This document shows, one piece after another, positions 1 to 52,263 of a stretch of 52,263 bases of DNA. The notes below the pieces were generated by a model. The model saw only the letters and a program-made list of their open reading frames with translations, was not told the DNA's origin and did not search any database. The position numbers and the translations under genes were made by a program. Numbering within the stretch: the stretch's first letter is position 1; the number at the start of each line of letters is the position of its first letter. Origin of the DNA: an uncultured Acidimicrobiaceae bacterium (GTDB lineage Bacteria > Actinomycetota > Acidimicrobiia > Acidimicrobiales > RAAP-2); contig CAIVIS010000395.1 of the NCBI GenBank assembly GCA_903906055.1, positions 1-52,263 on the forward strand, in the 5' to 3' direction.

Positions 1-604
1 ACGGTCAGGGTCAATGCCCAGAGGCGTCCCAGAGGCTCCGCACGGCGAAGATTTTCGCACCCAGGACGGACCACTGGGACGGAGACCACCGGACACGGCT
101 GGGTGGGCATGCGCTAAGGGCGCTGATCGACTGTTCCCGCTCATTTCATGGTCCGTGGTCCGTGGTCGAGACCTTCCTGATCTCACCCGCTGGGCACCGG
201 CGTTCGGATCGAGTCCGATCGATCTCTCGAGTTCGAGCGTTGCATCCTGGTCCAGATCGAGTTCGCCATCGAGCCCCTCCGAGGAATCGAGCGGCGAGCG
301 ATGCGCGCAACGGCGACGAATCTGACCCGGTCGGGGAACACGATTCGGATCATTCTTGCCGCGCGCAAAGTGGTGCACAGCATCACAAATAATGGTTCTG
401 GTGGTGGCCCGCCCTGGCGTCGGATCGGAGCACCCAGGAGTCCAAAGACCGGACAGCGTCGTGCTGAAACCGAACCGGGCCCACCTTCGCCCCCCGAGTA
501 CAGTTGGCACGGCATTGAGCCGTTGCGGGCGGATTACCCCTACATCCGAGCGGTCGGAGTAACTGGGTGCCGAGAGTTGGCCACGATGATGTGAGGGGGG
601 TCCC

Positions 605-1273
605 ATGGGAACCGATGACGACCAGATGACCGGTGTCGCACAAAGCGGGGCCGACGCGGACCCTATGAGCGATGTCGCTCTGGCCATCCTCGAGGCAGCC
701 ATCTGTCATCTCGAGTCGGTTGGTGCCTCCGGGCTCCAGGTAGATCAGGTCTTGGCTGATGCCGGTGCCTCTCCGGAAGCGCTCGAGAAGCATTTCGGCT
801 CCCGAAGGGATCTCGTGCAAGCCGCGATATACGAGCGGCATCACCGGTTGGTCGAGGTGGAGTCCCTGTCTCGTTTGGAAATGGCAGAGTCCGCTTCCAC
901 CACTGCAGAGTTCTGTACGTTCATGGCCGATCAGCTCACCCGGATCGCCACCGATCCAACGTCGCAAGCCGCCCGCATGGCCCGGGTGCGATCGGCCGCC
1001 AATTCGTTGGACCGACCCGACCTCGTCGACCAGTTCGAGGCACGCCAACATGCACTGCTCGATGTCCTCGCCCAGGTCTTCGAGCGGGCAAAGGCTCGCG
1101 GCATCATCAACCCCGACCTCGACTCCTACGGCTACTCAGCGTGGTTCCACGGCATGAACCTCGGCATGACCTTCACGGAGCGCACGCTTGACGATTCCCA
1201 CCGGTGGCTGGCCGTGGCCATCCCGGCCGCACTGGCACCCCTGCAGATGCCTGCTGTTGATCCTGGCCCCTAG
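605..1273 (+). CDS. TetR/AcrR family transcriptional regulator
   Basis: N-terminal HTH-like 'AICHLESVGASGLQVDQVLADAGASPEALEKHFGSRRDLVQAAI', typical TetR length and layout. Confidence 0.85.
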   Translation: MGTDDDQMTGVAQSGADADPMSDVALAILEAAICHLESVGASGLQVDQVLADAGASPEALEKHFGSRRDLVQAAIYERHHRLVEVESLSRLEMAESASTTAEFCTFMADQLTRIATDPTSQAARMARVRSAANSLDRPDLVDQFEARQHALLDVLAQVFERAKARGIINPDLDSYGYSAWFHGMNLGMTFTERTLDDSHRWLAVAIPAALAPLQMPAVDPGP

Positions 1274-1483
1274 CGCACCTCATGCCCGCAGCCATTAGGG
1301 CCAGGAGGAGCCCGCCGGGCAGATCCGGCTCGATGGGGTCCCTGCCCGCGAGAGATCAAGCACCGTCGACCCCTCGCCACCTATCATCCTGAAGATGCAG
1401 AACGAAAGGGCTCCCTGGCCCCACCTGTCATACGTCAGACGGGTCCTGCAGTCGGTGGCCATCGGGGCTTCTAGGCCAACGCC

Positions 1484-2989
1484 GTGACGACCGGACCCGG
1501 TCCGTCTCCGTCGGACGCCACCGCCCCCGCCACCGCCCCCATCGTCGCCCCCATCGTCGCCCCCGCCGTCGCCTCCAACGATGACCGGCCAGACCAGTTC
1601 GCCACCGTCCGCAAGTGGTACCTCTTCACGTTATTCGTGGCCCTGCTGGGCGACGGCATGGTCACCCTGGCCAGCACGTACATCATCTACAACCAGACCA
1701 AGTCGCTGAGCGCCACTGCACTCATCGTGGTCTGCCTGAACCTCCCCGCCATCATCTTCCCGGGTTGGGCCACCAAGTTGGCCAACCGCTGGGGTGGACC
1801 GGTCATCTACGTGGTCAACAACGTCGCTTATGGCCTAGCCCTCTTCATCCCAGCCATCCTGGCCTCCACCGGAGCCCTCACCACGGTCAACCTTTTGGCC
1901 TGCTACCTGCTCTTCGGCATCATCTTGGGGCTGTCCTCTCCATCCACGGGCCTGGTACGCCAGATCATCGCCCCTCCTGGTCAGCTCACCGAGTTCAACG
2001 GTGCTGCCACCCGCTCGATCTCGATCGCCACAGCAATCGGACTGCTGATCGGTGGAGCCGTCTTCGGCGCCCTCGGCCCGGCGTGGATCTACTTCATCGC
2101 CGGCATCACCGCGTTGCCGTTGGCGATCTGCATCATCCCAGTGATCAAGCGAGCGCCGGTGGAGCCCGACGTCACCAACGGCCACTTCATGGACGCCTTC
2201 GCCGTCAGGCGCACCCGACCCGAGATCCGGGCCGCTTTCTACTTCACCGGGTTCTGCTTCCTGGTCGGCGCCTACTCCGTCACCTTCCCGGCCATCGCCG
2301 CATCCATCGGGGCCAATGCGGGGATCCTGTCGCTCCTCCAGGTGGCAGCCGTCATAGGCGGACTGTTCGTGGTCATGGCTGTCAAACGTATCCACGGCCG
2401 GGTCGGGTGGGGTGCGGCCCAACGGGTCTGCTTCCTCATCGCCGGGATCGGGATCCTGGTCCTGGCCTGGATCAACCACCGGGGAGCCAGTCCCACCGTC
2501 ACCTTGATCATCGCCATCGTGGCCATCATCCCCATCGGATTCGCCCTGAACCTGGACGCCTCGATCCTCAACGGCCTGGTTCAGATGGCGACCCCCCGAG
2601 AGAACCGGACATCGGTACTCACCTACTACGCGCTCATTCCCATGGTGGCCATCCCGGTCGGCCAGGAAGTACTCGGCGCCGTATCCGACGCATGGTCGGT
2701 CGGCGGTGCCCTGCTGCTCCTCGGTGGGATCACCCTGCTGCTTCTGACCGTGGGGCCACAGCGAAAGATCCGACCAGCTTTCGACCTACTCAACGATGAA
2801 GAGTCGGCCCCATCCAGCCATCCGGCGGCCGGTTCCCTAGGGCGACCGGTGCTGGTCACCGGACACGGTGCATCGGCTGACGACGGGTCCGAAGGCATCA
2901 CCCTCGGCGATATCGAGTCCAGCGGGTTCCCCATCGGTGATCAGATCACCGGTCCCGAGATCCCCGACCGTCCCGAGACGGATCGTTGA
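1484..2989 (+). CDS. MFS transporter (GTG start)
   Basis: About 12 hydrophobic segments, MFS-like layout; Ala/Pro-rich N-terminus. Confidence 0.8.
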   Translation: MTTGPGPSPSDATAPATAPIVAPIVAPAVASNDDRPDQFATVRKWYLFTLFVALLGDGMVTLASTYIIYNQTKSLSATALIVVCLNLPAIIFPGWATKLANRWGGPVIYVVNNVAYGLALFIPAILASTGALTTVNLLACYLLFGIILGLSSPSTGLVRQIIAPPGQLTEFNGAATRSISIATAIGLLIGGAVFGALGPAWIYFIAGITALPLAICIIPVIKRAPVEPDVTNGHFMDAFAVRRTRPEIRAAFYFTGFCFLVGAYSVTFPAIAASIGANAGILSLLQVAAVIGGLFVVMAVKRIHGRVGWGAAQRVCFLIAGIGILVLAWINHRGASPTVTLIIAIVAIIPIGFALNLDASILNGLVQMATPRENRTSVLTYYALIPMVAIPVGQEVLGAVSDAWSVGGALLLLGGITLLLLTVGPQRKIRPAFDLLNDEESAPSSHPAAGSLGRPVLVTGHGASADDGSEGITLGDIESSGFPIGDQITGPEIPDRPETDR

Positions 2990-3046
2990 GCCGAGGGGAC
3001 CCGCAGCCCGGTAGCCCATCGCGGCCCCACGGACCGCAGTCATCCT

Positions 3047-3691
3047 CTACCCCTGGGCGCGCTGCACCACTGGGTGACCTGAAGGAAGCCCGTAGTAGTC
3101 GAGATGGAATGCTGCGGCCGCGGCGCGGCTGATCTCCTCTCGACGTTGCGGATGGGCCGTCACGACGTCGTTGACCAGAGTCATCGCAAAGAAGTGCGGC
3201 TCTCCGTGCGCTTTCCAGTGGCTCCCGAAATATGGTTCGGAGTACTCGACGTCTAGATCCGTGAAGCCCCATCGCTGCCACGAAGGGATGATGTCGGGAT
3301 CGCTTTCGGCTGCCAGCCCATTGGTGATGGGCCGGCCGGCCGCCACCCCGTCCGCCTGGACGATGTCCCTGGCGGCCAGTACGAGCTGATGAGCCGTCGT
3401 GCTCGGCCCGATGACCCGGCCTCGGAACTCAGGTTCCACCGCCAGAAAGGCCACCAGGCCGATGCTCATCCGCAGGTTGCTGTACACGACCGTATATCCA
3501 GCAGGAACGCCATCTACTTCTGCGAGCAGCTGGTGTACGACCACGTCACCGCGGCGCCGATCGGAAGCGAAGTTCTCCTCGAGATCAGGGACTACATGGC
3601 CATGCTCGGGAAACCACCGTCGATGCAGTTCGACCATCTGGGACAAGCGAGCTTCGTCGTCGCTCTGGGCCAGATCGCTGATGATGAACAC
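3047..3691 (-). CDS. GNAT-like acetyltransferase
   Basis: 'VVVHQLLAEVDGVPAGYTVVYSNLRMSIGLVAFLAVEPEFRGRVIGPSTTAHQLVLAARD' resembles a GNAT core. Confidence 0.65.
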   Translation of the reverse strand: MFIISDLAQSDDEARLSQMVELHRRWFPEHGHVVPDLEENFASDRRRGDVVVHQLLAEVDGVPAGYTVVYSNLRMSIGLVAFLAVEPEFRGRVIGPSTTAHQLVLAARDIVQADGVAAGRPITNGLAAESDPDIIPSWQRWGFTDLDVEYSEPYFGSHWKAHGEPHFFAMTLVNDVVTAHPQRREEISRAAAAAFHLDYYGLPSGHPVVQRAQG

Positions 3692-3954
3692 TGCCTGGTC
3701 ACTGCCCTTTCGTCGATCGACGTCACGCCCTAGATGGTGCTGGTCGCAGACGGGTGAGTCAGAGGAGCGACTGACGGGACTCTAGCCCGGGGCGAACAAC
3801 TCCCACGTATCCCGCCACTGCGGGCCTGGGCCGGGCGGTCTACACCAGGCGACCTGAATCTGGCCGCCTTGGGTCCCGTTCTATCTGGTGGTGTACCATG
3901 CCCACTGCTAGTTGCGCACGACGCGCATGCAAGAAGAACCACAGAGGACAGCAC

Positions 3955-4719
3955 GTGACAACAGTCATCTCGATCCATTCGTTCCGCGGAGGAACCGGAA
4001 AGAGCAACACCACAGCGAACGTCGCTGCTCGCTTGGCGGCCAGCGGAGCCCGAGTGGCCGTCATCGACACGGACATCCAAAGTCCGGGAGTCCATGTGCT
4101 CTTCGGTTTTGATGACACGCCGGAACCGACGCTCAACGACTACCTGTGGGGCAAGGTCTCGATCACCGACGCCGCCCACGACATCACCACCCAAGTCTCC
4201 CAGGACATGACCGTCAACTCGGGCGGATCGCTTTGGTTCGTCCCCTCGAGCATCAAGCCGGGTGACATCGCCCGGGTGCTCCGCGAGGGCTATGACGTCG
4301 GTACCCTCAACGATGGATTCCGCAACCTGTCCCGCGATCTTTCGCTCGACTATCTGCTGATCGATACCCACCCCGGCCTCAACGAAGAGACGCTGCTCTC
4401 CTTCACGATCAGTGACGTCCTGCTGCTCCTCCTGCGTCCCGACCGCCAGGACTTCCAGGGCACCGCCGTGACCGTCGACGTGGCCCGTCGGCTCGACGTA
4501 CCCAACCTGCTGCTCGTGCTCAACAAGATCCCATCAGGTGTCGACCTCGACGATCTCCGTCAGCAGATGTTCGACGCTTACGGGGCCGAGACGGCAGCCA
4601 TGCTGCCCCTCTCCGAAGAGGTCGTCCAGAACGCTTCAGGCGGCATGTTTTCGCTGACTTCGCCAGAGCATCCATGGTCCAAGCAGATCGGTCTGATCGT
4701 CGACCGCATCCTGAGCTGA
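3955..4719 (+). CDS. MinD/ParA-family ATPase
   Basis: Deviant Walker A 'SFRGGTGKSNTTANVAARLA', 'VAVIDTDIQSPGVHVLFG', 'YLLIDTHPGLNEETLL'; GTG start at 3955. Confidence 0.87.
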   Translation: MTTVISIHSFRGGTGKSNTTANVAARLAASGARVAVIDTDIQSPGVHVLFGFDDTPEPTLNDYLWGKVSITDAAHDITTQVSQDMTVNSGGSLWFVPSSIKPGDIARVLREGYDVGTLNDGFRNLSRDLSLDYLLIDTHPGLNEETLLSFTISDVLLLLLRPDRQDFQGTAVTVDVARRLDVPNLLLVLNKIPSGVDLDDLRQQMFDAYGAETAAMLPLSEEVVQNASGGMFSLTSPEHPWSKQIGLIVDRILS

Positions 4720-4740
4720 GCACGGGACCAGGATCCGGTC

Positions 4741-5061
4741 GTGTCTCGTTTTGCCGATGAAGGATCTGAGCCGAATCCGAGTTTCGGTGTAGTCGACTGG
4801 ACGGAGCTTCCCACTGACGAGCGCAGATGCCTTCGGTGGATGTTGCGCACCGGTGAGGTAGGCGCCCACGAGGCCGCCGAGGAGATGGAGATCACCGAAG
4901 ACGAAGCCTTCGTGATTCTCGAAGCACTCGTCGAGCGCCAGTTGGCCATCCGAGTGGAGGAGCGGGTGATCTACATCGGCAATGTGGGGCGTCGGACTGC
5001 CCGCTTCAAGCCAGGAGGCCTCTGGGACGACCTGTCCCAGAAGTTGATGGACGAGTCGTAG
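4741..5061 (+). CDS. Small protein, possible winged-helix fold, coupled to the MinD-like ATPase
   Basis: GTG start 21 nt after the upstream stop; 'GAHEAAEEMEITEDEAFVILEALVERQLAIRVEERVIYIG' reads like wHTH. Confidence 0.55.
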   Translation: MSRFADEGSEPNPSFGVVDWTELPTDERRCLRWMLRTGEVGAHEAAEEMEITEDEAFVILEALVERQLAIRVEERVIYIGNVGRRTARFKPGGLWDDLSQKLMDES

Positions 5062-5219
5062 GAAAGCTTCCCCCATGTACGAGTTGCGCGTGATAGCGAC
5101 CTGCCCCACCTTGACAATCTGAACAGAGCCACTGACCGAGGAAGGTGCGGCGAGCACCGTTCCGACGGATTTCCCAAACTGAGACGTACCAGGACGACCA
5201 AGAAGATGAGGAACCACCC

Positions 5220-6536
5220 GTGACCACGGATACGACAGAACTGGCGAAGCCTGCAGCAGAGGCCCCCGAGGCGGAGGGCGCTGAGAAGGGTGCCGCCCCG
5301 GCACCTCATGAAGAGGTCAGCAAGGTCCGGATCAGCATGCGGGTCAAGATGCTGACCGCCTTCACCCTGGTCTTCACCATCATCTTCGTGGTCGTCGCCC
5401 TGTTCGTCATCAACTATGTGACGAACTCGGCCCAGAAACAGATCGTCAACCAAGAGCACAACGTGGCCGAAGGTGGGGCCAAGACCCTCGACGCCAAGGG
5501 ACTCCTGCAACTGCGGGCCGACCTTCCCGAGTACTACGCCCCGGGCACCTTCTCGAGTACCGACGTCAAGACCAAGAAGGTGACGGACTTCTACTATCCG
5601 ACCACCAACGCGTGCGTGCCCTCGGATGCCACCACCACCTGTGCGCAGCTGCCGGCCTCTGCCACTCACAGCTCGCCCTTGTACGACGAGCTCAACCAGC
5701 AACTCCTGAACATCCGCAAGACGGTGGCTAACGCCAGCCCGTACACCTACTTCTTCGATCCGGCCTCCAAGCAGTTGGTGTGGGAGTCCTCGTGGGCCGC
5801 GGTGAATCCTTCACCGCCCTTCACCGTGGAGTACCGCGGGCCGGTCGCTCCCATTGTCGGAGGTCAGGATTCTGAGACCTACCAGTACATGGCCAAGGGT
5901 CTCAACGGCACGATCGACCTCCCCGTCTACCAGGATGCGAACGGCTTTTGGATCTCGACCTTCACCCCCATCAAGCTTCAGCAGGCCACAGTCATCAACG
6001 GCACGTCCTACCCGGTCGGGACCGTTGTCGGTGGGCTCGGGGTCGACTACCCGCTCGACTACGTCTCGACGGTGCGGTCCGGGGCCATCCGGGGCATCAT
6101 CCCCATCCTGGCCATCAGCTACCTGATCCTTATCGCCATGGTCTTCATCCTGGCTACCTGGCTCACCCGGCCGCTGAAGCGCCTTACCGCAGCCACGCAG
6201 CTCATCTCGAGCGGTGACTACGACGTCGACATGACGTCCATGACCAGCACCAGACTGCCCGACGAGATGACCGTGCTCTCCCACTCGTTCAAGTTGATGG
6301 TCGACAAGGTCCGAGCCCGAGAGCAAAGCCTGACCCAGCAGGTCCGTCGATTGTCGGTGCAGATCGACTCGGGCAAGCGAGCGCAGTCGGTAGCGGCGCT
6401 CACCGACTCGGACTTCTTTGCCGGGATCGTTGCCAAGGGCGCTGAACTGCGGGCGAAGAAGAACAGCGACGAGCAGGGAGGCGGGGCCACTGATGCTCCC
6501 GCCGAGGCCCCAGAGGCTCCCCCCGTCGAGGAGTGA
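5220..6536 (+). CDS. HAMP-domain membrane receptor with large extracytoplasmic (Cache-like) domain and no kinase/cyclase output domain
   Basis: TM 'MLTAFTLVFTIIFVVVALFVINYV', about 230 aa external domain, second TM, then HAMP 'LTRPLKRLTAATQLISSGDYDVDM', acidic C-terminus; GTG start. Confidence 0.78.
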   Translation: MTTDTTELAKPAAEAPEAEGAEKGAAPAPHEEVSKVRISMRVKMLTAFTLVFTIIFVVVALFVINYVTNSAQKQIVNQEHNVAEGGAKTLDAKGLLQLRADLPEYYAPGTFSSTDVKTKKVTDFYYPTTNACVPSDATTTCAQLPASATHSSPLYDELNQQLLNIRKTVANASPYTYFFDPASKQLVWESSWAAVNPSPPFTVEYRGPVAPIVGGQDSETYQYMAKGLNGTIDLPVYQDANGFWISTFTPIKLQQATVINGTSYPVGTVVGGLGVDYPLDYVSTVRSGAIRGIIPILAISYLILIAMVFILATWLTRPLKRLTAATQLISSGDYDVDMTSMTSTRLPDEMTVLSHSFKLMVDKVRAREQSLTQQVRRLSVQIDSGKRAQSVAALTDSDFFAGIVAKGAELRAKKNSDEQGGGATDAPAEAPEAPPVEE

Positions 6537-6541
6537 GGCAC

Positions 6542-6568
6542 TTGGGGCTCGCACTTCGCGAGCCCCAA
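6542..6568. terminator. Perfect 11-bp stem / 5-nt loop hairpin between convergent genes
   Basis: ttggggctcgc-acttc-gcgagccccaa between stops at 6536 (+) and 6587 (-); no clear T-tract. Confidence 0.65.
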
Positions 6569-6586
6569 TGCATGCCCGAGCGGCAG

Positions 6587-7483
6587 CTACTGCCTAGGGA
6601 CGAACTGACCCTCGAGGCGTTCGAGGTCGGCTGCATCGAGTTGCCAGAGCGCCAGTGCGGCCGACGGCTGGTCGGGATCAGAGTCGCTGCGGATGTTCGA
6701 CCACCCGAGTAGCTCCCGCGCCCGCTGCGGAAGGTGGCCAGCCTGCTCCGGGGTGAGTTGGAGCGCTACGGCTTCCTCGGGCACGAGCCACCCCAACAGG
6801 TACGCCTGGTACAAGCCCTGGCGCCAGCGGTCGGAGGTCTTGTTCTCCCCGCCCCCGTGCACGATGTTCCCCATGTAGATCAGTGCGTCGCCCATCTCGA
6901 GTTCGACGGGGACTGCCTGAGAGGGATCGAACGGCTGGTCGACCGGCCACAGGTGACTTCCGGGTATCACCATGGTGGCACCCACTTCGGCGTCATAGTC
7001 GCCTACGGCCAACAAGGTGGAAACCTGGAGATCCATGCCCAGTCGGGCCGCATGGATCCAGCCCTCATCGTCGCGGTGGAGGATCTGCGCTGGCTCACCT
7101 GGTCCGATGAAGATGGTTTCGGCCTGACTGAGCCAGAAGTCTCCACCGTGGACTCCCAACATGGCCTCAGCGGCATGCAGTAGCAGTGGATGGAGCAGGT
7201 ACTCCGCTACGTAGGTAGGGGACTTGGCTGCCAATCCCTGGATCCGCTTGGTGTTGCGCCCGTAGAAGTAGGAGTCGTGCTCCGACAGGAAACCAGGAGC
7301 TCGGCTGGCTACATGAGGTTCGAGTTCAGCGGCCAAGCGTTCGATCGCATCAACGCCTATCAGCCCTTCGACGACTAGTGCCCCATCGCGCTTGAGCACC
7401 TCAGCCACCAGATCGTGGTCACTCGTGCCCGCCAAGCGCACGATGGCTTGGCTGGCGTCAGGATCGTACGTCGAGGAGGACAT
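6587..7483 (-). CDS. Phytanoyl-CoA dioxygenase (PhyH) family protein
   Basis: 'QILHRDDEGWIH' (HxD) with 'GATMVIPGSHLWP...GDALIYMGNIVHGGGENKTSDRWRQGLYQAYLLGWL' typical of PhyH. Confidence 0.82.
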   Translation of the reverse strand: MSSSTYDPDASQAIVRLAGTSDHDLVAEVLKRDGALVVEGLIGVDAIERLAAELEPHVASRAPGFLSEHDSYFYGRNTKRIQGLAAKSPTYVAEYLLHPLLLHAAEAMLGVHGGDFWLSQAETIFIGPGEPAQILHRDDEGWIHAARLGMDLQVSTLLAVGDYDAEVGATMVIPGSHLWPVDQPFDPSQAVPVELEMGDALIYMGNIVHGGGENKTSDRWRQGLYQAYLLGWLVPEEAVALQLTPEQAGHLPQRARELLGWSNIRSDSDPDQPSAALALWQLDAADLERLEGQFVPRQ

Positions 7484-8925
7484 CAGTCGGAAAGCCGCTT
7501 TCGACGCTTCAGGTGGTGGCTCAATAGCGAGTCGGGCCAGGCCGCGATCATCTTGCGGGCGGGCACCATAGCAAGGGCGGCGATGGGCAGAGCGATCAAC
7601 GGAGCAACCGCCAGGGCACCGCAGGCGGCGGCAATGGCAGTGATGCCACCCGCCACCAGCAGACCGGCAGCGAACGGCACCAAGTCGACCAGGAAGGAGA
7701 CCCGGGCCCTACGTTCGTCAGGAACCAACGCCAATGCAGCGCGGCGAGCCACATCGTCGATGCTCCATCGCGGCACCCACCATCCGATGATGGCCACCAC
7801 CAAGATGGGGAGGATGTGGAGAGCCAGGCCGAGCAGCATCACGGCACTGGCCACGATCGCGCCGATCGGCAGGACGGCCAGAGAGCCCGGGATATTGAGC
7901 CGCTCGAGGATCTTGGTGGTGGAAAAGCGCTGCAGCGTGCCGCAGATGATGAACACCACTACCAAGGTGGCCCCGTAGAGCACTTGGAACTTGGCCTCCG
8001 AACCGAGGTAGCGGTTGGCCGAGTTGAGGAACGAGGCCTCGAGGGACATGCCGGCCACGAACACCAGGATCGACGTGACGAACATGGCGCGGAACGCCTT
8101 GACTCCTCCGACGAAGGACCAAGCGCTCTGCAGCGACTCCTTGACCGTTTCGTCCTTGCCGTGGCCCTGGGAGATCGGACGGCCCTTGAGGGCGCGTGGC
8201 AAGAAGATCCCCAGGCACAGGATTCCGATCGGGCAGACGATCAGGAGTGCCGGCAAGGGGATCCCCAACGGCACGAAGATCAACGGGGCCAATGCCGGTA
8301 TGGCGAGTCCCACCAACTGGCCCCCGTACTGCCACGAAGTGACCCACGGGTAGACCATGCGGGCCTCACCGGTGTTGAAGAGATCGCCGACGATTGCCCA
8401 CACGATGAGAGGGAGCAGGAAGTTGAGCTGGTCGGCGAGCAGCCACACAAATCCGGTTCCGAACACCGTCGTCGATGGGATGGCGATCAAGACGATGGCC
8501 ACGAGGAAGCCGACGGCATAGCCCATGGCCACCCGGAAGAACGCCTTGTCCCTGCGGATCCGGTCGATCCACTTCATCTGCAGGAATGCCACGCCGATCA
8601 AGGCCAGGCTGCCCAGCGGATAGATGATGATGATGGCCTTGGGTCCGAGGAAGTGGACGAACCGGGTGGCTGCCACCACCTCGGTGATGAAGCCGAAGAC
8701 GAAGACGGCAGCCAGCGATACGGCGAGTGGTCGAGCACGCTGACGAAGGGCGGCCATGGCGCTCACCGACGATTCGGGGTTCAATCGGTCTTCACCCGGC
8801 TTGGCCTCGTTCAGCCGCACCTTGTCCCCGAGAAAGTCAGCACCGCCACGGGGCTGTCTGCTTGCCGAACCAGCGGCAAAGCCCCACGGGTCGTCGGCTC
8901 CTGTGGCAGCTGTATCGTCACTCAC
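7483..8925 (-). CDS. Polytopic transporter, NTT (ATP/ADP translocase)/MFS-like
   Basis: About 12 TM; 'LGPKAIIIIYPLGSLALIGVAFLQMKWIDRIRRDKAFFRV...LLPLIVWAIVGDLFNTGEARMVYPWVTSW'; TGATG overlap with the downstream PhyH gene. Confidence 0.6.
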   Translation of the reverse strand: MSDDTAATGADDPWGFAAGSASRQPRGGADFLGDKVRLNEAKPGEDRLNPESSVSAMAALRQRARPLAVSLAAVFVFGFITEVVAATRFVHFLGPKAIIIIYPLGSLALIGVAFLQMKWIDRIRRDKAFFRVAMGYAVGFLVAIVLIAIPSTTVFGTGFVWLLADQLNFLLPLIVWAIVGDLFNTGEARMVYPWVTSWQYGGQLVGLAIPALAPLIFVPLGIPLPALLIVCPIGILCLGIFLPRALKGRPISQGHGKDETVKESLQSAWSFVGGVKAFRAMFVTSILVFVAGMSLEASFLNSANRYLGSEAKFQVLYGATLVVVFIICGTLQRFSTTKILERLNIPGSLAVLPIGAIVASAVMLLGLALHILPILVVAIIGWWVPRWSIDDVARRAALALVPDERRARVSFLVDLVPFAAGLLVAGGITAIAAACGALAVAPLIALPIAALAMVPARKMIAAWPDSLLSHHLKRRKRLSD

Positions 8926-9150
8926 GGTGTGGTCCTAGTCCTGACGGTGGATGGGGTCGAGATCGAACAGCCAATGGGCGCAGAGGCATTGTGCACGTAT
9001 TGGGCAGTCTACAGTGCGTCCGACAACCGCCGAGGTTCTACCCTCTCCTGCAACTTCTGGAGTCGAGCACCGCAGCCCTGGGAATCGCCAGGCGGGGTCG
9101 CTAGGCCAGGACCTACCTGTAGACGTGAGTCCTCCTCCGGTCCATCAGCG

Positions 9151-9177
9151 GGACGAATATTGGGTACATTCGTCCCA
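9151..9177. promoter_or_regulatory. Perfect 9-bp inverted repeat upstream of the Coq4-like gene
   Basis: gggacgaat-attgggtac-attcgtccc, 28 nt before the ATG at 9206, in a divergent intergenic region. Confidence 0.45.
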
Positions 9178-9205
9178 TCGCCACCAGGATGGAGACTGAT
9201 CCCCC

Positions 9206-10180
9206 ATGAACCAGTTCCTTTCCCCCGAACAAGTCGAGTCAGCGGCCGCCGGCCTCCTCGGTGGTATCGACGCCGATGACGGGCCCACTGATGAGCAGCT
9301 GGTCCTCCTCCAGTCCGTCGTCGACCACCTGTGGCAGCGCCCGGACCTCGACGTCTCGACGCTCGCTCCGCTCACCCCGGAGGCCACAGCCGCCTCAATC
9401 GTGGATCCCCACGCCCGACGCCGGATGGTGGGACTCCTCATGATGCTGGAGGTCTGCCGGCACCCGGAAACAGAGACCCAGGTGGCCCTGGTCGAGCAGT
9501 ACGCCGCCGCCCTCGACATCACCGGTGAGCCGCTGGACGTCATCCGGACATGGATCACCACTGGGGCCGAGCAAGCCAACGACGACCTGCAGCGATTCCG
9601 ACATGACCAGAACGACCAAGAAGGTGAGCCCGCCCTCCTCGATCGGCCAGTGGGCTGGACCGAACTCGACCCCGCGCTGACGGTCCGGGTGGAGGCATTG
9701 GCTGATCTGCCCTTAGGAACCTTGGGCCGCACCTACATCGAGTTCCATCGCAAGTACGGGTTTCTGCTGCCGGGCGAAGAGGTGATGTCGGTATTCTCCA
9801 ACGCCATCTTCATGGCGCACGACCTCAATCATGTGATCTCCGGCTACCCCCCTACCGGTCCAGGTGAGATCGCCTTAGGTGCGATGGAGTTCGCCATGAA
9901 CGAGTCCGAAGAGACCTGGTCCCGGTTCCTCTCCAGTCTCTCCATCCACGAAGCCGGCATGTCCAGACTCGATGGGTTCCAGCCCAAGCAGGCCACTATG
10001 AGCCGTGCCGGTGCTGCCGATCTGGTCGGCGAGGCCCTCGAGCGAGGAAGTCGATGCACCAAGGACTTCTCACGCATCGACCATCTGTCGATGGCCGATT
10101 GGCCGCTCGACAAGGTCCGCGCCCACTTCGGGGTCGATCCGCTGGCCGAAGGAGACTGGACGAAGGAGTTCCAGGGCTAG
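9206..10180 (+). CDS. Coq4-like protein with N-terminal TerB-like region
   Basis: 'HDLNHVISGYPPTGPGE' fits HDxxHx11E of Coq4; the acidic alpha-helical N-terminus resembles TerB. Confidence 0.65.
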   Translation: MNQFLSPEQVESAAAGLLGGIDADDGPTDEQLVLLQSVVDHLWQRPDLDVSTLAPLTPEATAASIVDPHARRRMVGLLMMLEVCRHPETETQVALVEQYAAALDITGEPLDVIRTWITTGAEQANDDLQRFRHDQNDQEGEPALLDRPVGWTELDPALTVRVEALADLPLGTLGRTYIEFHRKYGFLLPGEEVMSVFSNAIFMAHDLNHVISGYPPTGPGEIALGAMEFAMNESEETWSRFLSSLSIHEAGMSRLDGFQPKQATMSRAGAADLVGEALERGSRCTKDFSRIDHLSMADWPLDKVRAHFGVDPLAEGDWTKEFQG

Positions 10181-10190
10181 CCGGTCCGGC

Positions 10191-10895
10191 TCAGTCCCCC
10201 AGGTAGCTCGACTCGAGCAGATTGCGGTTGGCCTCGAGTTCGGATGCGCTGCCCTCCATGGCCAGCGACCCATGAGAGAGCACGTAGGCCCGGTCGGCTA
10301 CCTCGAGCGCCATCTGCACGTGCTGCTCGACCAGGAGGATCCCGCACCCGGTGTCATCGGCGATGGAGCGCACGATGGGCAGGAGCCGCTCGACGATGAC
10401 CGGGGCCAGCCCCAGGGACATCTCGTCGATCATCAACAGCTTGGGCGAACTGGCCATCGCCCGACCCAAGGCCAGCATCTGCTGCTCGCCACCCGAGAGC
10501 AGTCCGGCCTGGCGGTCGAGGAGCTCTTCGAGGGCCGGGAAGTACCGGAGCGGCGTGGTGAGATCGACCCGGCCTCCTCGGTTACCCAGGCGCAGGTTGT
10601 CCTTTACCGTGAGCGAAAAGAAGAGCGACCGGTCTTCGGTGACGTGGCTGACACCGAGTCGGGCGATCTGGTGAGGAGCCATGCCCTTGATGGACGATCC
10701 CAGGATGGAGATGTCCCCGCCGATCATCGGCTCCAGGCCGCTCGTAGTGATCAGCGTGGTCGTCTTACCCGCACCGTTAGGCCCCAGGAGCGCCACCACC
10801 TCGCCCGGGGCAACTGTCAACGTCAGGTCACGCACGACCGGTATTCCGTTGTATCCGGCATCGAGATGCGATATCTGGAGCAGCGACTCACTCAC
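10191..10895 (-). CDS. livF: Branched-chain amino acid-type ABC transporter ATP-binding protein
   Basis: Walker A 'GPNGAGKTT', signature '[15 protein letters not shown]', '[13 protein letters not shown]'. Confidence 0.92.
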
Positions 10896-11706
10896 CGACG
10901 CCCACCTCCCCTACTGGCGCACCATCTACTGGCGCACCATCGTCGCCAGTCGGATCAGATCCCCCGCCGTGGCGCTCACCGAGGTAGGCGGTGATGACCT
11001 TGGAGTTGGCACGGATCTCGGCCGGCGTCCCCTCCGCTATCAGCTGGCCGAAATCGAGCACGTACAAGTAGTCGCAGATGGTCAGGACCAGGCCCATGTC
11101 GTGGTCGATGAGGAGGACGGACAGGCCGCCGTCGACCAGTGCGCGGATCCGGCCCCCCAGGGTCTGGCTCTCCTCGGTGTCCAGTCCAGCCGCTGGCTCA
11201 TCCATGCACAGCACCTTGGGCTTGGCCGCCAGCGCTCGGGCAACACCCACCAGCTTGCGCTGGCCATGCGAGAGGTCGGTGGGCAACACGTCGGCTGAGT
11301 CGGCCAGGTCGAGTGATTCCAGGATCACCATCAGCTCGGACACGTCGTCGTTACGCGGGCGGAACAGGTCGCGAAGGAAGCCACGGACATCCACGCGCTC
11401 CGATGCCACCTGCAGGTTCTCCATGACCGTGAGGTCGTCGAACAGTTCGGAACTCTGCCACGTCCGGCCGAGTCCAGTACGGGCCCGCATGGTCGACGAC
11501 AGTCCGCTGATGTCCGTCCCGTCGAACAGGACCGACCCCTGGGCCGGAACGAACCCGGTGATGGCATCGATCGTCGTGGTCTTGCCCGCCCCATTGGGTC
11601 CGATGAGGCCGACCAGCGATCCAGCCTTGACGTCGAGGTCGAAGCTGTCCACCGCCCGCTTACCCCCGAAGGAGACGCTCAGCCCGCTCGTGGTGAGCAT
11701 CCCCAT
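10888..11706 (-). CDS. livG: Branched-chain amino acid-type ABC transporter ATP-binding protein
   Basis: '[17 protein letters not shown]', '[16 protein letters not shown]', '[15 protein letters not shown]'; overlaps livF start. Confidence 0.92.
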
Positions 11707-13961
11707 CAGACCGCCACCTCGACCGGCACCGAGTCGGCGCCGGAACTGCTGACGGCACCCTTGGCGTCACGACGGCGGCGGATCATATGGACCCCGTCCC
11801 GGATGGCCCCGGCCACACCCTTGGGGTTCTGGATGGCCATGATGATCAGGCCGATACCGGCCAGGAGGAGGGTGTACTGCTCGGATATATGCAGCCAGTT
11901 GGTGAACACCGTCGTCAGGATTCCGCCCGCCACGATGATGCCGCCCACCATGGCCCCCGAGACCGACGAGATGCCGCCCAAGTAGGCGTAGGCCAGGAAG
12001 ATCATCGACGGGATGGCACCGAAGTAACCGGCCGTCACCGAGCCGAACCGGTAGCCCGACAGAGCGCCTCCGATGCCAGCGATGAACGCAGCCACCCCGA
12101 AGGCCAGCACCTTGGTCCCCGAGACCGACACGCCAGCGGCGGCCGCCGCCCGTTCGTTGGCCCGCACGGCCAGCATGTGCCGGCCGATCCTCGATCGACG
12201 GATGTTGACCACGGCCAGCGCCAGGAGCATCACGACGATGACGCAGAACACCCCGAACCACGGATTGGGGAGCAGTCCCTTGCCGCCGCCGGTCAACTTG
12301 GTCCACGGATCGTTCTGTCCGAATCGAAAGCCGAAGATGCTCGGCGAGTTGACCGATGCACCCTTGAGCCCGGACCAGGACGGATTGGCGAAGATCAGGT
12401 TCTGGATCGTCACCGCAGCCGCGAAGGTGACCACGGCCAAGTTGACGCCGCGCACCCGTAGTGCGGGCACGCCGGCCAGAAGCCCCACCACCACCGCCGC
12501 CGTCGCCCCGAGCAGCGGCCCGATAGGGAACGGGATGTGGTGGGCATCAGCCACCTTGGACAAGGTGAACCCGGCAATGCCGGCCAAAGCCATCTGCATC
12601 AGCGAGATCTGGCCGACGTAGCCGGTGAGAACCACCAAGGACAGGCAGATGACCATGCCTACCAGCGAGTTGACGATGGACAGCCGCCAGATCGGGGTCA
12701 CCACGAACAGCAACGCGATGGTGGCGAGCCCGAGGACCATCGTGGCCGGGAACGCCCCCTTGGACCGCGGGGCGAACGGCAGTTTGATCGTCTCGATCGA
12801 TCCCCGAGTGGGGAGGCTCTTGCCCCGTAAGGCCAGCACCACGATGATGATCACGAAGGGCAGGGCATCGGTGAGACCAGGGAGGGCCGAGCCCCCGGCC
12901 TTTGGGAACCAGGACTTGTTGGACACCAGCTGGATCCACGAGACCAGCATGCCGATGCCCAGGCCGGCAGCCATGGTGACGATGAACGAGTTGAAACGAG
13001 CCAGCAGGGCGGCAGCCAAGGCCGGGACGATCAACAACGTGATGGTGATCGGATCGATCGACTGATTGATGGGTGCCGCCAAGATGCCGAAGAACCCGGC
13101 CAGCACCGTAGAGGCGACCCAGTTCACCCCGGCCAGGAAGTCCGGTGAGTACCCGAGCACCAAGGCGCCCTTTTCGTTCTCAGAAGCGGCCCTGGTGGCC
13201 AGTCCGAAGCGGGTAAAGCGGAACAGGGCCCACAGACCGATGGTGACCACGATCACGATCAGCACCAGGTACATCTGATCCGACGGGAGCGACACACCTC
13301 GAGGAAAGTGGACCGGTCGGGAGGGGAGGATGGGGGCCACCGACTTGGCCGAGGAGGTGAACCGCAGGACGATCACGGCCTGCATCACGATGAACAGCCC
13401 GACCGAGGCCACCACCTTGGCCAGCACCGGGGCCCGGCGCAGGGGACGGAAGATGAGGAAGTGGAAGGCCAGGCCGAGGAGGACCAGGACGGCCAGGGAG
13501 ATCACCAGTGCCGCCCACACCGGCATCGCTGGCTGCTGCACGAACGTCCCGAAGGCGGCAGCGCCCTGGCCGGGATGGGCCAGGGTGATGAACACGGGGA
13601 TGTGCGGGAGCGAGAAGCTCGATGCCCCCGCTAGGTGGGCGATCCCTTCGATCGGCGCTAGGGGATTGGGGATCGGCGGCAAGAACAGCTGCCCGTTGAC
13701 CCGCAGGCCGTAGTAGACGTAGCCGCCGTACATGGCGATCGCCCCGGCGGCAAAGTTGACGACGCCCGAGCCCTGATAGTTGAGGGTGATCGACAGGGCG
13801 ATAGCGGCGATCAGGGCTCCGCCGCCGAGGCCGAGCACGATGGCCTGGGTCTGGTCGGCGTTGGCGAAGACGACGATCAGAAGGACTACGCCCAGGATCC
13901 CCGCCACCAGGGCGGGGATCCTCTTGGGCGTGAGCCAACTACTCGCGGATGTGGTGCTCAT
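11706..13961 (-). CDS. Fused LivH-LivM-type ABC permease
   Basis: 751 aa; N-half LivH-like, C-half LivM-like ('LTGYVGQISLMQMALAGIAGF...GVNLAVVTFAAAVTIQNLIF'); TGATG overlap with livG. Confidence 0.9.
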   Translation of the reverse strand: MSTTSASSWLTPKRIPALVAGILGVVLLIVVFANADQTQAIVLGLGGGALIAAIALSITLNYQGSGVVNFAAGAIAMYGGYVYYGLRVNGQLFLPPIPNPLAPIEGIAHLAGASSFSLPHIPVFITLAHPGQGAAAFGTFVQQPAMPVWAALVISLAVLVLLGLAFHFLIFRPLRRAPVLAKVVASVGLFIVMQAVIVLRFTSSAKSVAPILPSRPVHFPRGVSLPSDQMYLVLIVIVVTIGLWALFRFTRFGLATRAASENEKGALVLGYSPDFLAGVNWVASTVLAGFFGILAAPINQSIDPITITLLIVPALAAALLARFNSFIVTMAAGLGIGMLVSWIQLVSNKSWFPKAGGSALPGLTDALPFVIIIVVLALRGKSLPTRGSIETIKLPFAPRSKGAFPATMVLGLATIALLFVVTPIWRLSIVNSLVGMVICLSLVVLTGYVGQISLMQMALAGIAGFTLSKVADAHHIPFPIGPLLGATAAVVVGLLAGVPALRVRGVNLAVVTFAAAVTIQNLIFANPSWSGLKGASVNSPSIFGFRFGQNDPWTKLTGGGKGLLPNPWFGVFCVIVVMLLALAVVNIRRSRIGRHMLAVRANERAAAAAGVSVSGTKVLAFGVAAFIAGIGGALSGYRFGSVTAGYFGAIPSMIFLAYAYLGGISSVSGAMVGGIIVAGGILTTVFTNWLHISEQYTLLLAGIGLIIMAIQNPKGVAGAIRDGVHMIRRRRDAKGAVSSSGADSVPVEVAV

Positions 13962-13986
13962 GCTTAGGGAACGCTGTGTTCGGTGG

Positions 13987-15330
13987 TCAGCCGAAGCCGT
14001 TGATCATCTTGTTGTTGTAGGCATCGGCGATGGCGACCCACTTGCCCTTGGTGAACTGCTCGATCCCCATCTGGCCTACGCACAGCGTGGGGAACGCAGG
14101 GGTGATCTTCCCGCAGGCGACGGGCGTGCCGGGAATGCTCCACTGCGGGCCAGCGAAGTTCTTGGTGGCATCCGTCAGCTGAGCAACCGTGGCTCCGGTG
14201 CCGAGCTTGTTGTAGATCTGGTTGATGGTGAGCACGTTGGCGAAGCTGGGTCCAGCGAACCCGGTGTACTCCATGGTCGGGTTGTACTTCTTCACGACCT
14301 GCTCGTACAGGGCGAGCTGCTCGGATGCCGGCACGCTGGCCATGGGGGGCATGAAGTAACTGACGCCGTAGGCGCCGAAGTACCAGCCGTCGGGGAAGGT
14401 GCCGCCGAGGTGCTGGATCAGCGGGGTGCCGAAGCACAGCCCGGTGGTGACCACCTTGGGGTTGATGCCCAGGCTCTTGATGGCGTCAGCCACGGCGATG
14501 CAGCCCTGGACCGGGGTGAGCGGCACGAACACGTCGGCTGTTCCGCCACCCGCCGCCTTGACCGCAGATGCCACGTCAGCACCCTGGGCGGTCGGGGAGA
14601 TGAAGACTTCCGTGACCTTGATGCCTGCCTTCTCCAGCGGCGGAGCGAAGAGCAACTTGGCCGAGGCGGTAGCACCGGCGTCGTTGGTCGCCACCACGGC
14701 CACCGTCTTGACCGGTCCGAGTCCGCCGTCGACCAGCCACTTAGCCAAACCCGAGATGACTCCGGGAGCACCCGGCATGTAGGTCTGGGCCGCGGGCTGG
14801 GTGAAGTCAGAGACGGTCAGGCCGTTGCCAACGATGATCGGCTTATGACCGGCGAGCACCTTGTAGAGCGAGTCGTTGCCGATCACCATGGTGCCGGTCA
14901 GGACGAGGTTGATGCTCGCGTCGTTGAGGAACTGGGTCCCGCACTTCTGGCCGTCCTCTTCGGTGGCCACGTTGCACTGGACGAGCTCGATCGGATGGCC
15001 CTTGACGCCACCGAGCTGCTGGTTCACGTACTTGACGGCGAGGTTGGCGCCGGCGGTGTTCTCGGGGAAGCTGGGCGAACCGAACTCCTGGTTGACGTAG
15101 CCAACCTTGACCGGGGTCTCCGACGTGCTGGCCGCTCCGGCCGTGCCGCCGGTGTAGGCCAAGGCCAACGAGTTGTCGAGGGTGCCCGATGATGATCCGC
15201 CGGCGGCGGTCGTCGTGGTGGAGCTGCTCGAGCCTCCTGACGAACATGCGGCAGCCAATAGACCCGTGGCCGCAAGGACGCCCGTGGTGCGCAGGGCGCG
15301 CAGCGCCTGACTCTTACCGATCATTCCCAT
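13987..15330 (-). CDS. ABC transporter substrate-binding lipoprotein (LivK/peripla_BP_6-like)
   Basis: Lipobox 'LLAAACSSGGSS', 'VKVGYVNQEFGSPSFPENTAGANLAVKYVNQQLGGVKGHPIEL'. Confidence 0.9.
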   Translation of the reverse strand: MGMIGKSQALRALRTTGVLAATGLLAAACSSGGSSSSTTTTAAGGSSSGTLDNSLALAYTGGTAGAASTSETPVKVGYVNQEFGSPSFPENTAGANLAVKYVNQQLGGVKGHPIELVQCNVATEEDGQKCGTQFLNDASINLVLTGTMVIGNDSLYKVLAGHKPIIVGNGLTVSDFTQPAAQTYMPGAPGVISGLAKWLVDGGLGPVKTVAVVATNDAGATASAKLLFAPPLEKAGIKVTEVFISPTAQGADVASAVKAAGGGTADVFVPLTPVQGCIAVADAIKSLGINPKVVTTGLCFGTPLIQHLGGTFPDGWYFGAYGVSYFMPPMASVPASEQLALYEQVVKKYNPTMEYTGFAGPSFANVLTINQIYNKLGTGATVAQLTDATKNFAGPQWSIPGTPVACGKITPAFPTLCVGQMGIEQFTKGKWVAIADAYNNKMINGFG

Positions 15331-15409
15331 ACTTCCCCCTGTTGCTCATCGGGCACGACTCACACGGAACCGTGGACATGTTTGGGAACCTAGCACCGGG
15401 TCCCCCACG

Positions 15410-15437
15410 CGTCACCTAATCCACACACCAGGTGACG
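15410..15437. promoter_or_regulatory. Perfect 8-bp inverted repeat in the divergent livK-like / enoyl-CoA-hydratase promoter region
   Basis: cgtcacct-N12-aggtgacg. Confidence 0.4.
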
Positions 15438-15493
15438 ATCGCTGTCGGGATACTGTGCTCGAGTCCCACCGATCAAACACCGGAGCGAACCCC

Positions 15494-16171
15494 ATGCCCA
15501 CCCTGCAGCGACACGACGAAATCTTCGTACTCGACCTAGGTGATGGCGAGAACCGCTTCACGCAGGAGTGGATGAGTTCCATCACGGAGGCCCTCGACGA
15601 AGTGGATGCCGCCGAAGGGCCCCGAGCGCTCCTGACCGTGGCCACCGGAAAGATCTGGTCGAACGGACTCGACCTCGACTGGCTCACGGCCAACCTCGAC
15701 CGGGCAGGCGAGTACGTCGCCCAGATCCAGGACCTGTTCGCTCGAACCCTGTCCACCAGCGTTCCCACGGTGGCAGTGCTCCAAGGGCATACATTCGCTG
15801 CCGGTGCCCTGCTCGCACTGGCCCATGACGCCTGTTTCATGCGGGTCGACCGGGGCTACTTCTGCCTGCCCGAGGTCGACCTGGGCATCCCGTTCTCCCC
15901 CGGCATGTCGGCGCTGATCCAGGCTCGTCTGATCCACCCCACGGCCCACGAGGCCATGACCACCGGACGGCGCTACGGAGGTGCCGAGGCGCTCGAGGCC
16001 CGCATCGTGGCGGCTGCTCTGCCGCTCGACGAACTCCTACCGGCTGCCACCAAGTTCGCCCAGACGCTTGCCCCCAAGGCGGGGCCGACCCTGCGCACCA
16101 TCCGCACGACCATGTACCGCCACGTCATCGAACTCCTGGCTCAGCCCGCGGCCCTCGACCTCCCGGCCTGA
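15494..16171 (+). CDS. Enoyl-CoA hydratase/isomerase family protein
   Basis: 'VPTVAVLQGHTFAAGALLALAHDACFMRVDRGYFCLPEVDLGIPF' crotonase core. Confidence 0.87.
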   Translation: MPTLQRHDEIFVLDLGDGENRFTQEWMSSITEALDEVDAAEGPRALLTVATGKIWSNGLDLDWLTANLDRAGEYVAQIQDLFARTLSTSVPTVAVLQGHTFAAGALLALAHDACFMRVDRGYFCLPEVDLGIPFSPGMSALIQARLIHPTAHEAMTTGRRYGGAEALEARIVAAALPLDELLPAATKFAQTLAPKAGPTLRTIRTTMYRHVIELLAQPAALDLPA

Positions 16172-16173
16172 TC

Positions 16174-17109
16174 ATGCGCGGCGTCAAGATGACAGCCGAC
16201 GGCATCCAGGTCGTTCCACCGTCGGGCGATCCGGCGGAAGGCAGCGTGCGGGTGACGGTAGCGAGTTCGGGTATCTGCGGCTCCGACCTCCATATGGCCT
16301 CGTTCGGACCGTCGTGGGCCATCCTCGGCCATGAGTTCTGCGGGGTACTCGATGACGGTACGCCTGTCGCCGTCCTGCCCGTCGTGCACTGCGGCACATG
16401 CGACCGGTGCCTGGCCGGTGCCGAGCAGCAGTGCCGCAATGCGCTGGGTGCCATGTACGGGGTCAGCCTCGATGGGGGCCTGGCCGACGAGGCGTGGGTG
16501 CACCCGAACTGCGCCATGCCGCTCCCCGAAGGCCTGGATCTCGCCCATGCCAACCTGGTCGAACCCTTGGCGGTCGCCCTGCACGGGATCAACCGGGCGA
16601 ACGTTGTCGCCGGCATGCGAGTGCTTGTGCTCGGTGCCGGTCCCATCGGCCTGGCCACCATCGCCGCCGCCCGCTCCATAGGTGCCGGCGTCGATCTCGA
16701 AGGACACCGTCCCAGCCGCATGGCCGCAGGCGAGCGGCTCGGGGCATCGGTCAACGTCGGTACCGACTACGACGTGGTGCTCGACGCGGCAGGCACGCAG
16801 AGTTCCCTCGACCGGGCTACCGAATTGGTCCGCCCCGGGGGAACCGTGAGCATCCTCGGGACGTACTGGAGCCCGGTGCAGATCGGGCTCAGTTTTCAGA
16901 TGAAGGAGATAACCCTTCTTCCGTCGTTCACCTACGGCCACCACCACGGGGTGGGCGAGTTCGATGCAGCCGCACGCATCCTCCAAGCAGTGCCCGACCT
17001 GCCCGACGTCATGATCACCCATCAGTTCGGCCTCGACGATGCGGCCGAAGCGTTCCGAGTGGCGGGCGACCGAGGTGGCGACCCCATCAAAGTGGTCGTG
17101 CGCCCCTAG
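16174..17109 (+). CDS. Zinc-dependent alcohol dehydrogenase (MDR family)
   Basis: 'GICGSDLHM', 'ILGHEFCGVLDDG', 'CGTCDRCLAGAEQQC', 'VLVLGAGPIGLATIAAARSIGAG'. Confidence 0.87.
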   Translation: MRGVKMTADGIQVVPPSGDPAEGSVRVTVASSGICGSDLHMASFGPSWAILGHEFCGVLDDGTPVAVLPVVHCGTCDRCLAGAEQQCRNALGAMYGVSLDGGLADEAWVHPNCAMPLPEGLDLAHANLVEPLAVALHGINRANVVAGMRVLVLGAGPIGLATIAAARSIGAGVDLEGHRPSRMAAGERLGASVNVGTDYDVVLDAAGTQSSLDRATELVRPGGTVSILGTYWSPVQIGLSFQMKEITLLPSFTYGHHHGVGEFDAAARILQAVPDLPDVMITHQFGLDDAAEAFRVAGDRGGDPIKVVVRP

Positions 17110-17230
17110 TTCGCGCGGCTGCTCCCCTCTCGTGGGTGGCAGTGCCGAGCCCTATCGCAGGCCGGAAGCATGACGAGCAGGGAGGGCTGCCACCATCACG
17201 CCCGGGAAAGGGCCTGAGGGCCCTAGCCGA

Positions 17231-17974
17231 ATGTTCCGGGAGGGCAATAACGTCGAATTCATGACGACCGAACGGGCAGATCGGACGGCACACTCCGGCC
17301 GATCGAACTCCGAGACAGCAAGAGGTGCGGCCCCAGACATGAGGTGCACATCGCCTGGACAGATCCCACACGGGTCTACGTCGGTACCGTTCCATCCATC
17401 GTCACTCGATGGGCGCATCGCCAAGGGCGAAACGACCCGGTACTCGTTGGTCATGGCGTGCATCGAGGTGATCGAACGCCGTGCGACCGTGCCGACAAAG
17501 GCTCAGGTGGCCGACCAAGCCGGGGTTTCCGTCCGGATGATCCACTACCACTTTCGGGGCATCCCCGGGCTGCTGATCGCCGCCGTGGAACTACAAGTCG
17601 ATCGACACCGGTCCGACCTGTTCGTGATTCCGAACAAGGCTCCCCTGCAGATGCGGATCGAGGCCCTGGGCCGACAACGGCGCCACTACTTCGAAGGCAC
17701 AGGCAATACCTTCCGGGTGGCAGGAATCGTGGCCCCGTCCCATACCGGTCTCGAGCAGGTGCTGGTCAGCCATCGGACCCTCCTGCGCGACAAGTTGGCC
17801 TGCTCCTTCGCCCCCGAACTCGACTCGTGCGACGCCGACTCCAGCAGGCTGCTCGACATGCTGGAGCAGGCATCTGGTTGGGATGCCTGGCGGTCACTGC
17901 GCGACTACTGCAATCACACGGCCTACTCGGCCGAGCAGTCAGTGATCCGCCACGTCACTCGGATCCTCTGTTGA
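17231..17974 (+). CDS. TetR-like transcriptional regulator (start uncertain)
   Basis: HTH 'VPTKAQVADQAGVSVRMIHYHFRGIPGLLIAAVE'. Confidence 0.65.
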   Translation: MFREGNNVEFMTTERADRTAHSGRSNSETARGAAPDMRCTSPGQIPHGSTSVPFHPSSLDGRIAKGETTRYSLVMACIEVIERRATVPTKAQVADQAGVSVRMIHYHFRGIPGLLIAAVELQVDRHRSDLFVIPNKAPLQMRIEALGRQRRHYFEGTGNTFRVAGIVAPSHTGLEQVLVSHRTLLRDKLACSFAPELDSCDADSSRLLDMLEQASGWDAWRSLRDYCNHTAYSAEQSVIRHVTRILC

Positions 17975-18009
17975 CGCCCAGTGGGTTGAGGCTCTCGGTG
18001 ACCGGGCGA

Positions 18010-18621
18010 TCACTCCCGGCCTGACCAGGGTGTGTGATTGAAGCCGGCCAACACAGGACCTCCCGGGCCCCAAGTGATCCGGGTCACTGAAGCGTTGGCC
18101 AGGTAGAGCCGCCACGCACCTTCATCCCCCATGCCGAGCGACCAGCACGCCGCGGCCTTGATGGGTGAGACATGGCTCACCACCACCACCGTGCCGTCTC
18201 CCCGGGCCGGTCCGTCAGGGTCCTCGAAGAGTTCCGTGCAGGCGGCGCGCACACGGGCCCCAGCAGAGGCCAGGCTCTCACCGCCAGGAGGCGCGAATGT
18301 CGGATCCGAGCGCCACTGCGCCCATACCTCGCTCGGGATGGCACCCAACTTCTGTCCGTCGTACTCGCCGTAGTCGACCTCGATCCAGCGCTCGTCGACC
18401 TCTACATCGAGCCCGGTCCCGAGGGCGTCAGCCGTGTCGCGGGCACGCGACAAGGGGCTCGAGATGAGCCGGGTGGCTCCGGCCACCGAGTCGGCCAGCG
18501 AGCGCGCTTGGGCGATCCCCCGTTCAGTCAGCGGCGAGTCCATGCGGCCCAGCAGCAGCCCTTCGGCGTTCCCCGTCGACTCACCGTGCCGGACCAGGAT
18601 CAGCACCGGACAGACCCCCAC
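18010..18621 (-). CDS. Histidine phosphatase family protein
   Basis: 'LILVRHGESTGNAEGLLLG', 'SSPLSRARDTADALG', 'VVVVSHVSPIKAA'. Confidence 0.88.
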   Translation of the reverse strand: MGVCPVLILVRHGESTGNAEGLLLGRMDSPLTERGIAQARSLADSVAGATRLISSPLSRARDTADALGTGLDVEVDERWIEVDYGEYDGQKLGAIPSEVWAQWRSDPTFAPPGGESLASAGARVRAACTELFEDPDGPARGDGTVVVVSHVSPIKAAACWSLGMGDEGAWRLYLANASVTRITWGPGGPVLAGFNHTPWSGRE

Positions 18622-18634
18622 GCGACCCGGCGCA

Positions 18635-19351
18635 TCAGTGCACCAAGATGCGTTCGCACTGCGGACAGGTGGCGAAGGTATCGACCGGCAGCTGGTTGAG
18701 GCGCTCCACCTCCACCGACGAAAGCGTCAGGTGGCAGCCATCGCAGTGGTCGCCCACCAGGCGAGCCGCACCCACCCCGCCCAGGTGGGCTCGGAGTCGT
18801 TCGTAGCGCTCGGCCAGCTCCTCGGGCAGCCCCGTCGCACACTCCGCTCGCGCCGCCTCGGCGACGGCTATGGCGGCCCGCAACTCTTCCTCGTTCTCGA
18901 CCACCGCTGCCTCCAGCCGGATCCGCTCAGCATCGAGGGAATCGGCCGCTACCCGATGGTCGGCCAGCGTCGCGTCGATGGGCTCCTGCTCCTCGAGGAG
19001 CACGATCTCTTCGTCCTCGAGGGTTCGCTGGCGCTCGGCCAGCTGGGCGACCTCGTGGTCCATGGCCTGCAGGTCGCGGGCGGCAGAGACCTCGCCGCTC
19101 TGCATCCGTCGTTCTATATCGTGACGCCGCTTGGCCGAGGACGCGATCTGCTCCTCGAGTGCGGACTGACGGCCCGCCAACTCATCGATCTGGGCGCCCA
19201 CCGCCGCCATGGCTTTGACTGTCGCGGCGATACGCGTCCGGACCTCGGCTAGTGCGGCACGCTCCGGCATGGCCTCGATGCGGTGTCGCAACTGGTCCAT
19301 CGTGGTGTCGAATTCTTGGACTTGCAGCAAGGTGTCGTACGGCTCAGCCAT
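18635..19351 (-). CDS. C4-type zinc-ribbon coiled-coil protein (CT398/YbgI-neighbour type)
   Basis: Long coiled coil followed by 'GDHCDGCHLTLSSVEVERLNQLPVDTFATCPQCERILVH'. Confidence 0.82.
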   Translation of the reverse strand: MAEPYDTLLQVQEFDTTMDQLRHRIEAMPERAALAEVRTRIAATVKAMAAVGAQIDELAGRQSALEEQIASSAKRRHDIERRMQSGEVSAARDLQAMDHEVAQLAERQRTLEDEEIVLLEEQEPIDATLADHRVAADSLDAERIRLEAAVVENEEELRAAIAVAEAARAECATGLPEELAERYERLRAHLGGVGAARLVGDHCDGCHLTLSSVEVERLNQLPVDTFATCPQCERILVH

Positions 19352-19955
19352 CGGTCTCCTCGGATGTCCCCCAGGGGACCTCGACGGCCCCCGTATCGAT
19401 CAGCCTACGGGCAGACTGGAGCGCACCTGCCAGCGCCTCGTCAGACAGGGCCCGGGCCTTGTTCCAGGAGAACCAGGCCACGTCTTGACTCTCGTCCGGT
19501 GGAGGTGCCGGATCCTCGTCTGGGCCCAACAGCAGGAACCGGATATCCAGATGGATATGGGCATCGGCAGCCTCGTGCACGTCTACATGGAGAAGGACTG
19601 GACCACCGGCCGGGTGGTCGAGCGCGAGTCCGGTCTCCTCTTCGCTCTCGCGACGGGCGCCCTCCATCGGAGATTCGCCGGGCTCGAGGTGGCCACCGGG
19701 CTGCAGCCACCGCTGGAGCCGGCGGTGGCGATGGAGCAGCACGCCGCGGCGACCGACCACTACCGCCGAGGCCGTCACGTGGGTGAGCTCTGCGTGCCGA
19801 TCGAAAGGGTGGGACAGCACGACCAACTGATCGAGGATGACCGTTCGAGACTGGTTCTCGCGATCGTCCCCGGGCCGATGATCGCGTACGTCCACCATCA
19901 GGCGTGCGACCTCCGCGTCTACGTCAGTGGGCAGGCGGGGCTCGGTCATGGCCAC
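19344..19955 (-). CDS. NUDIX hydrolase
   Basis: 'GGHLEPGESPMEGARRESEEETGL' NUDIX box. Confidence 0.88.
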   Translation of the reverse strand: MAMTEPRLPTDVDAEVARLMVDVRDHRPGDDRENQSRTVILDQLVVLSHPFDRHAELTHVTASAVVVGRRGVLLHRHRRLQRWLQPGGHLEPGESPMEGARRESEEETGLALDHPAGGPVLLHVDVHEAADAHIHLDIRFLLLGPDEDPAPPPDESQDVAWFSWNKARALSDEALAGALQSARRLIDTGAVEVPWGTSEETDG

Positions 19956-20047
19956 ATCATCGCTGGCTCAGCCGCCCTGTGCCGAGTGGGCAATGCCGAA
20001 GGGGCGAACCTCGTCGTCGAAGCTCGTCGTCGAACCTCGTCGGGAGG

Positions 20048-20278
20048 TCAGGCTGACTTGCGACGCTGGCGGTGGATCCGGCGACGTTCGCGCTCGGTGG
20101 TTCCACCCCAGATGCCCTCACGCTCGCGGCTGGCGAGCGCATGCTCTAGGCACGACTCTCGCACGGCGCACAGATCACAGATGGACTTTGCCTCGTCGGC
20201 CTCCTCATCGGAGACCGGGTAGAACACATCTGGATCGATGCCCCGGCAGGCTGCGTGCTTGCGCCAGGTGGCACTCAT
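20048..20278 (-). CDS. WhiB-family Fe-S transcriptional regulator
   Basis: 76 aa; 'ACRGIDPDVFYP', 'CDLCAVRESCLEHAL', 'GIWGGTTERERR'. Confidence 0.93.
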   Translation of the reverse strand: MSATWRKHAACRGIDPDVFYPVSDEEADEAKSICDLCAVRESCLEHALASREREGIWGGTTERERRRIHRQRRKSA

Positions 20279-20690
20279 GAGAACATTCCTTGCTACGGTC
20301 GGGATCACTGGTCGTTCCACCACAGTTGCAAGTCGGCGACCTGGGACTACGCGGCCTGCCGACGCAAAATGGCGGAGCACCCAGTATGCCCCACGGAGGG
20401 TGCTCGTGTCCACCACGAAAGGTGGTAAGGCGAGGGTGGAGCACAACATCTTGTGTTCTGGGCGATGACCGCCTCTGATCTGTTGTCCAGGTGCGATGCC
20501 CGGGTGCGATCTGTGGGCCCTTGCGGGCGATGGCCGGTGTTCTTGACCTTCTGCAGGTCCAATCGGGACCCATCTGGAGTCCCCTAGTCTCTGAAGGCAC
20601 CGTTCAAGGCTGGAGCACTTCCCCACTAGACCAACGGTGCAGCCCGGGTTGCATGGCCCGGCCACCGAACCCCATGTAAGGAGCATCGCC

Positions 20691-21614
20691 ATGGCCTCGA
20701 TCGAACTGAGCGGCAAGACCATCGTCATCACCGGAGCCACCGGGCAGGTGGCCGAGCCGGTGGCCATCGCACTGGCTGCCGACAACGAGGTGGTGGCTGG
20801 CGCCCGGTTCCGGGATGCAGCAGCGCGCTCGCGTCTCGAGTCCGCGGGTGTCCGGTGCGTTCCCATCGACCTCCTCACCGGCGACGTCGGTGGACTACCT
20901 GCAGATGCCGACTACGTCGTCAACTTCGCCGTGGCCAAGTCAAATGAGTGGGAGAAGGATCTGCGGGCCAACAGCGGTGGGCTCGCCTACCTGATGGAGC
21001 ACCACCAGTCCGCCGCGGCATTCCTGCACTGCTCCACCACCGGGATCTACCGGCCCATGGGTCACCACGTCTTCGCCGAGGGCGACCCGCTCGGCGACAA
21101 CCACGGGGTCTGGCCCTTCCTGCGCACCTACAGCATCTGCAAGATCGCTGCGGAAGCCACCGCTCTGTGGGCAGCCGACCGGTTCGGTCTGCCCACCACC
21201 ATCGCCCGGCTGTCCGTCCCCTACGGCGACCGGGGTGGATGGCCGGCCATCCACCTCGAGATGATGATCAACGGAGGCGACATCCCGGTGCACATCGATG
21301 CGCCGAGCGTCTACCACCCGATCCACGAAGACGACATCTTGGCCATGGTCCCCGGACTGCTCGCGGTGGCGGCCACGCCGGCCACTGTGGTCAATTGGGG
21401 AGGCAGCCAATCCGCCAGCATCGAGGAGTGGTGCGGCTACCTGGGCGAGCTCACCGGCCTCACCCCGAGCTTCGCCCCGACGTCCGAGACGATCGACAGC
21501 GTGGAGATCGACCTGACCCGCATGCATGACCTGGTCGGCCCCACCACCGTGGGCTGGAAGGAAGGCATGGCTCGTATGGTCGCCTCGCGGCACCCTGAAC
21601 TCCTGAAGGCCTAA
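20691..21614 (+). CDS. NAD-dependent epimerase/dehydratase
   Basis: 'IVITGATGQVAEPVAIALA' Rossmann start; extended-SDR layout. Confidence 0.85.
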   Translation: MASIELSGKTIVITGATGQVAEPVAIALAADNEVVAGARFRDAAARSRLESAGVRCVPIDLLTGDVGGLPADADYVVNFAVAKSNEWEKDLRANSGGLAYLMEHHQSAAAFLHCSTTGIYRPMGHHVFAEGDPLGDNHGVWPFLRTYSICKIAAEATALWAADRFGLPTTIARLSVPYGDRGGWPAIHLEMMINGGDIPVHIDAPSVYHPIHEDDILAMVPGLLAVAATPATVVNWGGSQSASIEEWCGYLGELTGLTPSFAPTSETIDSVEIDLTRMHDLVGPTTVGWKEGMARMVASRHPELLKA

Positions 21615-21846
21615 GTTCGCCAGCTTGGTGAGACGGATGTATTGAAAGAGGCGCATCCGCACCTGACTTCCGAACCGGATGCAACCACTCACCTTTGATC
21701 TGGGCGACCGCGCCCCGGTCTTGCTTGGCCTCGGGCAGTCGCTTGAACTCGGTGTCGAACTGGCCTGGTGCTGCAGGAAACACTAATGATTGAAAAACTG
21801 GTCGGATCTGGTATCGAATCAGATACCGCTCCAGCGCCGATTCCTG

Positions 21847-22122
21847 CCAACGCCCACCGACCTGCGAGATGGTGACCTTCTGGATGGGGGCTTCGCCAGC
21901 GACAACCTTCCTGGCCGGGCGGCGGATGGACTCGGTGAAGGTGTCCGACGGCTTGAACCGAGCCTGAGATGTGCACCGGGGGAACCCGACGGGCCGCCCC
22001 TCGCGGGCGCCCTGCTTGGGGGTGAGGTCAGCCTCTGCGATCCCTGACCCACGTGCGCCAGTGCGAGTAGCGAAGTTGTCCTTCACCTGCCGGAGAGCTC
22101 AGTTGTGGGCGAACCGGGCAGC
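21847..22122 (-). pseudogene. Decayed TnpB/OrfB (IS200/IS605 or IS607-associated) remnant
   Basis: Minus-strand 'AARFAHN' and, in another frame, 'DNFATRTGAR...KQGAREGRPVGFPR...RPARKVVAGEAPIQKVTISQVGGRW' resemble TnpB N-terminal motifs; frameshifted and deleted. Confidence 0.5.
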
Positions 22123-22168
22123 TCGGCGATGGCCCCGGTCATGTCGTTGATTGTCCGTCAGGGGTAGT

Positions 22169-22717
22169 TCAGCGTGGTGGCCACAGCAGGCCCACCAGCC
22201 TGCCGGTGAGATCTTCGAGTTCCACCGCCGTGGTCTCGTAGCCAGCGGCCGGACCACCGAACGGGTCAGCGACATCCTCGCTAGGCGAGTGATTGGCCAG
22301 TGAATCATGGGTCCGGTCACCTTGGGCGGCGCGTACCCAGGAGGCGAGGTCTTGGCCAGGTAGCCGAGGACCGATGTACTCGCCGCGGCGCACCAGTTCC
22401 TTCAACCGGAACGTCCGCTCCCACGATGCAGGATCGGCGAGCACCGCTTCTTGGACGTGGCGGAGGCTCATCCCGATCACCAGATCGGCATCGGCCACTC
22501 GGGCGGCCGACAACGTGGTGCTGCGGTGCTTGGAGAGATCGATCCCCCTGGCCGCCATCACCGAGACCACTTCGTCTGGAGCGCGGTGTCCTGCCTCGCC
22601 CAGCCCCGCTGACAGCGCGTGGGGGCGATCGACATAACCCTCCGTCCGCTGGACGAAGAGTGCGGCGGCCATAGGAGACCGGCAGATATTGGCGGTGCAG
22701 ACGAAGAGGGTGAGAAC
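22169..22717 (-). CDS. Low-molecular-weight protein tyrosine phosphatase
   Basis: 'LFVCTANICRSPMAAALF' CX5R loop; 'DPFGGPAAGYETTAVELEDL'. Confidence 0.88.
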   Translation of the reverse strand, partial: VLTLFVCTANICRSPMAAALFVQRTEGYVDRPHALSAGLGEAGHRAPDEVVSVMAARGIDLSKHRSTTLSAARVADADLVIGMSLRHVQEAVLADPASWERTFRLKELVRRGEYIGPRLPGQDLASWVRAAQGDRTHDSLANHSPSEDVADPFGGPAAGYETTAVELEDLTGRLVGLLWPPR

Positions 22718-22863
22718 GTGGTCAGTGTACCGTTGACGTGACCGCACCCATGGAACCGGCGATACACCGAGGCGATCGGACGTCCACTGCCCGGCGCTGT
22801 GGCCGCGGTGGCGTCGAAGCCGCGTTGCTCAGACATCGAGCGGCTGAACCCGAGGAGAACGTG

Positions 22864-23961
22864 ATGCCCAGACCCCCGGTGGCCATCGTGCACGACTACC
22901 TCACCCAGCGGGGCGGTGCCGAGCGAGTCGTGCTCACCCTGGCCGGTGCGTATCCGGACGCCACCATCTACACCTCCCTGTACGACCCAGAGGAGACCTT
23001 TCCTGAGTTCGCGGCCCATGACGTGCGCACGCTCCCCATCGATCGACTCGCCGTGCTGCGTCATCACCATCGCCTCGCACTGCCCGTGCTGGCACCAGCC
23101 TTCTCCCGGCTCCACGTCGACGCCGACGTGACCCTGTGCTCCTCGAGTGGCTGGGCACACGGGGCCCAGGTGAGCGGAGCCAAGATCGTCTACTGCCACA
23201 ACCCGGCCCGGTGGCTGTACCAGGCCAGCCAGTACCAGGCCGGGTCGTCCCGGCTGGCTGCCTACGGTCTGGCAGCCCTCACTCCCCCGCTGCGGCGATG
23301 GGACCGGCGAGCGGCACTGTCGGCCGATCGGTACCTGGTCAACTCCCGGGCAGTGCGAACTCGGGTGGCCGACGCCTACGGGATCGATGCCGATGTGATT
23401 CCCCCGCCCGTGGCTATCGATCTCGCCGGACCTCGACGGGCACCCCGTGGAGTCGAGCCAGGGTTTTTGCTATGCGTGTCGCGGCTGCTGGCGTACAAGA
23501 ACGTAGGGGCTGTGGTGGCAGCCTTCGATCAGCTCCCGGACCAGCGCCTCGTGGTCGTCGGGACAGGTCCACTGACTGATGAGTTGCGTGCGGCTGCCCC
23601 CTCGAACGTCACCATTCTCGGACGCGTCGAAGATGAAGAGCTCCGCTGGCTCTATGGCTCCTGCCTCGGGCTGGTGGCCGCTTCCTATGAGGACTTCGGG
23701 CTCACGCCGGTAGAGGCTGCCGCATTCGGGAAACCCACCGCGGCCCTGCGCTGGGGCGGCTTCCTGGACAGCATCGTCGAGGGAGAGACCGGCTGCTTCT
23801 TCGACGATCCCACGCCCGGACCGATCACCGAGGCTGTCCGCTCCCTGTCCGAGCAGAACTGGTCCGCCCAACTCCTCACCGAGCATGCCGACCGCTATGC
23901 GCCAGAACGGTTCCTGGAGAAGATCAGCGAAGCCATCGCCGACGTGCGGCCTGGCCGCTGA
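22864..23961 (+). CDS. Glycosyltransferase family 4
   Basis: 'VAIVHDYLTQRGGAERVVLTLAGAYPDATIYTSLYD', 'YEDFGLTPVEAAAFGKPTAALRWGG'. Confidence 0.88.
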   Translation: MPRPPVAIVHDYLTQRGGAERVVLTLAGAYPDATIYTSLYDPEETFPEFAAHDVRTLPIDRLAVLRHHHRLALPVLAPAFSRLHVDADVTLCSSSGWAHGAQVSGAKIVYCHNPARWLYQASQYQAGSSRLAAYGLAALTPPLRRWDRRAALSADRYLVNSRAVRTRVADAYGIDADVIPPPVAIDLAGPRRAPRGVEPGFLLCVSRLLAYKNVGAVVAAFDQLPDQRLVVVGTGPLTDELRAAAPSNVTILGRVEDEELRWLYGSCLGLVAASYEDFGLTPVEAAAFGKPTAALRWGGFLDSIVEGETGCFFDDPTPGPITEAVRSLSEQNWSAQLLTEHADRYAPERFLEKISEAIADVRPGR

Positions 23962-24002
23962 GCCGTAGGCCTACCTGCGGGCGGACGAGGCAAGAGCGAG
24001 GC

Positions 24003-25514
24003 TCAGGACGCTCCGCGCCCCTTGAAGACGGTGGACGGGGTCTGCCACAGGATCTGCATGTCCCACGAGAACGACCACGATGCGACATAGAGGTAGTCGA
24101 GGCGGCACAACTCGAGGTGGGACAGCTCGTTGCGGCCCGAAACCTGCCACAAGCCGGTCATTCCCGGTCGCGCTTCGAATCGCTTGCGAGCCCATCCTTC
24201 GATTTCGGCGGCTTCGGCCTCCACGAAGGGGCGAGGCCCCACTAAGGACATATCGCCCTTCCACACGTTGATCAACTGGGGCAGTTCGTCGAGACTTGTC
24301 CGACGGAGGATGCGGCCGGGCCGGGTCACTCTGGGATCCTCGGTGACCTTGAACAGCGGGCCATCCACCTCGTTGAGATGTTGGATATCGACCTTCTGCT
24401 CCTCGGCGTCCACGACCATCGTCCGGAACTTGAGGACCGAGAACGGCCGCTCGTCACGCCCGGTGCGGACCTGGCGGAAGAACACCGGTCCAGGGCTGGT
24501 CAACTTGATCAGGACGGAGGCCACCAGGATGAACGGGGAGACCACGACCAAGATGACCGAAGAGACCACCAGATCAAAGGTGCGCTTGAGGAACCGGGCG
24601 CTGGTGGAGAGCGACGCCGGGGCGATGTCGATCATCGGGAGCCCCGAAAGGTCCTCCACGTTGGATCGGCTGGTGATCAACTCGTAGTACCGGGGAACGA
24701 TGGAGACGCCGACCTTGCCCGAGAGGACCTTCAGCATCTCGATGGTCCGTTCGGGGTGGGTCCGTGAGAAGCACACGACGACCCTGGCCACGTCGTAGCG
24801 CCGGCACAGTTCAGGAAGGTCCTCGAGCTCGCCGAGCAGATCTCCCCCACCGAGCGGGCTGTCGTCGACGAACCCGACGAATTGGACACTCGAATGTGCC
24901 CGCAGATGGCTGGCCACCGTCTGGGCCAGTTTGCCGGTTCCTACGACGATGACCGGCACCGAGCCGGTCGGAACCCGCCCCATCAGGCCGAAGGTGACGA
25001 TCCGGGCCAGTGACACCGTGACTGCCGCCAACAGGCACATGACCACGATCTTCCCCACGGTGATGGCATCGAATCCGAAGTACCGATGGGCCCCGTATCC
25101 GATCACCGCGTACAGGAACCCGCTGATCAGCAGCGCGTGCAGGATGCTGCGCAGATCGGAGAACACGCTGAGGGAGATGCGGCGAGTTGCGCCCTTGTAC
25201 AAGCCGTAGCAGGCGAACACCCCGATGAACAGTGGGATCACGGCCAGGTCGAAGTACATGACCGCACCACTGCGAACTGCAGCTGCATCATGGTTTGCCG
25301 ACACCACAGACACCAGCAAGGGCCCGAGCACGGCGGCTGTGGCCAGACCTATGACGTCTGCGCACAGCAGACTTCGCAGCACATGCCTGCGGACCTTGGC
25401 CACCGCCCCAGCATGATCGCCCAAGTCGATGGCCATGCCGGTGCCGGTGGGAACCAAGAGCGCGTCCGGTCGACCCTCGAGGAACTTCTCTACCTCTTGT
25501 TCACGAATTGCCAT
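24003..25514 (-). CDS. Exopolysaccharide polyprenyl-phosphate sugar-1-phosphate transferase (initiating GT)
   Basis: N-terminal TMs plus 'KRTFDLVVSSVILVVVSPFILVASVLIKLTSPGPVFFRQVRTGRDERPFSVLKFRTM', 'RTSLDELPQLINVWKGDMSLVGPRP'. Confidence 0.93.
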   Translation of the reverse strand: MAIREQEVEKFLEGRPDALLVPTGTGMAIDLGDHAGAVAKVRRHVLRSLLCADVIGLATAAVLGPLLVSVVSANHDAAAVRSGAVMYFDLAVIPLFIGVFACYGLYKGATRRISLSVFSDLRSILHALLISGFLYAVIGYGAHRYFGFDAITVGKIVVMCLLAAVTVSLARIVTFGLMGRVPTGSVPVIVVGTGKLAQTVASHLRAHSSVQFVGFVDDSPLGGGDLLGELEDLPELCRRYDVARVVVCFSRTHPERTIEMLKVLSGKVGVSIVPRYYELITSRSNVEDLSGLPMIDIAPASLSTSARFLKRTFDLVVSSVILVVVSPFILVASVLIKLTSPGPVFFRQVRTGRDERPFSVLKFRTMVVDAEEQKVDIQHLNEVDGPLFKVTEDPRVTRPGRILRRTSLDELPQLINVWKGDMSLVGPRPFVEAEAAEIEGWARKRFEARPGMTGLWQVSGRNELSHLELCRLDYLYVASWSFSWDMQILWQTPSTVFKGRGAS

Positions 25515-25690
25515 GTCAGCCGGCCCGCCCTTCCCTATGCCGGAAACAATTCCAATCCGAACTACTGCGCCAAACCACGCCGGTCATCCCCATCTCCATG
25601 CCCACCGCGCTCTGGCATCCATCGTACGGCCGGGACATCCTGGGACACAATAGGCCTTCGTCCCACAGGCGCCACAAGCAGGCTTGGCCG

Positions 25691-28225
25691 TCAGGGGGAC
25701 ACGGACCCCTGTGCGACGGAGTTCAACGCCCGCAATCGGCCCTTCGGCTCGTGCTCGCACCCTGGTTCGGCTCGCAGTAGTACCGTCCTCGACCCGCCCG
25801 GTGGCAGGTGGAACCAGGAGTCGGACGCGGCGAACCCCGGCACGTCGATCTGGATGTACTGAGCGAATCGGCGGGTGAATACTCGAAGAGGCCACGTCAG
25901 TCCATCGGCCGGTCCGACCTCCGACTGAAGCCCCACATCGGGATCCATGTCCCGCGCCGGCCCTCCCGGGAGGTAACCCGTCGTGGCCAGCACCTTTCCC
26001 CCCTTGTCGACAAGATCAGCAGTGATCAGATCGTACGTCCGGGGGCCGAAGCAGTAGGCGTAGGTGAGGTCCCGGAACCCGTCGAACAGGGCCTCGGCCC
26101 GCACGGTGGTTCCCCCTCTCGATGGGACCACCACTGGACACGAGGCCCGTTCCACGGTGTGGGCTGCGGTATGGAGTCCGAGTTCCAGAGTTGCCTCGAC
26201 GTCCACGGGGAGGTCGTTGACCATATGGAGGGCCAGCCCGTTCGTGCCCTCGTCGGTAGCCAGCACGGCAACCGGGGCTGCACTCCTGGCCAAGGCATAC
26301 CAAGGCGCCTTCGGCCGACCTGAGGAGTCGATCAGACCCCATCCGGGTCCGGGCCGGAGATCGCGCAGCGCTATGGCCAGCATCCCATTGCACGACGAGT
26401 CGGTCCGCCTCCACTCGGCAACGGCGGCGGACATGACCTCGGCCATGGTGGCCCTTCCGAGGTCCAGGGCTCGATCGTGGTCGGTCCTCCACAGCGCGGC
26501 GATATCGGCGCCGAAGATCAGGTTCACATAGTGGTCCCGCACGTCTTCGAGGTCGAACCAGGACCCGGCATCACGGTGGACCGCCCGCTTCCATTCCGAT
26601 TCGCGGTGGACCGACAGGTCGCCGCCGAACTCCTCGTCGATGGTGGCCCGGTCCGGAGGGATGGAGAATGCCAGCCCCTCGGTGACGAATCGGGGTGCGG
26701 CGCGGCGCATGTCCTCCAAGGGGAAGAGGTAGACACCCACACCGAAGTAGTGGGAGACCCCCATGTCAGGCTGAAACGGAAGGTCCCCTCCGCTCGGCGA
26801 CGACGTCACGTAGACGAGCCCGGGGGAACGACGCTCCACGAGATCGGGTAGCGCCTCGTGGATCAACGGCGAGTGCCATCTGTCTCGGGGGAGCCCGAAC
26901 ATCGCTGGCTGCTCCTCGAGCTGTTGGCCCCCGCACAGCACCGCCATGGATGGGTGGCGGCTCGTGCGGTCGAGCAGGTCCGCCACCTCCGCCACCACCG
27001 ATGCGGTAAACCCCTCGTCGTCTGGAGGATCGAGGGGACCGAGCATCGCGTCCTGCCACACCATCAGCCCGGCCCGGTCGCACGCCGTAAAGAACCGATC
27101 GCTCTCGTAGACCGTGCCACCCGCGATGCGGAGCATGTTCATACCCGAGGCACGAGCCAACTCGATGGTGGCGGTCAGTTCGTCGTCGGAAGACTGGAGG
27201 CTGACAGGGTCCAGTGTGAACCAGCCTGCGCCGCGACAGAAGATCGGGACGTCATTGACGACCAGTCGGAAGCCCCCGTCGGACCGGTCGGCCGTGATCG
27301 TGCGGAACCCGACATCGCCGAGGTCGATGGCCACGCCCGCTACCACCACTCGAACCGGGTAGAGGGGTTGAGGACCGTGCGTGTGGGGCCACCACCGTTC
27401 CACTTCGTCGATGAGGGCGGTGCCGACCAGGTGCACTCCGGAATCGGTCGCCGTGGCGACCAGCGGAACGGATAGGCCTTCCACCTCGAGGGCCGCGGCG
27501 ATCTCGTTTCCAGCGCTGACGATGCCGTCGCCGCACAGATCTAGCTCTACCGAGATGGTCCCTACCGTCGAGCCCTCCGACCCTGGCTGGCAGGCCGTGC
27601 GCACCGTGCTCGTCAGCACCTCGATGGAGGGGGCTGGCACCAAGTGGACCGGGCGCCACGGACCGACCGGCACGGGGACGACCGTCCATCCTGACTGGCG
27701 TCCGAGGAGCGTGGTGCGGATCCACCGCAGGTTCTGACTGACGATGCCTCTGGTCTTCCAGCGGGGTCGGGCTCTGCGCCCCGCCAGTACTGGCGTCAGT
27801 GACGCGAACCGGATGCACAGCTCGTTCTCCTCGGCCACCTCCTCGACGGGCACCCTCCAGGAGGTGAACATCGACTCAGAGTGCAGCAGGTGGCGACCGT
27901 TCAGCCAGACATCGGCCACCGTAGCCAGTCCCTCGAGAGTAAGGATCCATCCGCCTGAAGCACCGACGTCCAGGGCTGACTGGCCTGGTCCAGGGAACCT
28001 GGCCCGGAACCACCAATCTTGACCATCGAGACGGTCCCGCGATGGCTCGGATGCACCCAAGAGACGGAGCGCGTGGGCGACAGTGCCCGGCACGACCACC
28101 GACAACCAGTGCAGTTCGGCACCGTCGAGGTCGTCCGGCCCGCTCATTGCGCCAGCGGCCGTCGAGACGCAGGACCAGGAGGATCCAGCCACGAGGTCGA
28201 GATCCACTACGGGTTCAACGGCCAT
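25691..28225 (-). CDS. Glycoside hydrolase family 2 (beta-mannosidase-like) protein
   Basis: 'NMLRIAGGTVYESDRFFTACDRAGLMVWQDAMLG', 'HPSMAVLCGGQQLEEQP', 'PRFVTEGLAFSIPP'; GH2 jelly-roll N-terminus. Confidence 0.82.
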   Translation of the reverse strand: MAVEPVVDLDLVAGSSWSCVSTAAGAMSGPDDLDGAELHWLSVVVPGTVAHALRLLGASEPSRDRLDGQDWWFRARFPGPGQSALDVGASGGWILTLEGLATVADVWLNGRHLLHSESMFTSWRVPVEEVAEENELCIRFASLTPVLAGRRARPRWKTRGIVSQNLRWIRTTLLGRQSGWTVVPVPVGPWRPVHLVPAPSIEVLTSTVRTACQPGSEGSTVGTISVELDLCGDGIVSAGNEIAAALEVEGLSVPLVATATDSGVHLVGTALIDEVERWWPHTHGPQPLYPVRVVVAGVAIDLGDVGFRTITADRSDGGFRLVVNDVPIFCRGAGWFTLDPVSLQSSDDELTATIELARASGMNMLRIAGGTVYESDRFFTACDRAGLMVWQDAMLGPLDPPDDEGFTASVVAEVADLLDRTSRHPSMAVLCGGQQLEEQPAMFGLPRDRWHSPLIHEALPDLVERRSPGLVYVTSSPSGGDLPFQPDMGVSHYFGVGVYLFPLEDMRRAAPRFVTEGLAFSIPPDRATIDEEFGGDLSVHRESEWKRAVHRDAGSWFDLEDVRDHYVNLIFGADIAALWRTDHDRALDLGRATMAEVMSAAVAEWRRTDSSCNGMLAIALRDLRPGPGWGLIDSSGRPKAPWYALARSAAPVAVLATDEGTNGLALHMVNDLPVDVEATLELGLHTAAHTVERASCPVVVPSRGGTTVRAEALFDGFRDLTYAYCFGPRTYDLITADLVDKGGKVLATTGYLPGGPARDMDPDVGLQSEVGPADGLTWPLRVFTRRFAQYIQIDVPGFAASDSWFHLPPGGSRTVLLRAEPGCEHEPKGRLRALNSVAQGSVSP

Positions 28226-29198
28226 AGCTGCCATCGAGGACGTCCATACCGAGGGCCCACTGGGCAGCCATGCCATCGAAGATGCCAGCCAGGTCGACGG
28301 TTCGGCCTCGGACCACGCGGGCCAGGGCGAACTGCAGCGCCTTCGCCCCCTCGGACACGGCCCGAAACGCATCGGCGGCCGCTGCAGTGCCTGACCGATC
28401 GTGGGTGTTCAGCCAGTCCACGAACGTGGCGGCCATCTCGTTGCTGGCACCGCACTGGCGGCAGAGCCCGAACGCATAGAGATGGAATACCTCGATGTCC
28501 TGGGCCGCCAGCCAGGGTAGGTCGGACATCATTCGCTCTGACATACGGACGATCGGATTGTCGGCCGGCCTGCGGGCCAGGTGCTCTCTGGCGAGATCTG
28601 CCGCCACTTCGACCAGATGGGGGTCGTCCCTACGCACCCTGTCGAACCGGACCGATTCCACATACGGTGGCAGTGCCACTCGATCGGCATGCGCACCGAG
28701 CCGGAAGATCCCGTCGAAATCATCGCCCGCGAGTTCGAAGAAGCCGGCGTTGTGGAAGTACCCGAGCCGCCGTTGGGTTCGGTCGAGCCAGGCCGGCACG
28801 ATGGTCGTCTTTACGTGGTCAACTCCATAGGCCACGCCGCGCGTATCGGGCAGGAACCACGAGTCCACCTCGACCGTGCACAGTCTCCCGTCGGCGATCT
28901 GGTCATCGACGTGGTCGACCACCGGTCTCCAGATGTTGATCTCGGCCACCTCGAGGCCGAACAGCCGGCGCAGGTCTTCGGGCGGGTACTTGAAGAAGGT
29001 CCACTGGTCGCCCTCGAAGTCACAACTGAGGGTGAACGCCGATGCCGCCACCGGATCGAGTCCGAGTGCGTGGAGGATTTCGATCCAGACGTCGACGTAG
29101 CAGTTGGTCTCCGTCCAGGTGCGCTCGCTCGCGTGCAACGGGTGGGGGGTGAAGTCAGCCTCCGTCATCGTCGCGAACCCGTCACCCATCGCTACCAC
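28215..29198 (-). CDS. DUF1839 family protein
   Basis: 'TETNCYVDVWIEILHALGLDPVAASAFTLSCDFEGDQWTFFKYPPEDLRRLFG...GVDHVKTTIVP' matches the DUF1839 family as I know it. Confidence 0.8.
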   Translation of the reverse strand: MVAMGDGFATMTEADFTPHPLHASERTWTETNCYVDVWIEILHALGLDPVAASAFTLSCDFEGDQWTFFKYPPEDLRRLFGLEVAEINIWRPVVDHVDDQIADGRLCTVEVDSWFLPDTRGVAYGVDHVKTTIVPAWLDRTQRRLGYFHNAGFFELAGDDFDGIFRLGAHADRVALPPYVESVRFDRVRRDDPHLVEVAADLAREHLARRPADNPIVRMSERMMSDLPWLAAQDIEVFHLYAFGLCRQCGASNEMAATFVDWLNTHDRSGTAAAADAFRAVSEGAKALQFALARVVRGRTVDLAGIFDGMAAQWALGMDVLDGSYGR

Positions 29199-29216
29199 CA
29201 GCTTGTGCTCGAGTGC

Positions 29217-30155
29217 CTAGGGCCACAGCACACCGCGGACCGCTGCCGGCCATCGAGATGGGTCGGTCCCGTGGCGGTCGAGGAGGGCGAGCGCGATCCG
29301 ATCCACCCCGAATCCGAAACAGGCGGAGTGAGCCAGTTCACCATCCGACGTCAGGATGGCGAAGGGCCGCGAGAAGTGGTCGAGGTGGCAGTTCGAGGAC
29401 GAGATCGCCGTCTCCCGTCGGGCGGAAAACACCGGCACCACGAGCTCGAACTTGAGCTCCTCGGACCGCTGGTTGGCTGCCAGCATCCGACCAGGACGGC
29501 CGAAGAACGGATCGTTGGCCACCACCGACTCCACTTCGAGGTCGAGCCGCCCGAGCACATCGAGGCCCCGAGTGATCCAGTCGTCGCGGTGGGCTCGAGC
29601 ACCCTCGGGCGTCCCGAGGTAGACGAACTCGTGCATCCGGAACGACTGCATGCGGAAGGGATCCTGGCTGGGCTCGTGGCGGAAGCAGTAGCCGAAGATC
29701 TCGAACCGCCGGCCGCCATCGGGCAGCGTCCCCGATTGCGTGGGATACAGCGCATGGCAGGCCGCCGGGCAGAGGACGATATCGGTGGCATCGAGGAGCG
29801 GGCCCCTGTCCTCGTGCGCCTCGGTACGCCGGAGGAGCTCCGCATGGAGCTTTTCGTCGCCACGGAACGAATGCACCGACCCCATCTGGTCCGGAAACGA
29901 CTCGAGGTAGCCGTTCTTCTCGAATGTTGCCCAAGGCATGACGGGTGGGAATCGGAGGTTGACCGCCCCGAGGTCTGCACCGGCGGAGACGGCCAGTGCG
30001 TCGACCGCCTCCACGACCGATTCGTAGGTGGCGGAGCGGCCGTAGATGCCATCCACTCCGGTCTCGAGGAGGATTCCTTGGTCGAGCAGGGCCCGTCGGA
30101 ACTCGGCCCACGGCTCGCCGTCGGTGGTGGTGGGCTCCGAGGTGGATGGCGACAT
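29217..30155 (-). CDS. Class II aaRS-like amino acid:[carrier protein] ligase
   Basis: Motif 2-like 'YCFRHEPSQDPFRMQSFRMHEFVYLG'; motif 3 'ACFGFGVDRIALALL'; candidate Zn ligands in 'CPAACHA', 'HEFVY' and 'SSNCHLDHFS'; no tRNA-binding domain; adjacent carrier protein. Confidence 0.85.
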   Translation of the reverse strand: MSPSTSEPTTTDGEPWAEFRRALLDQGILLETGVDGIYGRSATYESVVEAVDALAVSAGADLGAVNLRFPPVMPWATFEKNGYLESFPDQMGSVHSFRGDEKLHAELLRRTEAHEDRGPLLDATDIVLCPAACHALYPTQSGTLPDGGRRFEIFGYCFRHEPSQDPFRMQSFRMHEFVYLGTPEGARAHRDDWITRGLDVLGRLDLEVESVVANDPFFGRPGRMLAANQRSEELKFELVVPVFSARRETAISSSNCHLDHFSRPFAILTSDGELAHSACFGFGVDRIALALLDRHGTDPSRWPAAVRGVLWP

Positions 30156-30160
30156 CGCGC

Positions 30161-31339
30161 TCACTCGCCTCGGTGGACGAGGAGCAGCTGTCCGTTGTTG
30201 GTCATGATCCGGTCGTTGTTGACCATGAGCGAGGCCCCCATGGCATCGCGCAGATGCCGTCCCATGCTGTACGGGCTGTCGAGTCGGTAGGAGGCCAGCC
30301 CGCAGATCAGCATGCACTCGCGCACGATGTCGACCACCAGGTTCGATGCCGTTACCTTCAACGAGTTCATGGCGACTGCGAAGCCGATCGAAGTCAGCCG
30401 GTCGATATCACCGTCAGCCTCTTCGAACCGGGCGATCGAGGACCGGACACTGTCGACGAACTGCTGGTGCACAGCGGTGACATCAGCCAGGCGAAGTGCG
30501 GCCGTAGGCGTCATCCCCGGTCGGCGGCGGGCTTCGGCCTGGACGAACTTGCGGGCCAGGTCGACCGCGTCGGTGGCGATACCGAGCCACACCGAGCTCC
30601 ACAGCAGGTGAGCCACTGGGAGCATGGTCCGCGTGGAGATGTCGGAGTAAGGATCGTCGAGCACGGCCGACGCATCGCCGGTGGCCCGAAGCACGAACCC
30701 GGTGCTGCAGGTCCCCCGGAATCCGAGGGCGTTCCACTCACCGATCTGGTCGAGCTCGAGTTCGGGCGGGCGACACAGCACTAGGACCTGGTCGCTGGCC
30801 GGGCTGTCAGCCGTGCGCCGAGCGGTCACCATGACGGCATCGGCCTCGAGCCCATAGGAGATCACCGGCGCCTCCTTCTCCAGGCTGAACCTTCCGTCCG
30901 ACAGGTCGAGGGCACAGACGCTCGATCGAACATCGCCACCCGTGCCCACCTCAGTGGTGGCCGAGGCCAGCAAGTACTGGTGTTCGACCAGCTCGCGCAG
31001 ATAGCCCCGCAGCACTTCGTTGTGGCCGTGGCGCACCAGACAGGCCACCTGGCTGTGGTGCATGGCCACCACCATGGCGCTCGATGCGCACCTGCGCCCC
31101 AGAGCGATCAAGCCCTGGGATACCTCTGCGATGGTGGCACCAGGGCCACCGAACTCGGTCGGCACCAGCGCAGCCAGCAGCCCCTCGGCGCGCAGTGCGT
31201 CGATCGTTTCCATCGGGAAGCGCGCCTGTTCGTCTACGTCTGCAGCCGCAGGCCCGGCCACCTTGTCGGCGATCGATGCCATCCGCAAGCCGACATCGGT
31301 CGAACGATCCACATCTGATGTGTCGTCGGGTGCGGTCAT
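30161..31339 (-). CDS. Acyl-CoA dehydrogenase-like flavoprotein
   Basis: 'GLLAALVPTEFGGPGATIAEVSQGLIALGRRCASSAMVVAMHH', 'LASATTEVGTGGDVRSS', C-terminal 'RHLRDAMGASLMVNNDRIM'. Confidence 0.85.
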   Translation of the reverse strand: MTAPDDTSDVDRSTDVGLRMASIADKVAGPAAADVDEQARFPMETIDALRAEGLLAALVPTEFGGPGATIAEVSQGLIALGRRCASSAMVVAMHHSQVACLVRHGHNEVLRGYLRELVEHQYLLASATTEVGTGGDVRSSVCALDLSDGRFSLEKEAPVISYGLEADAVMVTARRTADSPASDQVLVLCRPPELELDQIGEWNALGFRGTCSTGFVLRATGDASAVLDDPYSDISTRTMLPVAHLLWSSVWLGIATDAVDLARKFVQAEARRRPGMTPTAALRLADVTAVHQQFVDSVRSSIARFEEADGDIDRLTSIGFAVAMNSLKVTASNLVVDIVRECMLICGLASYRLDSPYSMGRHLRDAMGASLMVNNDRIMTNNGQLLLVHRGE

Positions 31340-31346
31340 CGCCTGC

Positions 31347-31592
31347 TCACGTGCCTGCGAGTTCGGCGACGCCGGCACTGATGGATGCGACCGACTCGAA
31401 GGTCGACTTCTTCAGCATCTTCTCGGGGAATTCGAAGTCGAACGCATCCTCGAGCGCCAGCATCACGTTGATGCTGGCATGCGAGGTCATACCCGCCGCG
31501 AACAGATCATCGCCGTCAGCCAGTGATTCGATGGGTACGGCCAGGCGCCCATGGTCGGCCACCACCTGGCGGATCGTCTCATTCACAGTCAT
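31347..31592 (-). CDS. Stand-alone acyl/aminoacyl carrier protein
   Basis: 81 aa; 'DLFAAGMTSHASINVMLALEDAFDFEFPEKML', with Ser of GMTS as likely 4'-phosphopantetheine site; ATGA overlap with upstream gene. Confidence 0.88.
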   Translation of the reverse strand: MTVNETIRQVVADHGRLAVPIESLADGDDLFAAGMTSHASINVMLALEDAFDFEFPEKMLKKSTFESVASISAGVAELAGT

Positions 31593-32044
31593 CCGTCTCC
31601 TTCTTCTGTCGAGGTCCGCTCGATCACCCGGCACCGCGCCACGACCACTGCTGCTGCTGCTCCTGCCTCATGCGTGAGGCTCACCGAAAAGTCATCGATA
31701 CCGGCGTCGCCAGCCAGTACCGCCGCCCGACCGGACAGCCGGATCTCACACCAGCCTCCAGCCAGACGATGCACTTCGATGCTACGCCAGTCTGGTTGCC
31801 CATCGGTGGGTCTCAGCACCTTGATCACTGCTTCTTTCGCGGCGAATCGAGCGGCCAGCGACTCCATCGAATAGGGCACTGAGCCATCGCCAGTGCGAGC
31901 CGGTCGGCGACAGCAGTCGATCTCATGGGGAGTGAACAACCGGCGCACGTAGCGGTCGCCGAAGTGGAGCACGGAGGCGGCCACGTCAGCGACGGCCACC
32001 AGGTCGACCCCGACGCGAAGACGTTCCGCCGACCGGGCAGTCAC
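31589..32044 (-). CDS. AcpS-type 4'-phosphopantetheinyl transferase
   Basis: 'VGVDLVAVADV', 'RLFTPHEIDCC', 'SLAARFAAKEAVIKVL', 'FSVSLTHEAGAAAAVVVA'; GTGA overlap with upstream GT. Confidence 0.87.
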   Translation of the reverse strand: MTARSAERLRVGVDLVAVADVAASVLHFGDRYVRRLFTPHEIDCCRRPARTGDGSVPYSMESLAARFAAKEAVIKVLRPTDGQPDWRSIEVHRLAGGWCEIRLSGRAAVLAGDAGIDDFSVSLTHEAGAAAAVVVARCRVIERTSTEEGDG

Positions 32045-33246
32045 TGGACGCCAACCCGATGCCGAGACCCGATGCCTCGGGAGCACACCGTCGAGTACAC
32101 CGCCCGATACCGGTCAGTGATGAGCGGCCAGGCGAACTGCTCCACCCGGAGTTGCCCAGCCGCGGCCAGGGACTGGCACAGTTCGCCATCGGCCAAGACC
32201 CGCTCGAGCACCCGGGCGACGGCCATGGTGTCGAACGGATCGACCAGAAGTCCATCGCGCCCCTCGCTGATGAACTCCGGCGCCCCTCCCCTGCTGGTAG
32301 CCACTACCGCCGTGCCGGCCCGCCAGGCCTCGAGGGCGACGATGCCGAACGGCTCCAGCCGACTCGGCATGACGAAGACGGTCGCCTCGGCCATTACCGA
32401 TGCGACCTGTTCGCGGCTGAGGCGCCCGACCAGATGCACCCGATCGGCGATCCCCGAGGCCTCCGCCTGTGCTTCGAGGCCCTCGAGGGCTGGACCCGAG
32501 CCCCCGATCACCAGGTCGGCCGTCCGCATCGTCGGGTCCATGGCGGCGTATCCAGCGAGCAAGAGGTCGAAGCCCTTCTTCTCCACTACCCGCCCGAGGG
32601 CCAGCACATAGGGAGTCCCGCCAAGGAGCGGCGCCCGCTCGACAGATGCATCTGCCCCTGATTCGCTGGGGCCAACGAGTGATACCCCGTTCGGGATCAC
32701 CATGCCCCGGCCTGCACGTAGACCGAAACGGGCGATGGCATCGTCCATGGTGAATTGAGAGCAAGCGGTGACGGCCGATGCAGAGCGGAGCCCGGTGCGC
32801 AGGGCTGCCCGCATGACCCGCGAGATGTCGAAGAGGTCGGTATCGTCCATCACCGTCTCACCCTGCAAGGTGACCACCAGTGGGATGCCCGTCAGCCGAG
32901 CCAGCGCCGTGGCATACGCCCCGTTGGGCCCGAAGCACTGGACGTGGAGGACCTCCGGTTCGAATGCCATTGCCGCCCGACGCAGAGAGCGCATCGTGCG
33001 GACCCCCGTGGTAGCGGTGCGGATGAGGGAGTGGAGATTGGTGGCCGGCAGAGGCATCGGAAACCGCCGGACGACCAGCCCGTCGCGGGTCTCCACCGTC
33101 TCGGGGGCACCGTCATCGTCGAGTCCGGTCCACACTTCGACCTCATCACCTTGGGCGACCAGCGCCAAGGCCAGATGCCGGGTCAGCTCCTCTACCCCAC
33201 CGACCGATGGCGGGTAGGCGCTCGGCATCAACGCGACCCTGGTCAT
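32041..33246 (-). CDS. Glycosyltransferase family 4
   Basis: 'MPSAYPPSVGGVEELTRHLALAL', 'VFVMPSRLEPFGIVALEAWRAGTAVVATSRGGAPEFI'. Confidence 0.9.
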   Translation of the reverse strand: MTRVALMPSAYPPSVGGVEELTRHLALALVAQGDEVEVWTGLDDDGAPETVETRDGLVVRRFPMPLPATNLHSLIRTATTGVRTMRSLRRAAMAFEPEVLHVQCFGPNGAYATALARLTGIPLVVTLQGETVMDDTDLFDISRVMRAALRTGLRSASAVTACSQFTMDDAIARFGLRAGRGMVIPNGVSLVGPSESGADASVERAPLLGGTPYVLALGRVVEKKGFDLLLAGYAAMDPTMRTADLVIGGSGPALEGLEAQAEASGIADRVHLVGRLSREQVASVMAEATVFVMPSRLEPFGIVALEAWRAGTAVVATSRGGAPEFISEGRDGLLVDPFDTMAVARVLERVLADGELCQSLAAAGQLRVEQFAWPLITDRYRAVYSTVCSRGIGSRHRVGVQ

Positions 33247-33357
33247 CAGCTGTGGCCGCCCGATGGGCACAGCGATGCCGCCGGCCAGCCGGTGGCTGAG
33301 GTGTCAGTGGGCATCAGGGCCCCGCCGATGGCAGTGGAGGAGGTCAACAGATCGATC

Positions 33358-34470
33358 TTAGATAGTGCGAGGGTCCAACCACGGTTCCATGGCATCGAGT
33401 AGCGCCCCGCTGGGCGCCGGGGCCAGGCTGCTCCATCCGCCGACACCGGGTGACCACCGGTTCGAAAAGGCAGCCGAGTACCAGCCGGACAGATAGCCCT
33501 GTTCGGCGCAGTCGCACAGGGGAGCCCAACTAGCAGGGTGGACGCCGAGCATGTTGGCGATCTGGTCATGGCCACCCTGTGGCTGCACGTATGCGGCGTC
33601 CACTTCATGGCCGATCTCGAATGCGGTGATCGCCGCCAGCCGCTCCACTGTCTCCCCTGGGTAGACGTAGATCGAGGAGGTCCCACCGGCCTGTCCCCAG
33701 GTGGACACGGTGTTGCCATAGAACCCGGGGGACGGCGCCTCGGCGATCGACCGGAACACGATCGAGTAGCCGGGGATCTTCTGCCACGGGTAGGAGATCA
33801 TCGCCAGTGCGGCTGCGCCCATGGCCTCGGGGGTGTCGAGGCTGGCCGGTGCGGCCGACGAGGTAGCCGCAACTGGGGCGGTTGGGGCAGCTGCGACCGG
33901 GGCCGGGACGGACGTCGATACAGAACTCGCGCCTGAGGCGCCGCCAGGTGGAACGGCCGCTGACGGAACGGCCGCTGACGGCTCCACCCGTGGGGCGACG
34001 GACGCTGTCGTCGGGCCATGTGGGCGGGAACGGACGAGGTCGGAGGCCACACCCGTTGCCGTACCGGTTGCCGCTACTGGGGTCGGCCTGATCGGGATCG
34101 TCAGCACCAAGACGGCCCCGACCAACATGGTCGCCAGCGCCAAGGCGACCAGGATGTCGAGGCGGAGCAGGATGCGTCGGTGGGCATGGGTCGTACGGCC
34201 CACCAGTGCCCGCAGGCCGGTCCGGCGACGATCCACTCCCACATATCCGTCGGACAGCACCAGGCGGGGATCGTCCAGTACCGCCAGCGCATCAGCGCCA
34301 GCTCCAGGAGTCGGCCACTCCAGTTGGCGATCCAGAGTTCGGTAGCCCTCCACCGGAGACGAGTCGGGCTCGATTGCCGGGAACCGGATCGGATCGACAA
34401 GAGCCACGCTGCCCGTCGACGCGTCGCTCGCAGAGTTCAGACCAATCTCGTCAACACGACCCGTCGGCAT
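33358..34470 (-). CDS. Single-pass membrane protein with extracytoplasmic metalloprotease-like domain (degenerate HExxH)
   Basis: TM 'ILVALALATMLVGAVLVLTIPI', Ser/Ala/Pro linker, C-terminal 'YPWQKIPGYSIVFR...IYVYPGETVERLAAITAFEIGHEVDAAYV'. Confidence 0.65.
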   Translation of the reverse strand: MPTGRVDEIGLNSASDASTGSVALVDPIRFPAIEPDSSPVEGYRTLDRQLEWPTPGAGADALAVLDDPRLVLSDGYVGVDRRRTGLRALVGRTTHAHRRILLRLDILVALALATMLVGAVLVLTIPIRPTPVAATGTATGVASDLVRSRPHGPTTASVAPRVEPSAAVPSAAVPPGGASGASSVSTSVPAPVAAAPTAPVAATSSAAPASLDTPEAMGAAALAMISYPWQKIPGYSIVFRSIAEAPSPGFYGNTVSTWGQAGGTSSIYVYPGETVERLAAITAFEIGHEVDAAYVQPQGGHDQIANMLGVHPASWAPLCDCAEQGYLSGWYSAAFSNRWSPGVGGWSSLAPAPSGALLDAMEPWLDPRTI

Positions 34471-34652
34471 ACTCAGAAATCGGCACGTCGGTGGGTCAAC
34501 TGAAGACCCCGACGGGTGCAGAACCACCGACAATCCGTGAGACGCGTCGGTCGGCTGCCCGGTCAGCTAGTGCGTCATTGGCCAACGGTTACCTGGAACA
34601 CCCATCAGGCGCAAGGCACATTGACCGGACCGGTCACACCGCTCGGCTCAGA

Positions 34653-35534
34653 TCAGGGGGTAGGCGGAGCCGTAGCCGCGGTCCCAGCGGAACCCGGCGA
34701 GGCAGACCCAAGTAGACGCGCTCCCTGACGTTCCGCCCGGGCCTGCGCTCGGGCCGCGGCCTGGTCGGCCCGGTGCTGTGCTGCAGCGGCTTGTGCATCG
34801 AGTCGAGCCTGAGTTGCCGCTGCCTGTGCCGTGGACCTGTCCAGGCCGACCTGCGCCTGCTGGCGGGCAGCGACCACTGGGGACACGCCCACGGCGGCTT
34901 GGGACCTAGACCCGGGCCGCGCTGCGGCCCCTGCTGCTGCCCCTGCCGCTGCCGCTGCCCCTGCTGCTGCCGCCGCGCCGGATGCCCCCGAGGGGGAGCC
35001 TTGCGCTCGCCCCAGCCCTCGCTGATATGCAGCCTCAGCACGGGCCATCTGTGCCGCGTTCGCCGTGATCGCTCGTTGCGCCTGGCGATCGGCTCGGGCC
35101 TGCGCCTTCGCTGTCGGTGCGGCCTGTGCCGACTGACTAGGCGCAGCGCCGACTGAAGCGGGCGGGACCGACCGAGCAGAGATGGCAGTAAGTGGCAGCA
35201 CCACCATGGCGGTAAGCAGCGCCACCGAGCGGATTCGACGCAACCATGCCGGCGGGCCAGATGGGACGGGCGGGCTCGCCCGGTCGAAGCGGCGACGATC
35301 CGGCCCCACATAGCCGTGCGAGATGACGAGCGAAGGGTCGTGCAGGTCGGCGACCAGGCTCGACGGGAAGACGATCTCCACATCCTCGGGCGCGACGATC
35401 ACCGCGCGGCTGAGGACGGCGACCCCAGAACTGGCCTGCTGCCTCGATGAACCGGGGACGCCTCGGGTTGCCCCGGTTCCACCGGCGAGGAGCTCTTCGA
35501 CTCCGAGGCTCGACTCTTGCGACTTCCCAACCAT
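34653..35534 (-). CDS. Hypothetical single-pass membrane protein with Ala/Gln/Arg-rich extracytoplasmic region
   Basis: N-terminal 'LHDPSLVISHGYVGPDRRRFD', TM 'SVALLTAMVVLPLTAISA', low-complexity tail. Confidence 0.55.
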   Translation of the reverse strand: MVGKSQESSLGVEELLAGGTGATRGVPGSSRQQASSGVAVLSRAVIVAPEDVEIVFPSSLVADLHDPSLVISHGYVGPDRRRFDRASPPVPSGPPAWLRRIRSVALLTAMVVLPLTAISARSVPPASVGAAPSQSAQAAPTAKAQARADRQAQRAITANAAQMARAEAAYQRGLGRAQGSPSGASGAAAAAGAAAAAGAAAGAAARPGSRSQAAVGVSPVVAARQQAQVGLDRSTAQAAATQARLDAQAAAAQHRADQAAARAQARAERQGARLLGSASPGSAGTAATAPPTP

Positions 35535-35664
35535 GACTACTGCATCGTCAGGTCGGCACTGTTTCTGTAGCCGACAAGCACACTCTGACAACCCGACCCA
35601 GCCCCAGCACGCGCCCTTCGTTGCCACACGTGCTCGTCAGGCAGGCCAGTTCAGGCCGGACGGG

Positions 35665-36714
35665 TCAGACGGTGAGACCCACCGACCGATAGACGTCGGC
35701 CGTCGCCCGAGCAGAACGCTCCCATGTGAGCGACGCGGCTGCCTCGAGCCCTCGTCGGGCCAACTCGGTCCGTCGGTCGTCATCGCCCAGCAGCGCGTCG
35801 AGCACCACCACCAGACCATCGACATCGCCAGGCACGAACGTGGCCGCTCCAGCGCCCACCAACTCGGCGATGGCCGGAACCGATGTCGACACCACGGCCG
35901 CCCCACACGCCATCGCCTCCACCGGCGGGAGTCCGAACCCCTCGTAGCGCGAGGCGTAGCCCACCAACGTGGCGGCCCCGTACAGAGCCGGCAGGTCTCC
36001 GGTCGGCACGTGACCGATCTCGGTGACCGATTCGGGCGCCTGATGCGCCCAGAGTCCGTGACCGGTCACGATCAGGGGAACCCCGACCCGCCCGCATGCA
36101 TCAGCCAGAGTGCCGAGGTCCTTACGCGGCTCGATATTCCCGACGTGCAGCACAAACCGCTCGGGTAGGTCGTAGTGGCGGCTGACGCGATCCACCTCTG
36201 ACGCACTGGCCGGGATCATCTCGGGACTCGGGGCCTCGTGCACCACCACCGCTTCTCGGCCGGTGATGGCCCGGATCCGCTCCGCGGTGAACTCTGACAC
36301 AGCCACGATGGCGTCAGCCCGCCGCAGGGCTGCACGGACCAGCATCCGCTCACCCCTGACCCGGAACCGGGGGAACGCCCAGGGCACATCGAAGATGGCC
36401 ATGTCGTGGACGGTGGCAATCCGAAGTCCAGATCTCCGCAGCGGCAGGTCGACGTCGAGTCCGTGGGTGAGGTCGGCGGGTCCGAAACCCCGCGCTCCGG
36501 CCAGTGCTCTGCGTGCACCGTGCGACTCGGCCAAGACCATTGGCGTCACGCCGTCAGGCACCAGGGTGCGGCCGACAGGTCGCACCGCAGCGACCAGTTC
36601 GGCTTCGACCACAGGGACCAGCGCACGAAGGAGCTCGCGGATGTACGTGCTCACGCCACCGCCACGAGGATCCAGTGGAAGGGCGTTGTAGGCGATGCGT
36701 GGTCGTGCGCTCAC
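35665..36714 (-). CDS. Glycosyltransferase family 4
   Basis: 'IAYNALPLDPRGGGVSTYIRELLRAL', 'VLHVGNIEPRKDLGTL', 'RYEGFGLPPVEAMACGAAVVSTSVPAIAELV'. Confidence 0.9.
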   Translation of the reverse strand: MSARPRIAYNALPLDPRGGGVSTYIRELLRALVPVVEAELVAAVRPVGRTLVPDGVTPMVLAESHGARRALAGARGFGPADLTHGLDVDLPLRRSGLRIATVHDMAIFDVPWAFPRFRVRGERMLVRAALRRADAIVAVSEFTAERIRAITGREAVVVHEAPSPEMIPASASEVDRVSRHYDLPERFVLHVGNIEPRKDLGTLADACGRVGVPLIVTGHGLWAHQAPESVTEIGHVPTGDLPALYGAATLVGYASRYEGFGLPPVEAMACGAAVVSTSVPAIAELVGAGAATFVPGDVDGLVVVLDALLGDDDRRTELARRGLEAAASLTWERSARATADVYRSVGLTV

Positions 36715-36736
36715 CTGGGTGCTGACCCGGAGCGGA

Positions 36737-38215
36737 TCACGAGTTCGTCCCTGGCGGCACGGGTCCAGGCGGCAAGGGTTGTGCACGCTCGGGCCCAGGC
36801 GACACGCCGGCCTGGCGCCGCTCCTGCCCGGGCTCGGTCGCAGTGCCAGGTCGCCGCGGAGGCGAGGTCGGTGCCCGCCCCCCGCCGCTCGAACCCGTCT
36901 TTGAAGCTGCAGCCGTCAGGGCCGCGATCTGCTCCCCATCGGGGTCGGCGTCGGCCATCCCGAGCGATATCCCGGCGATGATGAACGGGGTGATCGACAA
37001 CGCCCCGATCCAGAACGTGTCGAACAGCCCATCGACGTAGTGGGCCATCAGCACCACCAGTCCGAGCGTGCCGTAGATGCGAGGCAGCCCAGACATGGCT
37101 CGCATGGTCACGATGACGAGACCCACGAAGGCCAGCGATCCCACGATCCCGGTGGACGCCAGGTTGTCGACCAGAGAGTTCGGGGGAGGGGTCACCCACA
37201 GGTACTGCGGCAGATTGTAGAAGCGCATTCCCAGCCCGAGCCAGGGACTCTGGTGCCACACGTGGACAGCGGCGTCGATCTGCCCGATCCGGATGGCGAC
37301 CGAGTTGAACTGCGGGTTGTTCTGGAAGGCCAGCACGAAACTGTAATAAACCAGCCCGATGGCAGGGATGGCTATGAAGATGATCAACCTCCACCGGGCC
37401 CGCACCTCGGAGTTGAGCAGCAGAGCCATGCCCAGGGCGAGGACCACCATGATGGCCGACTGCCGCGACTGACACGCCAAGAGGCCCAGTAGGCAGAGGC
37501 CCTCGATCACCCGGGCCTCGACCTTGGGGATCCGGACCCACGACGGATTGATCTGCGCGATCACGATGGCCACCCACATAACGGCTCCGACGGCGTTCTT
37601 CTGGTAGTCACCCCACTGGGCCGGCTGGAAATGCATGGCCACCGCGTGCTCGAGGGCGGCCAGGGCCAAGATGGCGGCTCCCCACAGGTAGAGGCGGAAC
37701 GCCTGACGAGCCCGACCGTGATACGCGATCACCCAACCAACGAGGGTGCTCCCGGCCAGATAGGAGAAGCGGTGGAACCACTCCAAGATATCGCCGCGGA
37801 ACGGGTGGACCACGACGACGAGGAGGAGCACCGCCTCGAACCACACGATTCCCCTCAGGAATCGCTTCAGGTGGACCGCCGTACTCCACTTGATATGGAA
37901 CAGGCAGACGAACGCGGCCACGAGCACCAGGAGATCGGCCAGACTGAGATTGGTGCCGCCTCCTCCGACCCGTTGGATCAAGATGGACCCGGGCAGCACC
38001 ACTACGGCGATGAGGATGGGATCGGCCACGAAGATCCCGAAAGCGAAGATCAAGATGGCAAGAGCCAGACCGGCGACGAGGTTGATACCCACCGCCACCC
38101 CAGCCACCGCAGCCACGGCAGCAATCGAGATCCAGACCAATGCCCGCCCGGCAAGCGGTTTCCCACTGTTCAGGACGCGTCCACGCACCCGACCGGTGGT
38201 GGAGTTCGGACTCAT
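36737..38215 (-). CDS. O-antigen ligase/polymerase (Wzy/WaaL-like) membrane protein
   Basis: Polytopic; periplasmic 'QFNSVAIRIGQIDAAVHVWHQSPWLGLGMRFYNLPQYLWVTPPPNSLVDNLASTGIVG' typical of O-antigen ligases. Confidence 0.82.
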   Translation of the reverse strand: MSPNSTTGRVRGRVLNSGKPLAGRALVWISIAAVAAVAGVAVGINLVAGLALAILIFAFGIFVADPILIAVVVLPGSILIQRVGGGGTNLSLADLLVLVAAFVCLFHIKWSTAVHLKRFLRGIVWFEAVLLLVVVVHPFRGDILEWFHRFSYLAGSTLVGWVIAYHGRARQAFRLYLWGAAILALAALEHAVAMHFQPAQWGDYQKNAVGAVMWVAIVIAQINPSWVRIPKVEARVIEGLCLLGLLACQSRQSAIMVVLALGMALLLNSEVRARWRLIIFIAIPAIGLVYYSFVLAFQNNPQFNSVAIRIGQIDAAVHVWHQSPWLGLGMRFYNLPQYLWVTPPPNSLVDNLASTGIVGSLAFVGLVIVTMRAMSGLPRIYGTLGLVVLMAHYVDGLFDTFWIGALSITPFIIAGISLGMADADPDGEQIAALTAAASKTGSSGGGRAPTSPPRRPGTATEPGQERRQAGVSPGPERAQPLPPGPVPPGTNS

Positions 38216-38360
38216 CGTGATGACTCGGAGTGGTTCATGGGGCCTCGGGCGCCTCGGGTGCCTCGCGAAGGTCGACCGTTGAATCGTAGCGGTAGCGCTA
38301 CGCGCCACGACACCCCCCAGATCGAGACGAGCAGCACACCCTCGCCCTGGGGACGCTGCA

Positions 38361-38414
38361 TCTCGAGGTCTCTCATGGTCTCGAGGTCTCTTGTGATCTC
38401 AAGGTCTCTCGTGC
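38361..38414. repeat. Three tandem 18-bp units in a divergent intergenic region
   Basis: tctcgaggtctctcatgg / tctcgaggtctcttgtga / tctcaaggtctctcgtgc. Confidence 0.8.
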
Positions 38415-38544
38415 TTGTGACGACGCTAGAGACGTGCCGCGGAACTCCCCGCTGGCGACAGACGCCGGAGACGGCGCGGCGATCGATGGTCCAGGGCGGT
38501 GCGATGTGGGAACAACAGCCACACAGATACACGAACGCACCGTC

Positions 38545-39699
38545 ATGACGCCTGCCCCGAAGGTCGCAAGTTCGCTCATCGTCTGCTCACTCGAACCGTG
38601 GGGTTCGGTGCGACGACGGATCCGGATACTCGTCGACGAACTCGTCGACATGGATCCGGACCTGCACGTGCTCTATGTGGCGCCAGCCATCGATATCCCA
38701 TTTGAGCTCCGCAAGGGACGGCTGTCGGATCTGCGCCTGCCCCGGCACGAACAGGTGCATCCCCGAGTGCACGTGCTGCGTCCACGCAAGTGGCTGCCCC
38801 GCTCGATCGGACCGTTCGCCGACCATGCGCTCAGCCGCCAGGTCTCCCGTGCGGCCCATGATCTCGGTCTCATCGATCCGTTGGTCTGGATCAACGATGC
38901 TTCCTATGCCGAGTATGCGCTCTCGACGGGGTGGCCGACTGTCTACGACGTCACAGACGACTGGCTCCTGGCCCAGAACACCCCTCGCCAGTTGGCTCGA
39001 CTGCGCGCCGATGAGGCCCTTTTACTCGCCCGCAGCGGGGCAGTCGTGGTGTGCTCGCCAGCGCTTGCTCGCACACGAGGAGAGTCCCGGGCCGTCGAGC
39101 TGATCCCGAACGGCGTCGATGTCGACCTGTTCCGGACCCCCCAACCGAGACCGACAGATCTACCCGCCTCACCCGTGGCCGTCTATGTCGGCACCCTCCA
39201 CGAGGATCGTACCGACGTGCCTCTGATCCTGGATCTCGCCGAGGCACGCCCCGACCTCCAGATCGCCTTGGTGGGCCCGGATCACCTCGCCAGATCGGAT
39301 TCCGAACGCCTGGCTGCAGTAGCGACGATCCACCTTCTCGGGCCCCAGCCCTACGACCAGGTTCCGGGATTCATGCAGCACGCAGACATCGTCGTGATCC
39401 CGCATCTGGTCAATCCGTTCACCGAGAGCCTGGATCCGATCAAAGCCTACGAGTGCCTGGCTGCCGGTCGGCCGACCGTGACCACTCCGGTCGCTGGGTT
39501 CCGTGACCTCGGTCCGCCCATCGACGTCTGCGATCGGGACGGCTTCGTTGCCGCGGTGGCGGCCCTGGTCGACTCCCCCGCTTGCGCTGATGACCGGGAT
39601 ACTCCACCGGCCCCGCGAGAGGTCGCCACGTGGCGCCAGCGCGCCCAGGCGATGAACCAGGTCATGCAGCGCGTGCGCGCCGCTTCGGTGGCGCCGTGA
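38545..39699 (+). CDS. Glycosyltransferase (GT4/GT1-like)
   Basis: 'LIPNGVDVDLFRTP', 'VAVYVGTLHEDRTDVPLILDLAEARPDLQIALVGP', 'NPFTESLDPIKAYECLAAGRPTVTTPVAGFRDL'. Confidence 0.85.
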   Translation: MTPAPKVASSLIVCSLEPWGSVRRRIRILVDELVDMDPDLHVLYVAPAIDIPFELRKGRLSDLRLPRHEQVHPRVHVLRPRKWLPRSIGPFADHALSRQVSRAAHDLGLIDPLVWINDASYAEYALSTGWPTVYDVTDDWLLAQNTPRQLARLRADEALLLARSGAVVVCSPALARTRGESRAVELIPNGVDVDLFRTPQPRPTDLPASPVAVYVGTLHEDRTDVPLILDLAEARPDLQIALVGPDHLARSDSERLAAVATIHLLGPQPYDQVPGFMQHADIVVIPHLVNPFTESLDPIKAYECLAAGRPTVTTPVAGFRDLGPPIDVCDRDGFVAAVAALVDSPACADDRDTPPAPREVATWRQRAQAMNQVMQRVRAASVAP

Positions 39700-39793
39700 A
39701 CGCCGTCCGGCTCTTCGTCGCAGCATCAGCCCAGTCTGCCCATCAGCACCCGTATCCTTATTCCTGCCCGAACACGCCGAAAGCGAGTACCCG

Positions 39794-41407
39794 GTGACCT
39801 TCAAAGAGATGCTCCACACGCTCTGGAGAAGAAAACTGACCATCTTGATCAGCGCCGTGGTCGCCACTGCCGCTGCATTGGCCTATGCCAAGGTCTCCGC
39901 TCCTACCTACCAGTCGACGGCGTTGATCCAGATCAATGCCCCGGGGCAGACGACGAGCACCGGATCGTCGTTCACCGTTCCCGACCCGGTGCAGGAGCTC
40001 AACAGCACCACGGTCAAGATTGCCGCCGCCAAGACCGTAGGAGCGACAGATCCTTCAGCCTTGGCGAGCCAGGTGACCGGAGCCGTCGACCCCACTACGG
40101 GAACCGTGACTGTGACGGGGACCGGCTCTACGCCACAAGAGGCGCAGGCCATCACTACGGCCTACTCCGAAGCCCTGGTGGCCCAGATCCAGGCGCTGGC
40201 CAAGGAGAAGATCGACAAGTACACGGGACTGCTGGCCGCCTCCGTCGCCAAGATCACCGCGCTGCAGGCCCAGTTGGTTCCTGAAGTGACCGGCCAGCCG
40301 GTCAACACCGCCAACGCTCTCGTGTCGGCGCAGATCACCGCAGAGTCCGCTACCTACAGCACGCTCCAGGCGGCACAGTCGTCCATCCAGGTCGGCATGC
40401 CTTATGCCGTCATCCAAGTGGCCGCAGCACCGGGAGTCTCCACCGGCCTGAGCACCCCCAAACTGATCGTCATCGGACTCCTCGCTGGCTTGTTGGCCGG
40501 TTGTGGGATCGCCTTTGTACGCGACCAGTTCGACGACGGGGTCCGGATCACCTCAGATATCGACTCGGTCATCGACTGTCCGCTGTTGGGCGAACTACCC
40601 CAGGATGCCGACGTACACAAGGGCGCAGTGCAGATCGCCATGGTGCAAGCTCCTCAGTCGTCGTTGGCCGAGGCCGTCCGCGACCTGCGCACCAGCCTCC
40701 GCGTCCTCATGGTCGGAAAAGAGAGTCCGATCATCGTCGTGACGAGTCCCGAGCCCGGTGACGGCAAGACGTTCGTTACCGCCAATCTGGCCGCGTCGTG
40801 GGCGTTGACCGGCAGCCGGGTGATCGTGGTCTCCGCGGACTTCCGCCGACCCAAGCTCGAGGCCATCTTCGGTATCAACGTTGCCGGAAAACGCGGCCTG
40901 TCCGATCTGATCAAGGCCAACTGGAAGCAGCCCGAACCCCCTGACCGCAACAGCGAGGCCAGCAGTTGGTCCGGGGACGAGCGGGGCAGCGACCATGTAG
41001 ATCAGGGACGCCACAGCAGCATCTACGGTGCTGCCGCTGTGAGTGCCCACCTGCTCGATACAGGGATCGACGGACTCCAGTTGCTTCCGGTCGGACTCCA
41101 CCTCGACAATCCGAGCGAACTGTTCGACAGCCCAGGCATGCAGCCGGTCCTCGATCAGTTGCACGTCCTCGCCGACATCATCTTCCTCGATACCCCGCCG
41201 GTGCTCTCCTCTCCGGACACTGCCATTCTCGGAAGCCTCACCAACGGGGCCGTCGTGGTCGCTTCGGAAGCGAAGACGGACCGGGCAGACCTCGAACGGA
41301 CGGCAAACCGACTGTCGGCGACGGGATGCAACGTCCTAGGCCTCATCGTCAATCACGTGCGGCACAGCTCATCGGACAACTATCAGGCCTACGCGTCGAA
41401 GTCGTGA
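39794..41407 (+). CDS. Wzz-type polysaccharide co-polymerase fused to BY-kinase-like ATPase
   Basis: Wzz N-terminus 'LHTLWRRKLTILISAVVATAAALAYA'; Walker A 'SPEPGDGKTFVTANLAASWA'; 'DIIFLDTPPVLSSPDT'; GTG start. Confidence 0.88.
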   Translation: MTFKEMLHTLWRRKLTILISAVVATAAALAYAKVSAPTYQSTALIQINAPGQTTSTGSSFTVPDPVQELNSTTVKIAAAKTVGATDPSALASQVTGAVDPTTGTVTVTGTGSTPQEAQAITTAYSEALVAQIQALAKEKIDKYTGLLAASVAKITALQAQLVPEVTGQPVNTANALVSAQITAESATYSTLQAAQSSIQVGMPYAVIQVAAAPGVSTGLSTPKLIVIGLLAGLLAGCGIAFVRDQFDDGVRITSDIDSVIDCPLLGELPQDADVHKGAVQIAMVQAPQSSLAEAVRDLRTSLRVLMVGKESPIIVVTSPEPGDGKTFVTANLAASWALTGSRVIVVSADFRRPKLEAIFGINVAGKRGLSDLIKANWKQPEPPDRNSEASSWSGDERGSDHVDQGRHSSIYGAAAVSAHLLDTGIDGLQLLPVGLHLDNPSELFDSPGMQPVLDQLHVLADIIFLDTPPVLSSPDTAILGSLTNGAVVVASEAKTDRADLERTANRLSATGCNVLGLIVNHVRHSSSDNYQAYASKS

Positions 41408-41477
41408 TCCCGACGGGACCTGCACCTGGACCCGGGATGCCCGTCGTCCGAGTACGTCATCGATGCGTCAGGGATCG

Positions 41478-43376
41478 ATGACAGCGCCGGTGTCTGTGCC
41501 CGGGGATCGATCACAACGCGAGGATCCGTTGGTGGTCGTGGTGGCGTTTTATGCTGCCGACCTTCTCGACCGGTGCCTGTCGACGTTGGGTGACTCCCTC
41601 GCGGTGGTAGTAGTCGACAACTCATCGGATCCAGAGGTCGAGCGGGTAGCCCGTAGGCATGGGGCCGACTACATCGACACCGGCCGGAACCTCGGATTCG
41701 CTGGCGGTGTCACCGTCGGCTGTGCGCAGCGTGCCGGAAGGGACGTGCTGCTCCTCAACCCCGACGCCTCCATCACGGCTGACACCGTTCGCGACCTGCA
41801 CGCCCGCTTGCGGAACGATCCAGGACTTGCCGCCATCGCCCCCGGTCAACGGGATCCCGAGCGTGGTGATGAGGCTCGAGTCGCCTGGCCGTTCCCTTCC
41901 CCAGCCGGTGCCTGGGTGGAGGCTGCTGGGCTGGGGCGATTGCGGAAACGGGCTGACTTCCTGATCGGATCTGTCCTTCTCCTCAGCGATCGAGCCATCA
42001 GCGACGTCGGCCCGTTCGACCAACAGTTCTTCCTCTATGCCGAAGAGACCGATTGGCAGCGCCGGGCTGTCGACCAAGGATGGCGAGTCGCCCTGTGCTC
42101 CGACCTCCACGCCACTCACATCGGCGCCGGCTCCGGAGGCGACCCAGAAGTCCGAGAGACGCATTTCCAAGCCTCCCACGAGCGGTACATCCGAAAGCAC
42201 CATGGCCCGATCGGCTGGTGGTCCTACCGGTCCGCCATGGTGATCGGGTCCGCCGTGCGGGGCGCCGTCCTCCCCGGCAACCGAGGCCACGAGGCGGCCA
42301 TCCGGTTCCGCCTCTACCTGCAGGGTCCTCTGCGGGCCGAGGCTGGGCTCGGGCGCACCGGGCTACACATCGCGCATGTGGTGATCACGGATGCGTTCGC
42401 CGGCGTCGAGCGCTACGTCTGCCAGGTGGCAAACGGCCTGTCAGACCGCGGCCACCAGGTGGATGTGATCGGTGGCGACCCGGACCGGATGCGGGCCGAA
42501 CTCGACCACACTGTCGTACACCGAACGGCCGCCTCTGTCTGGGCCGGAACTCGAGGGCTCGCCGCCGTCCGACGGCCTGATCTGATCCATGCCCATATGA
42601 CCGCGGCCGAGGGCGTCGCCTTCCTCAGCCATCCGACGGGCCGGGTTCCGATTGTCGCCACGCGGCACTTCGCCGCCGATCGAGGCTCCACCCCGCTGCG
42701 CAAGCTCCTGGCCAGGATCGCCGCTCGACCCATTGCCGCCGAGGTCGCCATCAGCGAGTTCGTAGCCGAATCCGCAGGGGTTCCGACCACACTCATCCCG
42801 AACGGCGTGTCCTACAGGCCACAGGCCGCGTTGGAGGCGTCCGTCGTCGTCATGCTCCAGCGGCTCGACGAGGAGAAGGCTCCAGGTGTGGGTATCCGGG
42901 CCTGGGCCCTAAGCGGCATGGGCGAGCGCGGGTGGGAGCTCGTGATCGCCGGGGCCGGTGAACTGCGCCCCAGCCTGGAGCACTTGGCCGACGAGTTGGG
43001 CTGTGCGGCCAGCATCACCTTCGCCGGTCAGGTCGCCGACACTGACGGACTGCTGGCCGGATCGTCGATCCTGCTGGCCCCGGCGCCATCAGAGCCGTTC
43101 GGTCTATCCGTGGTGGAAGCGATGTCCCATGGGATTGCCGTAGTTGCGGCGGCAGGAGGGGCACACATGGAGACGGTCGGCGCTACCGGTGTCCTCTTTC
43201 CGCCCGGGGATGTATCAGCGGCGGCCCGGGCGATGTCGCTACTGGCCGACGACCGGGACGAACTCCGTCGGATCGGTACCGCACTCCGCCTACGCCAGCA
43301 GGAGCACTACTCGCTGGCCCGCCACCTCGATCGCCTCGAATCCCTGTACCAGTCAGTGACTTCCGGTCACGACTGA
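41478..43376 (+). CDS. Bifunctional GT2-GT4 fusion glycosyltransferase
   Basis: GT2 half: 'VVVDNSSDPEVERVARRHGADYIDTGRNLGFAGGVTVG', 'LLNPDASI', 'FFLYAEETDWQRRA'. GT4 half: 'AHVVITDAFAGVERYVCQVANGL', 'PSEPFGLSVVEAMSHGIAVVAAAGG'. Confidence 0.88.
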   Translation: MTAPVSVPGDRSQREDPLVVVVAFYAADLLDRCLSTLGDSLAVVVVDNSSDPEVERVARRHGADYIDTGRNLGFAGGVTVGCAQRAGRDVLLLNPDASITADTVRDLHARLRNDPGLAAIAPGQRDPERGDEARVAWPFPSPAGAWVEAAGLGRLRKRADFLIGSVLLLSDRAISDVGPFDQQFFLYAEETDWQRRAVDQGWRVALCSDLHATHIGAGSGGDPEVRETHFQASHERYIRKHHGPIGWWSYRSAMVIGSAVRGAVLPGNRGHEAAIRFRLYLQGPLRAEAGLGRTGLHIAHVVITDAFAGVERYVCQVANGLSDRGHQVDVIGGDPDRMRAELDHTVVHRTAASVWAGTRGLAAVRRPDLIHAHMTAAEGVAFLSHPTGRVPIVATRHFAADRGSTPLRKLLARIAARPIAAEVAISEFVAESAGVPTTLIPNGVSYRPQAALEASVVVMLQRLDEEKAPGVGIRAWALSGMGERGWELVIAGAGELRPSLEHLADELGCAASITFAGQVADTDGLLAGSSILLAPAPSEPFGLSVVEAMSHGIAVVAAAGGAHMETVGATGVLFPPGDVSAAARAMSLLADDRDELRRIGTALRLRQQEHYSLARHLDRLESLYQSVTSGHD

Positions 43377-43408
43377 ACTAGTCGACCAGCAAGCCGGAGC
43401 CACCAGCC

Positions 43409-44554
43409 TCAACGCCCCTTGGTGACGCGGTCATAGAGGTCGTGCTGGGAGGCGGCCACCGCGGCCCACGAGTAGCGCCCCACCGATTCAGACCCTGCAC
43501 CACGCAGGCGGGCCCAGAGCCCCGGCTCGTCCAAGAGCTGGACCAGTGCGCCAGCCAGCGCCGCGGGGTCCCCCGGTGGAACCAGGATCCCGGCGTCACC
43601 GACCACCTCAGGAAGCGCCCCGCTGGAGCTGGCGACCGACGGCACGCCAGAGGCCTGCGCCTCGACCACCACCCGACCGAACTGCTCCAGCCATCCGGCC
43701 ACGGGAACTGAGGGAACGGCCAACACATCGAGGCGCGGATAGACCTGGGGAAGCGCAGTTTCGTCCACGTGCCCGTGGAACCTGACCCGGTCCGCCACTC
43801 CTAGGTCGACGGCCAGAGCACCGAGCGCCGACGCTTCAGGACCGGCCCCATAGACATCGGCAGAGAGCCGTTCGTCGAGGGCGACGGCTCGGACGAGGAC
43901 GTCCACCCCCTTGTGAGGGATCAAGCGGCCAACGAATCCGACACGGAGTCGGTCTGACGGGGGCTCCCGGTCGCCAGGACGGAACCGATCGACGTCTACG
44001 CCCAACGGCAGAAGCTCGAGCTCTCCCCGGAGTCCCTTGCGCCGGAGGATCTCGCCAGCCTCGACATTGCAGGTGTAGGCACCACCAGCACCACGCAGCG
44101 ACCATCGTTCGATCCATCGGAAGGGCGGCGGGTACCGCTTGTCGATGTTCTGCGCCGAGGACACCAGGTACGGTGTCCGCCGCTTGCGAAGCCAACGGAG
44201 GATCAACACCTCAGCCACTGCCAGACCGAACGGCTCCTCATGCATGTCGATGAGGTCCCACGTGCCGGTGCCGAGCAGCCGCCACAGGGGTCGAGGATCG
44301 AACACGAAGAGGTTCGGATGGCGACCCACAGTCCGGACGGGAACAGCGAACTCGTCCCCGTCAGGAGAGAACTCCACCATCGAGCCACCCTCCTCCCATC
44401 GGGCGGCAGTCACCAGCGTGAGGTCGACACCGCTCCGTCGCAGGATCCGATCCCGCTCGCGCCACGACGTCACCACGCCGCTGTGGGAGATCCGCAGCAC
44501 CCGTAGCCGACGTCCGCCTGCACGCGGGCCGGAATCCTCGCCAATAGTCACCAC
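43409..44554 (-). CDS. Glycosyltransferase family 4 (probable GTG start)
   Basis: 'LPLGVDVDRFRPG', 'VGFVGRLIPHKGVDVLVRAVAL', 'EQFGRVVVEAQASGVPSVASSSGALPEVVGDAG'. Confidence 0.88.
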   Translation of the reverse strand: MVTIGEDSGPRAGGRRLRVLRISHSGVVTSWRERDRILRRSGVDLTLVTAARWEEGGSMVEFSPDGDEFAVPVRTVGRHPNLFVFDPRPLWRLLGTGTWDLIDMHEEPFGLAVAEVLILRWLRKRRTPYLVSSAQNIDKRYPPPFRWIERWSLRGAGGAYTCNVEAGEILRRKGLRGELELLPLGVDVDRFRPGDREPPSDRLRVGFVGRLIPHKGVDVLVRAVALDERLSADVYGAGPEASALGALAVDLGVADRVRFHGHVDETALPQVYPRLDVLAVPSVPVAGWLEQFGRVVVEAQASGVPSVASSSGALPEVVGDAGILVPPGDPAALAGALVQLLDEPGLWARLRGAGSESVGRYSWAAVAASQHDLYDRVTKGR

Positions 44555-44685
44555 GCGCGAACCGTAGCAGCAGGTCGAATCGGAAGAACTGACTGAATTC
44601 CCTTCAAATATCACTCTGCGTGGTCGGATCGCAACTATTCGTGGGATTACTCTCAAGAAAGCCCGCGGTCGGCCGATCAGTTGGT

Positions 44686-47600
44686 ATGGATCAGGCAGGG
44701 GCAAAGCACCACAAGGCAGGCGTCATCCGGGGGGCAGTGCTCACGATGGCTACTCTCATCATCGCGCTCACCGTCGGCGTGAGTTTGAACGGAACGGCTC
44801 ACGCCACAGCATCCCCTCCTCAGATCGCTGGCAGTCCCGCCGCCCCCACCGCGTCAGAGATCAGCCCGGTCTGCACCACGACAACCCCGTCGACCTCACT
44901 CGGTCCAGTGGGGAGCCTTCCGGCCAACCCGATCTCCCAGGTGGTCGCTCCCGTCGGAGGAGTCGACAACTTTACTGCTACCGCTACCAACATCTACGTC
45001 GATACCGGCAGCCAGCTGATCACCTACACGTTGGCCGGCGCCCAGGTCAGCGCGTTTACGCTGCCCGCTCACTTCGCCGGCAATACCGACGAGGTCTACC
45101 AGCCGCTCATCGACCCGTCCGGGAACATCTACCTCTCGTCCTACTACGGCACCAAGGTGGACAAGTTCTCACCCACGGGCACGCTGCTCTGGTCCGTCGA
45201 TCCCCAAGGAGGGAACCCGACGGCCGTCTTTTCGGTGGGCACCGGAGCCAACTTCCAAGTCGTGGTCAGCCTGGTGCAGAACACCGCATCGAGCGTCACC
45301 CTCGACCAGGCCACGGGCGCAGTCAACGGCACCTTCCCGTTGGTCGTCGGGACATACGCGTTCGTCACTCAGGAAGCCAATGGCAACCTGCTCTACTCGG
45401 CCAACGGCTACGTCAAGACGATCAGCCCGACCGGCCAGGTCCTCTCCACCTTCGGCGCTCCCCACATCCAAGGGGACGGAAACCGCACCGCAGCGGGCAG
45501 TCAGTTCTACTATCCGGCTCAGGCCACCCAGGGGGCGGATGGCACCATCTACACGGCCGACCCGCTGTACTCGATGGAGGCGACCTCGCCCAACGGCATG
45601 CTCAAGGGAAGCACCAATCTCGGCGGGGCACTCGCCTTCGGGGGCTGGAACTTCGCGCTGATCGGCTCGACCTTCTACTTCCAGAGCGGCCCGCCGTTCA
45701 ACGGCCCGGCTGATGGCATCTCCTCGTTCTCGCTCGCCTCGGTGCAGAGCTACCTCGCGTCGGCCCAACGCGCCAGCAACAGCCTCGGATGGGGTGCTGG
45801 ACTCTCGACTCCTGCCACCGGCAACTACTTCGCAGCCGGGACCACCCCAGCTGTCAACGCCACCTTCGACTCATGGTGGGCCGCTTCCTCTGCCCACTTG
45901 CAGCTCTCCTACTCGGTAGAGAACACCGCATCGATGGTGGCCGAGTCCGTCCCGACGCCGACGGTGATCAACCTCCCGAGTACGCCGACAGGGCTCGCAT
46001 CGATACCGCTCACGATTCCGGCCGAAGACACCAAGCCTGGTCCCTACCAAGTACAGGCCGTCCTGATCGACACCTCCACTACGCCGCAGTCAACACTCGG
46101 CACTACATGCCTTCCCTACACGGTGGGTGCCGCGGGCAACGGCTTGAACTTCGCCACCCTCCCGGCCGGGTCAGGCGCCGGTGGTCCGGCTGATCCCCGG
46201 GGAGTCGCCCTGAACGGACAGCTCGGGCTCAACGGCCTGCGGAGCAGTTCGGTCATTGACTGGGGCTCGCTCCTGCCGAACTGCTCGGCATCGGCTCCGA
46301 CAGCAGCCACTTGTGGGGCATCAGCCATCACCTTTGCTTCGGCTAGCACCGATCCGTACAAGGCCTCCTTTCTGGCCAATCAGAACAAGGTGACCTACTG
46401 GATCCAAGTCAGCGGCGGTGAGCCCCTGCCCACCGCCCTGGTGAACAGCGGATTCTGGCAGGCCGACGTTGCCGCCCTCGTCGCCCACTACGACACTGTT
46501 CCGGCCGGATGCACCGGGTGCGCACCGGTCACCAACTGGGAGCCATGGAACGAGTCCAACAACACGGGATGGGGAAACGGGGGCACCTACGCCACCAAAG
46601 TCCTCGCACCGTTCTACGCCGGGGTGAAGTCGGTGGAGCCAGGTGCCTCCTCCACCGTCATCGGTGGATCGACCCTGGAGCCGGTGGTCGGCTGGTGGCA
46701 GCAGTTGATCGCCGCCGGTGGACTGAGCGCTATGGACGTGGCTGCAATCCACCCCTACACGGGGTCCAACGATGCCTACGAAGAAGACGGCATGGCTACT
46801 CAGGTGCGCCAGGTGCAGGCGCTGCTCGGATCGAAGCCCCTGTGGTTCACGGAGGTCGGATGGTGGAGCGATGGGGACTACAACTACCTCGGACAGGCCA
46901 ACAGCGTCACTCGGTCGATGATCTGGCAGAAGGTGCTCGGCGTTCCGGTGCAGAACTACTTCTTCAACGAGGGCAGCTGGGGTAACGACGGCATTTCGTT
47001 CTCGTTGATTCAAGCCAGCAGCACCGTCGACTACGTGAAGCCAGCAGCATTGGCGACGATGACCACCTCGGGTGCACTGGCTGGTCGTCCCTACCTGTCG
47101 ATGCCGGCCACGGGGATCCCCCAGGGGTACCAGGCCAACTTCGGCGCTGCCCCTGGTGGGACGACCGCTGTCGCTGCCGTGTGGTCCGATGGACTCCCGA
47201 CTACTTCGACCATCACGGTGACCGATCCGAACGGTGGGACGATTCCGGTGACCATCACCTCGGAGTACGGGGACACCACCACAGTCCGAGTCACTTCGGG
47301 CGCTGGCTACAGCCTGCCCCTGTCCGACCAGGTCGCCTTCGTGACCTACCCGGCAGGGGCGACACTGTCGACGGGTCCCACTGAGGTCTTCGGCACCGAC
47401 CTGGCTTCGGCGGCTGCCCATGCCAGCGCTACCGCCTCGAGTGGCAATGCGGCGGCGGCCATCGCTGGACTGCCCGTCGGCTACGGCCAGGGATGGACGT
47501 CGGGGGCTGGCGACACCACTCCGTCGCTCACCGTCACTCTGGCGGCGGCATCCACTCTCGACCGAGTCATCGTCAACACGCAGTCCGTGGGTTCGACGGC

Positions 47601-48876
47601 CACCAGCATCCGCAACTACACCTTGTCCGCCAATGAGCCAGGGGTCGGTTGGGTCACGATCGCTACGGTGACCGGCCAGTACCGGAATCACGCGGCTCTG
47701 TTCAGTTTCGCACCGCTGGTCGCCACGGCACTGCGGGTCAACGTCTCCGAAGTGAACTTCGGGGGCTACTACGGAGGAGGCATCCCCCCGTGGTGGACGA
47801 CAGGGCAGAGCGCCAATGCATTCATCCATGCCATCCAGGCCTATTCGGGATCAGGCGGGCCTTCCGTGGTGAACGGTTCCGGACTGACCTCCCTGCTGGC
47901 TGGAGGGGCGCCGACCACCACGACTACCACCACTACGACCACAACGACGACCACCACTGTGCCGCCGACCACTGTGCCGCCGACCACTGTGCCGCCGACC
48001 ACCGTGCCGCCGACCACCACGACTACCACCACGGTGCCGCCGACCACCACGACTACCACGACTACCACCACGGTGCCGCCGACCACCACGACCACCACCA
48101 AGCCCACCTCTGGCAATCGAAACAAGAAGTTCAGGGGCTACTGGCTTACGACCAGCACGGGTGGAATCGTCACGTTCGGCCAGGCGCAGTCCCTCGGTTC
48201 AGCCGCCGGACTCACCTTGAACCACCCCATCGTCGACATGACCTCGACGCCCGACAAGGGGGGCTACTGGATGGTCGCCTCCGACGGTGGGATCTTCACG
48301 TTCGGTGATGCCAGCTTCTACGGCTCCACCGGAGGCCTGGGGATCAACAAGCCGATCGTCGGGATGGCCGCCACTCCGAGTGGACTTGGGTACTGGTTGG
48401 TGGCATCCGATGGCGGCATCTTTGCCTTCGGCGACGCCGGCTTCTTCGGCTCCACCGGCGCCATCTCGCTCAACAAGCCGATCGTCCACATGGCCGCCAC
48501 CCCGAGCGGACTTGGGTACTGGCTGGTGGCATCTGATGGCGGCATCTTTGCCTTCGGCGATGCCAGCTTCTTCGGCTCCACCGGTGCCATCTCGCTCAAC
48601 AAGCCCATCGTCGGAATGGACTCTTCCCCTGACGGCAGCGGCTACTGGCTGGTGGCATCCGATGGCGGCATCTTTGCCTTCGGCGACTCCGCCTTCTACG
48701 GATCCACTGGCGGTGACCACATCAATGCGCCGATCACCGGACTGCAGTCCAGCCCTACCGGTCAGGGGTACTGGCTCGTAGCCAAGGACGGAGGCATCTT
48801 CAACTTCGGCGATGCTGGCTACTACGGCTCGGCAGGAAGTCTCGGTCTTCCTTCGAACACCGTGGCCATCAACTGA
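44686..48876 (+). CDS. Giant secreted modular protein: signal/TM, beta-propeller-like region, GH-A-clan-like domain, F5/8C-like CBM, Thr/Pro linker, six 42-aa C-terminal repeats
   Basis: Signal 'VLTMATLIIALTVGVSLNGTAHA'; 'TNWEPWNESNNTGWGNGG' and 'PLWFTEVGWWSDGDYNY'; 'STLDRVIVNTQS...LRVNVSEVNFG'; TTTTVPPTT linker; GYWLVASDGGIFAFGD repeats. Confidence 0.82.
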   Translation: MDQAGAKHHKAGVIRGAVLTMATLIIALTVGVSLNGTAHATASPPQIAGSPAAPTASEISPVCTTTTPSTSLGPVGSLPANPISQVVAPVGGVDNFTATATNIYVDTGSQLITYTLAGAQVSAFTLPAHFAGNTDEVYQPLIDPSGNIYLSSYYGTKVDKFSPTGTLLWSVDPQGGNPTAVFSVGTGANFQVVVSLVQNTASSVTLDQATGAVNGTFPLVVGTYAFVTQEANGNLLYSANGYVKTISPTGQVLSTFGAPHIQGDGNRTAAGSQFYYPAQATQGADGTIYTADPLYSMEATSPNGMLKGSTNLGGALAFGGWNFALIGSTFYFQSGPPFNGPADGISSFSLASVQSYLASAQRASNSLGWGAGLSTPATGNYFAAGTTPAVNATFDSWWAASSAHLQLSYSVENTASMVAESVPTPTVINLPSTPTGLASIPLTIPAEDTKPGPYQVQAVLIDTSTTPQSTLGTTCLPYTVGAAGNGLNFATLPAGSGAGGPADPRGVALNGQLGLNGLRSSSVIDWGSLLPNCSASAPTAATCGASAITFASASTDPYKASFLANQNKVTYWIQVSGGEPLPTALVNSGFWQADVAALVAHYDTVPAGCTGCAPVTNWEPWNESNNTGWGNGGTYATKVLAPFYAGVKSVEPGASSTVIGGSTLEPVVGWWQQLIAAGGLSAMDVAAIHPYTGSNDAYEEDGMATQVRQVQALLGSKPLWFTEVGWWSDGDYNYLGQANSVTRSMIWQKVLGVPVQNYFFNEGSWGNDGISFSLIQASSTVDYVKPAALATMTTSGALAGRPYLSMPATGIPQGYQANFGAAPGGTTAVAAVWSDGLPTTSTITVTDPNGGTIPVTITSEYGDTTTVRVTSGAGYSLPLSDQVAFVTYPAGATLSTGPTEVFGTDLASAAAHASATASSGNAAAAIAGLPVGYGQGWTSGAGDTTPSLTVTLAAASTLDRVIVNTQSVGSTATSIRNYTLSANEPGVGWVTIATVTGQYRNHAALFSFAPLVATALRVNVSEVNFGGYYGGGIPPWWTTGQSANAFIHAIQAYSGSGGPSVVNGSGLTSLLAGGAPTTTTTTTTTTTTTTTVPPTTVPPTTVPPTTVPPTTTTTTTVPPTTTTTTTTTTVPPTTTTTTKPTSGNRNKKFRGYWLTTSTGGIVTFGQAQSLGSAAGLTLNHPIVDMTSTPDKGGYWMVASDGGIFTFGDASFYGSTGGLGINKPIVGMAATPSGLGYWLVASDGGIFAFGDAGFFGSTGAISLNKPIVHMAATPSGLGYWLVASDGGIFAFGDASFFGSTGAISLNKPIVGMDSSPDGSGYWLVASDGGIFAFGDSAFYGSTGGDHINAPITGLQSSPTGQGYWLVAKDGGIFNFGDAGYYGSAGSLGLPSNTVAIN
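47911..48105 (+). repeat. Low-complexity Thr/Pro linker (acc/act and gtgccgccgaccac tandem repeats)
   Basis: Encodes (T)n-(VPPTT)n. Confidence 0.9.
48139..48873 (+). repeat. Six in-phase 126-bp (42-aa) coding repeats, last truncated
   Basis: Unit starts at 48139, 48265, 48391, 48517, 48643, 48769; consensus YWLVASDGGIFAFGDAxFxGSTGxxxxNKPIVGMxxTPxGxG. Confidence 0.93.
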
Positions 48877-48958
48877 CCAGACAGTCCATCGTTGACCAGT
48901 CGACGACCACTGACGCGCCTCGCACCCGTAGTTTCCCAGCAGTCCCGATGACTCGACG

Positions 48959-49726
48959 TCAGGGCCCTGGGACCGCTGCTTCCACGTAGACCGTCTCCGG
49001 AATCCGTACAGCGCTGTCCGGGGCTGGCACGATCTGCGACTCCCCGCCAGCCATCACGACGGCACCGCTGAATCCGACAGCCTCGATCACCAGCGCCAGC
49101 GTCTCTCCATCCCAGGCCGAGACGTGCCCGTGCTCTTGGAATACCTCGCCCAGGGCCAGCATCCGAGTGGGACGACCTGGGCGCAGATCGTCGAGGATGC
49201 CGTCACCGACGGCATAGCTGCGGGCATAGAGGCCAGCATCGGGTACACCCACCCGGATGATGCCGCCCGGGGCCAGGACCCGGAACGCGTGGCGAAGAAC
49301 GGCCATTCCTTCGCTCACCGTCATGTGCTCGAGCACGTGCTCCAAGAAGACTGCACCGGCGATCTGATCGGCGAACGGAAGTGGCCGTCGCAGGTCCCAG
49401 GCCACATCGGCACGAGCGCCGACCAGGTCCACGTTGGTCCACCCCGCCAGATTGTTGCCGCCCGAGCCGAGGTGCAGTTTGAGCCCACCGGCCACCTCCT
49501 CGTCGCGTGCCTTCCGACGGGAAACGGGCCGACTGACCGCCGTCGCCACCTGCTTGGCCCGCAGCCGCACCGCCGGGCTCATGAACGGGCGGAGCAGGTC
49601 GGACAGGGGAATCGTCGAGTGCCCGCCGGCTGCGGCCTGTGCGTCGAGGTACTGCTGTAGGTCCACGGAATCTCCGCCAGAGGCGTGCAGTGGCGTACGT
49701 CCGTCCGCGTCCTCAGGGTTGCTCAT
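48959..49726 (-). CDS. SAM-dependent methyltransferase (class I)
   Basis: 'KLHLGSGGNNLAGWTNVDLVG', 'GAVFLEHVLEHMTVSEGMAVLRHAFRVLAPGGIIRVGVPD'. Confidence 0.85.
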   Translation of the reverse strand: MSNPEDADGRTPLHASGGDSVDLQQYLDAQAAAGGHSTIPLSDLLRPFMSPAVRLRAKQVATAVSRPVSRRKARDEEVAGGLKLHLGSGGNNLAGWTNVDLVGARADVAWDLRRPLPFADQIAGAVFLEHVLEHMTVSEGMAVLRHAFRVLAPGGIIRVGVPDAGLYARSYAVGDGILDDLRPGRPTRMLALGEVFQEHGHVSAWDGETLALVIEAVGFSGAVVMAGGESQIVPAPDSAVRIPETVYVEAAVPGP

Positions 49727-49790
49727 CTGCCAATTGGAACACAGCCGGCGCGTCGCGGCCAACCGGGAGCGATGTGCGACACTACGAGCG

Positions 49791-50297
49791 GTGCCCGCGC
49801 TCATCGAAGACCTGCGTCACATGACGGCTGCATGGGGCCAGTCCCCTTTCCGCGTGCTGGTCGGCTCCCTCATCCGCCTCCCGCTGTATCCACGCATCGG
49901 CGCCGTCATGTCCTACCGTGCCTCCTCGTGGTGCTGGGACAAGGGGCTCCGGCCGCTGGCCCTTTGGCTGCAGGCATCGAGCATCCGTTCCTCCGGCGCA
50001 GAGATCCACCCCGCCGCGCGGTTGGGTCCAGGACTGGCGATCATCCATACCGTAGGAATCGTTATCGGCCACGAAGTGGTAGCCGGCGAGAACCTCGTCG
50101 TCTACCAGGGCGTCACACTCGGCCACACCGGTACCGGCCCTGGTCAGCCGAGCATCGGCGACGGAGTCAGGATCGGGGCTGGCGCCAAAGTTCTGGGTCC
50201 GGTCGTCATCGGTGACGGCGCGTGGATCGGCGCCAATGCGGTCGTCCTGGCCGACGTGCCTGCCGGGGCTGTGGCCACCGGGATCTGGCGGGGCTGA
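49791..50297 (+). CDS. Serine O-acetyltransferase-like LbH acetyltransferase (GTG start)
   Basis: 'SGAEIHPAARLGPGLAIIHTVGIVIGHEVVAGENLVVYQGVTLGHTG...IGDGVRIGAGAKVLGPVVIGDGAWIGANAVVLADVPAGAVATG' hexapeptide repeats. Confidence 0.87.
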   Translation: MPALIEDLRHMTAAWGQSPFRVLVGSLIRLPLYPRIGAVMSYRASSWCWDKGLRPLALWLQASSIRSSGAEIHPAARLGPGLAIIHTVGIVIGHEVVAGENLVVYQGVTLGHTGTGPGQPSIGDGVRIGAGAKVLGPVVIGDGAWIGANAVVLADVPAGAVATGIWRG

Positions 50298-50336
50298 ACA
50301 GCGCCCGAGCTGATCCATCTGCCGGTGGTTGCCAGC

Positions 50337-50382
50337 GTCAGCCCGTCAGCCCGTCAGCCCGTCAGCCCCTGGGCCCGTCAGG
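50337..50382. repeat. 8-bp tandem repeat (gcccgtca)n between convergent genes
   Basis: gtca gcccgtca gcccgtca gcccgtca gcccctgg gcccgtca. Confidence 0.8.
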
Positions 50383-52263
50383 TTCGTCCAGCGGCCCGGG
50401 CCTCGAGGCCGACTTGGGCGACGATCGGGAGCACGGCCGGCTCGATCCACTGGCCGCCGGCCTTGGTGACGTGGATGCCGTCGGCCCACCGGACGGTGAC
50501 ACCATCGATCACCTCCTGGAAGTGTCCAGCGGGGTCGAGGATGGCATTCAAGTCGATCACGGTGACCTGGCCCGGATGACTAGCTGCCACTCGGCGCAGG
50601 ATCTGGTTGTACTCGTCCACTCGGGACTTCCGGTTCTCCGGGTAGATCGAGCCGTCGGGTGCCTCGGGCGGGGCCAGATAGGGCAGGGTGAACAGGACCA
50701 CCTTGGCTCCCTTGGCCCCGAGCACGGCGGCAACTTGGTTCATCTCGTCTTCGAGGTGATGGTTCCACGCTGGCTGATCGATGGAGACCGTCTTTCCGTT
50801 CAGCAGATGGTCGGTGATGTCCCACCTGCCCGCCAACAACCCGACCACCTCGGGGTGGATGGCATCGATCTGCCTCGACCACAAAGCGCGCCAGGTACGA
50901 CACGACGAGAGGGGAATGTCGTGCAGACCCGAAGAGACGGCGTCGAGGTTGTCGAGGTCGCATCCGAGTACCCCCTTGTTGACCACCCGCACGCCGAAGT
51001 GCTCCACACTTCCTCGCACCAAGCCGAGCCCCATGGTCACCGCTAGGGAGTCGCCCACCAGGAGGAACCGGATGGGATCGGTTGTGAATGCATGGGCTGC
51101 GTCGAGGGCCTGACGCTCGCCGAGCGGGATGGTGTCGGTCGTCTTGACCACCACAGCCGAGGCACCCGGGGCCACGGTGGCCGCCACCACCACCACGACG
51201 GTGACGACCATGGCCACTAGCGCCGGGCCAGCGGCTTTGATCGAACGCCAGAACACGCCCTCCATGACCGGGCGCTCCACCAGGTAGTAGCTGAGTGCAG
51301 CCAGGACGAAGGTGGCCACGACGCGCGCGGCCAGGAGTGAGACTCCACTCAGCCCAGTGCGAGCCGAATCGAACTCGATAAAGACCGGGAAGTGCCACAG
51401 GTAGGCGCCATAGGAGACGGTCCCGATCCACACCATCGGACGCACCGACAGCACCCGGGCGATGGGGCCGCCAGCCACGCACACGGCCCCGGTGATGAGA
51501 GCCGCGGCCGACAGGGCGGACACCAAGAACCCACCCCGATAGGCGATCGATGCGGTCCCGGTGAGGCTCTTGGTCAACGCAAGCGTCCCGACCACCCCGG
51601 CCAGACCCAAGACAGTCAGTGCGATCCGAGACGCACCTGACGACACGGTCGGAGCCATGCCGCTCAGGCCCCGACGACGCTGCACCAAGGTGAGGATGCA
51701 GGCCAGCACCGAGCCGACCAAGATCGACTGGGCGTGCGTATCGGTGCCGAAGTAGAGGCGGGTGATGTTGGCACCGGGATGGTAGAGGTAGGCCATTTCG
51801 ACAGCCGAAGCCACTACTCCCAGCACAGATATGCCGAGCAGGATCTCGACTCCCCTGCCGACTTCTTGTCCGGCTCGGCTGGTGAACCGCTTGCCCAGGT
51901 GGACCACGGCCAGGACCACCAGCGGCCACACCAGGTAGAACTGCTCCTCGACGGCCAGCGACCAGGTATGGGTCAGCGGCGACACAGCCCCGGTGGCTAC
52001 GAAGTAGTTGCCCGACGCGGCGATCTGCCACCAGTTGGAGAAGTAGAAGAGGGCCGAAAAGTCGGCCATGCGCAGGTTGGGATAGAGGCCGACCGGATAG
52101 GCGAAGCGGACGACCAGAGTCACCACCACCAGCAGCACCACCAGGGCCGGCAGCAGTCGACGCGCCCGGCGGAGCCAGAACGCACCGAGCTTGATGCCGG
52201 CGGACCGGGCCCACTCCCCCAGCAACAGCCCGGTGATCAAGTAGCCGGACAGGACGTAGAAGA
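50378..52263 (-). CDS. OafA/YrhL-type acyltransferase 3 with C-terminal SGNH domain (5' end beyond window)
   Basis: Window edge encodes 'FYVLSGYLITGLLLGEW'; polytopic acyltransferase-3 core 'SLAVEEQFYLVWPLV'; SGNH 'FLLVGDSLAVTMG' and 'WADGIHVTKAGGQWI'. Confidence 0.88.
   Translation of the reverse strand, partial: FYVLSGYLITGLLLGEWARSAGIKLGAFWLRRARRLLPALVVLLVVVTLVVRFAYPVGLYPNLRMADFSALFYFSNWWQIAASGNYFVATGAVSPLTHTWSLAVEEQFYLVWPLVVLAVVHLGKRFTSRAGQEVGRGVEILLGISVLGVVASAVEMAYLYHPGANITRLYFGTDTHAQSILVGSVLACILTLVQRRRGLSGMAPTVSSGASRIALTVLGLAGVVGTLALTKSLTGTASIAYRGGFLVSALSAAALITGAVCVAGGPIARVLSVRPMVWIGTVSYGAYLWHFPVFIEFDSARTGLSGVSLLAARVVATFVLAALSYYLVERPVMEGVFWRSIKAAGPALVAMVVTVVVVVAATVAPGASAVVVKTTDTIPLGERQALDAAHAFTTDPIRFLLVGDSLAVTMGLGLVRGSVEHFGVRVVNKGVLGCDLDNLDAVSSGLHDIPLSSCRTWRALWSRQIDAIHPEVVGLLAGRWDITDHLLNGKTVSIDQPAWNHHLEDEMNQVAAVLGAKGAKVVLFTLPYLAPPEAPDGSIYPENRKSRVDEYNQILRRVAASHPGQVTVIDLNAILDPAGHFQEVIDGVTVRWADGIHVTKAGGQWIEPAVLPIVAQVGLEARAAGRT

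Follow-up and report, generated by a model that had tools for sequence, protein, structure and literature searches.

The window analysed here is the whole 52,263-nucleotide stretch of DNA from an uncultured Acidimicrobiaceae bacterium. It carries an exopolysaccharide (EPS) locus in which two neighbouring genes encode membrane proteins, named protein A and protein B, that have one short sequence block in common. The features of the locus are as follows.

32041..33270, minus strand: GT4 glycosyltransferase, encoded immediately after A in most relatives
33358..34470, minus strand: protein A, with a cytoplasmic N-terminal part carrying the motif, one transmembrane (TM) helix, a Pro/Thr/Ala-rich linker and an extracytoplasmic domain
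33361..33852, minus strand: extracytoplasmic domain of A, a degenerate zincin-like metallopeptidase domain by alignment with 18 distant relatives
34096..34155, minus strand: predicted TM helix of A (residues 106-125, from hydropathy), with an Arg-rich linker ahead of it
34222..34278, minus strand: motif in A, LDDPRLVLSDGYVGVDRRR (residues 65-83)
34653..35534, minus strand: protein B, with a cytoplasmic N-terminal part carrying the motif, one TM helix and an Ala/Arg-rich extracytoplasmic tail
35178..35234, minus strand: predicted TM helix of B (residues 101-119, from hydropathy)
35289..35345, minus strand: motif in B, LHDPSLVISHGYVGPDRRR (residues 64-82)
35665..36786, minus strand: GT4 glycosyltransferase, upstream of B
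36737..38308, minus strand: O-antigen-ligase-like Wzy_C protein
39794..41407, plus strand: Wzz chain-length determinant fused to a polysaccharide tyrosine autokinase-type domain

The gene order of the locus was GT2-GT4 / Wzz-kinase / GT4 / Wzy_C / GT4 / (B) / A / GT4, followed after the last GT4 by AcpS / ACP / acyl-CoA dehydrogenase / amino acid-[carrier protein] ligase. The whole order was conserved in L024 and L029, and parts of it were found in most other relatives. The cassette at 29217-32086 (minus strand) comprises the amino acid-[acyl-carrier-protein] ligase (PRK07080 type), the carrier protein, the acyl-CoA dehydrogenase and AcpS; it lies directly downstream of the EPS-locus GT4 gene, is conserved with A in several genomes, and might load an amino-acyl group for modification of the polysaccharide. 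Another gene beside the EPS genes (44620-48876, plus strand) encodes a 1418-aa protein in which F5/8 type C is the sole recognised domain.

The motif peptides lie in the two open reading frames where the original prediction had placed them, but the ends given there (34225 and 35292) were one codon short of the true ends, 34222 and 35289. In a BLASTP of A against B, the only alignment was a block of 22 residues, 15 of them identical (E 6e-6), which agrees with the earlier claim that the extracytoplasmic parts of the two proteins are unrelated. Profile-profile comparison of the N-terminal regions gave 99% (E 8e-18) with the motif and only 14% once the motif was removed, so homology between A and B outside the block is unsupported.

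Hydropathy analysis showed a single TM window per protein, which starts 31 residues (A) or 27 residues (B) past the G of GY, and the distance from motif to helix was nearly constant. The motif had been described as standing shortly before a single TM helix, and indeed it lies about 30 residues ahead of it in both A and B. The net charge was higher before the helix than after it (+3.7 vs +0.9 in A, +1.7 vs +0.8 in B), so an N-in, C-out topology is likely, and the motif is likely to be on the predicted cytoplasmic side of the membrane.

The outer domain of A aligned along its length with 18 distant HE[ILV]GH proteins of Acidimicrobiia (L098-L115) at 25-35% identity; unlike A, these putative metallopeptidases do not have the motif. 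HExxH is replaced by FEIGH (F284) in A, and in all 14 aligned A sequences the first His is changed to Phe and the third-ligand Glu to Ala. With these two residues lost, the outer domain of A is probably catalytically dead and of a binding type. AlphaFold2 with the alignment of relatives gave a pLDDT of 92 for this domain. Several zincins recurred in the PDB search for its fold, but none was significant, so the zincin assignment rests on the sequence alignment. The outer part of B is Ala/Arg-rich, and Pfam recognised no domain in it.

Thirteen relatives of A were found in GTDB species genomes, all of them Acidimicrobiia/Actinomycetes MAGs, and in L021, L024, L026, L029 and L031 a block-bearing B stands directly upstream of A. 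Profile A1, built on the block from 18 sequences of A and B, was searched over 296 genomes of the class, and its strong matches were confined to the genus. In 14 genomes of the genus there were 21 of them, spread over 12 genomes and always in A or B. No third carrier of the block was found by this search in the 14 genomes (next best match E 0.11); of the two genomes without a strong match, one has A cut at the contig start and the other is 71% complete and lacks A. The number of strong matches and their restriction to A and B indicate that the block is beyond chance. The suspected tie of the motif to the EPS locus held up, with the neighbourhood conserved and A and B the sole carriers found in the genus.

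Identical residues of the block were often encoded by different codons, both among orthologues and when A was compared with B in a single genome. Since synonymous codons diverged while residues held, the block is under selection at the protein level. The DNA identity between A and B within a genome was 56-72%, which was no higher than between orthologues, so gene conversion or recent A-B duplication was rejected. For A, the commonest residue had a mean frequency of 0.28 upstream of the motif, 0.71 within the motif, 0.57 across the linker and 0.45 over the TM helix; the corresponding values for B were 0.50, 0.79, 0.38 and 0.36. Together with the codon divergence and the drop in the profile-profile comparison, these frequencies point to an old shared element kept at the protein level.

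Within the block, Y, G and the last R of the core were invariant over 18 A and B sequences, and the Pro was present in 9/15 A and 6/9 B sequences and replaced in the rest (6/15 and 3/9). The LADLDxPxLVxSxGY stretch was also kept within the genus. In other genera of the family, GYxGP[DE]RR stays in A, and LADLDxPxLVxS weakens or is lost (L025, L027, L033), with more of it retained in L023, an A from another such genus. In the more distant A of L030, the outer domain was present and the motif was wholly missing. The A proteins of all six loci in which no B was seen upstream (some of them contig-limited) had the core Pro, as did A in only 3 of 9 genomes having both A and B, in a small sample of related genomes. 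In eight genomes, Pro seemed strikingly often to be lost from either A or B in a complementary way, but this idea was dropped because G668 has Pro in both.

When the motif profile was compared with 177,635 PDB sequences, the best match was the c-di-GMP peptide of CleD (6SFT, YVGPDRRRF, E 0.0016). With a profile of A in which no B sequence was included, 6SFT still ranked first among PDB sequences (E 0.045), and the reversed motif profile, used as a control, gave nothing up to E 10. The motif of B plus the next residue contains YVGPDRRRF, identical to residues 12-20 of CleD in 6SFT. A literature search for GPDRR as a motif found nothing relevant; the Y-x-G-P-D-R-R core is already published as the c-di-GMP-binding core of Cle proteins, so this part of the motif is not novel as had been supposed.

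In the Cle proteins of Caulobacter, the core occurs as a tandem [YF]xGP[DE][RK]R in the arginine-rich region (ARR), which keeps binding when fused to other proteins and, as a fusion to E. coli CheY, showed a Kd of 150 nM for c-di-GMP and a stoichiometry of 2:1 (PMC5677366). In 91% of known cases, the ARR is C-terminal to a CheY-like receiver domain, and Actinobacteria are absent from the published survey (PMC5677366). Binding of CleD was abolished by R156A and about 5-fold weaker with R169A (PMC5677366). The two cores in 6SFT are spaced 13 residues apart, the same as the R156-R169 distance, so we placed R156 at the last R of YVGPDRR. By this spacing, the Arg essential for CleD binding falls on an invariant A/B column, and the last R of the A/B core is likely its equivalent.

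The likeness to the Cle ARR goes further: B of the window matches the core exactly (YVGPDRR), and in both systems the motif is a short peptide outside folded domains. The differences are also clear. In the core of the window's A (YVGVDRR), Val stands in place of the Pro. Cle has tandem cores 13 residues apart, whereas A and B showed only one canonical core each. A conserved aromatic-plus-RR element (RATFGQRR and variants) does stand about 19 residues past the core of A, before the helix, and one could speculate that it is a degenerate second half-site. There is no conserved Arg before the A/B core and no conserved Asp after the core in A, and a conserved LADLDxPxLVxS precedes the core instead. 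The A/B motif is N-terminal and juxtamembrane, not C-terminal to a receiver domain, and no Pfam domain, receiver domain included, was above the cut-off in A or B. The hosts of A and B are Actinomycetota, and Cle hosts are mainly Alphaproteobacteria. With a single core, an often replaced Pro, and flanking Arg and Asp missing, A and B were not classed as members of the ARR family. Nevertheless, the block appears related to the Cle ARR in sequence and probably in chemistry too, and the A/B segment probably works like an ARR half-site, although convergence is possible since the CleD match rests on seven to nine residues.

From this short sequence match and its context we infer ligand binding, half-site pairing and an effect on polysaccharide synthesis. 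In the reading that we prefer, to which we give about even chances of being right, the block is a juxtamembrane c-di-GMP half-site, paired between chains, that links c-di-GMP to the exopolysaccharide machine. A and B would be bitopic membrane proteins of the exopolysaccharide locus; some 23 residues ahead of its TM helix, each would present a single Y-x-G-P-D-R-R half-site to the cytoplasm. A c-di-GMP dimer would be gripped at the surface of the membrane by two chains acting together, either one A and one B or two copies of the same protein; such a two-chain working unit is likely, as the known ARR has two cores and binds c-di-GMP 2:1. Binding of c-di-GMP would then shift the association or position of the A and B helices, and this change would signal to the outer domains and to the neighbouring glycosyltransferase, Wzy_C and Wzz machinery. 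The arrangement suggests that c-di-GMP controls polysaccharide production through A and B. The more specific version is a split ARR, in which c-di-GMP glues A to B and signals to a pseudo-metallopeptidase outside the membrane, which would in turn govern how exopolysaccharide is assembled in Acidimicrobiia; this is tentative, and we consider it unlikely to hold in every part.

The genome of the window had 12 matches to GGDEF, the diguanylate cyclase domain, and all 14 genus genomes were positive for GGDEF; PilZ was detected neither in the genome of the window nor in A or B. The poly-GlcNAc synthase PgaC/PgaD offers a comparison, since PgaC and PgaD together bind c-di-GMP at the membrane, which stabilises their complex, and a shared c-di-GMP site has been proposed for them, though not structurally resolved (PMC8461298). 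Like A and B, they are two membrane proteins of an EPS locus without a PilZ domain, with a proposed membrane-proximal c-di-GMP site shared by the two proteins; this is a comparison of how they work, with no homology claimed. Unlike them, neither A nor B is a glycosyltransferase, and the PgaC/PgaD site has not been reported as the A/B motif. In the PilZ-type EPS receptors BcsA and Alg44, Arg-dependent binding of a c-di-GMP dimer controls EPS (PMC8461298). The same kind of binding and control is proposed for A and B, but without the PilZ domain.

Three other explanations of the block were weighed. The original prediction had suggested a small pre-TM module for targeting or interaction, and the part that stood is a small pre-TM module under selection. 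A new motif for targeting or for docking to an export complex is less probable than a site for a ligand, given that the core is a published c-di-GMP core and 6SFT was the only credible PDB match. In its present form, the docking idea holds that the block is a c-di-GMP-independent peptide for a cytoplasmic EPS protein (e.g. the adjacent GT4 or the Wzz/kinase), with the same partner for A and B. It would account for a conserved block that is longer than the ARR core, as LADLDxPxLVxSxGY is superfluous for a simple ligand core, and for its being carried by A and B alone, as neighbours; it also agrees with the GT4 gene after A in most relatives and with motif-free L030 being without the GT4 context too. 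However, it is the ARR core that is kept across genera and not the LADLDxPxLVxS extension, this core matches a known nucleotide-binding peptide, and L025 retains it though its A gene does not adjoin a GT4 gene. We regard docking as rather doubtful, if still a serious contender.

A shared juxtamembrane structural or topogenic segment, left by an ancient duplication of the N-terminal and TM module and having no specific ligand or partner, is improbable in our judgement. A and B are adjacent with a common N-terminal organisation, and the Arg-rich stretch agrees with the positive-inside rule, but the two proteins have diverged in their linker and TM residues while keeping the core Y, G and R and the LVxS stretch, and topology alone would need neither Y-x-G-P-D nor L-x-DPxLV. 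That the similarity of A and B is due to chance or to the choice of open reading frames is hardly conceivable: the motif is short, and B is Ala/Arg-rich, where a simple gene caller prefers another frame, but the motif is conserved in A and B across many genomes even as synonymous codons diverge, which refutes it.

If the c-di-GMP reading is true, the ARR is no longer confined mainly to CheY-like proteins of Alphaproteobacteria and would serve as a c-di-GMP switch on the membrane side that is portable and perhaps also divisible. This would name candidate EPS receptors for an actinobacterium whose genome has numerous diguanylate cyclase domains but no PilZ detected, and A and B would provide an experimentally tractable c-di-GMP site shared by two membrane proteins, as proposed for PgaC/PgaD.

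To see the core beyond A and B, we scanned 298 genomes of the phylum for YxGP[DE]RR and read 123 sites, 68 of them in open frames of at least 150 aa. The core was rare and mostly near chance level in Actinomycetota. The expected enrichment before TM helices was not found, as the core alone preceded a helix in 3 of the 68 open frames, vs 1 in the mirror position, and a general juxtamembrane motif of the phylum was rejected as a rule. A widespread c-di-GMP motif of EPS or GGDEF proteins is anecdotal only, given that the core occurred in 0/22 sugar transferases and 0/30 GGDEF proteins of an order-level sample. In other Actinomycetota, YxGP[DE]RR was present in the C-terminal tails of two GGDEF proteins (L070, L071) and also in two bacterial sugar transferases (L074, L187). 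Near-identical proteins of two genomes (L156, L157) carry YVGPERR in the tail, and the one that was scanned is a citrate synthase.
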